Shown one piece after another: positions 1 through 53,379 of a stretch of 53,379 nt of DNA. Both the position numbers and the translations under genes were made by a program. Location of the stretch: NCBI GenBank assembly GCA_017453505.1, contig JAFTEU010000060.1, forward strand, positions 1-53,379, given 5' to 3'. Position 1 is the stretch's first letter. Every line of letters starts with the position of its first letter. Origin of the DNA: Muribaculaceae bacterium (GTDB lineage: Bacteria; Bacteroidota; Bacteroidia; Bacteroidales; Muribaculaceae). Below the pieces are notes generated by a model, which ran no database searches, was not told the origin of the DNA, and saw only the letters and a program-made list of their open reading frames with translations.

Positions 1-15
1 ACAACAGCAATCGAT

Positions 16-206
16 GGGCCTCGTAGAGGGCCACTCACAGCGACAAGCGCACAATAGTATAATCACATAATTCTTACGTTATTGGCCCTCTACGAGGCCC
101 GTTTCGGTTCTATCTTGCTTTCCCCAGGCCACACGAGGTCTTCGACCTGTGCGCCCTGGGGTTGGTACAAGTCAAGGCCGCTGGCCTTGTGCAGGCCTTC
201 GACCTG
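16..206. repeat. Partial copy of mirrored multi-hairpin repeat element
   Basis: This is a series of short palindromes. An exact 17-bp inverted pair lies at 16-32 and 84-100 (core GGCCCTCTACGAGGCCC). It is followed by hairpins at 122-161 (CCCCAGG...CCTGGGG), 173-189 (CAAGGCC-GCT-GGCCTTG) and 191-206 (GCAGGCC-TTC-GACCTGC). The same order of hairpins occurs at 37535-37657, where a mirror-image left arm precedes it. Here the left arm would lie before base 1, so this is the right part of a copy cut by the window edge. It is noncoding; open frames across it come from the repeat. Confidence 0.85.
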
Positions 207-272
207 CTAAATTTTCCCCGGACACTGATAGTTGTTTTTGGTGATTATGCATCTTGAATGCTGTTTTTTTTG

Positions 273-280
273 TATCTTCG
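273..280 (+). promoter_or_regulatory. -7 promoter box for DUF2027-Smr gene
   Basis: TATCTTCG followed by C lies 23 bases before the start codon. It matches the Bacteroidetes -7 consensus TAnnTTTG except for one C. The same variant occurs before the OPT gene. No clear -33 TTTG is placed at the usual spacing. Confidence 0.5.
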
Positions 281-303
281 CAGCCTATAAAAGCGAAATC
301 ATC

Positions 304-1380
304 ATGAATGTAAAGATTAACGATATCGTGCGCTTCCTCAACGACGTGGGAGGCGGACGCGTGGCAAGGATTGACGGAAAGACCGTCTATGTGGAGGATC
401 AGGACGGCTTTGAGCGCCCTGCGCTTGAGAAGGAACTGGTTGTTGTGGGGCAGGCAGGAACCAAGGCTTCGGCCTATGAACGTCCGCTCGACATCCGCAC
501 CCGACAAGTGGAGCCCGACAAGCCCGCTCCCCGGCCCAAAATGGAGCCTGAGCCCACACTGCCCATCGAGGAGACCCCCGAGGGCGAGGTGCTCAACGTC
601 GTGCTGGGCTATGAGGCACGCGAGATCAAGCACCTGAACACGACCACGTTCTATGCCACGCTGGTCAACGACTCCAACTATTTCCTCTATTTCACCTACA
701 TGACCCGTGGCGACGGCGACGGTGAGTGGAAAACCCGCTATCATGGCATCGTTGAGCCTAACATCCAGGTGGAACTCGAGGAGTTTGGGCACGATGACCT
801 CAACGACATGACCCACATCGCCGTGCAGTATGTGGCCTTCAAGCAGGGCAAGGGCTTCAAACTCAAGAATCCCGCCCTCATCGAGCAGCGCCTGGACGTG
901 ACCAAGTTCTACAAGGTGCATTGCTTCCACGAGAACCCTTACTTTGAAGTGCCGGTTATCGCCGTGGAGATAGTCACCAACGACCGTCCTGCCCGCCAGA
1001 TGCGCATCGACAGCGGCGAGCTCGAGCGCGCCATGAAGGAGAAGAAACGCCTTGACCGCCCGCAGCGCAAGCCCGTGCAGAAGAAAACCGACCCCAACGG
1101 CATCATCGTGCAGGACCTGCACATCACCTCGCTGCTCGACAACCTGAACGGCATGACGCCTGGTGCCATCCTGGAGTACCAGATGGACAAATTCCGCGAG
1201 GTGATGGATGCCAACCTGAGTAAGCACGGCCAGCGCATCGTCTTCATCCACGGCAAGGGCGAGGGCAAGCTGCGCCAGCACCTGCTGGGCGAACTCAAGC
1301 GCCGCTATCCCCGCTGCACCGCCCAGGATGCCAGCTTCCGCGAGTACGGCTTCGGTGCCACCCAGGTCACCATCCACTAA
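304..1380 (+). CDS. DUF2027 / Smr-domain protein
   Basis: The 358-residue cytoplasmic protein begins MNVKINDIVRFLNDVGGG and has no signal peptide. The N-terminal part (about 1-70) is the small beta-rich domain seen in Bacteroidetes DUF2027 proteins. The middle (about 100-240) is a beta-rich DUF2027 body. The last ~85 residues are an Smr (small MutS-related) domain, shown by the DLHI motif and the HGKGEGKLR loop, which correspond to the DxH and HGxG motifs of Smr nucleases. Smr domains bind or nick nucleic acids, but the role of the DUF2027 fusion is not established. ATG 304 is chosen because upstream in-frame residues are hydrophobic/Cys-rich and unlike the family, and a -7-like box lies at 273. 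The gene stands alone and faces the convergent LRR gene. Confidence 0.85.
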   Translation: MNVKINDIVRFLNDVGGGRVARIDGKTVYVEDQDGFERPALEKELVVVGQAGTKASAYERPLDIRTRQVEPDKPAPRPKMEPEPTLPIEETPEGEVLNVVLGYEAREIKHLNTTTFYATLVNDSNYFLYFTYMTRGDGDGEWKTRYHGIVEPNIQVELEEFGHDDLNDMTHIAVQYVAFKQGKGFKLKNPALIEQRLDVTKFYKVHCFHENPYFEVPVIAVEIVTNDRPARQMRIDSGELERAMKEKKRLDRPQRKPVQKKTDPNGIIVQDLHITSLLDNLNGMTPGAILEYQMDKFREVMDANLSKHGQRIVFIHGKGEGKLRQHLLGELKRRYPRCTAQDASFREYGFGATQVTIH

Positions 1381-1418
1381 CTTCAAAGCAAAGACAACCC
1401 AAACTGAAAGTTTAAAAA

Positions 1419-1490
1419 GAAAACAATAAATACAATAAGTACAATTACCTGATTTCCATCAGTTTGTATTTATTGTATTTATTTGTTTTC
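1419..1490. terminator. Long AT-rich hairpin downstream of DUF2027-Smr gene
   Basis: The left arm starts at 1419 (GAAAACAATAAATACAATA) and is repeated in inverted form ending at 1490, with one extra T in the right arm. A small inner hairpin CTGAT-TTCC-ATCAG (1450-1463) caps the loop. Runs of T follow at about 1495. It probably acts as a transcription terminator, but it is unusually long (72 nt) and AT-rich. Confidence 0.55.
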
Positions 1491-1516
1491 CCACTTTTTT
1501 ATTGACGTGCAGCTGT

Positions 1517-1544
1517 AAAATCGTTTAACGTGTCAAACGATTTT
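1517..1544. terminator. Hairpin terminator
   Basis: AAAATCGTTT and AAACGATTTT form a perfect 10-bp stem around an 8-base loop, with T-rich sequence after it on the plus strand. It is a second terminator-like hairpin between the convergent genes ending at 1380 and 1683. Confidence 0.6.
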
Positions 1545-1630
1545 TGTCAAAATTTGTTTTGTGCTCAAAACAACATCCCCCTATGACTCTTTGGGTTTCT
1601 GTATTAAAAAGCCAGAGAGAAACAGTATCA

Positions 1631-1675
1631 ATCAGGGCGTGCCATCATGAAGTTTGCTTGACGGCACGCCCTGAT
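1631..1675 (-). terminator. Terminator of the LRR-dockerin gene
   Basis: ATCAGGGCGTGCC (from 1631) pairs perfectly with GGCACGCCCTGAT (ending 1675). It lies just beyond the stop codon at 1683 of the minus-strand gene. Confidence 0.75.
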
Positions 1676-1682
1676 GGTCCTT

Positions 1683-3194
1683 TTACCAAGTGCCCGATAG
1701 CAGATAGTCGATGAGCGCCACCACGTCATCGATTGTCACCTGGCCGTCGCCATTACAATCGGCATTCGCCACATCTTCTAATGAAGCATTACCACTCAAC
1801 AGGTAGTCAATCAAGGCCACCACATCATCGATAGTCACTTGACCGTCACCATTGACATCGCCAGCGACGACATCCTCACCAATAGCGACGATATGGAAGA
1901 ACTTTTTCCAAACAGGAGCTAGCCGATAAGCCTGAAGTGACTCTTTGGGCACATACAGGACTGTGTTTGAATAGGTCTCAGGTGAAAATATGTCCGCATA
2001 AGGGCAAGACAATACAGGTGGTATCACTGCATAACTTATCACCAGCTCGAGGTCGTTGTCTTCATCCGTATCTTTATAAAATAATCTGCCTGCCGTAATC
2101 GACTGAACATCGCTTCCTATATATACTCTTCTTAATCTCTCGTTCTTCCCAAAAAGAAGAGCGCCGTAACCCTCGTGAGTTGTATTATTTGTGCGTGCAG
2201 AATAATTCCGTACATTCCAAAATACGGTTTCTATAGAATCGCATTCTAAAAAAGCCGTACTACTTATATAATTAATTGAATTGGGCAGCGAAACATAATG
2301 GAGGCCGGTTCTAGCAAAAGCTAATTCACCGATGGTCGTCACCGAATTGGGAATATCCACGGAATATAGATTACTACAATACTGGAAAGCACAATCACCA
2401 ATGTATGTCACCGAATTGGGAATATCCACGGAATATAGATTACTACACCATCTGAAAGCATCCTGACCAATGGTTGTCACCGAGCTGGGAATATCCACCG
2501 AATAAAGACTACTACATCCCACGAAAGCTTCCGCACCAATGGTTGTCACCGAATTGGGAATATCCACCGAATATAGACTACTACATCCCGCGAAAGCACC
2601 ATAACCAATTGTTGTGACGGTGTTTGGAATAGAGAATCTTGTTAAACTGACGCACCCTACGAATCCAGGAGAAGAGTGATCATAACTATGAGGCTCAGTG
2701 TCACCTCCAATGCGGGTTACACAACTAGGTAGAGTCACACTGGTCAGATTTGTGCAACCTACAAACGAAATTGTATTACATCGTTTATATTTATTATCGT
2801 CAAGGGCAAAGTAATACACGTTCATCCCACTAGGAATTGAAACACTGGTTATACAAGTACTATACGAAAAACTCTGTCTATCCACCCCAACGACAGGGCC
2901 AGTCCGATAAAAAACATTACCATTAATATCCTGAAAACGCAGAGTGATTGATGTTGGAACTGAAACGTCAGTGGAGGTTAGGTTTTCATAACCGTCACTC
3001 CAATCCCCTAAGTATACATGGGGGTATGTGAGAATAGCACTGTCTATTTTTATATCGTTTGCGGTATAATCATAAAATAAAACGTACCATAATTCATCAT
3101 TTACACGAAATTCTTCTTGGGGAAATACTTCTTGTGACCACACGAACACTGATATAGTCAGAAGGAAAAACTTAATAAAAAAAGACCTTTTCAT
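1683..3194 (-). CDS. BspA-like leucine-rich-repeat surface protein with dockerin-like repeats
   Basis: The 503-residue protein begins MKRSFFIKFFLL, a typical signal peptide ending near residue 26. Residues ~130-370 hold at least six LRR_5 (BspA/TpLRR-type) repeats of the form SVTTIG..AF..CS.LYSVDIPN, several nearly identical. The C terminus (about 440-503) has two tandem dockerin type I-like calcium-binding repeats, each with GDVNGDGQVTIDDVVALIDY-like sequence (DxNxDGxV...DD). BspA-type LRRs mediate surface adhesion in oral and gut Bacteroidetes and trichomonads; here a surface or extracellular role is inferred. An earlier in-frame ATG at 3416 is rejected because the signal peptide begins at 3194. 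The gene is clearly more AT-rich than its neighbours (many ATA, TTA, AGA codons), which suggests transfer or recent expansion. Confidence 0.8.
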   Translation of the reverse strand: MKRSFFIKFFLLTISVFVWSQEVFPQEEFRVNDELWYVLFYDYTANDIKIDSAILTYPHVYLGDWSDGYENLTSTDVSVPTSITLRFQDINGNVFYRTGPVVGVDRQSFSYSTCITSVSIPSGMNVYYFALDDNKYKRCNTISFVGCTNLTSVTLPSCVTRIGGDTEPHSYDHSSPGFVGCVSLTRFSIPNTVTTIGYGAFAGCSSLYSVDIPNSVTTIGAEAFVGCSSLYSVDIPSSVTTIGQDAFRWCSNLYSVDIPNSVTYIGDCAFQYCSNLYSVDIPNSVTTIGELAFARTGLHYVSLPNSINYISSTAFLECDSIETVFWNVRNYSARTNNTTHEGYGALLFGKNERLRRVYIGSDVQSITAGRLFYKDTDEDNDLELVISYAVIPPVLSCPYADIFSPETYSNTVLYVPKESLQAYRLAPVWKKFFHIVAIGEDVVAGDVNGDGQVTIDDVVALIDYLLSGNASLEDVANADCNGDGQVTIDDVVALIDYLLSGTW

Positions 3195-3480
3195 CTTACT
3201 ATTTGCCGTTATTAGAAGCGTCTCAGCCCTAGAGCCTCTAGAAATAAACGCGAAAAAGCGTGGACTGAATTTGCCACACCTTCTTTGGAGGTCCTGAGAA
3301 AACCCTGAAATGCAGATGCACAAAAACGGCCCACGCATATAGCGCAGAAACCGCTTTGCAATTCTTCGCATTTCATCTTGAAAGTTTCTCAGGTTTCCAA
3401 AGAGAGCGAAAAGCAAAACGCTTTTTAGTTACTAAAATGTCTGTGAAGGCAGGTCAAGCACATGCAACGCCTCCTGCTTC
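3195..3480 (-). promoter_or_regulatory. Long 5' leader of LRR-dockerin gene with inverted repeat
   Basis: A -7 box (3494-3486) implies a transcript leader of about 285 nt before the start at 3194. Within it, 3283-3300 and 3385-3403 form an inverted repeat (TTCTCAGG..TCCAAAG type, about 15 of 18 matched with a small gap) that could fold into a stem with an ~84-nt loop. A short CTAGA pair with 9-bp spacing lies at 3229-3242. No convincing coding sequence is seen on either strand. Its role as a structured or regulatory leader is inference. Confidence 0.4.
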
Positions 3481-3485
3481 ACCCT

Positions 3486-3494
3486 GCAAAGATA
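3486..3494 (-). promoter_or_regulatory. -7 promoter box for LRR-dockerin gene
   Basis: On the minus strand the sequence reads TATCTTTGC, an exact match to the Bacteroidetes -7 consensus TAnnTTTGC. It is the only good box upstream of the gene and sits about 290 bases from its start codon. From 3495 to 3706 no gene is seen; the stretch has repeated GGTTGTC words near 3624-3690. Confidence 0.6.
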
Positions 3495-3706
3495 ATGCAA
3501 TTATCAGTAAACAGCAAACATTGAGTGCTGAAATGACTTTAAATTTGCAAGAAGGCTTGTGTAAATTTAAAGTCGGTGAAGGGTCAACAAGCGACTGGTC
3601 AATTGATGTCAATCAATAAAAAGGTTGTTGTGGTTGTCATTCATGTTGTCATGGTTGTCTGATAAAAAGGAGGAGGTTGTCTGAAAAGAGGATAGGTTAT
3701 CTGATG

Positions 3707-4417
3707 TTACTTGAGGATAGGGAAGCGGAATTGGCGCAGTTGGCGTTCCAGGTCACGCTCGTGGCCGCCGGTGTACCGGTTGCACAGGGCATGGAACTCA
3801 GGGGAGTGGTTCATGTGGGTGAGGTGGGCAAGCTCATGGCAGATGATGTAGCGGATGAGCGCCTCGGGCATGAACATGAGGTTGCGCGACAGCTGGATGA
3901 CCCGTTTGGCCGTGCAATGACCCAACTTGCGCATGCCGCGCCCCACTTCAAAGCCCGCTGGGGCCACACCCAACTCCTCGGCCACTTGGCGGGCTAACGG
4001 CAACAACGAGGCATGAGCCTGCACCTCCATGGCACGACCGATGACACTCGAAATCGTACGCTTGATGCCCTCGTCACCCAGGTCGGCACTCTCGTGGACT
4101 TGCAGGTGCAGGGTATCGCCCTCCCAGTGATTGAGGATATAGCCAGGCATGCGGCTCTGCGACTCAATGACCACACGGCACTTGTAGCACTCGATGACCT
4201 GCCCGACAGTGAAAGTAACCCCTGCAGGTTGTGGCAGGCGGCGCAACCCTTCACGGTTGATGTCCACCATGCGCTGCAGGTCGGCCACCGACACGCCCAG
4301 CGGGGCCCGCATCAGCAGGTTGCCGTCGGCATGATAAGTGAACCGCACCGAGGTCATGCCTCGGCGCAGTTCCACATGTATCTTCCCAAATTCCTTGTCC
4401 TCGATATAACCTCGCAT
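3707..4417 (-). CDS. YgjP-like (SprT-type) zinc metallopeptidase-domain protein
   Basis: The 236-residue protein belongs to the YgjP-like metallopeptidase family (DUF45, M48-like fold). The C-terminal part has HELAHLTHMNHSPEFH: HExxH supplies two zinc ligands and the catalytic Glu, and the downstream NHSpeF element is typical of the family. No signal peptide is present, so it is cytoplasmic; the substrate is unknown. ATG 4417 (MRGYIEDKEFGK) is chosen. A longer reading that runs up through the LKPLKPLKP stretch and into trpS is rejected, because those residues come from a 9-bp tandem repeat and from trpS DNA. It follows trpS by 52 bases on the same strand and may be co-transcribed with it. Confidence 0.75.
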   Translation of the reverse strand: MRGYIEDKEFGKIHVELRRGMTSVRFTYHADGNLLMRAPLGVSVADLQRMVDINREGLRRLPQPAGVTFTVGQVIECYKCRVVIESQSRMPGYILNHWEGDTLHLQVHESADLGDEGIKRTISSVIGRAMEVQAHASLLPLARQVAEELGVAPAGFEVGRGMRKLGHCTAKRVIQLSRNLMFMPEALIRYIICHELAHLTHMNHSPEFHALCNRYTGGHERDLERQLRQFRFPILK

Positions 4418-4422
4418 CGCTC

Positions 4423-4464
4423 TTAAGGGCTTTAAGGGCTTTAAGGGCTTTAAGGGCCTTAGGG
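4423..4464. repeat. 9-bp tandem repeat between trpS and the metallopeptidase
   Basis: TTTAAGGGC is repeated about four times in perfect 9-bp register, with degenerate ends. It lies wholly in the 52-bp spacer between two minus-strand genes. Such a microsatellite can vary in copy number and could change spacing in the transcript. Confidence 0.85.
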
Positions 4465-4469
4465 AATTG

Positions 4470-5546
4470 TTAGAACTTGGTGATTCCCATGATCTCGCGT
4501 ACGTCGGCCAGGGTCTTGCTGGCACGGGCACGGGCACGCTCGGCACCCATCTCGAGGACGCGGTGCAGGTAGGCGCTGTCGTTCTCGATGTCGAGGATGC
4601 GCTCACGGATGGGCGTGGTCAAGGCCACGATGTCCTCGGCAATCTCCTTCTTGAGGTCGCCGTAACGTATCGAGCAGTTGTTATAGGCCTCGGTGAAGTA
4701 TTCCACCTTGTCGGGAGTGCCGACGAGCTTGAGGATCGTGAAGAGGTTCTGGACAGGCTCGGCCATGGGCTGGTTAGGCTCGGTGGGGCCACCGTCGGTC
4801 ACGGCGCGCATCACCTTCTTGCGGATGGCTTTCTCCTCATCCACCAGATAGATGCAGTTGCCCTCGCTCTTGCCCATCTTGCCGCTGCCGTCCAGGCCGG
4901 GCACCTTGACGGGCGCGCTACCGAAGTTGAAGTTCTGCGGCTCCTTGAAATACTCAGTCTTGTAGAACGAGTTGAAGCGGCGGGCAAAGCGGCGCGTCAG
5001 CTCCAGATGCTGCTCCTGGTCCTTACCCACGGGCACAAAGTCAGCGCGCTGGATGAGGATATCCACGGCCATCAGGGTGGGATAAGTCAGCAGGCCGGCA
5101 TTCACGCGCTTGTTGGTGCTGGCACCGATGATCTCCTTGGCCACGTCCTCGTCATCATCACCCTGTGTGGGAGCATTGATGCCAAGGGCCTTGCGGGCCT
5201 TATCCTTGAAGGCGGCGGTGCGCATCAGCTCGCCGATGCCCACGTGCATATTCAGCAGCAGATACATCTCGCTCACCTCGGGCACATCGCTCTGCACAAA
5301 GATGGTCGATTTCTCGGGGTCAAGGCCAGCGGCCAGGTACTCGGCCAGGATGTGGCGCACGTTGGTGTGCAGCTCCTTGGGGTCGGGGTTTGTCGTTAGG
5401 GCGTGCAGGTCGGCGATGAAGTAGTAACTGTCATACTTACCCTCGTTCTGCATCTTCACGAAGTTACTCAAGGCGCCCAGGTAGTTTCCCAGGTGCAACT
5501 GCCCCGTGGGACGTATTCCGCTTAAAACAATCTTCTTGTTATCCAT
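4470..5546 (-). CDS. trpS: Tryptophanyl-tRNA synthetase
   Basis: The 358-residue class Ic aminoacyl-tRNA synthetase charges tRNA-Trp. The HIGH-type motif appears as PTGQLHLGN (about residues 13-21), followed by the Rossmann-fold core. The KMSKS loop reads KMGKSEG (near residue 200), and the C-terminal helical anticodon-binding part is complete. An acidic insertion (TQGDDDEDVAKEIIG, near 130) is typical of Bacteroidales homologues as far as I recall. ATG 5546 is preferred to a TTG six bases upstream because AGGA lies at suitable distance before it. A -7 box at 5588-5580 drives it, divergent from the kinase gene. Confidence 0.95.
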   Translation of the reverse strand: MDNKKIVLSGIRPTGQLHLGNYLGALSNFVKMQNEGKYDSYYFIADLHALTTNPDPKELHTNVRHILAEYLAAGLDPEKSTIFVQSDVPEVSEMYLLLNMHVGIGELMRTAAFKDKARKALGINAPTQGDDDEDVAKEIIGASTNKRVNAGLLTYPTLMAVDILIQRADFVPVGKDQEQHLELTRRFARRFNSFYKTEYFKEPQNFNFGSAPVKVPGLDGSGKMGKSEGNCIYLVDEEKAIRKKVMRAVTDGGPTEPNQPMAEPVQNLFTILKLVGTPDKVEYFTEAYNNCSIRYGDLKKEIAEDIVALTTPIRERILDIENDSAYLHRVLEMGAERARARASKTLADVREIMGITKF

Positions 5547-5579
5547 ATTCAAATTCCTGTAATCTTATTTAACCGAATT

Positions 5580-5588
5580 GCAAAGGTA
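5580..5588 (-). promoter_or_regulatory. -7 promoter box for trpS
   Basis: The minus strand reads TACCTTTGC, an exact consensus match, 34 bases upstream of the trpS start. It is divergent from the kinase promoter less than 40 bp away. Confidence 0.65.
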
Positions 5589-5616
5589 ATCATTATTTTT
5601 GAATCAAGAAAATGTG

Positions 5617-5625
5617 TATCTTTGC
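5617..5625 (+). promoter_or_regulatory. -7 promoter box for the kinase gene
   Basis: TATCTTTGC is an exact consensus match, 30 bases before the kinase start codon at 5655. Confidence 0.65.
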
Positions 5626-5654
5626 ATTCTAAATAAAACTACTGCTTTGCGACA

Positions 5655-7082
5655 ATGACAACCGACTCGGGATGGGATAACGAGATGAAAACGGCTGATG
5701 TGGGTCACACCTTCACCGACATCACGCCGCTGGGCGGACATCAACACGGCTACTGCGACGTGTACCGTGCCCGCCGTCATGGCAAGTGGCACGTCCTGAA
5801 GGCCTTGAAGCCGCAGTATCGCGACACACCTGCCTGCCAGGCCATGCTGCGCAAGGAGTTTGACATCGGTTTCCAGTTGTCGCACGTCGGCATTGCCGCC
5901 ACTCTGGGGCTGGAAGATGTGGATTCCCTGGGTCAATGCATTATCGAGGAATGGGTGGACGGCGTGAGACTAGACCAATTCATTGCCCGTGAAGATTACA
6001 CCGCCGCCAAGGCCCGGGACATCATTGTGCAGTTGTGCGAGGTGTTGAAATATATCCATGCCCACCAGGTGATACACCGCGACCTCAAGCCCAGCAACAT
6101 CCTCATCACAGCCGACGGCGACCGCGTCAAGGTCATCGACTTTGGCGTGAGCGATACCGCCAGTCACACGATCTTCAAGGGGCCTGCGGGAACCCAAGAC
6201 TTCACCGCCCCCGAATTGCTGGCAGGTCAAGCGGCCGACTCCCGTGCCGACCTCTACTCCCTGGGCATCATCATCAGACTGATAAACAGCCACCTGCCTC
6301 GTGCCGATCGACAGTTATCCAAGTTTGCCCAATGGTGCAGTATGGCCGATCGTGACCAGCGCCCAGCAGGAGCCAACCAGGTGCTGGACGCCCTCCAGCG
6401 CCCCACCAAGTCGCTCCGCTATATTTTCATTGCCGCCGGTATATTTGCCACATTGCTGATCGCGACGGCAATAGCGATGGTCATCAAGTTTGGCCAGCCC
6501 AAGCAAGAAACTCCTGCCAATGCGCCCGCAGACGACACTACAGCAGTAATTGACACCATAGTTGACACCACTCTAGTCGATACCACCCGGGCTAATGCAA
6601 CCGAAGTCAGCACAACCGATGGCACCAACGACAGAGCAGAAACTGGCTCTCAGTCTGCCCAACCTTCTCAACCTGCTCAGGAACCCGCCCAAAAAGAAAC
6701 GACCGACAAGTTGTCACCCTTAGTACGCCAGAAATTCATGGCCAAGGCCGCCAGCGTGGGGATGCTCGAGGCTATCGGCTACAAGGATGAACTTGACGAG
6801 ACACTCAGGCTTCAAGGCAAGGATGCCTTTGACAACGATATTACCGAATTCTTGAAAGACAGAATCGAGGGCCGCCTCGTTCACGAGGCTAACAACATGT
6901 TTATCAATGATTTGGGACATAACAAGGCCATGCGTGAATTCCTGCTCACACCCGAGGGGAAGCGCATGTTGAGCGCGGGGCGCAAGGTGGCCTTTGAGTA
7001 TGCTCAAGATAGGCTACATCAACTTTACCCCGATCTGGACATCCCCCCCTTCCCCTACAACAAAACCGAATGGTTCGACTAA
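5655..7082 (+). CDS. Transmembrane eukaryotic-type Ser/Thr protein kinase
   Basis: The 475-residue protein has an N-terminal Hanks-type kinase domain (about 20-250). The ATP-binding Lys is K49 (VLKAL), the likely alpha-C Glu is E68, the catalytic loop is HRDLKPSN (141-148), the metal-binding motif is DFG (162-164), and APE (185-187) closes the activation segment. The glycine-rich loop is weak (LGGHQHG). A single membrane helix spans about 256-278. A Thr/Asp/Gln-rich linker follows, then an ~120-residue mostly helical outer domain with no family I recognise (about 355-475). The layout suggests a sensor kinase, with the kinase in the cytoplasm and the helical domain in the periplasm. It is convergent with two zinc-ribbon membrane proteins, which may be functional partners (inference). 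The ligand and substrates are unknown. Confidence 0.85.
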   Translation: MTTDSGWDNEMKTADVGHTFTDITPLGGHQHGYCDVYRARRHGKWHVLKALKPQYRDTPACQAMLRKEFDIGFQLSHVGIAATLGLEDVDSLGQCIIEEWVDGVRLDQFIAREDYTAAKARDIIVQLCEVLKYIHAHQVIHRDLKPSNILITADGDRVKVIDFGVSDTASHTIFKGPAGTQDFTAPELLAGQAADSRADLYSLGIIIRLINSHLPRADRQLSKFAQWCSMADRDQRPAGANQVLDALQRPTKSLRYIFIAAGIFATLLIATAIAMVIKFGQPKQETPANAPADDTTAVIDTIVDTTLVDTTRANATEVSTTDGTNDRAETGSQSAQPSQPAQEPAQKETTDKLSPLVRQKFMAKAASVGMLEAIGYKDELDETLRLQGKDAFDNDITEFLKDRIEGRLVHEANNMFINDLGHNKAMREFLLTPEGKRMLSAGRKVAFEYAQDRLHQLYPDLDIPPFPYNKTEWFD

Positions 7083-7162
7083 CACTCCAAAGCATCAGGC
7101 TATTGCCTAATGAGAGGGCATCGAGTTTGAAGTGATTCCCTCGTCCAATCAATAATCAGGGT

Positions 7163-7765
7163 TTAATAAAACTCATGATTTGACTCATAGGAAGAACAGT
7201 TAAACGTCACCAAGCAATTGATGCAGATGTGAGAATCCAACGCCCCTACAAACACCCTGCAACCACAGTTATTCCTACAATACCCTTTATGATACCGCAA
7301 CTTACCTGTCCCTCCACAGATGTCGCATCGGCTATCGACACCGCCACCAGTGCCATTACAAGCATGGCACTTTTCTATTTCCTCTTGACTTGCACTACTG
7401 CTATAGGACGACGAGGAAGACGACGAGGAAGAGGAGGAGGAGCCGTACCCGTAGCCTTTGCTGCTTCTTGAGCTGGATTCATCATAATATTCAAATCTCT
7501 CACGCTCCTCCCCAGCTTTGGATTTATCACCAGCCGAGAAGTAAATGATAATAAAGACAATTGCGACAGCTGCCACGCCGAGAATCACTTTTATAACATT
7601 GTTTTCACTTGATGTCGCTGTGGAACGCTCATGAGCTGCATCCTGCAAGGCATTATTACTTGCAGGACGCACAATACCATCGACCCAATGCTTACAATGG
7701 ATACACTTGCGGGCCTGAGCCTTGATGGGCTGGCCGCAGTGCGGACAATTCTTCATCTCTTCCAT
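7163..7765 (-). CDS. Zinc-ribbon / single-TM / DnaJ-type zinc-finger protein
   Basis: The protein is about 200 residues, starting MEEMKNCPHCGQP. An N-terminal zinc ribbon (CPHCG...CIHC) is followed by one membrane helix (VIKVILGVAAVAIVFIIIYF). A low-complexity linker rich in Ser (12 consecutive Ser) and Gly/Tyr comes next, then a Cys-rich C-terminal part with CHACNGTGG and CDICGGTG, two CxxCxGxG motifs as in the DnaJ zinc finger, and further CGC and CINC cysteines. The start at 7765 lies 13 bases after the stop of the upstream gene, so the two form an operon. A longer reading from 7840 overlaps that gene and is less likely. It is probably a membrane-tethered zinc protein; its function is unknown. 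Confidence 0.65.
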   Translation of the reverse strand: MEEMKNCPHCGQPIKAQARKCIHCKHWVDGIVRPASNNALQDAAHERSTATSSENNVIKVILGVAAVAIVFIIIYFSAGDKSKAGEERERFEYYDESSSRSSKGYGYGSSSSSSSSSSSSYSSSASQEEIEKCHACNGTGGGVDSRCDICGGTGKLRYHKGYCRNNCGCRVFVGALDSHICINCLVTFNCSSYESNHEFY

Positions 7766-7778
7766 TGGACGATAACGA

Positions 7779-8471
7779 TCAGAAATTGGTTTCTTCTCTA
7801 CAGATGGGGCACACCTTGCTGTCGGCATCAATACGCTCACCGCAGTTAGGACAGAATTTCTTGGGTTTCTCTACCGTTGGAGCTGTTGTTGCGGATGTTG
7901 TCTTGGCATTTCTCTCGAGCATGGCAAGGATTCTCTCTTGATAGGACATCGCCTTACCATTCATGAAGAATTGATCTACCGACAGGCAATACATGTACTC
8001 AAACCAGCCAACAAGCGCCACAAGCAGCACAAAGGCGATAATCATTGCCGTGATTTCACTGAACGCAACGATTCCAAGTAACGAAGTGAGTACAATCAGT
8101 CCCGTGCCAATGTAGGAGAGTCTTTTCAGCAGATCGGCATTCCCATTGCGCCTGAAAACATGGAACACACTCATCGCAACTGTCACAGTAACAACAACGG
8201 AGCCTATTGAAGCGCAAAGCAAAAACAGGATGAATACAGCTTTCTTATCCTCAAATAAGTCGTTCACGATCCTCACCTCCTCCATCAGTTGCGTCATCCA
8301 GTAGCAGAAGGTCATCATGGCCGCAAACTGCACGAGAGGGCTTGAAATCAAGTATTCACTATTGGCATCCAGATACCGGTTTTCAAACTGGTAGCGCAAG
8401 AAATAGTTCACCAGAACGAGCAGAATAGCAATTGACACAAAGATGGTCACAAATGTTGTTAGTAAATCCAT
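7779..8471 (-). CDS. Multi-pass membrane protein with C-terminal zinc ribbon
   Basis: The 230-residue protein begins MDLLTTFVTIFVSIAILLVLV. Hydrophobic segments fall near 5-25, 45-60, 78-103, 118-137 and 140-160, giving four or five membrane helices. The last 30 residues form a zinc ribbon (CPNCG...CPIC) on a flexible, probably cytoplasmic tail. It is the first gene of a two-gene minus-strand operon with the zinc-ribbon/DnaJ-finger gene at 7163-7765. I do not recognise a named family. The shared zinc-ribbon design suggests that the pair work together. Confidence 0.7.
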   Translation of the reverse strand: MDLLTTFVTIFVSIAILLVLVNYFLRYQFENRYLDANSEYLISSPLVQFAAMMTFCYWMTQLMEEVRIVNDLFEDKKAVFILFLLCASIGSVVVTVTVAMSVFHVFRRNGNADLLKRLSYIGTGLIVLTSLLGIVAFSEITAMIIAFVLLVALVGWFEYMYCLSVDQFFMNGKAMSYQERILAMLERNAKTTSATTAPTVEKPKKFCPNCGERIDADSKVCPICREETNF

Positions 8472-8506
8472 GTTTTTTTTCTAGTTTAATCCCAAGATTA
8501 ACTCCA

Positions 8507-8595
8507 AATCGGATACCTTAGACAAGGAGGCTGACCAAGGGAATGGTTAATTAATTATGGCTAAGGTTGAGCTGCAATTCAGGTATCCGCGGCTC
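8507..8595. other. Intergenic region with nested inverted repeats
   Basis: CGGATACCT (8510-8518) and AGGTATCCG (8581-8589) form a perfect 9-bp inverted repeat. An AT-rich near-palindrome centred on TTAATTAA (about 8544-8560) lies between them. The region separates two divergent genes (starts 8471 minus, 8720 plus). It could be a structured RNA or a regulator-binding site; nothing more can be said. Confidence 0.35.
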
Positions 8596-8706
8596 GGTTT
8601 TTTTCTGTGGACAAAATTAAGGGTTTATAGTGACAATAAGGAAGCGGGAATTGGTTCAAGTTGGTTCACGGATTGTTAGAATGATATTTTTTGCCAAAGA
8701 TTATTG

Positions 8707-8715
8707 TATTTTTGC
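8707..8715 (+). promoter_or_regulatory. -7 promoter box for HTH-like gene
   Basis: TATTTTTGC matches the consensus and ends only four bases before the ATG at 8720. If it is used, the transcript would be leaderless or nearly so. Confidence 0.55.
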
Positions 8716-8719
8716 AGCC

Positions 8720-9292
8720 ATGAATATCACCGACCACGAAATAAAAGAGTTGATAAAATTGGTGGAAACCAAGCTGGGACGGCCGCTGACCGCCCCTGTG
8801 GACTTCAGCTTACTGTCGCTTGAAATTGAAAAGACGCTCAATGAGACCATCAGTATTTCCACGATCAAACGCCTGGTAGGTTATGTCAATGACGAGCATC
8901 ATCCCAGCATCACGACACTGAATCTGCTGGCACGATATGTGGGATACCGCAACTGGGCCGAATTGCAAATGCAGCTGGATGAAACGACATCCGGATCTCT
9001 GAATGACAACATTATACAATCAAGCAGTCTAGCCATCGGTGATGAGCTGGAGATCGAATGGTTGCCCGACAGATATTGCCACATCCGATACCAGGGCAAC
9101 CACCTCTTTGAGGTATTGGCTGTCCAGGGCAGCAAGCACCTTCAAGCGGGAGACACTTTCGAGACACTTGTACTGTGCCTAGACCAACCCGTGATGGCGA
9201 CCAACCACATTCACGGCGAGGAACACCGACCCATCTACATCATCGGCCGTCGCCACGGTCTCACCGCCCTTAGGAAAATCAACAAAGAATAA
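8720..9292 (+). CDS. Putative HTH-type regulatory protein
   Basis: The 190-residue protein starts MNITDHEIKELIKLVETKLG. Residues ~25-95 contain a helical, repressor-like region (IEKTLNETISISTIKRLVGY, then a TLNLLARYVGYRNW segment) that I recall as a recurrent N-terminal module in Bacteroidales proteins and that resembles an HTH DNA-binding unit. The C-terminal ~90 residues are beta-rich (IGDELEIEWLPDRYCHIRYQ) and may be a ligand or sensor domain. ATG 8720 is chosen over a start at 8630 because the intervening residues span the promoter box. The gene is convergent with the inositol-phosphatase-family gene, only 12 bases from its stop. Targets are unknown. Confidence 0.6.
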   Translation: MNITDHEIKELIKLVETKLGRPLTAPVDFSLLSLEIEKTLNETISISTIKRLVGYVNDEHHPSITTLNLLARYVGYRNWAELQMQLDETTSGSLNDNIIQSSSLAIGDELEIEWLPDRYCHIRYQGNHLFEVLAVQGSKHLQAGDTFETLVLCLDQPVMATNHIHGEEHRPIYIIGRRHGLTALRKINKE

Positions 9293-9304
9293 AAGCGCCA
9301 CCCA

Positions 9305-10093
9305 TCATTCTACCATGCGGAGCAATTCATCGGCTATGCCGGGAGCCGCTGCCATGATGCAAATATTGTGGTCGTTGCGGTAGCGCTTGACGACAGCGCC
9401 AGCCTCGAGTGCAATGAGCTCTCCTGCACAAGCATCCCACTCCTTGAGGTTCAGTTCCCAGTAGCCGTCGAGCCAGCCAGCAGCCACATAGCACAGGTCC
9501 ATCGCCGCCGAGCCTAGCCGACGGATACCCCTGACTCGTGGCATGACTTGGGCAAAACGGTCCAGGTTGTTGTCGGGGTTGGTTGCCTTGTCATAGGGGA
9601 AACCCGTCGAGACGACGGCACGTTGTAACTCGGTAGTGCCTTTAACCTGCAGCCTGCCATATGGCCCATAGGCACCCTTACCCTTGATGGTGTAGAACTC
9701 CTCACCCAGTGTCGGGGCATAGACATAACCCATGCGGGTCTCGCCATCCACTTTCAATCCTATGGAAATGCAGTAGGTGGCGATGCCCGCACTATAGTTC
9801 ACCGTGCCGTCGAGCGGGTCGATAACCCACTGGCACTGGGCCTGACGGTGGTCATCGCCGCTCTCCTCGCTCAAGATGGCATGCTCGGGATAACGGTTGC
9901 GGATGTAGTCGATGATGATGCGCTCGCTGCCCTTGTCGGCCTCGGTCACGATGTCAAATGCGCTACCCTTGTCCTCTATCGAGAGATCACGGCGGCGAAA
10001 GTATCCTCTCAACACCTCACCTGCTTCCTTACCCATCATGCGTGCGCTCCTGATCCAATCTTGTTCCTGTGTCGAAAAATCTGTAATACTCAT
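9305..10093 (-). CDS. Inositol monophosphatase family protein (SuhB/CysQ-like)
   Basis: The 262-residue protein is a Mg2+-dependent, Li+-sensitive-type phosphatase. Metal-binding motifs are clear: DIVTEADKGSE (about 47-57), SEESG (75-79), DPLDGT (92-97, motif I) and WDACAG near 220 (motif II). Members hydrolyse inositol monophosphate, 3'-phosphoadenosine 5'-phosphate or sugar phosphates; the sequence alone does not tell which. Length is normal and the protein is cytoplasmic. It lies 84 bases downstream of the Lrp/AsnC gene on the same strand and may be co-transcribed with it. Confidence 0.85.
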   Translation of the reverse strand: MSITDFSTQEQDWIRSARMMGKEAGEVLRGYFRRRDLSIEDKGSAFDIVTEADKGSERIIIDYIRNRYPEHAILSEESGDDHRQAQCQWVIDPLDGTVNYSAGIATYCISIGLKVDGETRMGYVYAPTLGEEFYTIKGKGAYGPYGRLQVKGTTELQRAVVSTGFPYDKATNPDNNLDRFAQVMPRVRGIRRLGSAAMDLCYVAAGWLDGYWELNLKEWDACAGELIALEAGAVVKRYRNDHNICIMAAAPGIADELLRMVE

Positions 10094-10177
10094 GTCTTTT
10101 TACTATTTGAAACCTATTATTTGTTCCTAGTACCTCATAAAAAAGGGAGCGACAACCGCGCCCCCATTTGATGATAT

Positions 10178-10660
10178 CTATTCAACGGCCCCTTCATCGC
10201 CCTCGGGGTCGATTGGAATTTGGCGTTTGAATACTTCCTTGAACGTAATCAGCGTCTCGCTGCGGCCCAGGCCCATCTTCATGAAGCGGTCATGGATAAC
10301 CTGCAGCAAGTGGTCATTGTTCTGGGCATACAGCTTGATGAACAAGTCATACTTGCCTGTGGTGAAGTAACACTCTACCACCTCGGGAACGGTCTTCAGT
10401 CTGGCCACCACCTCGTCAAACTTGGATGGATCGTTGAGGAAGAAGCCAATGTAGGCACAGGTCTCATAGCCCACCGATGCTGGATTGATCAATGAAATGG
10501 AGCCACGGATGACACCCATGTTGTACAGCTTCTGAATACGCTGATGAATTGCTGCTCCAGACACATTGCATGCACGCGCGATTTCCAGATAAGGCTTACG
10601 GGCATTCAGCGAGAGCATCTTCAAAATTTTGTAATCAAGAGAATCAAGTTTAGTTGCCAT
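10178..10660 (-). CDS. Lrp/AsnC family transcriptional regulator
   Basis: The 160-residue protein begins MATKLDSLDYKILKMLSLNAR. It has the N-terminal winged helix-turn-helix of the family (LEIARACNVSGAAIHQRIQKL, about 26-46) and the C-terminal RAM/AsnC ligand-binding alpha-beta sandwich (about 68-145, including a TTGKYDLFIKL strand). Family members sense amino acids and act as octamers or dimers. It is divergent from the GNAT gene across a 135-bp AT-rich region and is followed by the inositol-phosphatase-family gene. The acidic tail (PEGDEGAVE) is short. Confidence 0.9.
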   Translation of the reverse strand: MATKLDSLDYKILKMLSLNARKPYLEIARACNVSGAAIHQRIQKLYNMGVIRGSISLINPASVGYETCAYIGFFLNDPSKFDEVVARLKTVPEVVECYFTTGKYDLFIKLYAQNNDHLLQVIHDRFMKMGLGRSETLITFKEVFKRQIPIDPEGDEGAVE

Positions 10661-10795
10661 AAGTTCTTATAGTTTTAGTGAATATGCTTAAAATAATGAT
10701 GCTTTTAACACGTTAATAAACAGGGCACAAACACATTCCTATATGGAATACGATTGTAGTTCGGCCACAAAATTACAAAAAAATTCTTTAAAATA

Positions 10796-11323
10796 GTGAC
10801 AAATTATAATAAAATTTCAAAAAAATCCTCTCATATCGCAATTTTCCACCATTTATATATTGACAATTTTCCGGATTCAGAGCGCCGTGACTGGGCAAAT
10901 GAGCTCGAGTTGCTGGAAAACGAACCGCGTTTTCATGTCGTGCTAGCCACCTGTGATGAGTTGCCTGTCGGATTCATTTCCTATTGGGCCTTCGACTCTT
11001 TCACCTATATTGAGCATCTGGCAGTTGAGCCCAGCCAGCGCGGCAAGGGCCACGGGAGCGGGCTTATGCGCCAGGTCGCCTCACTGGGCAGACCATTGTT
11101 GCTTGAAGTAGAGCCACCCCTTGATGAGGAAACCCGTCGCCGCATCGTCTTCTATCAGCATCTGGGACTGGCACTTCAAGACGGCATCAAGTATGTGCAA
11201 CCGCCCTACTCACCTGGCAAGCCAAGCGTCCCGTTGTGCCTGATGACCTCACCCGGAATGACTCGGGAAAGCATCAATGCCGCTGTCATCACTCTGCGGA
11301 GCGAAGTGTACCGATACAAGTAG
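10796..11323 (+). CDS. GNAT family N-acetyltransferase
   Basis: The 175-residue protein has the GNAT core. Beta 4 (YIEHLAVEPSQRG, about 79-91) leads into the acetyl-CoA pyrophosphate loop RGKGHGSGLM (about 90-99), and a later beta-strand LLLEVEPP and a FYQHLGL segment complete the fold. The substrate is unknown. No ATG precedes the conserved part; GTG 10796 is the best start, giving a slightly long polar N terminus (TNYNKISKKSSH). The gene is divergent from the Lrp/AsnC gene, so that regulator could control it (inference). Confidence 0.75.
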   Translation: MTNYNKISKKSSHIAIFHHLYIDNFPDSERRDWANELELLENEPRFHVVLATCDELPVGFISYWAFDSFTYIEHLAVEPSQRGKGHGSGLMRQVASLGRPLLLEVEPPLDEETRRRIVFYQHLGLALQDGIKYVQPPYSPGKPSVPLCLMTSPGMTRESINAAVITLRSEVYRYK

Positions 11324-11403
11324 CAGGCCTCTCTTTTCTGTCAAATTGAATATTTCTTGTCAAAAAAACGCACAAATGGCCTTACTATTTAAAAAACTTT
11401 TAT

Positions 11404-11411
11404 TATATTTG
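11404..11411 (+). promoter_or_regulatory. -7 promoter box for giant LRR gene
   Basis: TATATTTG matches TAnnTTTG, 42 bases before the start at 11454. Confidence 0.6.
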
Positions 11412-11453
11412 CCACAATTCCGAAAAATATAAACCTCAAATAACTTAATAATT

Positions 11454-14400
11454 ATGAAAAAGCAGTTACTAATCCAAGCACTGGTCCTCACAGCCGTCCT
11501 CGTGACATCTGTTTTTCAACTCAGGGCCTACGACTTTGTCAAAGATGGCATCTACTACACCGTCAGCGGCACCAATGCCACAGTAGCGAATAACGGCTCA
11601 TTCAACACCTATAGCGGCAATATCATCATTCCAGCAACTGTAACCAACAATGGCACGACTTACAACGTCGTTACCATCGGCTACCAGTCGTTTAAAGACT
11701 GCTCCGGGCTTACTGGCATCTCACTGCCAGAGGGCATCGTTTATGTAATGAACGAGGCCTTCATGAACTGTACCAGCCTGCAGAGCATCACCCTGCCCAG
11801 CACGGTAGTCTCAATCTACCAGAACGTGTTCGTTGGATGCTCGGCCCTCGAGAGTATTATCTGCAACTGGTCTAACGCCAGGTCAACCAATGCAAACAAC
11901 TTCGATGCCGACACCTATGACAACGCTACCCTCTTTGTCCCCAAAGGCTCCTTGAGTAGCTACAAGAGCACGGTACCCTGGTCCAAATTCGCCAACGTCC
12001 AGGAGATGAACCGGTTTGTCTCCAACGGCATCTATTACAATATCACCAGCGGCAGCACTGTTGAGGTCACCTTCAAGGACACCAACTACAACTACTATAG
12101 CGGGACTGTGAACATCCCTTCGACAGTGACCTTTGGCGGTGTCACCTATACCGTGACCGGCATCGGGCGCTTTGCTTTCAGGGAATCCCCTGCATTAACA
12201 TCCGTAACCATACCCAGCACCGTGAACACCATCGGCTATGCTTCATTTTACAAGGCTACCGCCCTCACCTCGCTGGCTGTGCCCAACAGTGTGGATTCCA
12301 TTGGCGATCAGGCGTTCCGTGAGACAGGATTGGTCAACATCACACTGGGTAACCACGTCAGGACTATCGGTTATGGGTGTTTCTATCGTTCAGAGTCACT
12401 AGAGAGCATCACCTTCCCCAACAGTGTCACCACGCTGGGTAATTTATGCTTCTTCGGCTGCACAGGCTTGAAGAGCGCCACCATTGGCTCGGGTATCACC
12501 GAATTGCCCTATGAATGCTTCACCATGTGCAGCGCCTTGAACACCATCAACTTCCCTGCCACGTTGAAGACGATCGGCAACTTTGCCCTTGCCTATACCG
12601 ATATATCATCATTTAGTCCGTCCAACGGGTTGGAAACCATCGGATATGGCGCATTACAGGGATGCTCCTCCTTGGCCTCCATCAACCTGCCGGCAAGTGT
12701 TTACAGCATTGACAGGTGTGCGTTTGATGAGTGTGATAATCTGGAACATATCACTGTGAACAGTTCCAGCCCCTACTTCATGGCCTCCTATGATATGTTG
12801 TTTGATAAAAACAGGACACAATTCATCCGCTATGCGCCACTCAAGCCGACGCCCTACTGCTCCATTCCCAGCACAGTAACAACGATCTGGACAGGGGCTT
12901 TTGCTGACGCACAATATCTGGAGCGGGTACGCATTCCTGCCAGTGTAACGACTATCGAAAACTCAGCCTTCAGCAATTGCCAGGCCCTCACCGACTTCTT
13001 TGTCGATGAGGAATATGCCAACTTCATGTCTGACAATGGCGTGCTCTATGCCAAGGACACTGGCGTTGCCCATAAGCTCATCCAGTATCCCTGCGGTAGG
13101 CCCGACAAGCATTACTCCATCCTCAACACTACCGACACGATCGCGGCCAGCGCCTTCAGCTATTGTACGCGACTTCAGTCAGTCTATATCCCCAAGAGTG
13201 TGAAATCGATGGCAAACGCCACATTCAACACCGCTACTAACCTCAAGCGGGTCGTTATTGACGAGGGATTGACCGAAGTTCCCGACTATGCCTTCTATAA
13301 TTGCGAGGAATTGCAATCCGTCTATCTACCCTCGACAATCAAGACCATCGGTCAGCAAGCCTTTGCCTATACTATTTGTCTTGAGGATCTCACCATTGCG
13401 GTAGAGGGCAATGCTCCCGAAATCGGGCAAAACGCATTTTATGGTATCGGTGCCTATACACCCGACGAGACGGTCAATGTCTATCTACCCTCTGGCATGT
13501 CATATAAATACACCGGATGTGACGAATGGCTGGACCAGGTAGCCGTCTATACCGAGATCTCGCCTATCGCTACCGGCACCACCTTCACGGCAGACAGCCT
13601 CAACTATGAGGTAACCGACACCAGATTAAACGCCACACTGACTGGAGAGGCTTACAAACTTCTTGACCCAGGCATTCCGCCCAAGGTAGCTTATCAGGGC
13701 AACCTGTGCACTGTGAATGCGTTGAAGGATCATGCCTTTGCCTACGACCACACGATGGTCCGCGCCGAGGTGCCTTTCACCGTCCAGAAGATAGACAGTT
13801 ACTGCTTCTACGACTGCAGGAATATCGAGAAGTTCACCATGCATGAGGGACTCAAGCAGATCAACTCCTATGCCATTTCACATATCAATCAGCTCCCCAG
13901 AGTCACAATCCCCGCCAGTGCTGACAGTGTCAATGGCGATGCCTTTACCTACGATCCTGCGCTCCAGTACATCATGGTCAAGGCAGACAATCCCAAGTAC
14001 ACCAGTGTGAACGGCATTCTCTTCTCTAAGGACAGGACCAGGCTTCTCGCATTTGCCGATGGCCATGGCACAGAGTACACTGTGCCCGATGGCACACAGG
14101 CCATCGGCCCAGAGGCATTCCGTGGAGCCACGGCATTGACAAGCGTCACAATGCCCAAATCGCTCCAGCAGATTGGCCGTTATGCATTCTTTGACTGTTC
14201 TTCTTTGAGCGGGATGAATGTGCCTTACGGTGTGACCAGCATCGGGAACTACGCCTTCGGCAGTTGCTCTGCTCTGGAGAGTGCCGACTTGCCGTCAACT
14301 CTTACCGAGCTCGGCTACAACGCCTTCTATAATGTGCCTGATCTGGCCACCTTGACAGTAAGGGCCACCACACCTCCCACATGCAACATTTACACCAATC

Positions 14401-15401
14401 CCCGCACTGGAGAAACCAGCGAACCCTTCATTGACAGCCATTACTCTAATGTACAACTGATTGTCCCCTCGGGATGCGCTCAGGCCTATCGCGCCGCCAA
14501 CGTCTGGAAGAAGTTCCAGAACATCACCGAGGCCACTTTCCCCGCCGATGCCCTGCGTGGCGACGTGAACAACGATGGGCGCGTGAGCATTGACGACGTG
14601 ACGGCGCTCATCGACTACTTGCTGGGATCTACTGGCAATATCTCTGTCCAGGCGGCAGATGCGGACCTCGACAACAGGGTTTCCATCGACGACGTGACAG
14701 CGCTCATCGATTACCTCCTGAGCGGCAGGTGGCCCGCCACTGGGATTGACCTGTGGTACCTGATGGGAGACAGAGTGGGCAACAATCCCTGGGAAAACTT
14801 CGGAACGGGCAGCATTGGCCGCGGATTGATTCCGCTTTACCCCACAGGTGAATTTGATAGATATGGCCAGGGACAATTGATATACGTGGGCTACTTTGGT
14901 GCTGACGATGCCGTCATGCTCATCCACTATCCCGGCAGCAGGGATGATTGCTGGGGGTACACACCCTTAGGTATTTTTGGCCGTGGAGGTGAAGAGATCA
15001 CCCCCATAAAGACTGGACAAGACGGTTACTTCAACGTCATGTATAACACGCAAACCAACCGATTCTACTTCTATCCCTACGGCCTCACCACGCCCATCAC
15101 GTTCAACACCATCAACATCGCTGGAGATTTTAACGATTGGGTGGTCTCTAACAACTCCTATAGCATGACCGCCTTGAATGGAGAGAAGGAGAATCACAAC
15201 TGGGTTTTCAAGGATTTCACGATCGATAACGACAGTGATCTCAAGTTTACTGCCAACAATGAATGGGAATACAATTGGGGAGACGACACATTCCCCTTTG
15301 GCCATGGGCAGCGCGATGGTATGAACATTCCTGTCAAGGCTGGCACCTATGATATCTATTTCAACGACATCACGGGTGATTATAACTTCATCAAGAAGTA
15401 A
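11454..15401 (+). CDS. Giant BspA-like LRR protein with dockerin-like repeats and SusE/F-like C terminus
   Basis: The 1315-residue secreted protein has a signal peptide at residues 1-25 (MKKQLLIQALVLTAVLV). The long central region (~30-1030) is built from BspA/TpLRR LRR_5 repeats (for example ALTSVTIPSTVNTIGYASF) in several blocks, at least two introduced by a 'GIYY.I.S/T' beta element (near 27 and 185). Two dockerin type I-like repeats follow (about 1036-1094, DVNNDGRVSIDDVTALIDY type). The last ~220 residues read like SusE/SusF carbohydrate-binding modules: LWYLMGD..G..PW, LIPLYP, then GDFNDW and IPVKAGTYDIYFNDITGDY. SusE/F proteins bind starch on the outer surface; binding of glycans here is inference. 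The gene stands alone with its own promoter and a terminator at 15427-15460. Confidence 0.85.
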   Translation: MKKQLLIQALVLTAVLVTSVFQLRAYDFVKDGIYYTVSGTNATVANNGSFNTYSGNIIIPATVTNNGTTYNVVTIGYQSFKDCSGLTGISLPEGIVYVMNEAFMNCTSLQSITLPSTVVSIYQNVFVGCSALESIICNWSNARSTNANNFDADTYDNATLFVPKGSLSSYKSTVPWSKFANVQEMNRFVSNGIYYNITSGSTVEVTFKDTNYNYYSGTVNIPSTVTFGGVTYTVTGIGRFAFRESPALTSVTIPSTVNTIGYASFYKATALTSLAVPNSVDSIGDQAFRETGLVNITLGNHVRTIGYGCFYRSESLESITFPNSVTTLGNLCFFGCTGLKSATIGSGITELPYECFTMCSALNTINFPATLKTIGNFALAYTDISSFSPSNGLETIGYGALQGCSSLASINLPASVYSIDRCAFDECDNLEHITVNSSSPYFMASYDMLFDKNRTQFIRYAPLKPTPYCSIPSTVTTIWTGAFADAQYLERVRIPASVTTIENSAFSNCQALTDFFVDEEYANFMSDNGVLYAKDTGVAHKLIQYPCGRPDKHYSILNTTDTIAASAFSYCTRLQSVYIPKSVKSMANATFNTATNLKRVVIDEGLTEVPDYAFYNCEELQSVYLPSTIKTIGQQAFAYTICLEDLTIAVEGNAPEIGQNAFYGIGAYTPDETVNVYLPSGMSYKYTGCDEWLDQVAVYTEISPIATGTTFTADSLNYEVTDTRLNATLTGEAYKLLDPGIPPKVAYQGNLCTVNALKDHAFAYDHTMVRAEVPFTVQKIDSYCFYDCRNIEKFTMHEGLKQINSYAISHINQLPRVTIPASADSVNGDAFTYDPALQYIMVKADNPKYTSVNGILFSKDRTRLLAFADGHGTEYTVPDGTQAIGPEAFRGATALTSVTMPKSLQQIGRYAFFDCSSLSGMNVPYGVTSIGNYAFGSCSALESADLPSTLTELGYNAFYNVPDLATLTVRATTPPTCNIYTNPRTGETSEPFIDSHYSNVQLIVPSGCAQAYRAANVWKKFQNITEATFPADALRGDVNNDGRVSIDDVTALIDYLLGSTGNISVQAADADLDNRVSIDDVTALIDYLLSGRWPATGIDLWYLMGDRVGNNPWENFGTGSIGRGLIPLYPTGEFDRYGQGQLIYVGYFGADDAVMLIHYPGSRDDCWGYTPLGIFGRGGEEITPIKTGQDGYFNVMYNTQTNRFYFYPYGLTTPITFNTINIAGDFNDWVVSNNSYSMTALNGEKENHNWVFKDFTIDNDSDLKFTANNEWEYNWGDDTFPFGHGQRDGMNIPVKAGTYDIYFNDITGDYNFIKK

Positions 15402-15426
15402 ATCAAGAAGATTGCGAAAGCATGCA

Positions 15427-15460
15427 GCAGGAGGGCGATATCACACAATCGTCCTCCTGC
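15427..15460 (+). terminator. Terminator of giant LRR gene
   Basis: GCAGGAGG(GCGAT) and (ATCGT)CCTCCTGC form a 13-bp stem, with one wobble, around a short loop, just after the stop codon at 15401. Confidence 0.7.
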
Positions 15461-15540
15461 CGTTTGCTTCAAAACGCTTCAAAAAACAGCACTTTTTTAA
15501 TTAATGTGCCAATTGTGGGGCATGTTTGAACAAAAACCAT

Positions 15541-15549
15541 TATCTTTGC
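15541..15549 (+). promoter_or_regulatory. -7 promoter box for the GSCFA-murF-alr operon
   Basis: TATCTTTGC is an exact consensus match, 30 bases before ATG 15579. Confidence 0.65.
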
Positions 15550-15578
15550 TGGTTAAACGACCATTTTTAAGTTTCATC

Positions 15579-16562
15579 ATGGAGTTCAGGACAACAGTGA
15601 AGACGGGCGAGAACCGCGGATGGCTGCACCACAGCGACAATGTGGTGCTGCTGGGTTCATGCTTCAGCGACAACATCGGCAACAAGATGCATGGTGCGTT
15701 TATCAACGCGACCGTTAACCCCATGGGCACCCTCTACAACCCCATGAGCATTGCCGCTGGCGTGCAACGCCTCATCGAGTGCCGGCCAGTGGCTGGGCAG
15801 GAACTGTTCATGCAGGGAGGAGTGTGGAACAGCTATGACTTCCATTCACGACACTCCATGCCCGACAAGCAGGTGACCATCGACCGCATGAATGCCCGCA
15901 TCGAGCAGGGACACCACGCGTTGAAGTCGGCCCAGCTGCTCACGGTCACCCTGGGCACGGCCATCGTCTATCGCCTCAAGATAACTGGCGAGGTCGTCGC
16001 CAATTGTCACAAGGTGCCACAACATGAATTTGAACGCAAGCTGGCGACTATCGATGCCATGGTCAGGGAACTTGACACGATGCTCACACGCCTGCACGAG
16101 TTCAACCCCGCATTGAGGATCATCTTCACGGTCAGCCCTATCCGGCATATCGCCGACGGGCTTGATGTGAACTCCCTGAGCAAGGCTTCGCTGCGCGTCG
16201 CCATCCATGAGGTGACCAGCCGGCACCGTGAGTATTGCGACTATTTTCCCGCCTACGAGATCATGCTGGACGACCTGCGCGACTACCGTTTCTACAGCAG
16301 CGACATGGTACACCCCAGCGACGTGGCGGTAGAATACATCTGGCAAGCCTTCCAGGCGACCTACCTCGATGATCACAGCGCTCTAGCCGTGGCTCGCTGC
16401 GAGCGCATCCACAAGCGGCTGCAGCACCGTCCCATGAGCGCCAACCGCGAGACCGTCGAGCGCTTCAATGCCGACACAGCCAGCGTGGTGCACAACCTCG
16501 TCAAGGAATATCCCTACCTGTCGCAGAATCCTGAAATACAGAGAGTCCTGGTAACCAAATGA
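15579..16562 (+). CDS. GSCFA domain protein
   Basis: The 327-residue protein belongs to the GSCFA family, named for the motif seen here as LLGSCFSDNIG (near residue 24). Further conserved blocks are TLGTA..Y (about 128), TVSPIRH (about 188) and SDMVHPS (about 247), which resemble the blocks of SGNH-type hydrolases; an acyl-ester hydrolase role is plausible but unproven. No signal peptide is seen. ATG 15579 (MEFRTTVKTGENRG) is chosen because a -7 box lies at 15541 and the family starts with this stretch. It is 43 bases upstream of murF-alr, and this pairing suggests a link to cell-envelope metabolism (inference). Confidence 0.8.
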   Translation: MEFRTTVKTGENRGWLHHSDNVVLLGSCFSDNIGNKMHGAFINATVNPMGTLYNPMSIAAGVQRLIECRPVAGQELFMQGGVWNSYDFHSRHSMPDKQVTIDRMNARIEQGHHALKSAQLLTVTLGTAIVYRLKITGEVVANCHKVPQHEFERKLATIDAMVRELDTMLTRLHEFNPALRIIFTVSPIRHIADGLDVNSLSKASLRVAIHEVTSRHREYCDYFPAYEIMLDDLRDYRFYSSDMVHPSDVAVEYIWQAFQATYLDDHSALAVARCERIHKRLQHRPMSANRETVERFNADTASVVHNLVKEYPYLSQNPEIQRVLVTK

Positions 16563-16605
16563 TAACATGGGCTGCTAAGCACTAAAAACCCAAAAACTGA
16601 CAACA

Positions 16606-19095
16606 ATGAACTACTCGATTACCGAAATATCCAATGTGCTCGAACTGACCGGTGGGCAGATTGTCGATGAAGATGCCATCGTGAGCCAGCTGCTCACCGA
16701 CTCACGCTCGCTCACGCTGCCACAAGAGACCATCTTCTTTGCCCTGCGCACCGAGGCTGGTGACGGCCACAACTATATCCCCGACCTCTTTGACAAGGGT
16801 GTGCGCAATTTTGTGGTCGCCAGCGACTATTATGCCCTGCCCGAGTGCACCGGGGCCAATTACCTGGCTGTGGAGTCTCCGCTCGATGCCTTGCAGGCGC
16901 TGGCGACATTCCACCGCAGGCGCTTCCGCGAGTTGCCCGTCATCGGCATCACCGGCAGCCGTGGCAAGACCACCGTCAAGGAATGGCTCTATCAGCTCTT
17001 GAAGGACGATTACCGCATCGTGCGCTCGCCCCGCAGCTACAATTCACAGATTGGCGTTCCCCTCTCGCTGTGGGACATCGACAACAACACCGACCTGGCT
17101 ATCATCGAGGCGGGCATCTCCACAACCGGCGAGATGGACAACCTGCAAGCCATGATACGCCCCACAATCGGCATTATCACCAACCTGGGTAGCGAGCACA
17201 ACGATGGCTTCGTCTCCATGGAACAGAAGGCACAGGAGAAGGCCAAGATCCTGTTCAACTGCGAGTGCATCGTCTATTGTGCCGATGACCCGCTGGTGAC
17301 CCACACGATCGCACCGCTGGTCGAGAGCGACGTGGCTCTGGCCATGTCCTGGTCGCGCAATCACTGTGACGCGCCCCTGCAGGTGGACGGCACCGACCGC
17401 AGCGAGACCGCCACAATCCTGCATTACACCTACGATGACGAGCCGGGAACCGTCACAATACCCTTCACGGCCGACCGTGACCTGGATAACGCCATCACCT
17501 GCTTGTCGGTGCTGCTGCACCTGGGGCTGGAACGTGATGTCATTGCCGAGCGCATGGCAAGACTCACTCCCGTGGGAACACGACTCAACGTCATTGAGGG
17601 CGTGAACAACTGCACTGTCATCGTCGACAGCTACACGAGCGACTACAACTCGCTCACACCCGCGCTCAACTTCATGACACGGCGCGCAGGCAGCCGTCCC
17701 TGCACGGTGATCCTGAGTGACCTGGCGACCGAGAGCTACAGCGGCGACGAGCTCTACATCCGCGTGAGCGAACTGCTCAAAACCAAGCGCGTGAACCGTC
17801 TCATCGGCATCGGCAAGGACATGTGCCGCTATCGCCATTATTTTGACGACCTGCCACAGGCTGCTTTCTATGACGACACCCAGGATTTCATCAGTGATAT
17901 TGCCAAGGGCGATTTTGCCGATGAGACGGTCCTCATCAAGGGTGATCCCAGCTTTGGCTTCAGCCAGATCATCAATCTGCTCGAAGCCAAGCAGCACATC
18001 ACCGTCATGGAGGTCGACCTCAATGCCCTGGCACACAACTTCAAGTTCTTCAAGTCGCTCATCAAGCCCAGCACCAAGACGGTGGGCATGGTCAAGGCCA
18101 GCGGCTATGGTGCCGGCAGCTACGAGATTGCCAAGACACTCCAGGACTGCGGCTGCGATTACCTGGCCGTCGCTGTTCAGGACGAGGGTGTGGAACTGCG
18201 CAAGGCCAGCATCACCATGCCGGTCATCGTGCTCAATCCCAATGGGGTGAACTACAAGGCCATGTTCCAATACCGCCTGGAGCCGGAACTCTACTGCATG
18301 GAGATGGCCCAAGACCTCATCAAGGAGGGTGCGCGTTATGGCGTGAGGAATTTCCCTGTTCACATCAAGATTGACAGCGGCATGCACCGTCTGGGGTTCA
18401 CGCGAGAGCAACTGCCCGAACTCATTGAGTTGCTCAAGAAGCAGGAAATCATCATGCCCTCGTCGGTGTTCACCCACCTCAGTGTGGCCGATGAACCTGG
18501 GCAGGACGCTTATACCCAGGCTCAGTTCGACTACTTTGACGCTTGCAGCGACTTGCTGCAACAATCATTTGACCACCCCATCATGAAGCATGCCCTCAAC
18601 ACGAGCGGCATCGTGCGTTTCCCCGGGCGGCAGTATGACATGGTGCGCGTCGGCATTGGCCTGTACGGCATCCGCACGCTCTTTGACGGCAGCGAGGACG
18701 CCCTCATGCCCGTGTCGGCACTGCGGTCCATCATCATCAGCATCAAGGACTGGCCTGCAGGCACCACAGTGGGCTACGGCCGACACGGACTGCTCGAACG
18801 AGATAGCCGCATCGCCACGGTCAACATCGGCTATGCCGACGGCTTTGACCGCCACTTCGGCAACGGCCATGTGAACATGTGGGTCGGAGGCAAGCTCTGC
18901 CCCACCGTGGGCAACGTGTGCATGGATGCGGTCATGATTGATGTCACGGGCGTGCCGTGCAAGGTGGGTGACACGGTCGAGATTTTCGGCGAGCATGTGC
19001 CCGTCGAGCAATTGAGTGAGGCGCGTGACACCATCCCCTATGAGATCCTGACCAGCGTCTCGCCTCGTGTCAAGCGTGTTTATTATCGTGAATAA
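16606..19095 (+). CDS. murF-alr: Bifunctional MurF / alanine racemase
   Basis: The 829-residue fusion performs two linked steps of peptidoglycan precursor synthesis. Residues ~1-455 are MurF (UDP-MurNAc-tripeptide:D-Ala-D-Ala ligase), with P-loop GSRGKTTVKEWL, central-domain EAGIS and the C-terminal VDSYTSDYNSL block. Residues ~465-829 are a fold-type III PLP alanine racemase: the PLP Lys lies in MVKASGYGAGS, and the second catalytic Tyr region is IGYADGFDR. The fusion is normal for Bacteroidetes. It is second in a co-directional run after the GSCFA gene, and its stop is four bases before the next start, so translation is probably coupled. Confidence 0.95.
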   Translation: MNYSITEISNVLELTGGQIVDEDAIVSQLLTDSRSLTLPQETIFFALRTEAGDGHNYIPDLFDKGVRNFVVASDYYALPECTGANYLAVESPLDALQALATFHRRRFRELPVIGITGSRGKTTVKEWLYQLLKDDYRIVRSPRSYNSQIGVPLSLWDIDNNTDLAIIEAGISTTGEMDNLQAMIRPTIGIITNLGSEHNDGFVSMEQKAQEKAKILFNCECIVYCADDPLVTHTIAPLVESDVALAMSWSRNHCDAPLQVDGTDRSETATILHYTYDDEPGTVTIPFTADRDLDNAITCLSVLLHLGLERDVIAERMARLTPVGTRLNVIEGVNNCTVIVDSYTSDYNSLTPALNFMTRRAGSRPCTVILSDLATESYSGDELYIRVSELLKTKRVNRLIGIGKDMCRYRHYFDDLPQAAFYDDTQDFISDIAKGDFADETVLIKGDPSFGFSQIINLLEAKQHITVMEVDLNALAHNFKFFKSLIKPSTKTVGMVKASGYGAGSYEIAKTLQDCGCDYLAVAVQDEGVELRKASITMPVIVLNPNGVNYKAMFQYRLEPELYCMEMAQDLIKEGARYGVRNFPVHIKIDSGMHRLGFTREQLPELIELLKKQEIIMPSSVFTHLSVADEPGQDAYTQAQFDYFDACSDLLQQSFDHPIMKHALNTSGIVRFPGRQYDMVRVGIGLYGIRTLFDGSEDALMPVSALRSIIISIKDWPAGTTVGYGRHGLLERDSRIATVNIGYADGFDRHFGNGHVNMWVGGKLCPTVGNVCMDAVMIDVTGVPCKVGDTVEIFGEHVPVEQLSEARDTIPYEILTSVSPRVKRVYYRE

Positions 19096-19099
19096 CAGC

Positions 19100-20272
19100 A
19101 TGAAGAAGATTCACAACATACTGGTACTGATAGCCTTGCTGGCCAGCCATGCAATCCACTTGCTGGCACAGGACATCGAGGCTAACGGCATTTTCTATAA
19201 CATCATCAGCGATACCCAGGTGGCTGTCGCACCGGCCTACTACGATGGCGCGAACCACTACCAGGGCTGCATCATCCTGCCCGAGCGGGTCTATTGCGAC
19301 GGCATTAACTATGACGTGGCGGCTATCGCCCCACGGGCCTTCTGGCGCTCGGCGGTGACCGAGGTGCAGATTCCCAACAGTGTCACCATGATTGGTGAGG
19401 CTGCGTTTGCCGATGCCGAACAGCTGGCCAATATCACCCTGCCGCTGGGGCTTGCCGCCGTCAGCCGCTACATGCTGGCCGGCACGGCCTTGACCCACGT
19501 GGTGATTCCCGAGGGCGTGACCGACATCGGCACCGGGGCATTTGAGGATTGTACCGGCTTGCGCACGGTGTTCCTGCCTGCATCATTGCGGCGCATTGGC
19601 GACAGGGCCTTCGGCTATTGCAGCAGCCTCAACGAGGTTTACAGCGATGCCGCCATGCCCCCCTTGACCATGGGCGACGCGGCATTTGAGGGCTGCGAGG
19701 GCATCGACGTGATGCTAGCCGACGAGGGCACCTCTCGCCGCTATCAAGACGATGGCGTGTGGGGTGACGAGGAAGTGTTTTCGCTCTGGATCGACGAGGG
19801 ATTGGCCGTGCTGCCCCGCATGCAGCAGGAAACCGTCGGCGGGAGCTGGACGGTCTTGACACTGGGCAACAGCCTGGCCTACAAGATCTATGGCCCTGAC
19901 GGATATCTCCTTGCCATCACTGCTGCCGACCGCTATTTTCTGCCCATCGGAGCACAGAGCTCCGACTATCTGGTCGTGCCCACCACCTTGATGTATGACG
20001 AGGAAGACCTGCAGATGGTAGCCACCACAGCCCAGCCTGCCGCCATCGAGGAAATCGAGGAGCCCAGACCCGAGGGTGACATCAATATTGTGGGCCTTGA
20101 CGGCACCATTTACATCGAGGGTGACACCCATGGGATGTGGACCTTCATCTATGACGTGTACGGCAACCTGTGGTATGAGCGGCCCGCTGTCAACAATTGG
20201 ATTAGCCTGCCAGGTCCCCGTGTTTACATCGTTAAAGTCGGCAATAAAGTCCGCAAAGTATTCCTGAACTGA
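19100..20272 (+). CDS. BspA-like LRR secreted protein with type IX-like C-terminal tail
   Basis: The 390-residue protein begins MKKIHNILVLIALLASHA, a signal peptide ending about residue 22 (LLAQ-DI). Residues ~60-215 hold a short set of LRR_5 repeats (EVQIPNSVTMIGEAAF; VVIPEGVTDIGTGAF). The C terminus (about 335-390) ends in GPRVYIVKVGNKVRKVFLN, which resembles the 'G.YI.KV...K..K' ending of type IX secretion type A sorting domains. Export by type IX secretion is inferred. It is embedded between murF-alr (4-base gap) and tadA (1-base TGATG overlap), an unusual place for a surface protein. ATG 19100 is chosen because it begins the signal peptide; an upstream start lies inside murF-alr. Confidence 0.75.
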   Translation: MKKIHNILVLIALLASHAIHLLAQDIEANGIFYNIISDTQVAVAPAYYDGANHYQGCIILPERVYCDGINYDVAAIAPRAFWRSAVTEVQIPNSVTMIGEAAFADAEQLANITLPLGLAAVSRYMLAGTALTHVVIPEGVTDIGTGAFEDCTGLRTVFLPASLRRIGDRAFGYCSSLNEVYSDAAMPPLTMGDAAFEGCEGIDVMLADEGTSRRYQDDGVWGDEEVFSLWIDEGLAVLPRMQQETVGGSWTVLTLGNSLAYKIYGPDGYLLAITAADRYFLPIGAQSSDYLVVPTTLMYDEEDLQMVATTAQPAAIEEIEEPRPEGDINIVGLDGTIYIEGDTHGMWTFIYDVYGNLWYERPAVNNWISLPGPRVYIVKVGNKVRKVFLN

Positions 20273-20718
20273 TGCTGAATAAAGAAGACATAGATATCAA
20301 GTACATGCGCATCGCCCTTGACGAGGCGCATCGTGCGCTGGAACGCGACGAGGTGCCCATCGGTGCCGTCATCGTGAGCAAGGGGCGCGTCATCGGTCGT
20401 GGTCACAACTTGACCGAGGCCTTGACCGACGTCACCGCCCACGCCGAGATGCAGGCCATCACTGCAGCAGCCTCGACCCTGGGCGGCAAGTACCTGACCG
20501 ACTGCACCCTGTATGTCACCGTCGAGCCGTGCTTGATGTGTGCCGGGGCGCTCGCTTGGAGCCAGATTTCTCGCATCGTCTATGGTGCGAGCGACGACAA
20601 GCGCGGCTACCACACCCAGTGCACTGCCCCATTTCATCCCAAAACAGTCGTCACTGGCGGCATCCTCGCCGACGAGTGTGCCAAGTTGATGACCGACTTC
20701 TTCAAGAAAAAAAGGTAA
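20272..20718 (+). CDS. tadA: tRNA-specific adenosine deaminase (TadA-like)
   Basis: The 148-residue zinc-dependent deaminase has HAE (57-59; zinc ligand H57, catalytic E59) and PCLMC (86-90; zinc ligands C87 and C90), with the EVPIGAVIV block at about 27-35. TadA converts A34 to inosine in tRNA-Arg(ACG). Other small nucleoside deaminases are similar, but length and motifs fit TadA best. Its ATG overlaps the TGA of the LRR gene by one base (TGATG), implying translational coupling. Confidence 0.85.
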   Translation: MLNKEDIDIKYMRIALDEAHRALERDEVPIGAVIVSKGRVIGRGHNLTEALTDVTAHAEMQAITAAASTLGGKYLTDCTLYVTVEPCLMCAGALAWSQISRIVYGASDDKRGYHTQCTAPFHPKTVVTGGILADECAKLMTDFFKKKR

Positions 20719-20786
20719 AATAGGGACGGTTCTTTTGATGTAATTTTAGTTATACTATCAACTCTTTAACCGGAAGAATTAAAGTG

Positions 20787-21728
20787 ATGAAAAAGACGCT
20801 AATGTTATCGCTATCGCTGATTACCGTCATGATGCTCATGGCGACGACAGCCTGTGCCCACACCGTGCCCCAGCAGCAAGGCGGCATCGAGATGGCTGCC
20901 CCCGAAGAAGGGAGCCAGGTCGATACTATCGAGGTGATGAGCCAAGCAATGGGCCGCATCATCAAGAACGTGGTTGTCGTGCCCAATGATTACCACAGTT
21001 ACGCCAACGAGATTGCCGATGACATCAAGTATCCCGTGCTCTATCTGCTTCATGGTGCCTATGGCAGCTACCGCGACTGGCCCCACAAGGCCGACCTGCA
21101 AAGTCTGGCCAGCCAGTATCAGGTGATTATCGTGTGCCCCGATGGACAGGACAGCTGGTACTTTGACTCGCCTGTCGATCCCAAGATGCAATTTGAGACC
21201 TACATCAGCAAGGAGCTTGTAGCATACATCGACAGCCACTACCGCACCCATGCCAACCGCTATATGCGCGCCATCACGGGCCTGAGCATGGGCGGACACG
21301 GTGCCTTGTTCCTCGCTTTCCGTCACCCCGACGTGTTCTGGTCGTGCGGCAGCATGAGTGGCTGCATGGACATCACCCAGCATCCCAAGAGCTGGCACAT
21401 CAAGGACCGCTTGGGCGACTATGAGTCCGACAAACAGCGGTGGAGCCAGCATGCCGTGTGCAACCAGGTTGACCAGTTGAAGGCATCAACCTTGGAACCC
21501 GCTCAGAACATCACCTTTGACGACGGCTTGAACGACATCTTCATCAAGAACAACATAGCCCTGCACGAGCAGTTGGTCGAGAAAGGCATTGACCACGATT
21601 TCACCGTGCGTCCCGGCAGGCACAGCTGGGACTACTGGGTGAATTCGCTCGACTATCACCTGTTGTTCTTCCACAAGGCCTTCACGCGCGGCTACCAGCT
21701 CATGAACGGTCAATCAACCGATAATTAA
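20787..21728 (+). CDS. Secreted putative esterase (esterase D / feruloyl-esterase-like)
   Basis: The 313-residue protein begins MKKTLMLSLSLITVMMLMAT, a signal peptide with a likely cleavage after ACA (about residue 24). It has an alpha/beta-hydrolase fold: YLLHGAYGSYRDW (about 86-98, oxyanion region), nucleophile elbow GLSMGG with S167, and catalytic His in GRHSWDYW near residue 278. The family (PF00756) includes feruloyl and acetyl-xylan esterases, S-formylglutathione hydrolase and mycolyltransferases; a polysaccharide or ester-degrading periplasmic role is inferred. A GTG three bases upstream of ATG 20787 is rejected. It is 68 bases after tadA and 26 bases before ansA. Confidence 0.8.
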   Translation: MKKTLMLSLSLITVMMLMATTACAHTVPQQQGGIEMAAPEEGSQVDTIEVMSQAMGRIIKNVVVVPNDYHSYANEIADDIKYPVLYLLHGAYGSYRDWPHKADLQSLASQYQVIIVCPDGQDSWYFDSPVDPKMQFETYISKELVAYIDSHYRTHANRYMRAITGLSMGGHGALFLAFRHPDVFWSCGSMSGCMDITQHPKSWHIKDRLGDYESDKQRWSQHAVCNQVDQLKASTLEPAQNITFDDGLNDIFIKNNIALHEQLVEKGIDHDFTVRPGRHSWDYWVNSLDYHLLFFHKAFTRGYQLMNGQSTDN

Positions 21729-21754
21729 CACATCATCATACTATTAACGCTACT

Positions 21755-22786
21755 ATGAAACAGCCCAAAATACTGATCATCTATACCGGCGGTACCATCG
21801 GCATGATAGAGAACCCTCAGACCCATGCCCTGCAACCATTTGATTTTGACCACCTCATGGACAATGTGCCCAAGGTCAAGAAACTCGACTTTGACATCGA
21901 CAACATCCAGTTCAACCCGCCCATCGACAGCAGCAACATGGACCCGAGCCATTGGCGAGACATCGCGCTGGCCATCGAGGAGCATTATGACCGCTATGAC
22001 GGTTTTGTCGTGTTGCACGGCACCGACACGATGGCCTTCACAGCATCAGCCTTGAGCTTCATGCTCGAGAACTTGAGCAAACCCGTCATCATCACTGGCT
22101 CGCAATTGCCCATCGGCGAGGTGCGCACCGACGGCGAGGAAAACCTGATCACCGCCTTGCAGGTCGCTGCCGCCATCGACGAGAAAGGCCGCCCGCGTGT
22201 GCAGGAAGTCGCCATCCTGTTCGAGAACTACCTGTGGCGCGGCAACCGTGCCACCAAGATGAGTGCCGACAACTTCAATGCCTTCAAGAGCTTCAACTAC
22301 CCCGAGCTGGCCGAAATCGGTCTCGATATCGAGTATAACGAGGCAACACTCAAGAAGATGCCGCCGCGCCCCTTGAGGGTGTGCACCGACATGGACACCA
22401 ACGTCATGTTCCTGGAACTCAACCCCGGCATGACCGAGCAGACACTCGACTACCTGCTACACGCCCCAGGCATCAAGGGCATCGTCCTCAAGACCTATGG
22501 CGCCGGCAACACGCCCAACCATCCCTGGTTCATCAAGTGCATCCGTGAGGCCGTGGACCGCGGCGTGGTCATTGTCAACGTGACCCAGTGTGTCAACGGT
22601 GGCGTGAATTGCTCCCTCTATGAGACAGGCAAGACGCTGCTCGACGCGGGTGTCATCAGTGGCTCCGACATGACCAGCGAGGCCGCTATCACCAAGATGA
22701 TGTTCCTCTTCGGCATGCAATATTCGCCCAGCATGGTCAAGAAGTACATGGTGAGCGACCTGTGCGGCGAGTTGACACAACCTTAA
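21755..22786 (+). CDS. ansA: Type I (cytoplasmic) L-asparaginase
   Basis: The 343-residue protein hydrolyses L-asparagine to aspartate and ammonia. The first catalytic Thr lies in YTGGTIG (about residues 10-16), and the second catalytic region is VVLHGTDTMAFTAS (about 85-98, with the T-D pair). GSQLPIGEVRTDGEEN is typical of the AnsA branch. Absence of a signal peptide places it in the cytoplasm. It is the last gene of the co-directional run and is followed by a strong hairpin at 22875-22918. Confidence 0.92.
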   Translation: MKQPKILIIYTGGTIGMIENPQTHALQPFDFDHLMDNVPKVKKLDFDIDNIQFNPPIDSSNMDPSHWRDIALAIEEHYDRYDGFVVLHGTDTMAFTASALSFMLENLSKPVIITGSQLPIGEVRTDGEENLITALQVAAAIDEKGRPRVQEVAILFENYLWRGNRATKMSADNFNAFKSFNYPELAEIGLDIEYNEATLKKMPPRPLRVCTDMDTNVMFLELNPGMTEQTLDYLLHAPGIKGIVLKTYGAGNTPNHPWFIKCIREAVDRGVVIVNVTQCVNGGVNCSLYETGKTLLDAGVISGSDMTSEAAITKMMFLFGMQYSPSMVKKYMVSDLCGELTQP

Positions 22787-22874
22787 ACCAGAGCCACAAG
22801 TGCCTTGTCATAATTCTGCATCCGCAACCATTGATCGAGCTTCGCTCGAGAACCCTTAGCCTCATCAACAAATA

Positions 22875-22918
22875 ATGAATCAGGCTTGCGCTCGATGACC
22901 GAGGCAAGCCTGATTCAT
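22875..22918. terminator. Terminator between ansA and the RND operon
   Basis: ATGAATCAGGCTTGC (22875-22889) and GCAAGCCTGATTCAT (22904-22918) form a perfect 15-bp stem. It serves the convergent genes on both strands. Confidence 0.8.
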
Positions 22919-22941
22919 TTCACTAGCATGATCGACTGTCG

Positions 22942-23235
22942 TCAGATGGTTCGCTCCACGGGCAGGACAAAGGCTCGCAGACCCAGTTTAGGTGTCGCCA
23001 AGTCCATCTCGTGCAGTTCGTCCAGGACAGCATCCACGCGACGGTCATCCACAACCGTCAGGATAGCCGAGGCAATTGAGGGCCAAGCATGGGTGGCATA
23101 GTGGGGCTCTCCCGTCTTGCTGCCGCGTCCCTGCACCTCGCGCCAGCCGGTAAAACCACGGCAGTTGAGCAGATTCAGTTTCTCGACGATGCGGTCATAA
23201 TAGGCCTCGTCAAAGGCAATAAATATCGCTTTCAT
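22942..23235 (-). CDS. Small PII-like protein at the end of the RND operon
   Basis: The 97-residue protein begins MKAIFIAFDEAYYDRIVEKL. Its length, the beta-alpha-beta pattern and the GRGSKTGEPHY loop (about 36-46, in the position of the PII T-loop) suggest a PII/DUF3240-like ferredoxin-like fold. In other bacteria DUF3240 proteins are encoded beside CzcA-type RND pumps. Here it follows the RND pump gene by 87 bases on the same strand. It may sense a small molecule or metal and modulate the pump (inference). The intergenic hairpin at 23243-23318 could lower its expression relative to the pump. Confidence 0.65.
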   Translation of the reverse strand: MKAIFIAFDEAYYDRIVEKLNLLNCRGFTGWREVQGRGSKTGEPHYATHAWPSIASAILTVVDDRRVDAVLDELHEMDLATPKLGLRAFVLPVERTI

Positions 23236-23242
23236 ATCTTTC

Positions 23243-23318
23243 TGTTTTCAGTCTTCAGTCTTCAGTTTTCAGATGAGAGCGGATGCCGCTGACAACTGAA
23301 AACCGACAACTGAAAACT
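23243..23318. repeat. Inverted-repeat intergenic element (TCAGT/ACTGA repeats)
   Basis: GTTTTCAGT-CTTCAGT-CTTCAGTTTTCAG is followed by GCGG-ATG-CCGC and then two copies of ACTGAAAAC (23294-23302, 23309-23317). The halves are complementary and can form a hairpin between the RND pump gene and the PII-like gene, suited to attenuation or transcript processing. Confidence 0.6.
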
Positions 23319-23322
23319 ATTG

Positions 23323-26300
23323 TTATTTTTTGTTGTTCTCATGAAGTTTCTTGCGGGTGCGGCGGATGCCCGTCAGCGCAAAGATGGTGTACATCGTGGG
23401 CACAAACAGCAGGGTCATCAAAGTAGACATCGTCAGACCACCGATAACGGCGGTACCCATGGGACGCCACATCTCACTACCCACACCTGTACCGATAGCC
23501 ATGGGCACCATACCCAGGATGGTCGTCAACGATGTCATCAACACAGGACGCAGACGCGAGTGGCCTCCGTTGATCACAGCTCGACGGATGCTCATGCCGC
23601 GTTCACGGTTCAGGTTGATGTAGTCGATGAGCACGATACCGTTTTTCACCACAATACCAATCAACATGATACCACCGATCATCGACATCACGTTCAAGTT
23701 AGTACCCGTCAACAACAAGATGAGCACGATACCCGAGAAGGCGAACAAGATTGAAGTCATGATGATGGCGGGATAGGTGAACGACTCGAACTGGCCAGCC
23801 ATCACCATGTAAACAAGCATAATGATGAGGAGACCCAGAACGCCCAAGTCACCAAACGAATCCTGCTGATCCTCGAAGCTACCGCTCAGCTGGATGATAA
23901 CATCGCTGGGCTTGTCCATCTTGTCGATGAGCGGCTGGGCTTCGGCGATAACCTCACTCATGGGACGGTTCTGGACAACAGTCGAGACAGTGATGATGCG
24001 CTCACGGTCCTTACGCTCGATGGTAGGCGGATAGAAGCGTTCGACAACAGTGCCGACCTCCTTGAGGCGCACACCCTGACCCATCGTGTTGTAGAGCATG
24101 ATATTCTCGATATCGCTGATACTGCGACGGTGCTCAGGGTCATACATCACCTTGATGTCATACTCCATACCGTCCTCGCGGAAGTAGCTTGCCGTCGTAC
24201 CGTTGATGCGGTTGCGCAGGGCTGTGGCGGCAGTACTCAGATTCAAGCCATACAAAGCCAGCTTCTCGCGGTCAAAGTCAACATGATACTCGGGCTGGTA
24301 ATCACTGCGGCTGATGTTGATATCGGCAGCGCCAGGCACGCTCTCGAGGATGCGTTTCAAGCGCTGGGCGACACTATCGGTCTTGGTGAAGTCATAGCCG
24401 TAGATCTCGTAGTCCAGCGTGCTCTGGCCGCTCATGCCGCCACCACGCGAACCACCCACGTTAACGAGGGCTTTCTTTAACTCGGGATATTGCTTGAGGT
24501 CTTCACGCATCAGTCCCGCGATCTCGGTGATTCCACGGTCGCGCTTGTCGGCATCGGTCAAGGTGATGTTCATCGAGATAATGTGTGAACCGTTGTCCTG
24601 CATCGAGGCAAACGTATTATCGCTGCTAGCCTGGCCAACGGTATAGTTAAACACCTTGATCTCAGGGTACTTCTCGGTCCATTCCTTGTAGAGTCGTTGA
24701 CAGACATCCTTGGCAAGGTCAACGCGGGAACCGATGGGCAGCTCCAGCGAAACGCCCAGACGGCCATTATCATTGACAGGGAAGAACTCGGTGCCAATAA
24801 ACTTCATCAGGAACATCGAGCCGATAAAGATACCCAGTGCCGTGGCAGTGGTGATCCAGCGGTGGGCCACACACTTGTCTAGCACCTTGGCATAGAAGTC
24901 GTCAATCTTGTCAAGCACCTTGAGGATGGGACCATACACCTTCTTGAAGATGGTGGTATCGGTCACGTTGAGGCGCAACAAGCGGCTACACAGCATAGGT
25001 GTCAACATCAACGCGCAGATGAGCGACAGCACCATCATGATGGTCACCATCCAGCCCAGCTGCTTGAACAGCACACCAGTCATACCCTTGACCAGCGTCA
25101 ATGGGAAGAACACAGCAATCAGCGTCAATGTGGATGCCATTACCGACAGGGCCACCTCATTGGTACCGTTAACGGCGGCCTGCATCGGCGCCGAACCGCG
25201 CTCGATGTGGGTCGTCACGTTCTCGAGCACCACAATGGCGTCATCGACCACCATACCGATAGCGATGGACAACGCCGAGAGTGAAACGATGTTCAGCGAG
25301 TTGCCTGTGACATACAGGTAGATGAACGAGGCAATCAGCGAGATGGGGATGGTCACCAGCACGATGACGGTAGCACGCCAGCGTCCCAGGAACACAAACA
25401 CCACAATACCCACAAACAACAGGGCAAACAACACGGTCTCGACCAGCGAGCCGATGGTGTTGCGGATGTTGTCGCTCGTATCAACGATGTAACCCAACTT
25501 GATGTCGCTGGGCAGGTTCTTCTGGATTCTGGGCAGCTCTTCAGCAATCTTGGTGGAAATCTGCACCGAGTTGGCACCCGACTGCTTCTGCACGATAATC
25601 ATCGCACCCTTCTGGCCGTTGCTGTAGCTCTCCTGGGCACGCTCCTCCAGCGAGTCATCAATGCGGGCCACGTCACGCAGGTGGACAACGCCACCCGACG
25701 GTGACATTCCCACGACCATAGCGCCCATCTGCTGCGGGTCACTGAACTCACCCTGCACACGCAGGGGGTAGGTCTCGTTACCGATGTCGAAGGTACCGCC
25801 AGGGATATTGCGGTTCTCGGCACCGACCAGGGCGGCGACGGTCTCGACGCTCAGGTTGTAGGCCTCCATGCGCAGGGGATCCAGATAGATGTGGACCTCA
25901 CGCTTGGGGGCACCGGCGATAGACACCGAGCCCACACCATCGACACGTGCCAGAGGGTTGGCGACATTCTCATCCAGGATTTTATACAATCCGGGCATAC
26001 TCTGGGTGGCCTGCACCGAGAGCAGCACGATGGGAATCATGTCGCTGCTGAACTTGAAGATGATGGGCGTGTTGGCATCGTCGGGAAGCATGCTCGACAC
26101 CATGTCGAGTTTATCACGCACGTCGTTGGTCAACGCGTCGATATCATAGCCGTATTCAAACTCCAGGGTAACAATCGAGATATTCTCCCTACTGTTACTC
26201 GTGATGTGCTTGAGGTGCTCCACCGAGTTGAGGGTGTTCTCAAGGGGGCGCGTCACGTTCTGCTCAATGTCCGACGCACTTGTTCCGGCATAGGAAGTCA

Positions 26301-26442
26301 TCACCATGATGGTGTTGGTATCCACATCGGGGAACAGGTCGATGGGCAGGTTGCGCAGCGAGAACAGACCCAGCACAATCAGTGCCACAAACACCAGGGT
26401 TGTGGTCACTGGTCGTTTTACTGAACTGGAATATAAACTCAT
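23323..26442 (-). CDS. RND (HAE-type) inner-membrane efflux transporter
   Basis: The 1039-residue proton-driven pump is an AcrB-like subunit. It starts MSLYSSSVKRPVTTTLVFVA, with TM1 followed by the porter domain opening LPIDLFPDVDTNTI. The TM4 motif AIGMVVDDAIVVLENV carries the Asp pair (DD) of proton relay. A second half begins after about 530 and repeats the layout, ending with TM10-12 (GIMLIGIVVKNGIVLIDYIN). Length is normal for the family. The DD pair and lack of metal-type signatures favour organic substrates (HAE family), but the substrate is not determined. It is the third gene of the TetR-TolC-MFP-RND-PII operon. Confidence 0.93.
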   Translation of the reverse strand: MSLYSSSVKRPVTTTLVFVALIVLGLFSLRNLPIDLFPDVDTNTIMVMTSYAGTSASDIEQNVTRPLENTLNSVEHLKHITSNSRENISIVTLEFEYGYDIDALTNDVRDKLDMVSSMLPDDANTPIIFKFSSDMIPIVLLSVQATQSMPGLYKILDENVANPLARVDGVGSVSIAGAPKREVHIYLDPLRMEAYNLSVETVAALVGAENRNIPGGTFDIGNETYPLRVQGEFSDPQQMGAMVVGMSPSGGVVHLRDVARIDDSLEERAQESYSNGQKGAMIIVQKQSGANSVQISTKIAEELPRIQKNLPSDIKLGYIVDTSDNIRNTIGSLVETVLFALLFVGIVVFVFLGRWRATVIVLVTIPISLIASFIYLYVTGNSLNIVSLSALSIAIGMVVDDAIVVLENVTTHIERGSAPMQAAVNGTNEVALSVMASTLTLIAVFFPLTLVKGMTGVLFKQLGWMVTIMMVLSLICALMLTPMLCSRLLRLNVTDTTIFKKVYGPILKVLDKIDDFYAKVLDKCVAHRWITTATALGIFIGSMFLMKFIGTEFFPVNDNGRLGVSLELPIGSRVDLAKDVCQRLYKEWTEKYPEIKVFNYTVGQASSDNTFASMQDNGSHIISMNITLTDADKRDRGITEIAGLMREDLKQYPELKKALVNVGGSRGGGMSGQSTLDYEIYGYDFTKTDSVAQRLKRILESVPGAADINISRSDYQPEYHVDFDREKLALYGLNLSTAATALRNRINGTTASYFREDGMEYDIKVMYDPEHRRSISDIENIMLYNTMGQGVRLKEVGTVVERFYPPTIERKDRERIITVSTVVQNRPMSEVIAEAQPLIDKMDKPSDVIIQLSGSFEDQQDSFGDLGVLGLLIIMLVYMVMAGQFESFTYPAIIMTSILFAFSGIVLILLLTGTNLNVMSMIGGIMLIGIVVKNGIVLIDYINLNRERGMSIRRAVINGGHSRLRPVLMTSLTTILGMVPMAIGTGVGSEMWRPMGTAVIGGLTMSTLMTLLFVPTMYTIFALTGIRRTRKKLHENNKK

Positions 26443-26558
26443 AATTGAATGCTATTGTGTTAAAGTCTCAATGGTCTCTCTTACTTGAAGATAAGGTCAG
26501 TTAAAGTAAAATCTCTTTAACCATTAACCATCAAGTTTTGTGACCAGCTGAACTTGAT

Positions 26559-27572
26559 TTACTTCTTGAGTTGTACTTTGGCTCCATCGGTCAGGCGTGA
26601 TACACCGGCGATAACAACCTGGCTACCGGCTGCAAGACCACCCTTGATCTCGTAGCGGTCTTCCAGACGCTGGCCCAGTTCCACCTCACGCAACTCTACC
26701 TCTCCACCCTGGTAAACCCAGACGTAGCGCACGCCCGAACCCACCTGCTTCTGCACGGCGCGGTCAGGAACGACGACGCTGTGGGTCGTGCCATAGTTGA
26801 AGTTCACGCGGGCAAACATGCCGGTGCGCACCTTGTCGCCACGGTTGGTGATGGCCACCTCGACCTGGAAGGTGCGGCTCGTGGCATCAACTGTCGGGTG
26901 AATCAGGTAAACCTGGCCCTGGAAGGTCTCGTCGCCATAGGTATCAAACTTCACCGTCACGGGCATGCCGCGCTTCACGCTGGGATACTCACTCTCGTTG
27001 ACGTTAACGATAACCTTGAGAGGCTGCTGCTGTTCAATGGTCAGCACGGGAAGTCCGGCGGGCAGGTCTCCAGCGTCATAGTTCTTGGCGGTCACCACAC
27101 CACTCACCGGCGAGGTGAGCACGGTGTTCTCCTGCATGGTGCGGATGGCACGTGCATTGGCATCATACTGTGCCTGCAACTGATCCACCTGCTGCTGGGT
27201 TCCTCCACCGATTTTCACCAGTTCCTTGGCACGGTCCAGTTCACGCTTGAGGTTGGCCAGAGCAATCTGCTGCTGGGCGATGTTCACATCATCGAGGATG
27301 ACTAGGCGCTGCCCCTTGGAGACGCGTGAGCCCACGTCAACCAGGATGCGCTTGATGCGCGCGCCGCTGTTCGACGAGATGTTATTGGTCTTGAACGCCT
27401 CGACGGTACCCGTGTACTCACTGATCTGGCTCACAGCTTCCTCGCCGATGGTCACGACCTCAACGATGGGCAGTTCTTCCTTCACTTCAGTGGTTTTCTT
27501 GTCGTCTTTGCTGGAACAGGATGCCAGTGCCAGGACGAGCAATGCAATCGGTAAAAATCTCTTGATTTTCAT
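26559..27572 (-). CDS. RND periplasmic adaptor (membrane fusion protein)
   Basis: The 337-residue protein has a lipoprotein signal peptide with lipobox LASC and lipid-bearing C19. The biotinyl-lipoyl half-motifs flank a coiled-coil hairpin (about 100-150, LKRELDRAKELVKIGG...QQQVDQLQAQYDANAR), and SPVSGVVTAKNYDAGD (near 155) starts the second lipoyl half. A beta-barrel and membrane-proximal domain follow. It links the pump to the TolC channel. The gap to the pump gene is 116 bases. Confidence 0.92.
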   Translation of the reverse strand: MKIKRFLPIALLVLALASCSSKDDKKTTEVKEELPIVEVVTIGEEAVSQISEYTGTVEAFKTNNISSNSGARIKRILVDVGSRVSKGQRLVILDDVNIAQQQIALANLKRELDRAKELVKIGGGTQQQVDQLQAQYDANARAIRTMQENTVLTSPVSGVVTAKNYDAGDLPAGLPVLTIEQQQPLKVIVNVNESEYPSVKRGMPVTVKFDTYGDETFQGQVYLIHPTVDATSRTFQVEVAITNRGDKVRTGMFARVNFNYGTTHSVVVPDRAVQKQVGSGVRYVWVYQGGEVELREVELGQRLEDRYEIKGGLAAGSQVVIAGVSRLTDGAKVQLKK

Positions 27573-27621
27573 TGTTTGATGATATTTTTGTTGTTTGGTT
27601 TTATTCTTTTTTTCTTGACAT

Positions 27622-27650
27622 TCTAGATTACCTACTAGATATTCTAGAGT
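27622..27650. repeat. Short CTAGA cluster in efflux operon spacer
   Basis: CTAGA occurs at 27623, 27634 and 27643 within the spacer between the TolC and adaptor genes. It resembles the regular 9-bp CTAGA array at 50952-50987. Confidence 0.5.
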
Positions 27651-27651
27651 G

Positions 27652-28992
27652 TTATCTCACATAGTGCGTGTTGCCCAGCACATACTCCAGGTCGCTCTCG
27701 GCAACCAGGTAGTTGTATATGGCCTGATAATAGGACAGACGTGCCGCCATCAGCGCATCCTCGGTATCGCGCAGCTGGATAAACGATGCGGCACCGATCT
27801 TGAAACTCTGCTGCATGATGTCGTTGGCCTTGACCGCCATGTTCACACCCGCCTCGTTACTCTCGATCTGCTTGAGATTCTTGGCAATGACATCGGTCTG
27901 GGTCTCGACCTGCATGTGCAGGCTGCGCTCCAGGTTTTCGCGCTGCCATTTCATTTCTTCAACGGCGATTTCGGCCTGCTTCTGCTTGTAGTAGCGCTGT
28001 CCTCCCTGGAAGATGGGGAACGCAATGGTCAGGCCCACACTCGACGCACGGCTCCAACGGAAACCGCTCAGCGGGCTGCCGTTACTCATCGAGTGCCACA
28101 TCAAGCTGGCATTTCCCGTCACGGTGGGATACCAAGCCATCTTCTGCACGGCAAGGGCCTTCTTCAAGTAATCGGTCTGCAAATCCATGGACTTGAGACT
28201 GGTATTGTTGGCCAGGGTCGTGTCGTTGCCCAGGGTGTTGCTCAATGCACGGGCATACATTTCACCCCTGAAGTCACTCAACTGCTGGCTGGGGGCTATC
28301 TCGGTCCGCACGTCCATGCCCATGAGCACCTTCAACTGGAGCAACAGGGCGTTGATGGAGTTCTCGGCCTCGAGGATCGAGGGTTCCAGGTTGGTCACGG
28401 CGACGTTGGCACGCAGCACGTCATACTCCGAAGCGGCTCCCAGCTCAAATTTCTTCTGGAAGATGTCAGCATTCAGCTTGGCAGTGGCGTGGTTCTCCTC
28501 AATCACGCGCTTGCTGTCCTGTGCCAGCAACAGAGCGTAGTAGGCTTTTTCAATCTGGTTGACCAGCGACAGTTTGTTGGCTCGCGCCTTTTCCACGTTC
28601 TGCAGAATCTGGTTCTCATTGAGTTTGATGGACTTCCACAGCTGGGGCACCACCAGGGGGATCTGAGCCTGGAAACCGCCATTGTGAGTGTTTTGGCTAC
28701 CCATCTTGATGGCCATGGTGCCATTAGGGGTGTCCATGTACATCGTCTGTAACGACAGGTTGCGGGTGTACTGGCCTGCCAGATTGATGGTGGGCAGCAA
28801 CTGGCCCCGCACCTCCTTGAGGCTGTAGTTCACGCGAGTGATCTCCATCTCCTGCACCTTGATGGTGGGATTCTCGTTCAGGGCAATGCGGATGCACTCA
28901 TCGAGTGAGAGCATGAGTTGTGCCTGCGCACTCAGCGCACTACCGAGCAACGTGAATAATAGAATAATGAAATAGAATTTTTTGTTGAACAT
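27652..28992 (-). CDS. TolC-like outer-membrane efflux protein
   Basis: The 446-residue protein has a signal peptide (MFNKKFYFIILLFTLLGSALSAQA) followed by LSLDECIRIALNENPTI, the family opening. Two OEP repeats of long helices flank beta-barrel strands (e.g. GFQAQIPLV and SVGLTIAFPIF). It trimerises to form the outer-membrane exit duct of the RND pump. It starts 13 bases after the TetR gene's stop and is the first structural gene of the operon. Confidence 0.92.
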   Translation of the reverse strand: MFNKKFYFIILLFTLLGSALSAQAQLMLSLDECIRIALNENPTIKVQEMEITRVNYSLKEVRGQLLPTINLAGQYTRNLSLQTMYMDTPNGTMAIKMGSQNTHNGGFQAQIPLVVPQLWKSIKLNENQILQNVEKARANKLSLVNQIEKAYYALLLAQDSKRVIEENHATAKLNADIFQKKFELGAASEYDVLRANVAVTNLEPSILEAENSINALLLQLKVLMGMDVRTEIAPSQQLSDFRGEMYARALSNTLGNDTTLANNTSLKSMDLQTDYLKKALAVQKMAWYPTVTGNASLMWHSMSNGSPLSGFRWSRASSVGLTIAFPIFQGGQRYYKQKQAEIAVEEMKWQRENLERSLHMQVETQTDVIAKNLKQIESNEAGVNMAVKANDIMQQSFKIGAASFIQLRDTEDALMAARLSYYQAIYNYLVAESDLEYVLGNTHYVR

Positions 28993-29005
28993 TTGTATTT
29001 TGTTT

Positions 29006-29632
29006 TTATTGATTTTCCTGTTGAGTGTCCTGTTGTTGGGTCTCTAGGCGGTTGATCATCTCAATGCCCTTGATGGTGGCGCAGCCTCGCAGGAAGCTGA
29101 TGAACACATGCTCAAACAAGTCCGACAGCTTGAAGCCATATTTTGCAGCATTGGTCGAGTTGTGCAACTCCCGCATCGACATCACAAACAGGTAAGCAGC
29201 AATCTCGGGATTGATGCGACTGATAACGAGTCCCTCGTCCTGGGCCTGGCGCAACACGTTGGCGAGCCCATTAACCGTAACCTTCTCATTATCCATGTGC
29301 TGCTCAAAGATGTCGGGATACAGCCGCTTGATGTCGTTGACAAACGCTACTGATGTGTTCTCATACATCTTCTTGGCACGAGAGTAAACCTGAAACATGG
29401 CATCGAAACAGTTGTCGGCATGTTCAAAGATTTCTTTCACCTCGGCATTCTTGGTCTCATGGTTGTGGTGAATGCACTCCGAGATGAGTGTCCTTTTATC
29501 AGGGAAAACTTCGTAAAGGGTGCGTTTAGAGATACCACAGGCATGAGCCACATCGTCCATCGTCATCGATGTCACGCCTACGCTCATCAGCATCCTGTTG
29601 CACTCTGTAATGATTCGTTCTTTAATGTCCAT
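29006..29632 (-). CDS. TetR family transcriptional regulator
   Basis: The 208-residue protein has an N-terminal TetR HTH (about 8-54: VTSMTMDDVAHACGISKRTLY then EVFPDKRTLI) and a helical ligand-binding C-terminal part ending in a Gln-rich tail (QQQDTQQENQ). It is the first gene of the efflux operon, so it probably represses its own operon. A perfect 10-bp inverted repeat at 29681-29709 directly upstream of its -7 box is the obvious operator candidate. Confidence 0.9.
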   Translation of the reverse strand: MDIKERIITECNRMLMSVGVTSMTMDDVAHACGISKRTLYEVFPDKRTLISECIHHNHETKNAEVKEIFEHADNCFDAMFQVYSRAKKMYENTSVAFVNDIKRLYPDIFEQHMDNEKVTVNGLANVLRQAQDEGLVISRINPEIAAYLFVMSMRELHNSTNAAKYGFKLSDLFEHVFISFLRGCATIKGIEMINRLETQQQDTQQENQ

Positions 29633-29669
29633 TTTATAATGGTCCTTTTTACACTTTATGATTGAGGGT

Positions 29670-29678
29670 GCAAAATTA
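29670..29678 (-). promoter_or_regulatory. -7 promoter box of the TetR-RND operon
   Basis: The minus strand reads TAATTTTGC, matching TAnnTTTGC, 37 bases upstream of the tetR-family start at 29632. Confidence 0.65.
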
Positions 29679-29680
29679 TA

Positions 29681-29709
29681 GAAAACTTTTAAAACTCCAA
29701 AAGTTTTCT
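29681..29709. promoter_or_regulatory. Candidate operator of the TetR-family repressor
   Basis: GAAAACTTTT (29681-29690) and AAAAGTTTTC (29700-29709) form a perfect 10-bp inverted repeat with a 9-base spacer. It sits directly upstream of the -7 box, where the -33 element should be, so repressor binding would block RNA polymerase. Confidence 0.6.
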
Positions 29710-29748
29710 TGGTTTTTATACGTTTTAGGACAAATTAATCGCTCTTTA

Positions 29749-29926
29749 GGGGACTTCTATAAATTAGCTTGACATGGATTTTGATTTATTTTTGAGTAGA
29801 TTTTGTTTTAGCTTTGCAGGAGCATAGCGAGCTATGGTCCAAGAAGATAAGACAAAATATACCAAAAAGAAACAAAATACAGTCAACACAGAAGATAAAC
29901 ATTTCGGTAATTTATAGAAGTCCCCT
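29749..29926. mobile_element. 178-bp MITE-like element with perfect 19-bp terminal inverted repeats
   Basis: AGGGGACTTCTATAAATTA (29749-29767) is exactly inverted at 29908-29926. The 140-bp interior is AT-rich, has no credible coding sequence, and includes a small palindrome CATAG-CGAG-CTATG (29823-29836). The size, perfect ends and lack of a gene fit a nonautonomous miniature element mobilised by a transposase elsewhere. The flanks (CTCTTT / TTAAAG) do not show a clear target duplication. It lies between the efflux operon promoter and the C10 protease terminator. Confidence 0.7.
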
Positions 29927-29937
29927 TTAAAGCTAAA

Positions 29938-29969
29938 AGAGGGCGGCACCGTGATGGGTACCGCCCTCT
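29938..29969 (-). terminator. Terminator of the C10 protease gene
   Basis: AGAGGGCGGCACC and GGTACCGCCCTCT form a 13-bp stem (one wobble) with a 6-base loop. On the minus strand it is followed by TTTT. Confidence 0.75.
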
Positions 29970-30015
29970 CATGAGTTGATTTTAATCAGTCTTGTCTAAA
30001 TACTGACCAATACCT

Positions 30016-33000
30016 TTAGAACAGTCTCTTGCTGCTCTTTACCGCACCGCTCTTGTAGCGGGTTACCACGATGTTGACACCATCGAACGGCTCCTTGCTC
30101 TGTACACCGTTCATGTTGACATAGGTTACCGACTCGATCTCATCACCATCGGCGGCGAGCGAGTTGATAGCGGTATTGACATCGACATTCAGGGCAACGA
30201 GCGTTACTTCCTTGGTATTGCTGGTTGCGGTCGTGCCGTCAACATAGTTGGCAACGAGGTAGATGCTGTAGGTGCCACCCTCAACCAGGTTGCTCAAGGT
30301 GATACCGGTGCTGCCGGCTTCAATGTCGGTGATTACAAAGTCAGTGTTGTCACCGGTTGCGGTAGCGTTGAGGTTCATCGAGCCTGCATAGATGGCGATA
30401 TAAGCCATGTCGGGCGAGTAGCTGCTGTCGGTCGAGTAGATGGTGATCTTGTCTCCTGCACTTGCCGTCACGGTCCAGGTATAGGTGGTACCGGCCGAGA
30501 CGCTGTACTTCACTGCCGAAGTCTTGGCCGACTTCACGGTGATGCTGCCGCTGCCATAGCTGGTGCTGGCAGTAGTAATCTGTACGGTGAAGGTGGCATT
30601 GCTGTAGCCCGAGGGAACAGTGAAGGTGATGTTACCATAGCTTGAGCTCCACCACGAGGATGAGTTCTTGGTGTAGATGGCACCATTGCCTGCCTTCACG
30701 TTGCTGCCGCCCCATGGCGAGGTGAGCGTGATGCTGGCATAGCTGCCAGTGTAGTTGCTGCCATCCAGGCTGCCCAGCAGCGTGCTTGAGGGCTCATCGT
30801 CATCGCTGGGTTGTGCGGTCAGCTTACCATAGAGCGAGTAGCTCGATACCGACGACGCATCTACGTCGTGCGTCCAGTTGGCGGTGAAGCTGGTGCTGGA
30901 TACGATGGTGGCCGCATTCATCACGGGATTTGCCTTATCGAGAGTGGCCGTACCGTTAATCGAAACCGTCTTGCTCGTTGCTCCTGCGCTGGCCACGGTG
31001 ACGGTGGCTGTCTGGGTGCCATAGGCCGTGGGCTTGTAGGTGACGGTCACGTTCACACCGTTAGCAGCATTGGCTGCCGTGATGCTCGAGGTCGAGATGG
31101 TGAAGACGCTGGCTCCGCTCAGGCTCAGGGTTACGTTGCCGGTCAGGTCGGCACCCGTTACCTTGAAGGTGGCGGTGGCGGTGCCGTTAACCTTGGCGCT
31201 CATGTTTAGGCTGGTGGGAGTTACAGTCAGGGTCGGCGTTGCGGCCTGCTCTTCCTCCTTGAGGGTGACGGTCTGCTCGTTACTCCAGTCGCTCTCGCTG
31301 CCATCGGTGTAGATGGCCTTTACCTTATAGGTATAGGTTGCGGCTGCGGTCAGGCCCTCAACGGTGTAGTACTTATTGGTAATGCCGGTGATCGTGCGGG
31401 CATCAGCGTCGCCGCTCTCGCTGGCATTGAGGTTGATGTTGCCTGCATATACCTTGATCAGCGACATGTCGGGCGAATAGCTGCTGTCGGTCGAGTAGAT
31501 GGTGATGACATCCCCAGTCTTGCCGGTCACTGTCCAAGTGTAGGTCTCACCCTTAGTGAAGGTGTGGCCCACAGCCGAGGTCTGGGTGGACTTCACGGTG
31601 ATGTTACCCGAACCGTAGGTGCCGCTCACAGTGGTAATTTGTACGCTGAAGGTGGTGTTGCTGCTGTAACCCGAGGGAATGGTAAATGTAATCTTACCGG
31701 ATGAGCCAGAGGTGTAAACAGCGCTATTGCCGCCCTTCACGTTGGTGCCACCCCACGGCGAACTCAGCGTGATGGTCTTGTAGCTGCCGGTGTAGCTGCT
31801 GCCGTTGATGGTGCCCAGCAGGGTCGTCGTGGTCGGGGTTGAGCTGCCTTGCTTGTTCACTTGCAGGGTGTAGCTGGATACGTTGCTGCTGGTGGTCTGG
31901 TCTGTCCAGTCGGCACGGAAACTCGAGCTGGTGACATAGCTGCTGTTAGCAGCACTCATCACGGGAGTGTAGGTCGTCAGGGCCGGTGCGGTTGCTGTAC
32001 CGCTCAAAGATACGGTCTTGCTGGTAGCGCCGCTGCTGGCAATGGCGATGCTGCCGGTGTGGGTGCCTGCTGCCGTGGGCTTGTAGGTCACGGTAACGGT
32101 GGCACCGCTGGCGGCTGCACTGGCACTGATGGTCGTGGGAGAGATGGTGTAGGCACCACTGGCATCGGTCTTGGTCAGGGTCACATTGCCGGTCAGGTTG
32201 CTGCCAGTAACGGTAAAGGTCTTGCTCACCGTCTGGCCAGCTGTGGTGCTGAACGACAGCGAGGTGGGGCTGACGGTCAGCGTCGGGGTTGCAGGCGTGC
32301 TGCTGGGCGGCTGGATGCCGATGACCATCTGCTGATAGACATTGAAATTGTAACTGCTGTAGCCGAAGGAGTTCAGCGAGCACCAGGCATTGCCCTCACC
32401 ACTCCAGCCGAAGTTGACGTGGTACTTGTTGGTGCTGCTGTTGTAGCCATCGACGTTGAAGGCGTGGCCACCGCCGCTGGTGCTCACGGCACAGAAGACG
32501 ATGGGACGACCGGCTGCCATCTCCTCCTGGATCATCGCTGCCCACTGGCTATCGCTGTAGAGGGTGGTGCCACCGCTATAGGCACTGGTCTTCTTGACAA
32601 AGCGGGTGGTGCTTGAGTCGTAGCCGAAGAAGATGAAAGCGTCGCGAATGTTGCAAACACTGTCAACACTCACACCGCTACCACCTGCCGCGCTCGTACC
32701 GTATCCCATACGCTCGGCCTGGCCGACATAGTGCATCAACGTTGCCACTGCGGTTCCCTGAGCTGTGGTATAACTGCCGGTATAATCGTCCAGCATGTTG
32801 GCCCAGTCAAACGTCGTTGAGGGCAGGGCCGAGTGGGTGTAACTCTTTGACCCATAGCTCGAGTAACTGATGGTAGAAGTGTAGCCAGGGACAGCGGGCG
32901 TTGCTGCCGTCGGGTACTTCCAGTGGTAGAATACCATCGAGGCCGAGGTAGCAGGACAACCCGTCAAGCACTGGTAACTACCGAACTTGCACTGGTTGTA

Positions 33001-33483
33001 GAACGGTGCCGACTGGTCCCAGATAGCGGTCAGCAGCGGGCCATAGGTCGTGGCGCGCAACGACGGTGAGCTTGGAGCGACATCCTGTGTGCGGGACTGC
33101 AGACCCGGATGTTCCTGCAAGTACATGATCTGGTCCTTGTACTGCCCGAGCATGTCCCTGAGACCCAGAGGCAAGTTGTTAACATCACTCAAGGGACGAT
33201 CGCCCACCATGAGGATTTCCTCAGCACGGTCATCACCGGCAACCACAATAAATGTTGTGCTCGTGTTGTAGATGTAATAAACAGGCTCGTTGAGCTTTAC
33301 GCTACCTATCTCGGCCTTGAGCAGTACAGGTTGCAGCGCAGCTGGAGACATTATTTTACCTGCATAAAGTTGATTGGTAAGATAACTTTGTGCTTTCATC
33401 TTGGCCGTCGCCTGATCCACAGGTGCGGCCGACAATGACATCGCCATCATCGCGGCTGTCAGGAAAAACAGAATTTTCTTCAT
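30016..33483 (-). CDS. C10 family (streptopain-like) cysteine protease with Ig-like repeats
   Basis: The 1155-residue secreted protease has a signal peptide (1-20), an inhibitory propeptide (about 21-140), and a catalytic domain (about 145-392) with nucleophile C176 in the GCPATSASMVFYHW segment and catalytic H340 in GGGHAFNVDGYN, followed by HVNFGWSG. The rest is modular: two Ig-like domains (SPTSLSFSTTAGQ..., from ~400; TPTSLNMSAKVNG..., from ~745), fibronectin-like segments, and two copies of an ~140-residue module marked by SPWGGTNVKGG / SPWGGSNVKAG and ITIYSTDSSYSPDM. The C terminus (GVNIVVTRYKSGAVKSSKRLF) resembles type IX sorting tails. C10 enzymes include SpeB and PrtT; the substrate is unknown. 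Confidence 0.88.
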   Translation of the reverse strand: MKKILFFLTAAMMAMSLSAAPVDQATAKMKAQSYLTNQLYAGKIMSPAALQPVLLKAEIGSVKLNEPVYYIYNTSTTFIVVAGDDRAEEILMVGDRPLSDVNNLPLGLRDMLGQYKDQIMYLQEHPGLQSRTQDVAPSSPSLRATTYGPLLTAIWDQSAPFYNQCKFGSYQCLTGCPATSASMVFYHWKYPTAATPAVPGYTSTISYSSYGSKSYTHSALPSTTFDWANMLDDYTGSYTTAQGTAVATLMHYVGQAERMGYGTSAAGGSGVSVDSVCNIRDAFIFFGYDSSTTRFVKKTSAYSGGTTLYSDSQWAAMIQEEMAAGRPIVFCAVSTSGGGHAFNVDGYNSSTNKYHVNFGWSGEGNAWCSLNSFGYSSYNFNVYQQMVIGIQPPSSTPATPTLTVSPTSLSFSTTAGQTVSKTFTVTGSNLTGNVTLTKTDASGAYTISPTTISASAAASGATVTVTYKPTAAGTHTGSIAIASSGATSKTVSLSGTATAPALTTYTPVMSAANSSYVTSSSFRADWTDQTTSSNVSSYTLQVNKQGSSTPTTTTLLGTINGSSYTGSYKTITLSSPWGGTNVKGGNSAVYTSGSSGKITFTIPSGYSSNTTFSVQITTVSGTYGSGNITVKSTQTSAVGHTFTKGETYTWTVTGKTGDVITIYSTDSSYSPDMSLIKVYAGNINLNASESGDADARTITGITNKYYTVEGLTAAATYTYKVKAIYTDGSESDWSNEQTVTLKEEEQAATPTLTVTPTSLNMSAKVNGTATATFKVTGADLTGNVTLSLSGASVFTISTSSITAANAANGVNVTVTYKPTAYGTQTATVTVASAGATSKTVSINGTATLDKANPVMNAATIVSSTSFTANWTHDVDASSVSSYSLYGKLTAQPSDDDEPSSTLLGSLDGSNYTGSYASITLTSPWGGSNVKAGNGAIYTKNSSSWWSSSYGNITFTVPSGYSNATFTVQITTASTSYGSGSITVKSAKTSAVKYSVSAGTTYTWTVTASAGDKITIYSTDSSYSPDMAYIAIYAGSMNLNATATGDNTDFVITDIEAGSTGITLSNLVEGGTYSIYLVANYVDGTTATSNTKEVTLVALNVDVNTAINSLAADGDEIESVTYVNMNGVQSKEPFDGVNIVVTRYKSGAVKSSKRLF

Positions 33484-33569
33484 AAGCCTTTTAAGATTAA
33501 TGATAATAATAATTAATGGTTATTTAAATACTAGATATTTCTCGCAATCAGTTACAATAAACATCGCCC

Positions 33570-33577
33570 CAAAGGTA
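33570..33577 (-). promoter_or_regulatory. -7 promoter box of C10 protease
   Basis: The minus strand reads TACCTTTG, 87 bases upstream of the start at 33483. Confidence 0.55.
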
Positions 33578-33728
33578 ACAGTTTGTTGCCAATTATGCAA
33601 ATAAAATTCAATATTTTTTTAAAATAAGTGTTTAACGTGATAATCTATTCACTTTTACAACAATAGTGCAAGTGTTTGAATTCTACTGAAATAGGTAGCA
33701 CATGCTTGCAGGATTAATCAGGAATTGT

Positions 33729-33737
33729 TACCTTTGC
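33729..33737 (+). promoter_or_regulatory. -7 promoter box of the DUF2461 gene
   Basis: TACCTTTGC is an exact match, 24 bases before ATG 33761. It is divergent from the protease promoter about 150 bp away. Confidence 0.65.
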
Positions 33738-33760
33738 AAGAAATAAAAGAACTTCAACTC

Positions 33761-34426
33761 ATGAAATCAGCAAGCAACATATCCGAGGTTTTAGCTTTCC
33801 TGCGACAGCTCGCCATCAACAACGACCGCACTTGGTTCAAGGCACGCAAGCCTCAGTTCGACATCCTGCGCAATGCGTGGGAGCAAGACATGGAACGGCT
33901 CATATCACTGGTCGCAGAGTTTTTTCCAGACGTGCGAGGGCTCAACGTCAAGGACTGCGTCTATCGCATCTACCGCGACATCCGTTTCTCTCATGACAAG
34001 AGTCCCTATAAGACCTACTTCTCGGGAGTCATCGGCAAGGGTGGCCGGCACACTGTGCAATCTGGCTACTATGTCCACATCGGCGTTGAGGAGATGATGC
34101 TGTGCGGTGGCATCTGGTGGCCCGAGAAACCCATCCTGAACCAGTTGCGCGGACTCATTGACGCTGAACCCGACGAATTCCTTGCCATTGTCAACCATCC
34201 TGACATCACATCCCGCTACCAGTGGATGTCTCAGTCACTCAAGACGGTCCCCAAGGAGTTTCCCCGCGATCATCCCCTTGCACAATACCTCAAGATGAAA
34301 GAGTACCTGATGGTAAAACACGTCAATGAGGACTACTTTGACTGCGAGGACTGGGTCGAGCGCGTCGCAGCCGACTTACAACCTTTAAAGCCATTACACG
34401 ATTTCCTTAATTATGTGTTCGAATAG
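33761..34426 (+). CDS. DUF2461 family protein
   Basis: The 221-residue cytoplasmic protein matches the DUF2461 family throughout: N-terminal FLRQLAINNDRTWFKARKPQ, central YRIYRDIRFSHDKSPYKTYF, and a GGIWWPEK block (about 120). The function is unknown in all members I recall. ATG 33761 is preferred to an upstream in-frame start that would overlap the promoter. It is monocistronic, with a terminator at 34483-34526. Confidence 0.85.
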   Translation: MKSASNISEVLAFLRQLAINNDRTWFKARKPQFDILRNAWEQDMERLISLVAEFFPDVRGLNVKDCVYRIYRDIRFSHDKSPYKTYFSGVIGKGGRHTVQSGYYVHIGVEEMMLCGGIWWPEKPILNQLRGLIDAEPDEFLAIVNHPDITSRYQWMSQSLKTVPKEFPRDHPLAQYLKMKEYLMVKHVNEDYFDCEDWVERVAADLQPLKPLHDFLNYVFE

Positions 34427-34482
34427 CCATCATTAAAGTTGCAATTCGTAATCTGGGAAATTGCCACCATTTTGGCAAAAGA

Positions 34483-34526
34483 ATCGGCATTTTGTCACCG
34501 CAAAATGAGAAAATCCGATTTTTTTG
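34483..34526 (+). terminator. Terminator of DUF2461 gene
   Basis: ATCGG and CCGAT enclose CATTTTG and CAAAATG in a nested stem (34483-34519). TTTTTT follows at once. Confidence 0.65.
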
Positions 34527-34623
34527 CCATTATTTTGGCCTTTTTAGCGACTTGAAACAATTTTTTTCATGCCGCTATGTGTTAATTTCTCAATAAAATA
34601 ATACCTATTAAAAAAAATGGTAG

Positions 34624-34632
34624 TATCTTTGC
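34624..34632 (+). promoter_or_regulatory. -7 promoter box and leader of hppA
   Basis: TATCTTTGC is an exact match. The implied ~95-nt leader contains a small hairpin (AGAAGAGGTGTCTTCT, about 34643-34658) and a possible 7-codon open frame, ATG 34668 to TAA 34691. Confidence 0.6.
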
Positions 34633-34731
34633 GGGCGTTTTAAGAAGAGGTGTCTTCTAGAAACAGCATGAAAACCCGAAACATTAAATAAAATTATCAA
34701 CATAAACACAAGTAATTTTTAGAGTAAATCT

Positions 34732-37155
34732 ATGAAGAAATCTTTAGTATTTCTGCTGGCATTGGCCACAAGCCTGGGCATGAGTGCCAGCGAAGCCGAC
34801 CTGGTGATGCCAACGTCGTTGCATGACTTCAGCTTCCTGCACTGCGGATTCCTCGTGTGCATTCTGGGAATGTTGTTCGGTGTGTATCATTTCGTTAAGA
34901 CCAAGAACCTGCCTGTGCATCCCGCTATGCGCGAGATCGGTGAGGTGATTTACAAGACTTGCTCGACCTACCTCAAGCAGCAGGGCCGTTTCCTGGCCAT
35001 CCTCTTTGTCTTTATCGGCGTGGTTGTTGCTTTCTACTTCGGTGGACTGAGCCACATGTCGGTGGGTGCGGTGCTCATCATCCTCCTCTCGACAATCATC
35101 GGTATGCTCGGCTCCTATGCCGTCGCTGCTTATGGTATCCGCATGAATACCTACGCTAACGCCCGCATGGCGTTTGCCTCGCTGCGCCGCGACCCGCTGC
35201 GCCTGCTCAATATCCCCTTGAATGCCGGTATGAGCATCGGCGTGATGCTGGTGTGCGTGGAGCTCATCATCATGCTCGTCATCCTGCTTTATGTACCCGA
35301 GAATCTGGCCGGTGTTTGCCTCATTGGCTTTGCCATTGGTGAGAGTCTCGGTGCTAGCGCCCTGCGCATCGCCGGTGGTATCTTCACCAAGATTGCCGAC
35401 ATCGGCAGTGACCTGATGAAGGTGGTCTTCAAGATCGGTGAGGACGACCCCCGCAACCCTGGTGTGATTGCCGACTGTACCGGTGACAACGCCGGTGACA
35501 GCGTTGGCCCCACCGCCGACGGTTTCGAGACCTACGGTGTGACGGGTGTCGCTCTCGTTTCGTTCATCCTGCTCGCTGTCAAGGATCCCGAGATGCAGAA
35601 GAACCTGCTCGTGTGGATCTTCTCGATGCGCATCCTCATGGTGATCACCAGTGTCGTTGCCTACTGGATCAACAAGGCTTACTGTAGAGCCAAATATGCT
35701 GGCAAGGACAGCCTCGACTTTGAGAAACCGCTGACCTCCCTCGTGTGGATTGCCAGTGTGCTGAGTATCGCTGTGACTTATGCCGTTTCCTACTTGCAGC
35801 TCGGTGGCGTTGCTGGTCAGCCCAACCTGTGGTGGCAGCTGGCAAGCATTATCTCAATGGGTACTCTGGGCGCAGCCCTCATCCCCGAGATTACTAAGAT
35901 CTTCACCTCGCCCAAGAGTGGCCACGTCCTGGAGGTCGTTAAGGCTTCGCACCATGGTGGTGCTTCGCTCAACATCCTCAGCGGTTTTGTTGCCGGTAAC
36001 TTCTCGGGCTTCTGGACCGGTCTGGCATTCGTGCTGTTGATGTTCGTTGGCTATGCCTTTTCTATCGACATCCCCGAGTCGCTGATGTCCTATCCTGCTA
36101 TCTTTGCCTTCGGTCTCGTGGCCTTTGGTATGCTCGGTATGGGTCCTGTCACCATCGCTGTTGACAGCTACGGCCCCGTGACCGACAATGCTCAGAGTGT
36201 CTATGAGCTCTCCCTCATCGAGGAAGTGCCCAACAAGGACCAGGAAATCGAGCGCGACTTCGGCTTTACCCCCGACTGGGAGAAGTCTAAGCACTACCTC
36301 GAGGAGAACGATGGAGCCGGCAATACCTTTAAGGCTACTGCCAAGCCCGTGCTCATCGGTACCGCAGTCGTGGGTGCTACCACAATGATTTTCTCTATTA
36401 TCCTCGTGATCCAAAAGACCCTGAACGTCGATCCCGCCAGCCTGCTCAACCTGTTGAACCCCTACACCATCATCGGCTTCTTGCTGGGTGGTATGGTCAT
36501 CTACTGGTTCACTGGCGCTTCGACCCAGGCCGTTACCGTCGGTGCTAACCGCGCCGTTGCCTTCATCAAGGATCACATCAAGCTCGACCCCAATGCTCCC
36601 AAGAAGGCCGACACCAAGTCTTCGGTTGAGGTTGTTAAGATCTGCACCCAGTATGCCCAGAAGGGTATGTTCAACATCTTCCTGGCCATCTTCTTCTTCG
36701 CCCTCGGTTTCGCCTGCTTGGCTTCGCCGGGTAGCGTCGGTGGCAACAATGCCGTTTCGCTCTTCGTTTCTTACTTGATCTCGATTGCCCTGTTCGGTCT
36801 CTTCCAGGCTGTATTCATGGCCAACGCCGGTGGCAGCTGGGATAACAGCAAGAAGGTTGTCGAGGTGGATCTCGACCTCAAGGGTACCGACCTGCACGAT
36901 GCATCGGTTGTCGGTGACACCGTTGGCGATCCCTTCAAGGACACCTCCTCGGTTTCGCTCAACCCCATCATCAAGTTCACCACCCTGTTTGGTCTGCTGG
37001 CCATGGAGATGGCAATCAGCGAGAACTTCCGCGAGTATGCACCTTGGATTGGTATCATCTTCGTCCTCGTGGCTATCTTCTTCGTATGGCGCTCGTTCTA
37101 CCGCATGCGCATCGATGACAGCATTGAGAACGTCATCAACGCCTACAAGAAGTAA
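34732..37155 (+). CDS. hppA: Membrane-bound ion-translocating pyrophosphatase
   Basis: The 807-residue integral protein has about 16 membrane helices. It hydrolyses pyrophosphate and pumps H+ and/or Na+. Signature residues at 237-262 include DDPRNPGVIAD, GDNAGD and GPTADGFETYG, the Mg-PPi site; a second acidic site lies near residues 895-925 of the coding frame's last fifth in nucleotide terms (AGGSWDNSKK, GDTVGDPFKDTSS). GNTFKATAK at 530-538 carries Lys534 at the K+-dependence position but Ala537 three residues on. An ~25-residue insertion precedes it (about 500-525). The gene uses many GGT/GCT/GTT codons, like the ferredoxin oxidoreductase genes, which suggests high expression. It is monocistronic, with a terminator at 37206-37239. 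Confidence 0.93.
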   Translation: MKKSLVFLLALATSLGMSASEADLVMPTSLHDFSFLHCGFLVCILGMLFGVYHFVKTKNLPVHPAMREIGEVIYKTCSTYLKQQGRFLAILFVFIGVVVAFYFGGLSHMSVGAVLIILLSTIIGMLGSYAVAAYGIRMNTYANARMAFASLRRDPLRLLNIPLNAGMSIGVMLVCVELIIMLVILLYVPENLAGVCLIGFAIGESLGASALRIAGGIFTKIADIGSDLMKVVFKIGEDDPRNPGVIADCTGDNAGDSVGPTADGFETYGVTGVALVSFILLAVKDPEMQKNLLVWIFSMRILMVITSVVAYWINKAYCRAKYAGKDSLDFEKPLTSLVWIASVLSIAVTYAVSYLQLGGVAGQPNLWWQLASIISMGTLGAALIPEITKIFTSPKSGHVLEVVKASHHGGASLNILSGFVAGNFSGFWTGLAFVLLMFVGYAFSIDIPESLMSYPAIFAFGLVAFGMLGMGPVTIAVDSYGPVTDNAQSVYELSLIEEVPNKDQEIERDFGFTPDWEKSKHYLEENDGAGNTFKATAKPVLIGTAVVGATTMIFSIILVIQKTLNVDPASLLNLLNPYTIIGFLLGGMVIYWFTGASTQAVTVGANRAVAFIKDHIKLDPNAPKKADTKSSVEVVKICTQYAQKGMFNIFLAIFFFALGFACLASPGSVGGNNAVSLFVSYLISIALFGLFQAVFMANAGGSWDNSKKVVEVDLDLKGTDLHDASVVGDTVGDPFKDTSSVSLNPIIKFTTLFGLLAMEMAISENFREYAPWIGIIFVLVAIFFVWRSFYRMRIDDSIENVINAYKK

Positions 37156-37205
37156 TTCCTGAATTTGTCCCATCAAGGGCTTAATTGCGAGCCCCCGTCA
37201 ATAGT

Positions 37206-37239
37206 CAAGGCGGCGAGACCACACGGTCCCGCCGCCTTG
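37206..37239 (+). terminator. Terminator of hppA
   Basis: CAAGGCGGCGAGACC and GGTCCCGCCGCCTTG form a 15-bp stem with one mismatch, 50 bases after the hppA stop, followed by T-rich sequence. Confidence 0.8.
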
Positions 37240-37359
37240 CTCTTATTTAGATGATTTAGTTTTCATTGGTGTCCGGGGAAAAATCGCCAAGATTTCATCA
37301 ACACCTCGGTAACAATACTATCATGGAGGTATGGCAAAAAGGGGCTTGTCTCGTTAGGT

Positions 37360-37657
37360 GTGCAGTTCGAAGGCCTGCACAAGGCCGCTGGCCTTGACTA
37401 TTCGCAACCCCAGGGCGCACTGGCCGAAGGTCAGTGTGGCCTGGGGACAAGCGCACATGTCGATATGGGCCCTGAAGGGGGCCACTCACTGCGACAGGAA
37501 TACACCAGCCAAATCACTTGATTCTGACGCTATTGGCCCTCTACGAGGCCCGATCCAGTTTTTGCTTGCTTTCCCCAGGCCACACGAGGTCTTCGACCTG
37601 TGCGCCCTGGGGTTGGGATAAGTCAAGGCCAGCGGCCTTGTTGAGGTCTTCGACCTC
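37360..37657. repeat. Complete mirrored multi-hairpin repeat element (298 bp)
   Basis: Eight palindromes lie in mirror order. The left arm has 37360-37380 (GTGCAG...CTGCAC), 37380-37396 (CAAGGCC-GCT-GGCCTTG), 37408-37446 (CCCCAGG...CCTGGGG) and 37467-37483 (GGGCC...GGCC). The right arm has their counterparts in reverse order at 37535-37551, 37573-37612, 37624-37640 and 37643-37657. The right arm is nearly identical to bases 84-206. The structure resembles BIME clusters of REP palindromes. It is noncoding, and the open frames through it are artefacts. Bases 37240-37359 and 37658-37693 hold nothing I recognise. Confidence 0.85.
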
Positions 37658-37693
37658 GCTCATCCCCCGCCTTTTATCAGAGCCTATTTTGGC

Positions 37694-38157
37694 TCAGCGG
37701 AAAGCAGCTGGGGAGGTGACAATTTGTAATGGCACAAGGTATCTGTCTATGTCACCAAGCATTGGGTTTGTATTGCCATCAAGAACGTCAAGTTGTTGAC
37801 TCAAGGCTTCAGAGAAACGATTATTCTCGACTTGATAGTTGATCATGCTTGTACCGTTAAGCGCAAAACGCACATTCACGATTTTACCTTCATGATTTCG
37901 TTGATTTGTTCACGGGAAACCATAAAGACGAGGTCGTCATCGATGCCGTGGGATGGTGAATTGTTGACTTCTTTAATGCCAGCGTCTACAGTATTATATC
38001 TCAGAACTTTTCCATTACTTAATGTCAATAAAATGGGCTGTGACTTCACCAAAAGCAGCCGTCTGTCTGACCTGGAGCGAAACCCCGACAATCTGATGGA
38101 AACTTCAATTGTGCAACCCCTGAAATCACACTTTAGATGGGAAAAATGTGTGAAAAA
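37694..38157 (-). pseudogene. Frameshifted remnant of a small Bacteroidales protein gene
   Basis: The minus strand is open from just after a TGA at 38158-38160 to 37876 (reading ...CTIEVSIRLSGFRSRSDRR...VSREQINEIMKVKS). It continues in another frame from about 37879 to 37694 (VNVRFALNGTSMINYQVENN...). Adding one base to the A4 run at 37882-37885 joins the two into one protein-like sequence (EIMKVKIVNVRFALNG). No start codon fits the 5' end, so the copy seems 5'-truncated as well. The 'SREQINEI..G....RF..NG' pattern recalls small hypothetical proteins of this order. From 38161 to 38378 no gene is seen. Confidence 0.5.
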
Positions 38158-38378
38158 TCACATTTTTTGGACCCAGAGTGTGATTTTGTTCTGGAGAGAC
38201 ACTCGCTGTATTACATTCATCCCATAATCAGGCGGTATTACTTCTTACTGGCAATGAACGGTATTTTCCACAGCCAGCGATAGAAATTGAGGGCTGTTTT
38301 TTCTCGTGCGACTGTAGAAAATCACCATTTGTTGGTAAATAATCATTCATTTTTGCTTGCTATGTCCCCAAAAAGAAG

Positions 38379-38387
38379 TATTTTTGC
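38379..38387 (+). promoter_or_regulatory. -7 promoter box of the oxidoreductase operon
   Basis: TATTTTTGC matches the consensus, 50 bases before the ferredoxin start at 38437. Confidence 0.65.
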
Positions 38388-38436
38388 GGTAATTGTAAGA
38401 CTAACTATTTATAACCTTTAAACTATATCTATATTT

Positions 38437-38667
38437 ATGGCAAAAATTCATGGAGCCGTAGTAGTGAATACGGAACGATGCAAGGGATGCCGCCTGTGTG
38501 TTGCGGCATGCCCATGCAATGTGCTGAACCTCAAAGAAAAAGAGGTCAATGACCGCGGATATCATTTCGCGTATATGGAACAACCCGAGGCTTGTATCGC
38601 TTGCCAGAGTTGTGCACTCGTTTGTCCCGATGCCTGCATCGAGGTCTATCGCGTAATGGAAAAATAA
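38437..38667 (+). CDS. 2-oxoacid:ferredoxin oxidoreductase delta subunit (2x[4Fe-4S])
   Basis: The 76-residue ferredoxin-type subunit carries two CxxCxxCxxxCP clusters: CKGCRLCVAACP (about 15-26) and CIACQSCALVCP (about 53-64). It carries electrons from the catalytic subunits to ferredoxin. It is the first gene of a four-gene operon in the order delta-alpha-beta-gamma. Confidence 0.9.
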   Translation: MAKIHGAVVVNTERCKGCRLCVAACPCNVLNLKEKEVNDRGYHFAYMEQPEACIACQSCALVCPDACIEVYRVMEK

Positions 38668-38701
38668 TAGTGACTAACCATTTAAACTACTGTCGAACAA
38701 T

Positions 38702-39787
38702 ATGAACGATAAAGTAACATTGATGAAGGGTAACGAAGCCCTCGCCATGGCGATGATCCGCTACGGCGCCGACGGATATTTCGGCTACCCGATCACTCCG
38801 CAGAGTGAGGTGCTTGAGAAACTCGAGGAAGAAATGCCTTGGGACACTACGGGTATGGTTGTGCTGCAGGCCGAGAGTGAGGTCGCTGCCATCAACATGG
38901 TTTATGGCGGTGCCATGACCGGTAAGGCTGTCTGCACTTCTACCTCCAGCCCTGGCTTCAGCCTCATGCAGGAGGGTGTTTCCTATCTCGCCGCCAGCGA
39001 GGTGCCCGCTCTGTTGATCAACGTGCAGCGTGGTGGCCCCGGCCTGGGTACCATCCATGCTTCGCAGGCCGACTACTTCCAGGCTTGTAAGGGTGGCGGT
39101 CACGGTGACTATCACATGATCGTGCTTGCTCCCAGCAGTGTGCAGGAGATGGCCGACATGGTAGCCCTGGGCTTTGACCTGGCTTTCAAGTATCGCTGCG
39201 TGTCGATGATCCTCGCTGATGGTACCATCGGCCAGCTCATGGAGAAGGTGGTTCTGCCCGAGCAGCGTCCGCGCCGCACCGAGGAGCAGATCCGCGAGCA
39301 GTGCCCGTGGGCCGTTAACGGCCGCAAGGGCATGCGTCCCAGCAACGTCGTTACCAGCCTTGAGCTTGACGACGACAAGATGGAGGAGAACAACTGGCGC
39401 TTCCAGGCTTGCTACCGCGAGATCGAGAAGAACGAGACCCGTTGCGAGCTCATTGACGTTGAGGACTGCGACTACCTGATTACCGCCTTTGGAACCACCG
39501 CCCGCATTGCCATGAAGACCATGGAGCTGGCCCGTGCCGAGGGTATCAAGGTGGGTATGTTCCGTCCCATCACTCTGTGGCCCTTCCCCGAGAACCAGCT
39601 GCGTGAGGCTGCCAAGAACGTCAAGGGCATCCTGTGCGTTGAGCTCAACGCCGGCCAGATGGTCGAGGATGTGAAGCTTGCCGTTGAATGCAAGATGCCG
39701 GTTGAGCACTATGGCCGCTTCGGTGGCAACGTGCCCACGCCCGACGAACTGTTGAACGTACTGAAAGAGAAACTCATTAATAAGTAA
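38702..39787 (+). CDS. vorB: 2-oxoacid:ferredoxin oxidoreductase alpha subunit (VorB-like)
   Basis: The 361-residue subunit holds the pyrimidine-binding domain of the TPP enzyme (GYPITPQSEVLE, about 24-35; QAESEVAAINM, about 55-65) and the C-terminal transketolase-like domain. TSTSSPGFSLMQEGVSYLA and RGGPGLGTIHASQAD blocks fit the 3-methyl-2-oxobutanoate (branched-chain) type, annotated VorB in Bacteroidales; a 2-oxoglutarate-specific enzyme (KorA) is the alternative. The enzyme oxidatively decarboxylates 2-oxoacids to acyl-CoA while reducing ferredoxin. It lies 34 bases after the ferredoxin gene. Confidence 0.88.
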   Translation: MNDKVTLMKGNEALAMAMIRYGADGYFGYPITPQSEVLEKLEEEMPWDTTGMVVLQAESEVAAINMVYGGAMTGKAVCTSTSSPGFSLMQEGVSYLAASEVPALLINVQRGGPGLGTIHASQADYFQACKGGGHGDYHMIVLAPSSVQEMADMVALGFDLAFKYRCVSMILADGTIGQLMEKVVLPEQRPRRTEEQIREQCPWAVNGRKGMRPSNVVTSLELDDDKMEENNWRFQACYREIEKNETRCELIDVEDCDYLITAFGTTARIAMKTMELARAEGIKVGMFRPITLWPFPENQLREAAKNVKGILCVELNAGQMVEDVKLAVECKMPVEHYGRFGGNVPTPDELLNVLKEKLINK

Positions 39788-39794
39788 TAACGCA

Positions 39795-40574
39795 ATGGAA
39801 CTTAACGATATCATTAAACCTGAGAATAAAGTTTATTCTGCACCTGCGCTGTTGAACCAAGTTCACATGCACTATTGCCCTGGTTGCAGCCATGGCGTTG
39901 TACACAAACTCGTTGCACAGGTCATCGAGGAAATGGGTGTTGCTGAAAAGACCGTCGGCGTTTCGCCCGTGGGTTGCGCAGTGTTTGCCTACAACTACAT
40001 CGACGTGGACTGGGAGGAGGCTCCTCACGGACGCGCTACCGCTCTGGCTACCGCTGTTAAGCGCCTATGGCCCGAGAACCTGGTGTTTACCTACCAGGGC
40101 GACGGTGACTTCTCGGCTATCGGTACCTGCGAGTCGATCCACGCTTGCAACCGTGGCGAGAACATCGCTATCATTTTCATCAACAATGCAATCTACGGCA
40201 TGACCGGTGGCCAGATGGCTCCCACGACCCTGCTGGGTCAGAAGACCGCTACCTGCCCCTACGGCCGCCGTCCGGACCTGAATGGTTATCCCCTGGCCAT
40301 CACTCCGCTGCTGGCACAACTCGACGGTACCTGCTATGTGACCCGTCAGAGTGTTCACACGCCCGCCAACGTACGCAAGGCTAAAGCCGCCCTGCGCAAG
40401 GCATTCGAGAACAGCATCAACTGCAAGGGCACCTCGGTTGTCGAGATCGTCAGCGCCTGCAACACGGGTTGGAAGCTCACTCCCGAGAAGGCCAACAAGT
40501 GGATGGAAGAGAACATGTTCGCCAAGTATCCCCTGGGAGACCTGAAGAACTTAGAAGATGGTATTCAACGCTAA
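39795..40574 (+). CDS. vorA: 2-oxoacid:ferredoxin oxidoreductase beta subunit (TPP-binding)
   Basis: The 259-residue subunit binds thiamine diphosphate and Mg2+. It has CPGCSHG near the N terminus (a Cys-rich motif of the family), the TPP/Mg motif GDGDFSAIG...NN (about 97-135), and NAIYGMTGGQMAPTT. It forms the active site with the alpha subunit encoded just upstream (7-base gap). Lack of further cluster cysteines is normal in this subfamily. Confidence 0.88.
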   Translation: MELNDIIKPENKVYSAPALLNQVHMHYCPGCSHGVVHKLVAQVIEEMGVAEKTVGVSPVGCAVFAYNYIDVDWEEAPHGRATALATAVKRLWPENLVFTYQGDGDFSAIGTCESIHACNRGENIAIIFINNAIYGMTGGQMAPTTLLGQKTATCPYGRRPDLNGYPLAITPLLAQLDGTCYVTRQSVHTPANVRKAKAALRKAFENSINCKGTSVVEIVSACNTGWKLTPEKANKWMEENMFAKYPLGDLKNLEDGIQR

Positions 40575-40590
40575 AATTTAAGAAGACACT

Positions 40591-41130
40591 ATGATTAACG
40601 AAATAGTTATTGCCGGTTTCGGCGGACAGGGTGTATTGTCAATGGGTAAGATCCTGGCCTACTCTGGTCTGATGGAAGACAAGGAGGTCTGCTGGCTCCC
40701 CTCTTATGGTCCCGAACAGCGCGGCGGTACCGCCAACGTAACCGTTATCGTGAGCGATGAGCGCATCAGCTCGCCTGTCTTGAACACCTATGATGTCGTG
40801 GTTGTGCTCAACCAGCAGTCTCTCGACAAGTTTGAGAGCAAGGTAAAGCCCGGTGGCATCTTGATGTATGACACCTATGGCATCCACAAGAAACCCACCC
40901 GCACCGATATCAAGGTTTATCCTATCGATGCTACCGAGAAATCCATCGAGATGAAGAACTCCAAGACCTTCAACATGATTGTCCTGGGTTCGATGCTCAA
41001 GGTTCGCCCCATGGTGACCATCGAGAGCGTGCTCAAGGCCCTCAAGAAGACCCTTCCCGAGCGCCACTGGCACCTCATCCCCCTCAACGAGGAGGCTCTG
41101 AAGGAAGGTGGAAACCTCATCAAGGAGTAA
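40591..41130 (+). CDS. 2-oxoacid:ferredoxin oxidoreductase gamma subunit
   Basis: The 179-residue subunit matches the POR/KOR gamma domain: GFGGQGVLSMGKILAYSG at the N terminus and SYGPEQRGGTANVTVI (about 38-54), which supply the CoA-binding side of the enzyme. It is the last gene of the operon, 16 bases after the beta subunit gene, and is followed by a perfect terminator. Confidence 0.9.
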   Translation: MINEIVIAGFGGQGVLSMGKILAYSGLMEDKEVCWLPSYGPEQRGGTANVTVIVSDERISSPVLNTYDVVVVLNQQSLDKFESKVKPGGILMYDTYGIHKKPTRTDIKVYPIDATEKSIEMKNSKTFNMIVLGSMLKVRPMVTIESVLKALKKTLPERHWHLIPLNEEALKEGGNLIKE

Positions 41131-41150
41131 TCGATCCGTTACAACCCGAT

Positions 41151-41192
41151 ACAGATCAAGCGGTTGGCCAAATGGCCAACCGCTTGATCTGT
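41151..41192. terminator. Bidirectional terminator
   Basis: ACAGATCAAGCGGTTGGCC and its exact inverse form a 19-bp perfect stem with an AAAT loop. It lies between the convergent oxidoreductase operon and endonuclease gene. Confidence 0.85.
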
Positions 41193-41230
41193 ATTATCAG
41201 TATTATCCGTTATGCCCGTGTTGCCGCATG

Positions 41231-42940
41231 TTACTTCACGGCGATTTTCCATGCCGTGCGGCTTGTGGCGGTCTTCAACAGGTAGATGCCACTGGGCAGG
41301 TCGATAACCATGTCGTCGGCAAGCGAATCGATGTGGCGCACCAGGCGACCGGCCATGTCATAGACGTCAGCCGCTCCCACGTTCTCGCTGCACTTGATCA
41401 GGATGCCGCCATCGGTGGCAATCGCCTGCAACGGCTTGTCGGCTTCAATGCCTGTAATGCCACTGGAGTCGAGCGTGATCACATTAGACGGATCGCTCAT
41501 GTAGCCCAAGCGGAAGGACTGCACATAGTAAGTATGGGTCTCGCCCGGCTGTCGGTCGTCAAACGCGTAGCTTGTCGTTGCGCCGTCATCGGTGGTGAAC
41601 GTCTCGGTCAAGGTCTCGCCGCCATTCTTGTTATAGACCGTGCGGGTAATGACGTAGTAGTCCACGTCCTCTTGAGCAGCACGCCAGTTGGCGACATAGT
41701 TTGTACCCTCGATACCGGTAGCGGGAAGAGCCTCAAGCTGGATCAACGTGGGAACGCCAACACAGCGTGCACGCAGTTCCACGCCGACGCTGCCCGTCAG
41801 CCCACCGTCCAGGATAAGCAACCGTGCCACGTGTTCACCAGTGGCTGTCGGCGTATAGGTGATCTTCAAGGGGTAACCCTCGGGGCTGTTGGCCATGGTG
41901 CGGCTCACCGACGTCACGGGGATGCTGAACATCTCGTAGTCATAGCGGTAGAGCTGCAACGAGAGCGGGTTGTTCAGCCCTTGACCCTTAATGTAGAGGG
42001 TGTAATCCAGCGACTTACCCAGTGCCACCTCACCGAAGTCAAGAACCGTGCCCTGCACAGGGGCGATAAGTTCTGGATCACCCGTGTAGGTCGTCGTGTC
42101 GGTGCTGGTACCCGCCTCATTAAGATAGAACACCTGCCCCTGGCGGTCTCCCCAGATGTATTCAAACAGCTGAGGGATATCAATGAATGGGTTACGGTTG
42201 TTCTGGCACCGCTGCACAGCCTCGTTGCGGTCCACTTCCTTATCGCTAACCGCATCATTGCGCGCCCAGCGGCACAGCAACTCAATGGCCCAGTCATTGA
42301 AGGACTTCCACGACGAGTTGTTGAGCATGTAGGTATATTTCCAGGTATATTGCTGATAGGCGCAGGCCATATAAAAATAGGTACGCGCGAAGTCGCCCTT
42401 ATAGCGGTCATCGGGCTCAAAGACCGAGTTACAGCCACCGCCCTGCCCCGTCTTGGGAGAGCCCACACGGGTCACGCCGTTGTCAAATGTCGCTCTCGAC
42501 ACCTCGCCTAGCGGGAAATTGGACTTCGCCATGTTGGCATCGCCGTCGGCAGGATACAGGTGGTTAATGTCGGTATAGCCAGCATAACCCTGGGTTTCGC
42601 CATAGCCACCCCACCAGCTCTTGGGCAGCGAGTGCTCCTTGTGCATGCCTGAAACGCCGCTTGCCCCACCACGGAAGTAGTAGGTGCGGTCGCTGTACAT
42701 GTCCCACACACGACTTGGATCTTCTGCCTGACAGTCAGTCTGGGCAAAGTATATCCACAAGCTACTGTAGCTGAACACAGTGTGGGGTGTGACAAGGTCA
42801 TGCACCGCATCCTTCAATGCCTGGCCGCTCTTCCCCTCCAGCGAGTTGTAGTAGCCGGCAGGGATGGCCGCCTGGGAGCCCAGCCACGCAGTTGCGGCAA
42901 ACAGCGCAATGGCCAATCGCGATAATCTATTTTGTTTCAT
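41231..42940 (-). CDS. Secreted endonuclease I family nuclease with type IX tail
   Basis: The 569-residue protein has a signal peptide (1-25, ending SQAAIP). The endonuclease I (EndA/NucM) domain at about 30-280 carries HKEHSLPKSWW (H100, H103) and DINHLYPADGDANMAKSNF (N126, H127, N136, N141), the beta-beta-alpha-metal-type active region. Ig-like and fibronectin-like domains follow (about 300-490). The C terminus (about 495-569) resembles a type IX type A sorting domain, with VYDMAGRLV and GIYLLKTATSR. Export by type IX secretion and a role in DNA degradation outside the cell are inferred. It has its own -7 box at 42976-42968. Confidence 0.88.
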   Translation of the reverse strand: MKQNRLSRLAIALFAATAWLGSQAAIPAGYYNSLEGKSGQALKDAVHDLVTPHTVFSYSSLWIYFAQTDCQAEDPSRVWDMYSDRTYYFRGGASGVSGMHKEHSLPKSWWGGYGETQGYAGYTDINHLYPADGDANMAKSNFPLGEVSRATFDNGVTRVGSPKTGQGGGCNSVFEPDDRYKGDFARTYFYMACAYQQYTWKYTYMLNNSSWKSFNDWAIELLCRWARNDAVSDKEVDRNEAVQRCQNNRNPFIDIPQLFEYIWGDRQGQVFYLNEAGTSTDTTTYTGDPELIAPVQGTVLDFGEVALGKSLDYTLYIKGQGLNNPLSLQLYRYDYEMFSIPVTSVSRTMANSPEGYPLKITYTPTATGEHVARLLILDGGLTGSVGVELRARCVGVPTLIQLEALPATGIEGTNYVANWRAAQEDVDYYVITRTVYNKNGGETLTETFTTDDGATTSYAFDDRQPGETHTYYVQSFRLGYMSDPSNVITLDSSGITGIEADKPLQAIATDGGILIKCSENVGAADVYDMAGRLVRHIDSLADDMVIDLPSGIYLLKTATSRTAWKIAVK

Positions 42941-42967
42941 TGGTTTAATGATTGATGGTTTAGGCAG

Positions 42968-42976
42968 GCAAAGGTA
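42968..42976 (-). promoter_or_regulatory. -7 promoter box of endonuclease gene
   Basis: The minus strand reads TACCTTTGC, an exact match, 28 bases upstream of the start at 42940. Confidence 0.65.
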
Positions 42977-43025
42977 ATAAAAAACTTATAATCACTACCC
43001 CAGCCTACCACTTTTTATCTAAACT

Positions 43026-44495
43026 TTATATTTCATCAGGGTAATTCACCCAGTTAATGAGATACACACGGGCACGGGCACGCGTCATGGCAGTATAGAG
43101 CCAGCGGTAGAAGTCCATCGATTGCATCGCGTCGGGCATGATGCCGCCCATGTCGATAAACACGTTGCACCACTGGCCGCCCTGGGCCTTGTGGCACGTC
43201 ACGGCATAGGCATACTTGACCTGCAGGGCGTTGAAGTAAGGGTGCTCCTTCAACTGCTTGTAACGCTCGCGCTTGTCACCGGTCAATTCACTATAGACCT
43301 CGTTAAAGAGTCGGTCACTCTGTTCGCGGTTCAGTGCTGGTGTGTCACTCAGCAGGCAATCGACCACAATCTTGCAGTCCATTTCCACTCCGCCATGGTC
43401 GGGAAACTCCACGGTCACGTTGGCAAAGCGCAGACCGTAACGATGCTCGATATCGCCCCACACGCGCTTGACACGGCACACGTCACCGTTGGCGATAAAG
43501 TCCAGCTGCTCATACTCCCGCGCCCAGTAATAGTTATTCTTGGCCACCAGCAGCATGTCGTCATTCACCAGCAGGTCCTCGCGATAGAGGATAGAGTTGC
43601 GCACACCCATATTAAATAATGTGGCGCGCTTGTTGCTGCGGGTGACGATGATGGTCTCACCCATGCCGTCGCGGTCATAGCAGTCGCTGATGGTCTCCAG
43701 CAAGAATTCGCTGGACACAGCCTGGATGTCCTCCATGCCATCGAGGTCAAAGTGTGGCCTGCCCATCGCACCATCCTCCATCGCCTGGCGCAGTAGCGTG
43801 GCGTTGTGCAGGATGCCGCTTTCCTCGGCCTGGCGGGCAATCTGCCGCAGGAATACGCCATAGGTCGTCAATCCCAGCGAACGCAGTATCTCGTCATCGA
43901 GAGCGGGGCTCACGAGTTGCCCTACGGGCGGCAACTGTGCGTTGTCTCCCATGAGCACTAGTTTGCAGCCCAGCCCATTATAGACATACCCGATAAGATC
44001 CTCCAGTAGGCGACCGCTGCCAAACATCGACCCGTCATTGGCATTACTGATCATCGATGCCTCATCAACGATAAACACGGTGTTGGTGTGCTTGTTGTCG
44101 GCTAGACCAAAGGCATCAATGCCGTAACCCTGCTGGCGATAGATCTTGCGGTGGATGGTGTAGGCAGTGTGGCCCGAATAGTCGCTGAAGATGTGCGCTG
44201 CCCTGCCGGTAGGGGCCATCAGTACCGACTTCATGCCCTGCTGATTGAGGGCCTTGACGATGGCACCCGTGAGCGACGTCTTTCCGGTGCCGGCATAGCC
44301 ACCCAAGATGAAGACCGACCGCTCAGGGGCATACAGCAGGAAGTGGGCGAGTGCAACGATGACCAGCATCTGGTCATCATTCGGGTCGTAGGGGAGCCAA
44401 CGCAGTACATCCACGGCCAATTGCCTTACCCGTGGATCCTCGCGGTCAGCACCGCCAGTGTTGCTGTAGTTCTGCAGTCGCTCATCGTTGTTCAT
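43026..44495 (-). CDS. RecD-like superfamily 1 DNA helicase
   Basis: The 489-residue ATP-dependent helicase has Walker A GYAGTGKTS (66-73 core), motif Ia APTGRAA (94-100), Walker B VDEAS (143-147), a GDNAQLPPVG motif III (near 185), and the C-terminal UvrD_C_2-type element VTCHKAQGGQW (near 435). It lacks the N-terminal domain of full RecD2 and is not part of a recBCD cluster. Stand-alone helicases of this sort are common in Bacteroidetes; the exact repair role is unknown. Confidence 0.85.
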   Translation of the reverse strand: MNNDERLQNYSNTGGADREDPRVRQLAVDVLRWLPYDPNDDQMLVIVALAHFLLYAPERSVFILGGYAGTGKTSLTGAIVKALNQQGMKSVLMAPTGRAAHIFSDYSGHTAYTIHRKIYRQQGYGIDAFGLADNKHTNTVFIVDEASMISNANDGSMFGSGRLLEDLIGYVYNGLGCKLVLMGDNAQLPPVGQLVSPALDDEILRSLGLTTYGVFLRQIARQAEESGILHNATLLRQAMEDGAMGRPHFDLDGMEDIQAVSSEFLLETISDCYDRDGMGETIIVTRSNKRATLFNMGVRNSILYREDLLVNDDMLLVAKNNYYWAREYEQLDFIANGDVCRVKRVWGDIEHRYGLRFANVTVEFPDHGGVEMDCKIVVDCLLSDTPALNREQSDRLFNEVYSELTGDKRERYKQLKEHPYFNALQVKYAYAVTCHKAQGGQWCNVFIDMGGIMPDAMQSMDFYRWLYTAMTRARARVYLINWVNYPDEI

Positions 44496-44499
44496 GGGG

Positions 44500-44508
44500 A
44501 CAAATTTA
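44500..44508 (-). promoter_or_regulatory. -7-like promoter box of helicase gene
   Basis: The minus strand reads TAAATTTGT and ends four bases before the start codon at 44495, suggesting a leaderless transcript. Confidence 0.4.
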
Positions 44509-44551
44509 ACAAAAAATCCACAAAAACTTGCAATTTTCCATCAAATTGTAT

Positions 44552-44560
44552 TACCTTTGC
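44552..44560 (+). promoter_or_regulatory. -7 promoter box of tRNA-Ser
   Basis: TACCTTTGC is an exact consensus match, 16 bases before the mature 5' end of the tRNA. Confidence 0.7.
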
Positions 44561-44576
44561 CCCGCATTTGACGAAT

Positions 44577-44664
44577 GGAGTGATGCTCGAGTGGCTGAAG
44601 AGGCACGCCTGGAAAGCGTGTATACGTCAAAAGCGTATCCCGAGTTCGAATCTCGGTCACTCCG
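44577..44664 (+). tRNA. tRNA-Ser (anticodon GGA)
   Basis: The 88-nt class II tRNA has acceptor stem GGAGTGA/TCACTCC, a G discriminator at 44664, and anticodon stem CACGC/GCGTG around loop CTGGAAA, with anticodon GGA reading UCC and UCU codons. It has a long variable arm (as in all tRNA-Ser) and T arm CGAG-TTCGAAT-CTCG. CCA is not encoded. It is transcribed alone, between its own promoter (44552) and terminator (44669-44695). Confidence 0.96.
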
Positions 44665-44668
44665 CTCT

Positions 44669-44695
44669 AAAGGACGACTGTTGTCGTCCTTTTTT
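44669..44695 (+). terminator. Terminator of tRNA-Ser
   Basis: AAAGGACGAC-TGTT-GTCGTCCTTT followed by TTT is a canonical intrinsic terminator. Confidence 0.85.
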
Positions 44696-44759
44696 CATAT
44701 AACGAAAACAAGAAATACAAGGGTAGCACTACTTGAACGGAGCGGACTGACGACCTACA

Positions 44760-45665
44760 CTACTTGGATGATAAGGTGGCGATGTCTTTTGCTAGGTGAT
44801 TGAGTTGCAGGCACTGGTCGCGGGTATTTTTCTTTTTCTCGCTGTGATAGGGCCAGGGGGCTATGAAGAGTAACTGTCCTCTGGCACAGGCATCGAATTG
44901 CTGTCCGCCTGGTTTCCACATGGCGGAGAAACCATTCTCAAGTAAAATGATTTCCTGTATTCCTGCTTCGAAGGCGGTTCTCATCACTGCTTTTTCGCAG
45001 GGGCTGATGCATGGTGAAACCAAAATGGCACCGTCCCGTGCCATTGCCAAGTAGCGGTTGACTTCGTGCGCTATCGCTTCCTCGGTATTGATACTTCGTG
45101 AGCATTGCACGACGACCTTGAAAGGATGGTCAAGCAAGAATCGGTTGCCAGCTATGGCGACTTTTGTATCTCCTACGGTGATGTCTTGCTGGACGGTGAA
45201 AAACTCGGGATGATGTTGTTTGGTCCATAGTCGGCGGGGATTGTCATGCAGGTAGTTCAACATGGTTCCCAACTGCCCTTTGTTAATCAGGATTCTGTCA
45301 TGGTATCCCTCTTCCCAAAGGGTCGTTCCCAACAATTCCCGTGCCGCAGCATTGCATCCCACCTTGAAGCCATTCACTACTTTGCCCAGGTGGTAGGGAA
45401 CCTGGCGGGTGATGAAGAGGACGCCATGCACATGGTCGGGCATGATTTGGGCGTCAATTACTTTTACCTCGGGGTAATGAGAGGGAATGGCCTGCCAACA
45501 GTCTAGAACCCGTTGCCCCAAGGCGGTAGGGCGGATCCATGGCTGCGGGTGATGCTCGTCAGGGTCACAAAGTACTCCCAGCACGGGCTTGCGTCCTTCC
45601 ACTGCCATGGTGACCATGTAGATGCAGCGGCTGTGGTAGTCGCGCCAAGCATTGCGGCGTTTCAT
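44760..45665 (-). CDS. REP-associated-type tyrosine (Y1/HUH) transposase with extra C-terminal domain
   Basis: The 301-residue protein falls in two parts. Residues ~1-150 are a Y1_Tnp/RAYT-like HUH endonuclease: the metal-binding His pair is H78 and H80 (MPDHVHGVLFI), and the nucleophile is probably Y138 (MLNYLHDNPRRLW). Residues ~165-295 form a second domain of alternating strands and helices (FKVVVQCSRSI; GAILVSPCISPCEKAVMRTA; IQEIILLENGF; GQLLFIAPW), which looks like a Rossmann-type DprA/SLOG nucleotide-binding unit. RAYTs are normally shorter, single-domain proteins that act on REP palindromes. No terminal repeats or cargo bound it, so it looks domesticated or single-copy. Mirrored palindrome clusters occur elsewhere in the window. 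Confidence 0.8.
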   Translation of the reverse strand: MKRRNAWRDYHSRCIYMVTMAVEGRKPVLGVLCDPDEHHPQPWIRPTALGQRVLDCWQAIPSHYPEVKVIDAQIMPDHVHGVLFITRQVPYHLGKVVNGFKVGCNAAARELLGTTLWEEGYHDRILINKGQLGTMLNYLHDNPRRLWTKQHHPEFFTVQQDITVGDTKVAIAGNRFLLDHPFKVVVQCSRSINTEEAIAHEVNRYLAMARDGAILVSPCISPCEKAVMRTAFEAGIQEIILLENGFSAMWKPGGQQFDACARGQLLFIAPWPYHSEKKKNTRDQCLQLNHLAKDIATLSSK

Positions 45666-45781
45666 GGAGCGGTTTACTTGGTAGTCGCTTCCGTGCTACT
45701 GCCACCATTGCCTGCGTCTCTCGTCGCGCTCGTGCCGGGGATTCTTCATGATTGATCTTTTCTTAACAGGGTGAATTTACA

Positions 45782-45848
45782 GACCGGTGGCCTGCACTAC
45801 TGCAACGGTCTCGTGTCGTGTGTTGCGGTAATGCGAGCCACCGGCTCG
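45782..45848. repeat. Long imperfect palindrome between OPT and transposase genes
   Basis: ACCGGTGGC pairs with GCCACCGGCT, and TACTGCAAC pairs with GTTGCGGTA (one wobble), leaving a loop GGTCTCGTGTCGTGT. It lies upstream of the transposase gene and downstream of the OPT gene. It may be the OPT terminator or a REP-like palindrome tied to the transposase. The rest of 45666-45858 holds no gene. Confidence 0.6.
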
Positions 45849-45858
45849 TTAATGGGGA

Positions 45859-47823
45859 TTAGTCCTCCTTCTTGGCGCGCAGGCAGGAGACGGCAAGGAA
45901 GAGAATCAGGGCGATGTACATGACAATGCCCAGGATGTTGCTGGCAGTGTCGCCAAGCGGATTCTCGTACTTGAAGCCGAAGAAGATCATCGCTGCGCTC
46001 ACGACACCCATGAGGGCACCACCGGCAATGAAACCGGATGCCAACAGGGTACCACGCTCCTTGCGTGCCTTGTTAACGGCCTCGTCCTTGCTGCGGGTGC
46101 CGACGAACCAACTAACGATCGCGCCGACGAGCAGCGGGGCATTCAACTGCAAGGGGATGAACATACCCAGCGAGAAGGGCAGGGCAGGCACCTTCAACCA
46201 GTTGAGCAGCAAGGCCAAAATGGCACCCACGCCATAGAGTAACCACGGTGTCTCACCACCCATCATGAGCGGCTTGATGACGGCTGCCATGGCGTTGGCC
46301 TGGGGTGCAACCAGGGCGTTTTCGCCCGTGAAGCCGTAGGCCTCGTTGAGGATAATCATCACACCGCCGACGGTAGCTGCCGACACGAGGGTGCCGACAA
46401 ATTTCCAGGTCTGCTGCTTGGCAGGAGTGGTGCCAATCCAGTAACCGATCTTCATATCGGTCACCATACCGCCAGCCATTGACAGGGCGGTGCAAACCAC
46501 GCCACCAATCACCATAGCGGCAACGATACCCTTGGAACCGTTGAGGCCGATAGCCACAAAGATGACGCTGGCCACGATAAGGGTCATCAGGGTCATACCC
46601 GACACGGGGTTGCTGCCCACGATGGCGATGGCATTGGCTGCCACGGTGGTGAACAGGAAGGCGATGACCAGCACAACGATAAAGGCGACAACCGTCTGCA
46701 TCAGGTTATGGATCACGCCAATGTAGAAGAACACGAAGGTCACCAGCAGGGCGGCCAGCAGGGCAAACACAAGCACCTTCATCGAGATGTCACGCTGGTG
46801 GCGTTCTACCTGCACGTTTTGGTCTTGACCCTTGAAAGCCTGTCCGGCAAGTCCGGCGGCGTTCTTGATAACGCCCCACGACTTGACGATGCCGATGATA
46901 CCACTCATGGCGATACCACCAATACCGATATAGCGGGCTCCGCCGGCAAAGATCTCGTCGGGTGACATCTGGGCAAAGTCAGGATTCATGCCCAGCAGGG
47001 GAACGATGACCCACCAGATGAAGGCGCTACCGGCAAAGATGATGAACGCATAAGGCAGGCCGATGATGTAGCCCAGACCCAATACAGCGGCACCGGTATT
47101 GATCTTGAAGATCATTTTCACGTTGTTGGTGAAGTTCTCCATTGCGGGAATGGCTTGGGTGGTGAGCACCTCTTTCCACCATCCGAAGGTCGAGAGCAGG
47201 AAGTCATACAGACCACCCACCAGACCGGCAATGAGCAGCGGACGGGCCTGGTCACCGCCCTTCTGGCCGCTGACGAGCACCTGGGTGGTCGCGGTAGCCT
47301 CGGGGAACGGGAACTTGCCGTGCATGTCGCTCACGAAGTACTTGCGGAATGGGATAAAGAACAAGATACCCAAAATACCACCCAGCAATGAGCTGAGGAA
47401 TACTTCCAGGAAGTTCACGGTGATTTCGGGGTACTCGGCCTGCAGGATATACAGGGCGGGCAGGGTGAAAATGGCACCGGCCACGATGATGCCCGAAGCG
47501 GCACCAATCGACTGGATGATGACATTCTCGCCCAGCGAGTTCTTGCGCTTGGTTGCAGCGCCAATACCGGCTGCAATGATAGCAATGGGAATGGCAGCCT
47601 CAAACACCTGGCCCACCTTGAGGCCCAGATAGGCTGCGGCGGCACTGAAGATGACCGCCATGATCAGACCCAGCGAGACCGAGTAGGGTGTAATCTCGGG
47701 ATACGTCTTGTCGGGCTTCAAGATGGGGACATATTTCTCCCCCGGCTTGAGCTCGCGAGCGGCGTTGTCGGGCAACGACATGTCGTCTTGCTGATCTTGA
47801 ACAATGATTTCTTCGTCTTTCAT
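45859..47823 (-). CDS. OPT family oligopeptide/metal-chelate transporter
   Basis: The 654-residue integral membrane protein has about 15 hydrophobic helices. The N-terminal cytoplasmic stretch (1-45) leads into TPYSVSLGLIMAVIFSAAAAYLGL, the typical OPT opening. Further family blocks are PFPEATATTQVL (about 172-183) and an NPVSGMTLMTL segment near 408. OPT proteins carry peptides or metal-siderophore complexes; the bacterial branch is mostly annotated as oligopeptide transporter, and the substrate here is unknown. It has its own promoter (47894-47886). Confidence 0.88.
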   Translation of the reverse strand: MKDEEIIVQDQQDDMSLPDNAARELKPGEKYVPILKPDKTYPEITPYSVSLGLIMAVIFSAAAAYLGLKVGQVFEAAIPIAIIAAGIGAATKRKNSLGENVIIQSIGAASGIIVAGAIFTLPALYILQAEYPEITVNFLEVFLSSLLGGILGILFFIPFRKYFVSDMHGKFPFPEATATTQVLVSGQKGGDQARPLLIAGLVGGLYDFLLSTFGWWKEVLTTQAIPAMENFTNNVKMIFKINTGAAVLGLGYIIGLPYAFIIFAGSAFIWWVIVPLLGMNPDFAQMSPDEIFAGGARYIGIGGIAMSGIIGIVKSWGVIKNAAGLAGQAFKGQDQNVQVERHQRDISMKVLVFALLAALLVTFVFFYIGVIHNLMQTVVAFIVVLVIAFLFTTVAANAIAIVGSNPVSGMTLMTLIVASVIFVAIGLNGSKGIVAAMVIGGVVCTALSMAGGMVTDMKIGYWIGTTPAKQQTWKFVGTLVSAATVGGVMIILNEAYGFTGENALVAPQANAMAAVIKPLMMGGETPWLLYGVGAILALLLNWLKVPALPFSLGMFIPLQLNAPLLVGAIVSWFVGTRSKDEAVNKARKERGTLLASGFIAGGALMGVVSAAMIFFGFKYENPLGDTASNILGIVMYIALILFLAVSCLRAKKED

Positions 47824-47885
47824 AAAATAATTGTTGTTGATTGTATTGATATAATTTTTCAGGTTGTCTTGGTGGTTAATAAACT

Positions 47886-47894
47886 GCGAAGATA
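47886..47894 (-). promoter_or_regulatory. -7 promoter box of OPT gene
   Basis: The minus strand reads TATCTTCGC, one base off consensus, 63 bases upstream of the start at 47823. Confidence 0.5.
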
Positions 47895-47966
47895 AACAAA
47901 AAACGACAATCCGTCACCATCAATGGCGGGAAATATGGTATTTTTTGTGAGAATGAAGATTTTAAT

Positions 47967-47975
47967 TATCTTTGC
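47967..47975 (+). promoter_or_regulatory. -7 promoter box of secreted hypothetical gene
   Basis: TATCTTTGC is an exact match, 27 bases before the start at 48003. Confidence 0.65.
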
Positions 47976-48002
47976 AGGCCAAACAATAAACAATTCACTG
48001 TC

Positions 48003-48818
48003 ATGATCAAGAGATTCATTATGCTGGCCATGGCGGCCATGTTGACTATAGGAGCGCTGAATGCCCAGAGCACCATCTGCAACGAGAGCACCACGCTGGA
48101 GAGCCTGGCAACCTATATGGACACCATGCGCACGATAGAGCCACAAGTCAAGCTATTCTACACCAACCTGATCAATAATCCCACTCACAGCTACCGCATC
48201 GAGCACCTGGACGTGGGCTTCAACGGCTGTACTGGCCGTGTGGACGAGCACGTTGTGCTGGCCAATGGCACTACACGTGACAACGTCTTCATCTTCAACG
48301 AGCAAGGCCTACTCACCCGATCGGTGATACAAGGCAACAAGGGCACCAAGACCGAGGTGAACTACACCTATTCTTATGACCCTGTGCTGGGATACACCCT
48401 CAAGCAGAGCAAGAGTAAGAGCCGCACTATCAACTACTCGCCCATCTATGGCGACCACGGCCGCCGAGAGAGTGTCAAGGGCAGCAATGGCAGCCGCCAG
48501 GATTACACCTACAGTGAGCAAGGCCACCTGTCCAAGCGCGTCATCACCCAGCCTGGCAGCGACAAGCGCACGCTCATCTATCAAGACGGCTACATCATCC
48601 GCGAGGAGGTGGGTGGCAAGGTTTTCCGTTACCACTACGACTTTGACACGGCCACGGGCAAGAAATTCCTCATCGCCATCAAGGAGTTAAAGGGCAGTGA
48701 CGTGATTCACGAGCGCACCTTTGACTACGATATCGACACCCACGGCCGCTATACCCGAGTTGCCATCAGCCTGGATGGCAAGCCGCAGATGACAATCACC
48801 CGCAGCTACAGCAAGTGA
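48003..48818 (+). CDS. Secreted beta-rich protein of unknown function
   Basis: The 271-residue protein begins MIKRFIMLAMAAMLTIGALNAQ, a signal peptide ending at about residue 22. The rest is a regular run of short beta-strands with turns (YTYSYDPVLGYTLKQS, YTYSEQGHLSKRVIT, FDYDIDTHGRYTRVAI), reminiscent of YD/RHS-like or MORN-like beta-meander repeats (YxYxxxGxLxxxxx). No catalytic motif is seen. It is upstream of the PorE-like gene on the same strand (93-base gap) and might be co-transcribed with it. A periplasmic or surface place is likely; I cannot assign a function. Confidence 0.6.
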   Translation: MIKRFIMLAMAAMLTIGALNAQSTICNESTTLESLATYMDTMRTIEPQVKLFYTNLINNPTHSYRIEHLDVGFNGCTGRVDEHVVLANGTTRDNVFIFNEQGLLTRSVIQGNKGTKTEVNYTYSYDPVLGYTLKQSKSKSRTINYSPIYGDHGRRESVKGSNGSRQDYTYSEQGHLSKRVITQPGSDKRTLIYQDGYIIREEVGGKVFRYHYDFDTATGKKFLIAIKELKGSDVIHERTFDYDIDTHGRYTRVAISLDGKPQMTITRSYSK

Positions 48819-48911
48819 GCAGTGCACCGGGGCTGACGATTCTAGGTGCCCTGGACAATAAAAGGGCCTGCTTTATCGTTTTTATTGTTAAAGCAATAGC
48901 AACGTGATTTC

Positions 48912-50903
48912 ATGAAACGGATACTATATATCATGGTGGGACTGATGCTTGCATCAGTGGCACTGTCATTGACATCATGCAAGGGTCCGAAGCTCAAGGA
49001 TGCCGACGAGGCCTATGACCGCGGCGAGTACTTTGACGCGGCCACCATCTACCGTAAGCTCTACAACCGATATAACCGCAAGGAGGATGCCTGGCTGCGT
49101 GGCGAGTTGGCCTATCAGTTGGGTATGTGCCACTTGAAGCTCAACCAGGGCAACCGCGCTACCGCTGCATTCCAGAATGCGATACGCTATGACTATGAGG
49201 GCACAACGACACTGCTGCGCCTGGCTCAGGCACAACAGCGCGAGGGGCAATATGCGGCAGCCATCAAGACCTATGATGCCTATCTGGAGCAGTTTCCCGA
49301 CGACTGGGAGGCTCTGGTGGGCAAGCGAGGCTGTGAGCTCGCCCCCAAGTGGAAGGAAGAGGGCTCGCGCTACATCGTCAAGTCGTTCTATAGCTCACGT
49401 CGTGCCGACTATTGTCCGATGTATCTGGACAAGAACATGGAGTACATCTACTTCACCTCGACCAACGAGAAGTCCACAGGTGAGCTACACAGCGAGATCA
49501 CAGGCACCAAGAAGGGCGACATCTACTTCATGAAGAAGGACGAGAAGGGCGTGTGGTCACGTCCCGAGGTGGTCGAGGGCGGCTTGAACACCGAGCATGA
49601 CGAGGGTGCAGCCGCATTCTCGCCCGACGGATCGACGATGTACCTGTCGCGAGCTGTCCGTCAAGACTGGCCCACCACAGTGGAGATCTACACCAGCAGC
49701 CGCAGCGAGGCCAAGTGGGGCGCTCCGCAGAAGTTTGAGATCACCGCCGACACGCTGAGCAACTACAGCGACCCTTCAGTCAGCCCTGACGGGCAGTGGC
49801 TCTACTTTGCCAGTGACATGCCGGGCGGCCAAGGCGGCACCGACATCTGGCGCATCAACCTCAAGGATAAACACGGCACCCTGGAAAACCTGGGTCCCCA
49901 GATCAATACCAAGGGCAACGAGCGCTTCCCCAACATGCGCACCGACAGCCTGCTGTACTTCTCCAGCGACGGTCATCCCGGCATGGGCGGACTTGACCTA
50001 TTTGTAGCCCAGTTGCAGCCCCGCGACGAGAACGACAAGACAGCCATGGACCGCTGGGTCATCGAGAACATGGGCGTGCCGATGAATTCGTCGGCCGACG
50101 ATTTCGGACTCACCTTCGGCACTGGCGAGAGCGGACTCTTCTCAAGCAACCGTGGCGATGCACGTGGCTATGACCATATCTTCAGCTTTATCAAGCCCGA
50201 CCTGCAAATCTGGATTTCGGGCTACGTGGTCGATAAGGACGATGAACCCGTGCCCAATGCGGTCATCCGCATCGTGGGTGACGACGGCAGCAACCAGAAG
50301 ACCGCCTCCAAGCCCGACGGCTCCTTCCGCTTCGACCTGCAGCGCGGTGTGAAATATGCCATGCTGGCCAGTGCCGATGGCTACCTCAATGCCCGCCAGG
50401 AGTTTGAGAGCGACAGCACCGAGGAGGATGCCGAGTACAACGTGGACTTCATCCTGGCCGCCATGTTCAAGGCGCAGATTATCGAGAACATCTTCTATGA
50501 CTTTGACAAGGCCGTGCTGCGCGACGAGTCCAAGCTCGCCCTCGACAGCATGGTGATGCTGCTCAAGGACCATCCCAATATCGTCATCGAGATGGCCTCA
50601 CACACCGACCGCATCGGCAGTGCGAAGTATAACCAAGGTCTGTCACAGCGACGCGCACAGAGTGTTGTGGACTACCTCATCGAGAACGGCATTCCACGAG
50701 AGCGCCTCAAGCCCACCGGCTACGGCAAGTCGCGCCCCAAGACGGTGACCAAGCGCATCCACAGCCAGTACCCGCAGTTTGAAGAAGGTGTGACTCTCAC
50801 CGAGGAGTTCATCAAGACGCTGAGCAAGGAGGATCAGCAGGCGGCCGACCAGATCAACCGCCGCACCGAGTTCCTGGTCATCGACACCGAATTCCAGTAC
50901 TAG
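48912..50903 (+). CDS. porE: PorE-like TPR/beta-propeller/OmpA lipoprotein (type IX secretion)
   Basis: The 663-residue protein has a lipoprotein signal peptide (lipobox LTSC, lipid-bearing C23). Domains in order are TPR repeats (about 28-150), a PD40/WD40-like beta-propeller (about 150-420, AAFSPDGSTMYLSRA; SVSPDGQWLYFASDMPGGQGG), a carboxypeptidase regulatory-like domain (about 430-515), and an OmpA-type peptidoglycan-binding domain (about 530-663, FDKAVLRDES, HTDRIGSAKYNQGLSQRRA). This order matches Porphyromonas gingivalis PG1058/PorE, an OmpA-family part of the type IX secretion system. OmpA/TPR/PD40 paralogues with other roles exist, so the name is probable rather than certain. Cargo-like proteins elsewhere in the window support an active system. 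Confidence 0.75.
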   Translation: MKRILYIMVGLMLASVALSLTSCKGPKLKDADEAYDRGEYFDAATIYRKLYNRYNRKEDAWLRGELAYQLGMCHLKLNQGNRATAAFQNAIRYDYEGTTTLLRLAQAQQREGQYAAAIKTYDAYLEQFPDDWEALVGKRGCELAPKWKEEGSRYIVKSFYSSRRADYCPMYLDKNMEYIYFTSTNEKSTGELHSEITGTKKGDIYFMKKDEKGVWSRPEVVEGGLNTEHDEGAAAFSPDGSTMYLSRAVRQDWPTTVEIYTSSRSEAKWGAPQKFEITADTLSNYSDPSVSPDGQWLYFASDMPGGQGGTDIWRINLKDKHGTLENLGPQINTKGNERFPNMRTDSLLYFSSDGHPGMGGLDLFVAQLQPRDENDKTAMDRWVIENMGVPMNSSADDFGLTFGTGESGLFSSNRGDARGYDHIFSFIKPDLQIWISGYVVDKDDEPVPNAVIRIVGDDGSNQKTASKPDGSFRFDLQRGVKYAMLASADGYLNARQEFESDSTEEDAEYNVDFILAAMFKAQIIENIFYDFDKAVLRDESKLALDSMVMLLKDHPNIVIEMASHTDRIGSAKYNQGLSQRRAQSVVDYLIENGIPRERLKPTGYGKSRPKTVTKRIHSQYPQFEEGVTLTEEFIKTLSKEDQQAADQINRRTEFLVIDTEFQY

Positions 50904-50907
50904 ACAA

Positions 50908-50934
50908 GAAAAACCGCCTGAACGGCGGTTTTCT
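50908..50934 (+). terminator. Terminator of PorE-like gene
   Basis: GAAAAACCGCC-TGAAC-GGCGGTTTTCTT forms an intrinsic terminator five bases after the stop. Confidence 0.85.
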
Positions 50935-50951
50935 TATTCGGCTTATCCAGG

Positions 50952-50987
50952 TCTAGATCATCTAGATAGTCTAGACGTTCTAGCCAC
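50952..50987. repeat. Four-copy 9-bp TCTAGANNN array
   Basis: TCTAGATCA, TCTAGATAG, TCTAGACGT and TCTAGCCAC follow each other without gaps: the first six bases are kept and the last three vary. It lies in the spacer between the convergent PorE-like and UDP-glucose-dehydrogenase-like genes. Confidence 0.75.
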
Positions 50988-51012
50988 TCTGGAACGACGG
51001 TCTCATTCCGTG

Positions 51013-52326
51013 TCAGCGTCCAATGCAGTAATAGGTGAAGCCCAGCCGCTCGAGCTCGTCGCCGTCATAGACGTTGCGCCCGTCGATGATGAGCGGTGTC
51101 TTCATCAGGCCCTTGACCGTCTGCCAGGCAGGGATGCGGAACTGGCGCCACTCGGTCAACAGCAGCACTGCATCGGCACCCTTGACGGCATCATACATGT
51201 CCAGACCGCAATACACGTTGCTCCAGCGGCGCTTGGTGGCATTCATGGCCACTGGGTCATAGACGCGCACGTGGCAATCGGCCTCCATCAGCAGGTTGAT
51301 CGTGTCGATGGCCGGGGCTGCGGTCATGTCGTCGGTCTCGGGCTTGAAGCTCAGCCCCCACAGGGCGATGGTCTTGCCTGCCAAGTCCCCCTTGAAGTGG
51401 TTGTTGAGTTTCTTGAACAGGATGTGCTTCTGGCGGTTATTGACGTTCTCGACAGCCTTGAGGATCTCCATGTCGTAGTTGTGCTCGCTGCCAATCTTGA
51501 TCAGGTCGTTGATATCCTGGGGGAACAACGTGCCACCATAGCCACAGCCGGGGAAGATGTACTTGGGCCCGATGCGGCTGTCGGTACCGACACCGTGGCG
51601 CACGATATTGATGTCGGCCCCCACGATCTCGCACAGGTTGGCGATCTCGTTCATGAAGCTCACGCGCGTGGCAAGCATCGATGTGGCGGCATACTTGATC
51701 ATCTCGGCCGTGCGGGTGTCAGTGTAGATGACGGTGCGGTTATTGTGCATCAGGATGGTGCGGTAGAGACGCTCCATCGCTTGGCGGGCGGTGGTGGTCT
51801 CGGTGCCGATGACGATGCGGTCGGGCTTCATGAAGTCCTTGATGCCATTGCCCTCGGTGAGGAAGTCGGGATTGCTGGCCACGTCAAACTTGATGTCGGC
51901 CTTGCGCGCCTCCAGGGTCTCACGGATGATCTTGGTCACATGCTGGGCAGTGCCTACCGGGACGGTGGACTTTATGACAAACACCGTGTAACGGGTGATG
52001 TTTTCGCCGAAGTCCTTGGCGATGTCCAGAATCGGGGTCAAGTCGGTGGAGCCGTCCTCACTCGCTGTGGTGTCGATGGCACAGAAGACAAAGTCCTGGT
52101 TGATAAATCCTTGCTTGTAGTCACTCGAGAAAGTGAGCCGCTTGTCGGTGACGTTGCGGTTGATCATGTTGTCGAGTCCAGGCTCATAGATGGGTATCGC
52201 ACCATATACCAGACGATTGATCTTCTGGCTGTCACGATCCACACACGTCACGTTCACACCCAGGTCGGCAAAGCAAGTACCGCTCACCAGGCCGACATAT
52301 CCTGTTCCTACTATCGAGACATTCAT
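51013..52326 (-). CDS. UDP-glucose/GDP-mannose dehydrogenase family protein with degenerate active site
   Basis: The 437-residue protein keeps the overall family fold: N-terminal Rossmann domain (VGTGYVGLVSG, 6-16), STVPVGT (120-126), a dimerising central domain with K211, and the C-terminal UDP-binding domain (ALWGLSFKPETDD). Several catalytic residues differ from active UDP-glucose dehydrogenases. The nucleophile motif usually GGSCFPKD reads GGTLFPQD (265-271), so Cys is Leu267 and Lys is Gln270. The catalytic Asn after K211 is Thr215. NPEFL reads NPDFL (152-156). The VGTP motif reads AIDTT (83-87). It may be inactive, do a different reaction, or be regulatory. Close family membership is certain; the usual reaction (UDP-glucose to UDP-glucuronate) is doubtful. 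Confidence 0.85.
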   Translation of the reverse strand: MNVSIVGTGYVGLVSGTCFADLGVNVTCVDRDSQKINRLVYGAIPIYEPGLDNMINRNVTDKRLTFSSDYKQGFINQDFVFCAIDTTASEDGSTDLTPILDIAKDFGENITRYTVFVIKSTVPVGTAQHVTKIIRETLEARKADIKFDVASNPDFLTEGNGIKDFMKPDRIVIGTETTTARQAMERLYRTILMHNNRTVIYTDTRTAEMIKYAATSMLATRVSFMNEIANLCEIVGADINIVRHGVGTDSRIGPKYIFPGCGYGGTLFPQDINDLIKIGSEHNYDMEILKAVENVNNRQKHILFKKLNNHFKGDLAGKTIALWGLSFKPETDDMTAAPAIDTINLLMEADCHVRVYDPVAMNATKRRWSNVYCGLDMYDAVKGADAVLLLTEWRQFRIPAWQTVKGLMKTPLIIDGRNVYDGDELERLGFTYYCIGR

Positions 52327-52376
52327 AGTGTTCTCTATAATTATGCTCTTTATTGCTGTTCACTAGTAATCAATTT

Positions 52377-52385
52377 GCAAATATA
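52377..52385 (-). promoter_or_regulatory. -7 promoter box of the UDP-glucose-dehydrogenase-like gene
   Basis: The minus strand reads TATATTTGC, 51 bases upstream of the start at 52326. Confidence 0.6.
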
Positions 52386-52429
52386 GCAAGATTTTGTCAG
52401 TAATTCTTGCATTTTTCATTAAAAATTGC

Positions 52430-52438
52430 TAAGTTTGC
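52430..52438 (+). promoter_or_regulatory. -7 promoter box of aquaporin gene
   Basis: TAAGTTTGC is an exact match to TAnnTTTGC, 75 bases before ATG 52513. It is divergent from the dehydrogenase-like promoter. Confidence 0.6.
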
Positions 52439-52512
52439 CCATTCCAAACGATGAATCGTCATTCTTGTAATTGTAAATCAACTTGTTTAATCACATAATA
52501 AATTTCTACACT

Positions 52513-53223
52513 ATGAAAAAGTATTTAGCAGAAATGGTAGGCACGTTTGTGCTGACGTTCTTGGGTTGTGGCGCTGCCGTTAGCCTCGGTTGCGACACGG
52601 CACACATTGCGGGCACTCCCGCAGTGATTGGCACAGCCATCGCATTTGGTCTGGCCGTTGTAGGCATGGCCTACACCATTGGAGGCATCAGTGGATGCCA
52701 CATCAACCCCGCCATCTCGCTGGGCTGCTTCCTGAGTGGCCGCATGAGCGCTAAGGACTGCGGCATGTACATGGTATTCCAGGTCATCGGCGCTATCCTT
52801 GCCGCAGCCGTGCTTTGCGTGCTGGCAGGATGTGACAGCGGATTGGGCGCTAACGGATTGCAGACCCTCGATCAGATCGGCCATGCCGGTAAAGTATCGG
52901 TAACCACGGGCTTGATTGCCGAGGTTGTCCTCACCATGCTCTTTGTGCTTGTAGTGCTCGGCTCGACCAGCAAGACCAACGGCGCTACCAACAACTTCGC
53001 CGGACTTGCCATCGGTCTGTCGCTAATTCTCATCCACCTGGTGGGCATCCACTACACGGGCACATCGGTCAACCCGGCCCGCTCTATCGGCCCTGCACTG
53101 TTCGCCGGAGGTGATGCATTGAACGAGCTGTGGATCTTCATCGTTGGTCCGTTCATCGGCGGTGCCTTGGCAGCCTGCATCTGGAAGATCATCGGCTGTG
53201 ACTGTGACAAGAAGGCCGAGTAA
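52513..53223 (+). CDS. aqpZ: Aquaporin Z-type water channel
   Basis: The 236-residue MIP-family channel has six membrane helices and two NPA half-helices: HINPAISLG (N65-A67) and SVNPARSIG (N187-A189, with selectivity-filter R190). The His in LIHLVGI (about 175) and lack of the glycerol-facilitator Asp after the second NPA favour a water channel. It is monocistronic. The start at 52513 (MKKYLAEMVGTF) is chosen over an upstream in-frame ATG at 52483 that would add an unrelated peptide. Confidence 0.9.
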   Translation: MKKYLAEMVGTFVLTFLGCGAAVSLGCDTAHIAGTPAVIGTAIAFGLAVVGMAYTIGGISGCHINPAISLGCFLSGRMSAKDCGMYMVFQVIGAILAAAVLCVLAGCDSGLGANGLQTLDQIGHAGKVSVTTGLIAEVVLTMLFVLVVLGSTSKTNGATNNFAGLAIGLSLILIHLVGIHYTGTSVNPARSIGPALFAGGDALNELWIFIVGPFIGGALAACIWKIIGCDCDKKAE

Positions 53224-53248
53224 CGCCTAGCCACTCGCAGACTTAACC

Positions 53249-53281
53249 AGCCGCCTGAATCAAGAGTCGTTCAGGCGGCTG
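53249..53281 (+). terminator. Terminator of aquaporin gene
   Basis: AGCCGCCTGAA (53249-53259) and TTCAGGCGGCT (53270-53280) form a perfect 11-bp stem followed by GTTATTT. Confidence 0.8.
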
Positions 53282-53309
53282 TTATTTATCAAATGCTCAA
53301 ATTTATTTG

Positions 53310-53378
53310 GCATTTCGCTCGCCTTGCACTACGTTGATGACTGAGCGTCATCGAAATTAGGCTGCGGCTCGGAAATGC
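53310..53378. repeat. Imperfect 69-bp palindrome at window end
   Basis: GCATTTC..GCTCGCCT at 53310 onward is mirrored by AGGCTGCGGCTCGGAAATGC ending at 53378, with an inner hairpin GATGAC-TGAGC-GTCATC (about 53336-53352). The sequence, with its CTTGCACTACGTTGA and TCGAAATTAGGCTGCGG blocks, recalls a dispersed intergenic repeat of Prevotella-like genomes. It may continue past the window. Confidence 0.55.
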
Positions 53379-53379
53379 T

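Follow-up and report, generated by a model that had tools for sequence, protein, structure and literature searches.

The closest described relatives of the gene discussed here are the RAYT/TnpA_REP proteins, which, in the passages of PMC8266576 that concern them, recognise a tag and a palindrome on one strand and cut via a Tyr-5′P link. The REPtron Sm of S. maltophilia, as presented there (PMC8266576), has REPs with an 8-bp palindrome, a 3-nt loop and a tag placed directly before the palindrome. In the TnpA_Y1 classification, a table gives Y-x-x-x-N-P as the signature of class 2, REPs are listed for subclass 2.4, which includes Bacteroidetes, and other C-terminal domains are described for TnpA_Y1 proteins, with DprA unmentioned in the main text (PMC6006769). 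One survey records GTAG repeats in Proteobacteria, Cyanobacteria, Chloroflexi and the PVC group (PMC3733652). Among the open-licence PMC literature, judged by title, no paper joining RAYT/HUH with DprA/SLOG was found.

The window, by which we mean the whole analysed stretch of 53,379 nucleotides from a Muribaculaceae bacterium, contains an ORF at 44760..45665 on the minus strand, recognised by ORF calling and by its relatives and encoding 301 aa from the ATG chosen in an earlier sequence-only reading. Its product is very probably a RAYT fused to a DprA-derived domain, an identity drawn from profile and motif comparisons. With regard to history and setting, we lean towards a Bacteroidales RAYT/TnpA_REP whose DprA-derived C-terminal domain was gained essentially once, and which, together with REP/REPIN hairpins, makes up a REPtron-like unit. 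That the DprA-like domain serves in ssDNA binding or dimerisation is a proposal we hold to be evenly balanced. The ORF is bordered on one side by a 654-aa membrane protein, OPT (oligopeptide) transporter-like by eye (45859..47823, minus strand), which served as the anchor for locus comparison. On the opposite side of the fusion gene lies a tRNA-Ser (GGA) at 44577..44665 on the plus strand, adjoined by a perfect, terminator-like 10-bp hairpin at 44669..44692 found by inverted-repeat search. By eye, no tnpB adjoins the gene among the window ORFs.

On its motifs and profile matches, the N-terminal part of the window ORF is a RAYT/TnpA_REP-type HUH nuclease. The Y1/HUH core, residues 66-141 (45243..45470, minus strand), matches Y1_Tnp with an E of 0.0031, under the Pfam cut-off, and residues 67-145 match the NCBIfam model REP_Tyr_transpos at 3e-8, with 33.7 bits, so that its cut-off of 80 is not reached. 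At E up to 1, Y1_Tnp is matched by 30 of the 32 relatives (best 4.8e-8) and REP_Tyr_transpos by all of them (best 3.5e-14). The sequence-only reading had named a RAYT-type HUH domain with H78 and H80 followed by Y138, and it was right in this: the three residues (codons 45432-45434, 45426-45428 and 45252-45254, minus strand, computed from the ORF) are invariant in alignments of 32 and of 76 rows, as are N142 and P143, which together with Y138 make up the class 2 signature Y-x-x-x-N-P. Searched against PDB, the HUH profile found IS200 TnpA structures (2xm3, 1.7e-4) and, weakly, TnpA_REP 4er8 (0.19). In PHROGs, phrog_2577 (transposase) was matched by 13 of the 32 members and no family by the window protein.

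A scan of named genomes gave 163 relatives, 80 of which were kept, and after L051, L070, L073 and L078 (stops or a broken frame) and L077 (partial) had been dropped, 75 relatives remained. In L078, a short insert with a stop, at about 5560-5730, interrupts the fusion gene inside the DprA-like domain. An in-frame Met lies up to 45 aa upstream of the ATG of the sequence-only reading in 74 of the 75 relatives, 50 of the 75 fit an extension motif, and the family frame begins about 25 codons upstream of this ATG. The ORF proposed earlier is real; its proposed start differs from that of the family, and the window copy holds only remains of the family's conserved N-terminal extension (45666..45749, minus strand, recognised by comparison with relatives), with a TAG inside it at 45696-45698. 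The window copy may start at the ATG, or it may be a shortened or weakened gene; an assembly error at the TAG is possible.

Beyond the HUH part, about 140 residues are conserved along their whole length in the family. Profile comparisons place residues 158-301 (44763..45194, minus strand, delimited by profile and PDB matches) as homologous to the Rossmann fold of DprA (SLOG). A profile of this domain alone, built from 32 copies and searched against 395 genomes from the phylum with up to 10 candidates scored per genome, matched all seven copies of the own genome and, in nine further genomes, a single protein each (E 2.8e-10 to 5.2e-4). All nine match PF02481, six of them above the cut-off and three, standalone proteins of 159-196 aa, below it; the canonical DprA L154, which carries DprA_WH, was found at 1.9e-6. 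Against PDB, the best four of 11 matches were DprA (0.011-0.023), and with three standalone relatives added the best four of 13 were likewise DprA, with 3uqz at 3.8e-5. When the domain was compared by hhalign with 29 DprA rows not selected by similarity, the score was 29.2 (E 8e-4, probability 24%), against 23.6 for the HUH half, 16.9 for reversed columns and a maximum of 20.7 among 40 shuffles. An earlier comparison with 18 of 30 DprA loci, the others having been missed by a motif filter, gave E 0.0023 and 12.6%, and the 94% reached with added intermediates is biased, because these proteins had been selected by the domain profile itself.

A chance resemblance, or a generic likeness among Rossmann folds, would account for the modest hhalign values on independent rows, for ribosomal S3 (0.53) as the next PDB match below DprA, and for the window tail, which on its own matched no Pfam or NCBIfam family. 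We nevertheless regard this as highly improbable, since every further genome match of the domain profile is a PF02481 protein, the alignment to DprA is collinear from G-N-x-x-L-L through S-R to a conserved N, and the hhalign controls score lower. The Rossmann domain of DprA/SLOG type suggested by the sequence-only reading is thus borne out by profile matches, whereas a match of the single window tail to Pfam DprA/SLOG models did not appear; for the HUH half, Y1_Tnp was matched, albeit below cut-off. Only 2 of the 32 fusion proteins match PF02481 at all (best E 0.066), short of the gathering score. In the fusions, the glycine-rich loops of DprA are altered, with C-S-R instead of G-S/T-R and, in the second loop, S-P-x-I-S-x-x-E-K instead of S-G-x-A-x-G-x-D, and the domain stops after the Asn motif, before the final portion of the DprA fold. 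Because of the changed loops and the missing end, we speak of homology to DprA and not of membership. A separate dprA is present in the genome of the window, on contig C43.

In regard to function, R190 (codon 45096-45098, minus strand, computed from the ORF) is an Arg in 96 of 101 rows and, in the PDB profile alignment, is paired with R48 of the DprA chain from H. pylori. Residue 282 is R in 83 rows and K in 6, and stands seven positions before the invariant N289, just as K133 stands before N140 in DprA, a correspondence of spacing and not of a scored alignment. In the mutant data of PMC4489622, ssDNA binding by DprA was about 50-fold weaker for R48A/R49A and nearly 75-fold weaker with K133A added, and R52 of HpDprA and R115 of SpDprA are given as a conserved ssDNA contact in the relevant part of PMC4066776. 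We infer that R48 and R52 of HpDprA are one residue in two numberings, and the residues matched to DprA would point to contact with ssDNA rather than with a nucleotide. Three cysteines are also conserved in the 101 rows: C188 in 86, C260 in all and C285 in 97.

SLOG domains of the LOG type act on or bind nucleotides, and PGGxGT is their motif. ThsA-type SLOG domains likewise act on or bind nucleotides, as stated for ThsA in the abstract of PMC11204291, and by analogy with both the DprA-like domain could, in line with a suggestion of the sequence-only reading, be a nucleotide-binding sensor that switches the nuclease on or off. PADLOC fits such a role insofar as PsyrA is matched weakly by 3 of the 32 members (best 0.0022); JetD is matched by one, and the window protein matches no PADLOC model. 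We consider a sensor unlikely, given the ssDNA contacts among the DprA-matched residues, the absence of PGGxGT from the 32-row alignment, and an hhalign similarity to LOG (24.3) below that to DprA, although this last comparison is a weak test, with shallow alignments and a score of only 16.7 for DprA against LOG. Across the 32 members, matches to 12 Pfam families were found, and PF03641 (LOG) is not one of them. Another explanation, to which we assign a similarly low probability, is that the domain binds neither DNA nor nucleotides and has a structural role or mediates protein contacts, for example dimerisation or an interaction with RecA or the replisome. The loss of the DprA glycine loops and the shortening of the domain would suit it, and so would the other uses of DprA surfaces, since DprA dimerises via its Rossmann fold (PMC4489622, in the part on the dimer) and its surfaces also serve dimerisation and RecA contact (corresponding sections of PMC4489622 and PMC4066776). 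The retention of R190 and of a basic residue 282 (89 of 101 rows) speaks against it.

The fusion family is a family of gut and rumen Bacteroidales. The 80 kept relatives come from uncultured Bacteroidales, Bacteroidia, Muribaculaceae, Prevotellaceae and Porphyromonadaceae, several of them from ruminants. In the family sample, at least 81 of 198 genomes match, some via the HUH part only, with at least nine matches in the richest genome and, among the matches listed, 14 of the 16 genomes of the same genus. Of the 295 genomes in the order sample, 161 match, many via single-domain proteins. Outside family f1, full fusions were found at eleven loci in f74, f96, f110, f135, f155 and f164, so that, f1 included, they occur in at least seven Bacteroidales families. 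The tree of 61 HUH domains, midpoint-rooted and with a bootstrap not fully settled, separates 17 single-domain rows from the 43 fused ones, which are joined by a single-domain row, L175; the branch between the two groups has support 100/100. In this tree the fusions form essentially one clade, which fits one fusion and one later loss.

Both halves are under purifying selection, with dN/dS of 0.04-0.12 in seven pairs, at a dS often near or above 1. The sequence-only reading took the fusion for a domesticated system rather than a selfish transposon, and the gene does behave as a long-resident one, judging by this result, by a genomic site common to six relatives by DNA alignment, and by the lack of matches in viral contigs, the plasmid collection and the phage collection. 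The same three results weigh against a selfish insertion element that still moves as a unit with the flanking REPINs as its ends. Such an element would explain why some fusion genes, e.g. L003 and L005, have a REP pair on either side, and why one genome holds several paralogs: eight own-genome matches represent seven genes, the window's included, one of them in two pieces. These copies are, however, 46-73% identical to the window protein (38% for one piece), unlike recent IS copies. Mobility would also be in line with the patchy presence at one locus. At transporter-anchored loci of the same genus, the fusion occurs in 3 of 29 others within the 1.5 kb examined (one cut by a contig end), two have the tRNA-Ser but no fusion between the same neighbours, one is a deletion remnant, and the other 23 have none of these (L290 is short). 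The remnant, L267, keeps the REPIN beside the transporter anchor, together with the beginning and the final codons of a gene whose middle is gone, and thus records loss via an internal deletion. All in all, we deem a selfish element quite improbable. Downstream of the gene in L038, L040 and L041, insertions of about 2.5, 4.4 and 3.0 kb precede the resumption of the tRNA-side sequence, a possible insertion hot spot.

The statement of the sequence-only reading that no terminal repeats flank the gene did not hold. An inverted-repeat search found a REPIN-like inverted pair at 45775..45853, with arms at 45775-45806 and 45822-45853 that are 75% complementary and with CTAC/GTAA tags facing inwards; one of 200 shuffles folds equally well (z -3.3), and by eye the pair is kept in the orthologs L264, L269 and L274 and in the remnant L267. 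A lack of repeats is therefore no argument for domestication, as REP-like elements flank the window gene and many of its relatives. When hairpins were defined by a GT[AG]N tag, an 8-bp stem with one mismatch allowed and a 3-5-nt loop, up to 300 bp from the gene, they adjoined 36 of 76 family genes compared with 5 of 237 background segments, and 40 of the 76 loci failed this test, among them the window's own pair, with its worse stems. Out of 60 tags, 27 were GTAT, 20 GTGG and 2 GTAG, with GT[AG]G in 22. Hairpins that are not terminator-like were found up to 250 bp upstream of 42 and downstream of 35 of the 74 relatives with enough flank, and the same scan on other ORFs of those loci gave 20 and 19 of 159, respectively. 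Judged by eye, one REP type is shared by the genes of a sub-branch, with different types in other sub-branches.

Two REP patterns were then counted in genomes. Pattern 1 had 21 matches in the own genome against 1 in the control, and in 16 genomes patterns 1 and 2 had 100 against 7 and 15 against 0. Up to 400 bp from a fusion gene there were 22 matches (one intragenic) and 12, where 0.19 and 0.03 were expected. Both patterns derive from flanks in the own genome, which makes the matches there partly circular; in the other genomes, 17 of 79 and 8 of 11 matches lie within this distance. No match of pattern 1 was found in the fusion-bearing genomes G040, G079 and G156, and two genomes with no detected fusion gave two matches of each pattern (G109) and one and none (G173). 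A pattern with the wrong loop spacing had 5 matches against 8 in the control and was replaced by pattern 1. The tail of the window's own REP shows no enrichment in the genome (17 matches against 36 in the reversed control). A stem pattern searched in the window had 9 matches where 4.97 were expected, a number reached by 5 of 100 shuffles. A generic scan for a hairpin plus tail, covering 0.30 Mb of the own genome, had 4 matches, one being the window's, and is uninformative, because other tails gave 1 to 25.

Other REPs form tandem arrays with a period of about 92 bp at contig ends: L256 (own contig C121, 2394-2600 and 3889-4110), L257, L258, and the starts of C58 and C93. Because of this position, a count of REPs in the draft genome is probably too low. 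On C121, the two arrays bracket an unrelated ORF. Inside the genes, hairpins in the HUH-Y linker were found in 4 of 74, at 1.75 per kb compared with 0.97 elsewhere, which is unconvincing as a whole. Individual linker hairpins that leave the frame unbroken were seen in L020 (gene bases 327-353), and also in L006, L017/L090, L023 and L096.

By analogy with the biochemistry of TnpA_REP, the HUH domain of a RAYT with a DprA-derived domain would recognise a tagged single-stranded REP hairpin and cut beside it through a covalent link between Y138 and DNA. The DprA-like domain, if its conserved residues are a guide, may add ssDNA binding through R190 and the basic residue 282, and perhaps dimerisation, and the enzyme could thereby keep hold of the two REPs of a REPIN, or of the surrounding ssDNA. 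A more far-reaching version, which we offer as speculative and rather unlikely, is that the HUH part nicks REP hairpins that lie open in single-stranded DNA while the DprA-like domain catches the ssDNA released and favours annealing or the loading of RecA at that place, so that gene conversion or gap repair would be programmed to occur at REPINs. If true, REP cutting would be coupled to homologous recombination, a host function explaining the long retention of RAYTs. More generally, a DprA-derived domain on RAYTs under strong selection gives a handle on why bacteria keep them; the fusion suggests that ssDNA capture or recombination could be part of the RAYT job, and it singles out Y138 for cutting and R190 and residue 282 for ssDNA.

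Compared with the known systems, the fusions share most with RAYT/TnpA_REP proteins, class 2 of TnpA_Y1 in the classification table of PMC6006769: the HUH and Tyr core with Y-x-x-x-N-P is the same, a W precedes the Tyr motif in most close fusion members as in RAYTs, and REP-like hairpins, which adjoin RAYT genes, lie beside many of the fusion genes too. The REPs of the fusion family also repeat the layout of the REPtron Sm, with a tag, an 8-bp stem and a 3-nt loop, and hairpins in the HUH-Y linker, reported for subclass 2.4 in the corresponding part of PMC6006769, are present in some fusion genes. On the other hand, the fusions differ by their length of about 300 aa, by the DprA-like domain at their C terminus and by tags that are mostly GTAT or GTGG, not GTAG. 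The resemblance to IS200/IS605 TnpA (class 1) is more distant and concerns the HUH fold, as the Y-x-x-x-Q of that class is absent from the fusions, which have Y-x-x-x-N-P, and so are nearly identical copies, the own-genome ones being 46-73% identical. With DprA/Smf (PF02481), the C-terminal domain shares the first part of the Rossmann fold, the preceding strand (G-N/D-x-x-L-L) and the conserved Arg, and it differs in being joined to an HUH domain, in its changed glycine loops, and in the absence of SAM, DML1 and the final part of the Rossmann fold. By eye, one standalone DprA-like protein, L151, has restriction, Fic and RhuM-like ORFs nearby, a setting that would suggest a defence island. L149, L151 and L153, all standalone and themselves devoid of an HUH domain, are three of the five best non-fusion profile matches (2.8e-10, 8.1e-9 and 1.6e-6), and they share both C-S-R and S-x-x-x-S-x-x-E with the fusion domain.
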